A stretch of DNA of 6,150 bases, from positions 1 through 6,150 of the forward strand of contig WFLY01000289.1 of NCBI GenBank assembly GCA_009177215.1. The letters are read 5' to 3'. This DNA is from Bacillota bacterium. Lineage in GTDB: Bacteria; Bacillota; Clostridia; Lachnospirales; Lachnospiraceae. A model generated the notes under the pieces. It ran no database searches. It was not told where the DNA came from and saw nothing but the letters and a program-made list of their open reading frames with translations. The position numbers were made by a program, and so were the translations under genes. Shown here piece after piece: positions 1-6,150 of this stretch; position 1 is the first letter of the stretch, and every line of letters starts with the position of its first letter.

Positions 1-1725
1 CGTATTGATAATATGCTCTATCATTTCGCTGACTACATTAATATATCTGCTGGACGCATTATATGCATTCTGGAATTTTATCATATTAGACAATTCCTCG
101 TCGGTACACACACCCACTACCTGCTCTCTCGCACTGAAAGTGGCTTCCACCGTAGTCAGTTGATTTTCATAAATATTGCGGAACATATAACCTGAGTTTG
201 CCACCTGCGCCACTAAATCGCCATAATAATCTACAAAAGTTGTTTTCTTCAGCACATTGGGATTCAAGGTGTATGCTTCCTCAGTAAAAGCAGCTTTCAA
301 GGCTTCAACAGTTGCAATATCCTCTGAACCGTCCGGCAGCCTAAATCCAAGATTTGAAGGCTTCTGCATAAGTTCAGGGTCAATCTGGAGATTGCCAATG
401 GTATAAAGACTATCGCTCTTGCTCAAATCTTCTTCGTTGTAAACCCAATATTCTGCTTTATTCCCGTCGGCATCCGTTGCCTCTACCTTGTAATAAGCAT
501 CTGTGGTAACCTTGGCAAAAATCTGAATCGGACTGCCATCTTCATTACGAAGATAACCTCCCTCGTCCACCTTGCAGTACCTTACCCCTTCAAGCTTCGT
601 ATTGTCTGCCAATGTCAAATCGCCTTTTACGACTCCTGCAGACTCTGCCAAAATACTGTTGACCTTGCTCACTACGTTGTGAATCATCTGGTCAAATTCC
701 GCCTGTATATTCATAACAACGGACTGTGAAACAGAATCATAATCCGTAGCAATATCGGAGTAATCCGCCCTGTGGTCGCCTCTTGCCAAAAGCATTGCTT
801 TCAGTCCGCCCACATCCGTTCCCAAATCAGAGGATATTTCTATAGATAAATCAAACACCTCCGCACCGTCAATATTATAATCCCTTGTACCGTCATCTCT
901 GGTCACATAGGACGCATTCTGAGGCCAAAAAGGCGTATAAAAACCGTTTGTTTCATTCAGCTTCATTCCGATTTCGTAACAGACACTTCCCTTTACGAAA
1001 TCCACACCCTCTATCTTTACATACACGCTGCCTGTTATGTCTTCTTCCCAACTCATATCGGTCATCTCGGCAAGCTCATCCAAAATCTGATTTCTCATAT
1101 CTCTCAAGTCATTGGCATGTTCTATGCCGCCGCTTTCAATAGCTCTTATTCTATCATTCAACTCCAAAAGCTGATTCCCGTATTTATTGATTTTATTTAC
1201 CTGATTTACAATCTGTAGATTGAGATTGTTTTGATAAGAGGACAGCCCTGTATACACAGCATGGGCACGCTCTACAAACTCTGAAGCCCTCTGTATCAAA
1301 AGCCCCTGTGTTACAGAGCTTGCAGGATCCTTGCTAAGCTCCTCTATCGCCGTCCAAAAATCCGTCATGGTAGTTTGGAACGCCTCGCCGTTAAGCTCAC
1401 CCAGCTGACCCTCCACCTCTTCCATGACTTCTGTGGACACTTTATAAAACATACTTCTCCCGGATTCCCGGCGGTATGTTTTGTCAAGAAAAAAATCTCT
1501 CACTTGTTTTGCTCTGGAATAAACGACACCTAAGCCCGTCTGCTGATAAGAAATAGCAGAATTGGTCTTCGATAAAGTAATATAACGCCTATCCGACTGC
1601 TGTACCTGCTGTCTGGTATAGCCCTTCGTATCCACGTTAGAAAGATTATGCGCTGTGGTATTCAGCGCATTCTGACTTGTCTGTAATCCGGATGCTCCTA
1701 TATATAAACTACCCATAAGTGGCAT
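1..1725 (-). CDS. flgK: Flagellar hook-associated protein FlgK (HAP1), 3' end cut by window edge
   Basis: FlgK (HAP1) forms the junction between hook and filament and is exported by the flagellar type III system. Translating the minus strand from the ATG at 1725 gives 575 uninterrupted codons with no stop before base 1, so only the extreme C-terminus is missing. The N-terminus carries the flagellar rod/hook signature (SLYIGASGLQTSQNALN, then TAHNLSNVDTKGYTRQQ, residues about 5-40). The visible end carries the matching C-terminal signature (EELSNMIKFQNAYNASSRYI followed by NVVSEMIEHI), which pairs with the N-terminal helix in the axial-protein coiled coil. The middle (about 170-480) is the variable domain. 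The 1725 start is preferred over the in-frame ATG at 1716 because GAGGTGA sits 5 nt upstream of it. The gene lies 44 nt after flgN with no terminator between, so it is the third gene of the flgM operon; flgL is the usual next gene but is outside the window. Confidence 0.96.
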   Translation of the reverse strand, partial: MPLMGSLYIGASGLQTSQNALNTTAHNLSNVDTKGYTRQQVQQSDRRYITLSKTNSAISYQQTGLGVVYSRAKQVRDFFLDKTYRRESGRSMFYKVSTEVMEEVEGQLGELNGEAFQTTMTDFWTAIEELSKDPASSVTQGLLIQRASEFVERAHAVYTGLSSYQNNLNLQIVNQVNKINKYGNQLLELNDRIRAIESGGIEHANDLRDMRNQILDELAEMTDMSWEEDITGSVYVKIEGVDFVKGSVCYEIGMKLNETNGFYTPFWPQNASYVTRDDGTRDYNIDGAEVFDLSIEISSDLGTDVGGLKAMLLARGDHRADYSDIATDYDSVSQSVVMNIQAEFDQMIHNVVSKVNSILAESAGVVKGDLTLADNTKLEGVRYCKVDEGGYLRNEDGSPIQIFAKVTTDAYYKVEATDADGNKAEYWVYNEEDLSKSDSLYTIGNLQIDPELMQKPSNLGFRLPDGSEDIATVEALKAAFTEEAYTLNPNVLKKTTFVDYYGDLVAQVANSGYMFRNIYENQLTTVEATFSAREQVVGVCTDEELSNMIKFQNAYNASSRYINVVSEMIEHIINT

Positions 1726-1769
1726 AATATTCACCTCAACATTTCACAAGAATAAAGGGAACGTCAGAC

Positions 1770-2288
1770 TTACTGCTTTGCGTCAAAACCTCTGCTGACC
1801 ACGCCCATAGTGTCACCCACATTGTAGGCGCCTCTGTTGTAATTTGCCGTCTCAGGCGCCGCCTTTGTGGCCTGAAGCATATTCATCTCAAACTCCACCA
1901 TTTCAAGCGCATTGTTCAACAGTTCCCTATTTTGTTCATTAGCCCTCTTTAATCCATGCACTGCTGCCTGCAGCTTGTCATGAGCCTGTGCCAAAGCCTT
2001 CTGCTCCGCAGGTCTGCTTTCAAGCATTGCAATCAGATCCGTAAGCTTTAACGTATTAACATCCTTGTTCAACACATTGGCAATATCCGCAGTTACTTCA
2101 ATCCGCTGTTTTTCCAGATGATTGATCCTGCTTACCAAGTCCTGCTCTTCATCCGTGATTTTCTGTAGATTTTCTAAACTGCCGCTTGCGATAATCGGCG
2201 TTTTTCTTTGAGATAAGCTCAGTAACACCTCATATTCACTACTTTCCTTATCCAGTATGCATATCAGGTTCTCCATTAAGCTTGCCAC
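1770..2288 (-). CDS. flgN: FlgN-family flagellar export chaperone (GTG start)
   Basis: FlgN is a cytoplasmic chaperone that holds the hook-filament junction proteins FlgK and FlgL and delivers them to the flagellar export gate. The product has 172 residues, typical for the family, and is almost entirely helical and charged with heptad-like leucines (for example residues about 40-110, LENLQKITDEEQDLVSRINH onward), as expected for the FlgN antiparallel helical hairpin. Family sequence conservation is low, so position between flgM and flgK carries much of the weight of the call. The start codon is GTG at 2288. It is chosen because GAGGTA lies 6 nt upstream, overlapping the flgM stop codon, whereas the next in-frame ATG (2276) would be about 18 nt from that site. 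The 5-nt gap from flgM implies translational coupling. The C-terminal tail (about 140-172) is glycine-rich and probably disordered; in the family this part binds the FlgK/FlgL C-termini. Confidence 0.88.
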   Translation of the reverse strand: MASLMENLICILDKESSEYEVLLSLSQRKTPIIASGSLENLQKITDEEQDLVSRINHLEKQRIEVTADIANVLNKDVNTLKLTDLIAMLESRPAEQKALAQAHDKLQAAVHGLKRANEQNRELLNNALEMVEFEMNMLQATKAAPETANYNRGAYNVGDTMGVVSRGFDAKQ

Positions 2289-2293
2289 TTAGC

Positions 2294-2569
2294 TTACCTC
2301 ATTTCCTCGTATTTCTTTAATAATTTGTCGGCAAAGCTGCCGTTGTCCACCCTATAAGTGCCCTCCTGAATCCTTGCCTTAATGGGAGCCGTCAGCTCTT
2401 CCCGAACATCAGGGGTTCCTGCCACAGCAGCCTTTGCTGTCTGTATATCCTTACCAAAGCTGCTGATTTGCACCTTATCTGTCTGTGTAGCGCCGCCCGC
2501 CTTCTGGCTGCGACTTACCTTCTTCGACTGGTAGAGCTGTTGTACCTGTGTATAAGCCTCTATACGCAT
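2294..2569 (-). CDS. flgM: Negative regulator of flagellin synthesis FlgM (anti-sigma-28)
   Basis: FlgM binds and inactivates the flagellar sigma factor (FliA/SigD) until the hook-basal body is finished. The 91-residue length fits the family. The N-terminal half is polar and low in hydrophobics (disordered type, VSRSQKAGGATQTDKVQISS). The C-terminal part has the family signature for sigma binding: a helix ending in IKARIQEGTYRVDNGSFADK and then LLKKYEEMR (residues about 60-91). The start is well fixed: ATG at 2569 is preceded by AGGAGG (2577-2582) with a 7-nt spacer. It is the first gene of the flgM-flgN-flgK operon and follows a consensus sigma-28 promoter, so it belongs to a feedback loop in which sigma-28 drives its own inhibitor, as in the SigD-dependent flgM operon of Bacillus subtilis. 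Confidence 0.95.
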   Translation of the reverse strand: MRIEAYTQVQQLYQSKKVSRSQKAGGATQTDKVQISSFGKDIQTAKAAVAGTPDVREELTAPIKARIQEGTYRVDNGSFADKLLKKYEEMR

Positions 2570-2576
2570 TCAGACT

Positions 2577-2582
2577 CCTCCT
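2577..2582 (-). promoter_or_regulatory. Ribosome binding site of flgM
   Basis: A perfect AGGAGG (within AAAGGAGGAG) reads on the minus strand 7 nt before the flgM ATG. It is the strongest Shine-Dalgarno of the minus-strand genes here and fixes the flgM start. Confidence 0.93.
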
Positions 2583-2625
2583 TTCTCTTAGCTCATAGAT
2601 AAATGTTTTCCATTTTCTAATATGT

Positions 2626-2652
2626 TTATCGGCGGCTTCGGGGAATACTTTA
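2626..2652 (-). promoter_or_regulatory. Sigma-28 (FliA/SigD) promoter of the flgM operon
   Basis: On the minus strand the sequence reads TAAA (2652-2649), exactly 15 nt, then GCCGATAA (2633-2626). This is a full match to the flagellar sigma-28 consensus (TAAA-N15-GCCGATAA; SigD GCCGATAT in Bacillus). Transcription would start near 2619, leaving a leader of about 50 nt before flgM. The first three bases of the -35 box are the TAA stop codon of the upstream yhhQ gene, so the promoter abuts and slightly overlaps that gene. The consensus is established knowledge; use of this site in vivo is inferred. Confidence 0.93.
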
Positions 2653-3360
2653 GTCCGAAGTCGAAAAAAGTTGCCGCTCGTGCATTCTCCGCGCCAGATA
2701 AACGGCAGGTGTGTCCAGCAGACTGGTAAAAATATAAATAACATAGCTTGACAGGAAAATAGAGCGCAGGGTCGCCGCATCATAGGTTCCCACAAACGCA
2801 AACAACGTAAATAGCAGGGTATTTAGTATCTGACTGACCAGGGTTGAACCATTGTTGCGCAGCCACAGAAACCTTCTCCTGTCACCAAAACGCTTTTCGG
2901 TGAACGCCCACCATTTATGATAAAGCCATACGTCAAATAATTGACTGACAGCATATACCAGTAATGAAGCAATAATCATCCTCGGTGTATTTGAAAATAC
3001 AACAGAAACGGCTCCCATCATGGTATCGTTCTCACTGGGAACATACAATAGCCAGCTCTGAGAAAGCAGCAGGAAAAACAGGGAGGCAAATATCCCGATA
3101 AAAACGGCATTATTTGCCGCTTTTTTTCCCTCGCACTCCGACAGAATATCGGTGATCAAAAAGGTTACTGCAAACAGGACATTTCCGAGCGTCTGTTCCA
3201 TACCAAAGGCATTAATCAGCAGCACCACTTCTATATTAGCCAAAACAGCAGCCACTGCCGACAGACAGTAAAGCCCCGACCTGCCAAACAGCCTGTATCC
3301 CACAACCGCCGTTCCAAAAATAAAAAATACCGAACCTAATAATAACATTTCATTTATCAT
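2650..3360 (-). CDS. yhhQ: Queuosine precursor transporter, YhhQ/VUT family
   Basis: Integral membrane transporter of the VUT (YhhQ) family; the E. coli member takes up the queuosine precursors preQ0 and preQ1, and homologues in other bacteria are known that have shifted to queuine. The protein has 236 residues, normal for the family, with about six to seven hydrophobic segments (roughly 5-25, 29-52, 57-74, 81-107, 124-147, 173-193, 198-222). Family-typical motifs are LANIEVV (40-46), TDILSE followed by GKKAANN (70-84), a QLFDVWLYHKW stretch in TM5, and WLRNNGSTLVSQ ahead of TM6. The start at 3360 has AAAGG 7 nt upstream. It lies 13 nt behind the radical SAM gene, clearly the same transcript, and their joint function in queuosine salvage fits. 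The exact substrate (preQ1, preQ0 or queuine) cannot be read from sequence. Confidence 0.9.
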   Translation of the reverse strand: MINEMLLLGSVFFIFGTAVVGYRLFGRSGLYCLSAVAAVLANIEVVLLINAFGMEQTLGNVLFAVTFLITDILSECEGKKAANNAVFIGIFASLFFLLLSQSWLLYVPSENDTMMGAVSVVFSNTPRMIIASLLVYAVSQLFDVWLYHKWWAFTEKRFGDRRRFLWLRNNGSTLVSQILNTLLFTLFAFVGTYDAATLRSIFLSSYVIYIFTSLLDTPAVYLARRMHERQLFSTSD

Positions 3361-3373
3361 GATGATACCTTTC

Positions 3374-4069
3374 TTAATCTCCCACTCCGAAATCCGTATT
3401 ATTTATCAAAATATCAATTCGTTCATTTTCTCTGTACAGAGGATAAAGCTCATCCGTAAAACGCTTAATCACCTCTCTGTCAGGCATAATATCCGATGTG
3501 TTTCCACACATGACATTAATGCATATCCGTTCAAAATACCGAAGCCCCAGTTCAATATCCCGCCTCATGCCTTCCGTACTCTGCCCACTGACGCCAAACA
3601 GAAAATTGGCTTCGTCAAAATACCTGCTTATAATGGAAGGGTTCCTCTCCCTAATACCCTTTTTCAACACATTTTCCCTGAAATCATAATCAAAGGTCTC
3701 CAGACCCAGCTTCAGCTTTAATTTAAAATCCCTGAAGCTTTCCCGCAGCGCCGGAATTCTGTTCCGATACAGATAATGAGCCTCAAAATGGATTGTCGAA
3801 ATATTTTTTTCATGGCAAACGCATTTGATTAAAGAAAGGGTTTTGTCATCCAGCTCAAACACCGAACCGGAATTAATCACCTCCAAATCGCCGTATTTGC
3901 CTGTCACAAACTGAAGCACAGCCCTGTTTAACGCAAAATTCTCCCCGGGATCCTTGCAGCTGTCGCTATAATAGTCGCAAAAGGTACACTTCTTATATAC
4001 ACAGCCACTGCCCCGCAGGAGAACAATTTCACGTTTATTTTTTTCTTCAATAATATTATATCTTTCCAT
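3374..4069 (-). CDS. queL: Radical SAM protein, probable queuine lyase (QueL) of queuosine salvage
   Basis: The product has a radical SAM iron-sulfur motif near the N-terminus: RGSGCVYKKCTFCDYY, with C23, C28 and C31 (numbered from the ATG at 4069). The spacing is CX4CX2C rather than the usual CX3CX2C. The remaining 200 residues look like a compact SAM barrel (NSGSVFEL about 83-90, IHFEAHYLYRNR about 110-121, KLKLGLETFDYD about 135-146) ending in NNTDFGVGD. The short length (231 aa) and the tight linkage to a YhhQ transporter match the radical SAM queuine lyase QueL of gut clostridia, which converts queuine to preQ1; the specific function is inferred from context. An in-frame ATG at 4120 would add 17 residues, but those codons are the intrinsic terminator at 4085-4106, so the 4069 start is preferred even though no good Shine-Dalgarno precedes it. 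The ATG at 4120 does have AGGGG 4 nt upstream, which leaves some doubt. Confidence 0.72.
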   Translation of the reverse strand: MERYNIIEEKNKREIVLLRGSGCVYKKCTFCDYYSDSCKDPGENFALNRAVLQFVTGKYGDLEVINSGSVFELDDKTLSLIKCVCHEKNISTIHFEAHYLYRNRIPALRESFRDFKLKLKLGLETFDYDFRENVLKKGIRERNPSIISRYFDEANFLFGVSGQSTEGMRRDIELGLRYFERICINVMCGNTSDIMPDREVIKRFTDELYPLYRENERIDILINNTDFGVGD

Positions 4070-4084
4070 ATTGTTTTTCGGCAC

Positions 4085-4106
4085 AAAAAAACACCCCAAG
4101 GGGTGT
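4085..4106 (-). terminator. Intrinsic terminator/attenuator in the queL leader
   Basis: The minus strand reads ACACCCC-TT-GGGGTGT (4106-4091), a perfect 7-bp stem, followed immediately by a run of six further T residues (4090-4085). There is no T run on the plus strand side, so it acts only on transcripts heading into queL. It lies 33 nt downstream of the riboswitch-like element and 15 nt before the preferred queL start, the layout of a transcription attenuator. An AGGGG (4129-4125) can pair with CCCCT (4103-4099) in the 5' arm and would serve as antiterminator; that pairing is inferred. Confidence 0.88.
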
Positions 4107-4138
4107 AATACAAGGGACATAATGCCCCTATGCCTATA

Positions 4139-4205
4139 CTCCCTAGTTTTGATTAGGCAAAGCCTTACTGAAACATCGCCCCGGCAGGATGGTTTCGAAC
4201 TGCCG
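4139..4205 (-). ncRNA. Putative preQ1 riboswitch (class I-like, atypical) upstream of queL-yhhQ
   Basis: The minus-strand leader forms a hairpin CGGCAG (4205-4200) / CTGCCG (4187-4182) with a 12-nt loop, TTCGAAACCATC. Further 3' is an A-rich tail, AAAACTAGGGAG (4150-4139). A GC-rich stem with a loop of this kind and an AAAAACUAGGAG-like tail is the preQ1-I layout, as I recall it from other bacteria. It precedes an intrinsic terminator and a gene pair for queuosine salvage, exactly where preQ1 sensing would make sense. The odd part is that 27 nt separate stem and tail, whereas class I has only a short A-rich linker. That insert carries a small hairpin (AGGC-TTT-GCCT) and GATGTTTC, which can pair with loop bases GAAACCATC with one bulge. 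A class III (HLout pseudoknot) or a new variant is therefore also possible. The leader role is firmer than the class. Confidence 0.55.
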
Positions 4206-4220
4206 TTATGCTATTGTGAC

Positions 4221-4250
4221 TATATAAGCATATATTTATAAGCTTGTCAA
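4221..4250 (-). promoter_or_regulatory. Probable sigma-A promoter of queL-yhhQ
   Basis: A perfect TTGACA (-35) reads on the minus strand at 4250-4245. A -10-like TATATA follows at 4226-4221 after 18 nt (TATAGT at 4224-4219 is an alternative at 20 nt). Transcription would begin near 4214, placing the riboswitch-like hairpin about 9 nt into the transcript, as usual for compact riboswitch leaders. Confidence 0.65.
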
Positions 4251-4295
4251 CACTAAATGCTTTTAGACTGTTAATTCGATTGTACTTAATAGTAG

Positions 4296-4319
4296 CAGTT
4301 CAGATGTCTGTCCGAACTG
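4296..4319. repeat. Inverted repeat, operator-like dyad
   Basis: CAGTTC (4296-4301) and GAACTG (4314-4319) are perfect reverse complements across 12 nt; two further matching positions inside each arm make the dyad 8 of 12 per half-site. A 24-bp dyad upstream of a carbohydrate gene suits a dimeric repressor or activator site. It could also fold as an RNA hairpin if transcription starts upstream. Confidence 0.5.
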
Positions 4320-4344
4320 TTCATTTAATAATAAATCAAATTTT

Positions 4345-4401
4345 CAGTACAATAAGTCATTTTACTTCTAAAAGAGCAAGAGTAAAATCAGTTATGTACT
4401 G
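4345..4401. repeat. Long imperfect inverted repeat upstream of the GH43 gene
   Basis: CAGTACA (4345-4351) pairs with TGTACTG (4395-4401), and ATTTTACT (4359-4366) pairs with AGTAAAAT (4381-4388). The short stretches between them pair partly, giving about 19 matched positions per arm with one bulge and two mismatches, and a 14-nt loop. No T run follows, so it is not an intrinsic terminator. It may be an operator (it overlaps both candidate promoters) or a leader RNA hairpin. Confidence 0.7.
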
Positions 4402-4425
4402 TTACACATAGATAGTTAAAAACAG

Positions 4426-4431
4426 AGGAGG
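4426..4431 (+). promoter_or_regulatory. Ribosome binding site of the GH43 gene
   Basis: A perfect AGGAGG (in AGAGGAGG, 4424-4431) lies 8 nt before the ATG at 4440 and fixes that start. Confidence 0.92.
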
Positions 4432-4439
4432 CAACTAAA

Positions 4440-6150
4440 ATGGCATACTTACTAAATTATACCCGACAGCCGATAGATGAGGTGATTTATGACCCCAGAT
4501 TAGCCTATAGCATGCACTTGGCAATCAGCGACACACCTGACAGCTTTCAGGCATTAAATCATAATTCAGGCGTATTGTTTGCAAAGGCAACTGAAAATGA
4601 GGATGGTTCCCTGAATCCTAAAAGCATCAGGAATCCCTTTATTTTTCATCTAAAGGATGGCATCTTTTGTATTGCTGCCCTGCGTATAGGCGGGGACGGC
4701 GAGGATGACGAGGAAAGCAGGGGAAGTATTCTTCTCTTCACCACAACAGATTTTCTGGAATATCAGGAGCTTGGTCTGCTGTCACTGGACAAGGAATACA
4801 TTGAATATGTTCATTGCGTTTATGCAGAGGAGACGGACACCTGCCTTATCACCTGGAAAAACCGTGCAAATCAGTGGTACAGCGTGACGGTAAATGACAT
4901 TACCTGCCTAAAGCCTGCTACCCCTCCCGTGGAAGCGGCACCGGTACAAACGCCTGAAATCCAAACAAATATCGAGGGCGCTGTTCCCCATAATATCATA
5001 GAAATATCCGCTCAGACAGCCGACCGTTTAAGAAAGAAGCTGCTAACGCCCGTTAATGTAGGGGTCAGCTTTCCCTCTCAGGTAGAAGCTTCCACTCCGG
5101 AGGAGCTTAAACAATATAAGGCAACAGCATTGTACAGTGACGGCACCAGTGCGGAAAAGTCCGTTGACTGGGATTTATCTTCGGTAGATTTCACCCGGAC
5201 GGGAACCTATCAGATAAAGGGAAAGGTACATCAGGAGCACTTTCCATTCCCTGTGGCATTTAACAGAGCCGACCCTTGTGTTACTATATGGAACGGCAAA
5301 TACTACTTTATTGCCACTAACGACGCCGACAACAACCATACCCTTTATATAAGAGAAGCTGACACCCTTGCGCAACTGACCGATGCAGAGGAAATCCTGC
5401 TTTTGGATTCCCGGACCTACGATGGGATCGGCGGTCTGCTGTGGGCGCCTGAGTTTCATGAAATAGGCGGCAGGCTCTATATTTTCCATGCCGCGACCCC
5501 CGGAGAATTTTTCTGGGAGGAAAGCCACATTATGGAGCTTAAAGAGGGCGGAAATCCCGCTGACAGAGCAGACTGGTCTGCGCCGAAAAGAGTGGTAAGG
5601 AAGGACGGCAGCGACATCTGCGAGGCAGGAAAGGAAATCACTCTGGACATGACCTGCTTTGAATGGGAAAATAATTATTATGTAGTCTGGTCTCAAAGAC
5701 AGTTTCTCCCCAAGGATTTGGGCGCATGGCTCTATATCGCCAGGCTGAATCCCGACGAACCATGGAAGCTCTTAACCGATCCCGTTATCTTATCTAAGCC
5801 GGATTACGGCTGGGCAAATAATCACACGTTTGTGGACGAAGGACCTTTTGCCTTAATGCGCGGAGACACCCTGTACCTTACCTTTTCCAGCGCAGCGGTA
5901 GACACCTCCTATGTGGTTGGGCTTCTCCGCATCGAAAAAGGCATGGACCTGTTAAAACGGGAGAACTGGACAAAAACCAATTATCCAATTTTAACTTCCA
6001 GAAGTGTGAAAGGCGAATTCGGCACCGGTCATAACGCTTATGTGATAGATGAGGAAGGTACTGTCTGGAATACTTATCATGCAAGACCCGGCGTAAAGGG
6101 TGTGAGAAGCAGCGGTATCCGCAGGGTTCATTTTGACATAGACGGCGCTC
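4440..6150 (+). CDS. Family 43 glycoside hydrolase with N-terminal propeller-like and Ig-like domains, 3' end cut by window edge
   Basis: GH43 enzymes are inverting five-bladed beta-propeller hydrolases, mostly alpha-L-arabinofuranosidases and beta-xylosidases acting on plant hemicellulose side chains. From the ATG at 4440, 570 codons are open to the window edge. Residues 1-155 resemble a degenerate, non-catalytic propeller part (LNHNSGVLFA about 40-49, SIRNPFIFHLKDGIF about 62-76, then ILLFTTTDFLEYQELGLLSL). A Pro/Thr-rich linker follows (about 160-200). Residues 205-265 look like a bacterial Ig-like (Big_4) domain (ALYSDGT, VDWDLSSVDFTRTGTYQIKG). The catalytic domain starts near 270: NRADP with D278 as general base, WAPE at 335-338, LDMTCFEW with D403 as pKa-modulating Asp, EGPF with E467 as general acid, and TGHN with H531. 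There is no signal peptide, so the enzyme should be cytoplasmic and act on imported oligosaccharides. It is transcribed divergently from queL. Exact linkage specificity is unknown. Confidence 0.88.
   Translation, partial: MAYLLNYTRQPIDEVIYDPRLAYSMHLAISDTPDSFQALNHNSGVLFAKATENEDGSLNPKSIRNPFIFHLKDGIFCIAALRIGGDGEDDEESRGSILLFTTTDFLEYQELGLLSLDKEYIEYVHCVYAEETDTCLITWKNRANQWYSVTVNDITCLKPATPPVEAAPVQTPEIQTNIEGAVPHNIIEISAQTADRLRKKLLTPVNVGVSFPSQVEASTPEELKQYKATALYSDGTSAEKSVDWDLSSVDFTRTGTYQIKGKVHQEHFPFPVAFNRADPCVTIWNGKYYFIATNDADNNHTLYIREADTLAQLTDAEEILLLDSRTYDGIGGLLWAPEFHEIGGRLYIFHAATPGEFFWEESHIMELKEGGNPADRADWSAPKRVVRKDGSDICEAGKEITLDMTCFEWENNYYVVWSQRQFLPKDLGAWLYIARLNPDEPWKLLTDPVILSKPDYGWANNHTFVDEGPFALMRGDTLYLTFSSAAVDTSYVVGLLRIEKGMDLLKRENWTKTNYPILTSRSVKGEFGTGHNAYVIDEEGTVWNTYHARPGVKGVRSSGIRRVHFDIDGA

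Follow-up and report, generated by a model that had tools for sequence, protein, structure and literature searches.

A type I preQ1-I-like leader of a Clostridia queL-yhhQ operon with a predicted helical insert between P1 and L3

Few well-studied aptamers are smaller than class I preQ1 RNAs, and in PreQ1-II (RF01054), an HLout pseudoknot, the connection between the first stem and the pseudoknot strand carries an extra helix. The type I model was reportedly defined by McCown in 2014, and because that type I alignment might contain members of the kind described below, the novelty of a split class I form is provisional. In the available excerpts of the literature, class I RNAs are described as simple H-type pseudoknots, classes II and III carry extra helices on the connecting strand (PMC11625349), and type III has a linker of variable length (PMC10622847). 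The type I signature, as excerpted from PMC11625349 and PMC8752633, consists of UU at the top of the 5′ P1 strand, UC ahead of the 3′ strand and, in the tail, a conserved C and CUA. The link between class I and queL genes is already known from the PreQ1-I riboswitch before queK-qrtT-queL in Clostridioides difficile, a class I switch before a queL operon as here, which we liken by description only and for which the excerpt mentions no insert (PMC11477304). A helix inserted in class I L3 is not described in the excerpts of PMC11625349, PMC8752633, PMC10622847, PMC11477304 and PMC11130926.

The locus compared here with these systems is the queL-yhhQ leader (minus strand, 4205-4139) in a 6,150-nt stretch of Lachnospiraceae DNA, referred to as the window (Table 1). 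By its sequence and by comparison with other genomes, this leader is real and conserved. Like preQ1-I type I RNAs such as that of Carnobacterium antarcticus (PDB 8fb3; PMC8752633 and PMC11625349, in excerpt), it carries UU, UC, an A-rich L3 and CUA-GG and lies before Q genes; unlike them, its L3 is preceded by a helix, P3, and the distance from UC to CUA is 41 nt, against 16 nt in the fetched relatives with 6-nt linkers. The UU atop the 5′ P1 strand is U4199 U4198, the UC before the 3′ strand is U4189 C4188, CUA follows the A-rich L3 as AAAACUA (4150-4144), and the short P1 is closed at the loop by G4200-C4187, a G-C pair found in 114/114 elements. What departs from the compact H-type pseudoknot, in which P1 is joined directly to L3, is a predicted helical insert of 27 nt (counted 4181-4155, preceding AAUCAAAACUAGG), and for this reason we file the RNA as a variant working like type I. 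P3 would start right after the sixth P1 pair and end three bases ahead of CAAAAC. An earlier note on this DNA had recognized a stem, loop and tail like preQ1-I with 27 nt between stem and tail; these elements are confirmed in the letters, with conservation far above chance, and the length holds under the count given above, but the self-folding of the insert and the terminator at 4106-4091 had been overlooked.

Table 1. Coordinates of the leader, its flanking signals and the downstream genes in the window.
Feature	Position	Strand	Basis
Promoter-like TTGACA, 17-nt spacer, TTATAT	4250-4245; 4227-4222	(-)	10/12 consensus letters
P1 stem, CGGCAG/CUGCCG	4205-4200 with 4187-4182	(-)	sequence, folding
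P1 loop, UUCGAAACCAUC, 12 nt	4199-4188	(-)	sequence
P3, helical insert in L3, GGGCGA with UUGCCU	4181-4176/4160-4155	(-)	predicted folding and family comparison
P3 inner part, GUUU with AGGC	4174-4171/4165-4162	(-)	predicted folding
A-rich L3 strand and tail, AAUCAAAACUAGGGAG	4154-4139	(-)	sequence
Tail, CAAAACUAGGGAG	4151-4139	(-)	sequence
P2 (predicted), tail GG with loop CC	4142-4141 with 4192-4191	(-)	letters only
Spacer hairpin in the tail-terminator gap, predicted in both states	4133-4110	(-)	constrained folding
Intrinsic terminator, ACACCC-CUUG-GGGUGU and U-run	4106-4085 (hairpin 4106-4091)	(-)	1 found, 0.3 expected
queL, radical-SAM queuine lyase	3374..4072	(-)	PDB 6p78 'Queuine lyase', E 6.9e-56 over 232 aa
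yhhQ-type queuosine precursor transporter (QPTR/COG1738)	2650..3360	(-)	TIGR00697, 166.5 bits, cut-off 50.95

The host genome, which is 90.7% complete, contains tgt, and for QueC it yielded only a fragment under the cut-off, which is no proof of absence; the presence of tgt and the lack of a full QueC match would fit a salvage life style. Beyond queL-yhhQ, the minus strand of positions 1-2569 holds what we take to be genes resembling flagellar FlgK, FlgN and FlgM.

The class of the RNA was assessed with covariance models. The Rfam 15 PreQ1 model (RF00522) did not match the window even at E 10, and at its gathering cut-off it detected 0 of the 18 loci tried out of the 37 described below. This silence alone is not evidence of novelty, since ordinary short relatives also score under the cut-off (24.5-29 bits for 10 of them, vs a cut-off of 39). 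A covariance model trained on 61 short-linker elements scored the window at 27.6 bits (E 2.6e-5 in its genome), where it was the sole match at E < 0.05, and within the class this model gave a match at E 0.01 in 113/245 genomes, the strong matches being of ordinary length (~40-46 nt). Membership of the window RNA in PreQ1 class II or III was also weighed, since those classes have extra helices on the connecting strand (PMC11625349, in excerpt); PreQ1-II moreover shares the queT context with the window family, and PreQ1-III (RF02680; Ruminococcaceae and metagenomic queT leaders) shares the extra helix, the queT context and Clostridia. Against this, neither RF01054 nor RF02680 matched at E 10 in 3900-4400, the type I signature residues are present, class I letters make up the loop, tail and pocket, and no second pseudoknot domain of the PreQ1-III kind was seen in the window, so that membership in either class is extremely improbable. 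A wider search with RF02680 gave no matches, its controls being equally silent, and the Rfam matches that did appear in 3900-4400 (MicC, Srn266 and others) were far under their cut-offs and were set aside. The earlier note had offered an unusual class I RNA, a class III member or an undescribed variant: the first and last of these agree with the type I residues, the match to the short-linker model and the unusual insert, while the class III proposal is not borne out by RF02680. The Rfam comparison that it proposed was run and gave no match at E 10 to the preQ1-I, II or III model, of which the first under-scores relatives.

To describe the spread of the core, the 22 nt of P1 and loop were located in other genomes (GTDB contigs) at 37 loci and 38 sites, vs ~0.03 by chance (2 x 257 billion / 4^22), and the titles of most of these loci are Clostridia or families and genera within it. 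The tail CAAAACTANGG lies within 260 nt at 37/38 of these sites, which were found by stem-loop alone, in agreement with the conservation of the tail that the earlier note had proposed to examine; the one site without it is a second copy of the 22-mer in L065 (7628-7649). The sites are located mostly ahead of queL, yhhQ or queT, and the 37 tailed ones have a 4-nt linker in three cases and at least 14 nt in 34. This search enriches the long form, because the P1 of the 22-mer accompanies long inserts. With a looser pattern, 64 sites were found in 59/391 genomes of the class (reversed-pattern control, 0), and only five of the 64 had long inserts. Long inserts were present in 4/397 genomes of the window's own family, the window included, in 6/21 genomes of one other family and in 2/16 of one order; the long-insert form is a minority overall. 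A pattern-free check, in which 30 loci of QueL homologues were fetched from the 34/299 genomes with a QueL match, found the same leader element at 12/30. The nearest QueL relative (L002, 67% identical) showed no such leader in its DNA examined, and the window's insert is shared by no close relative.

A phylum-wide search of 398 genomes gave three matches besides the window, vs two reversed-pattern matches, and these were judged to be background, as P1 is missing from two of them and pairs at 4/5 positions in the remaining one. Three matches in IMG/VR all lack P1 and are each antisense to an open reading frame, and hence were attributed to chance; a search of IMG/VR with the second loop described below gave 0 matches. 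Fourteen further regions were fetched from covariance-model matches. Most were chosen because the match was odd in length or scored low, and they are therefore no random sample. They comprise six elements of a second loop subfamily (L186, L188-L192), two with the standard loop (L184, L185), one that looks like a chance match (L187) and five that did not fit the loop pattern (L193-L197), among which L195-L197 stem from 26-35-bit matches of ordinary length. The tail of L190 reads ACTACGAAG where others have NGG.

The genes following 111 elements are the queT cluster (58, one representative tested), queL (28), yhhQ (14), queC (1), a dehydratase-like gene (6) and unassigned genes (4), and two further elements have no ORF after them. 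The dehydratase-like gene follows six short-linker elements (L069-L072, L114, L116) and resembles the 2-hydroxyglutaryl-CoA dehydratase D-component (PF06050, 47.1 bits, one representative); it is not an obvious queuosine gene.

P1 pairs at 5/5 positions in 113/113 elements, with eight different stems. When the loci fixed by the 22-mer were left out, 80/80 elements pair at P1 positions 1-5, with several pair types, and 78/80 pair at position 6 (permuted mean, 55.6). Both-side changes occur at 4/6 P1 pairs, a number that 20/500 shuffles reach, and the covariation score of P1 was 0.237 vs 0.043 for shuffled and at most 0.030 for slid alignments, a score that no shuffle reached; the covariation in P1 that the earlier note had proposed to look for is seen at four of its six pairs. 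The P2 letters (loop CC, tail GG) fit but never vary, partly since the search pattern fixed them.

We further analyzed the insert across the family. After a 5-bp P1, the linker is 4 nt in three of the 113 elements, 6 nt in 68 and 14-72 nt in 42, and none has a linker of 7-13 nt. The 42 long-insert elements include the window and comprise 40 distinct inserts; they are not independent events, because some are close relatives, as in the case of four nearly alike 15-nt inserts. They have no common sequence, and their common shape is a helix joining both ends. A P3 of at least 5 bp anchored near both ends is found in 34/42, compared to a shuffled mean of 6.06 and a maximum of 13 in 1000 sets; likewise, an insert's own arms pair in 34/42, vs 14.9% of 1722 foreign-arm combinations and a permuted maximum of 15. 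By the rule used, an anchored 4-bp stem is absent from 5/42. In a sequence-only alignment of six genomes of one genus, both-side changes were observed in 6/6 P3 pairs with 97% of cells paired, and the covariation score of the whole structure was 0.633 vs 0.242 shuffled; of five measures, shuffles reach only the number of further pair types (49/500). A second alignment (A2, eight queL leaders with a GATA loop) was misregistered in P3 and is left out of the evidence. In the second loop subfamily, TTCGCAAAATC, represented by six elements in genomes of another family, the inserts fold as hairpins in 6/6. Their energies run from -28.3 kcal/mol to a weak -0.9, and between 0 and 23 of 500 shuffles match them in stability; the genes after these elements are queT-like by eye only. 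As predicted from these sequences, P3 is kept as a helix, not as a sequence, across the family. Because the loop and tail residues match and the inserts share a common shape, the leader is assigned, on sequence grounds, as a class I type I core with a predicted helical expansion in L3.

For the window, P1 and P3 together are predicted at -18.6 kcal/mol, which equals the free minimum of 4206-4139, and the P3 pairs have predicted probabilities of 0.74-0.99. Taken by itself, the window's P3 is unexceptional: a stem of its 6 bp arises in 17% of shuffled inserts, G-U accounts for four of its ten pairs, and the leader 4215-4120 as a whole is no more stable than shuffles (z -0.07). The case for the predicted P3 would be unconvincing from the window and is drawn from the family comparison. 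An ordinary class I type I riboswitch whose insert is neutral spacer DNA, folding by accident, would be consistent with the 6-nt linker of most elements gathered (68/113), from which the insert appears dispensable in evolution. It accounts poorly for pairing between the insert ends that greatly exceeds shuffles and foreign arms and shows both-side changes, for insert folding in two loop subfamilies and for the absence of 7-13-nt linkers among the 113 elements, and we regard it as quite improbable.

The earlier note had also proposed that GATGTTTC of the insert (4177-4170) pairs with loop bases 4196-4188 through eight Watson-Crick pairs and one bulged C, giving an H-type pseudoknot on P1 or a P1-breaking hairpin, as part of the aptamer or as an apo-state switch. 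The complementarity is present in the letters, and only 2% of 200 shuffled inserts equal it. Among the 42 long-insert elements, at least eight such pairs occur in the window only (0.1 expected), at least seven in two, the other being L107 (0.6 expected), and at least five in 5/42 (9.9 expected), so the covariation suggested for 4170-4177/4188-4196 is not found as a conserved feature, and the complementarity is not clearly more than chance as judged from these sequences. The pairing would compete with P3 and occupy loop bases on which P2 and ligand recognition depend in the known aptamer. The energy calculation, which covered the nested hairpin, gives this form -4.3 vs -18.6 kcal/mol for P1 and P3, i.e., 14 weaker, with a predicted probability of 0.00. 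Either form is highly unlikely to operate here, and we retain the reading in which the insert folds on itself as P3.

The signals flanking the leader suggest how the RNA may act. The promoter-like sequence of the window has counterparts scoring at least 10/12 upstream of P1 in 53/118 elements vs 2.9 in shuffles, and the transcript is predicted to start a few bases ahead of P1; a stricter promoter scan, demanding A at position 2 of the -10 element, reported none. Downstream, the terminator segment CCUUGG (4101-4096) can pair with the tail segment CUAGGG (4146-4141) as an antiterminator, and since the tail can pair in this way with the terminator loop, a bound ligand would shift the balance towards termination, and the RNA is predicted to be an OFF switch. 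Unconstrained folding of the free transcript to 4084 gives P1, P3 and this antiterminator (-40.1), whereas the terminator forms (-38.3) when loop and tail are withheld to mimic the ligand-bound P2. Two of the antiterminator pairs are G-U, and its advantage holds no further than 4084: in transcripts reaching 4078 or beyond, the terminator is part of the unconstrained minimum too, so the switching choice would fall during polymerase passage. An exact downstream complement of CUANGG is found in a minority of elements only, often with another base at N, and covariation of the tail base N with the terminator was set aside as not general across elements. Terminator-like hairpins follow 69/113 elements vs 2.8 in shuffles, and in 35 of the other 44 a long reading frame opens within 25 nt of the tail, from which the family appears to have transcriptional and likely translational forms. 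A similar arrangement, in which an aptamer strand is shared with the antiterminator and the ligand favours termination, is described for the preQ1-I type II terminator switch of Bacillus subtilis (PMC11625349, in excerpt), from which the window differs by its type I letters and P3.

In the mechanism that we propose, preQ1, perhaps as a stacked pair of molecules like that of other type I RNAs, would bind between P1 and P2 in a pocket comprising U4199, U4198, C4188 and C4146, and P3 would stack under P1 and hand the strand over to L3, so that the pocket would be unchanged. Without ligand, the tail would pair with CCUUGG and transcription would continue; with ligand, P2 would hold the tail and the terminator would form, such that high preQ1 would shut the queL-yhhQ operon. 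Because QueL makes preQ1 from queuine (PMC11130926, in excerpt), the circuit would be one of product feedback. We consider it very probable, from sequence and predicted folding, that the leader is a type I preQ1-I core whose L3 is split at the foot of P1 by the predicted helix P3, likely turning expression OFF via termination upon preQ1 binding. Another 7-deazapurine, e.g., queuine, the substrate of QueL, could be the ligand in place of preQ1, given that the leader adjoins genes for a queuine lyase and a queuosine-precursor transporter, and P3 could, speculatively, reshape the edge of the pocket. This is unlikely, however, as every loop and tail position contacting preQ1 in type I RNAs is retained, and in many elements this core precedes queT, and once queC, not queL.

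Similarly split relatives recur in other Clostridia, unflagged by Rfam where tried. These split class I relatives are a blind spot of the current Rfam model, for which the insert is not the sole reason, short relatives being under-scored too, and in Clostridia they would tie preQ1 feedback to queuine salvage (QueL, YhhQ, QueT). A tentative extension, which we rate at somewhat below even chances, is that class I has a modular expansion site between P1 and L3, which accepts helical domains irrespective of their sequence, 14 to ~230 nt long and with several branches, and leaves the pocket intact in an HLout-like arrangement; such a site could add a second input (a protein, a small molecule or a processing signal) and could bridge classes I and II/III. 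Relatives in which a helix free to vary in sequence holds together aptamer halves separated by tens to hundreds of bases would demonstrate that the fold is modular and would offer natural constructs in which a small riboswitch could receive a second domain.

Several larger inserts were noted. In L040 (868-889), L046 (2324-2345) and L058 (1313-1334), 186-188 nt lie between P1 and tail, forming a hairpin and a branched domain closed by GAAACAA/TTGTTTC, with queT by eye as the gene. L185 has, from base 104, a 226-nt insert, likewise with a branched domain, closed by GUGAAU/AUUCAC before a queT-like gene. In L184, from base 87, ~380 nt with repeated motifs separate the stem-loop from the tail, with a queT-like gene next; this stretch, without a clear closing helix, may be an insertion into L3. 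The base preceding CAAAAC in L3 tracks P1 pair 4: with G-C or C-G at this pair it is T in 33 and A in nine elements (one C left out), and with A-U or U-A it is T in three and A in 70, an association that may reflect an L3-minor-groove contact or shared ancestry. Finally, in L015 (1200-1364) a TwoAYGGAY RNA (RF01731, 104 bits) lies ~160 nt downstream of the riboswitch-like element.
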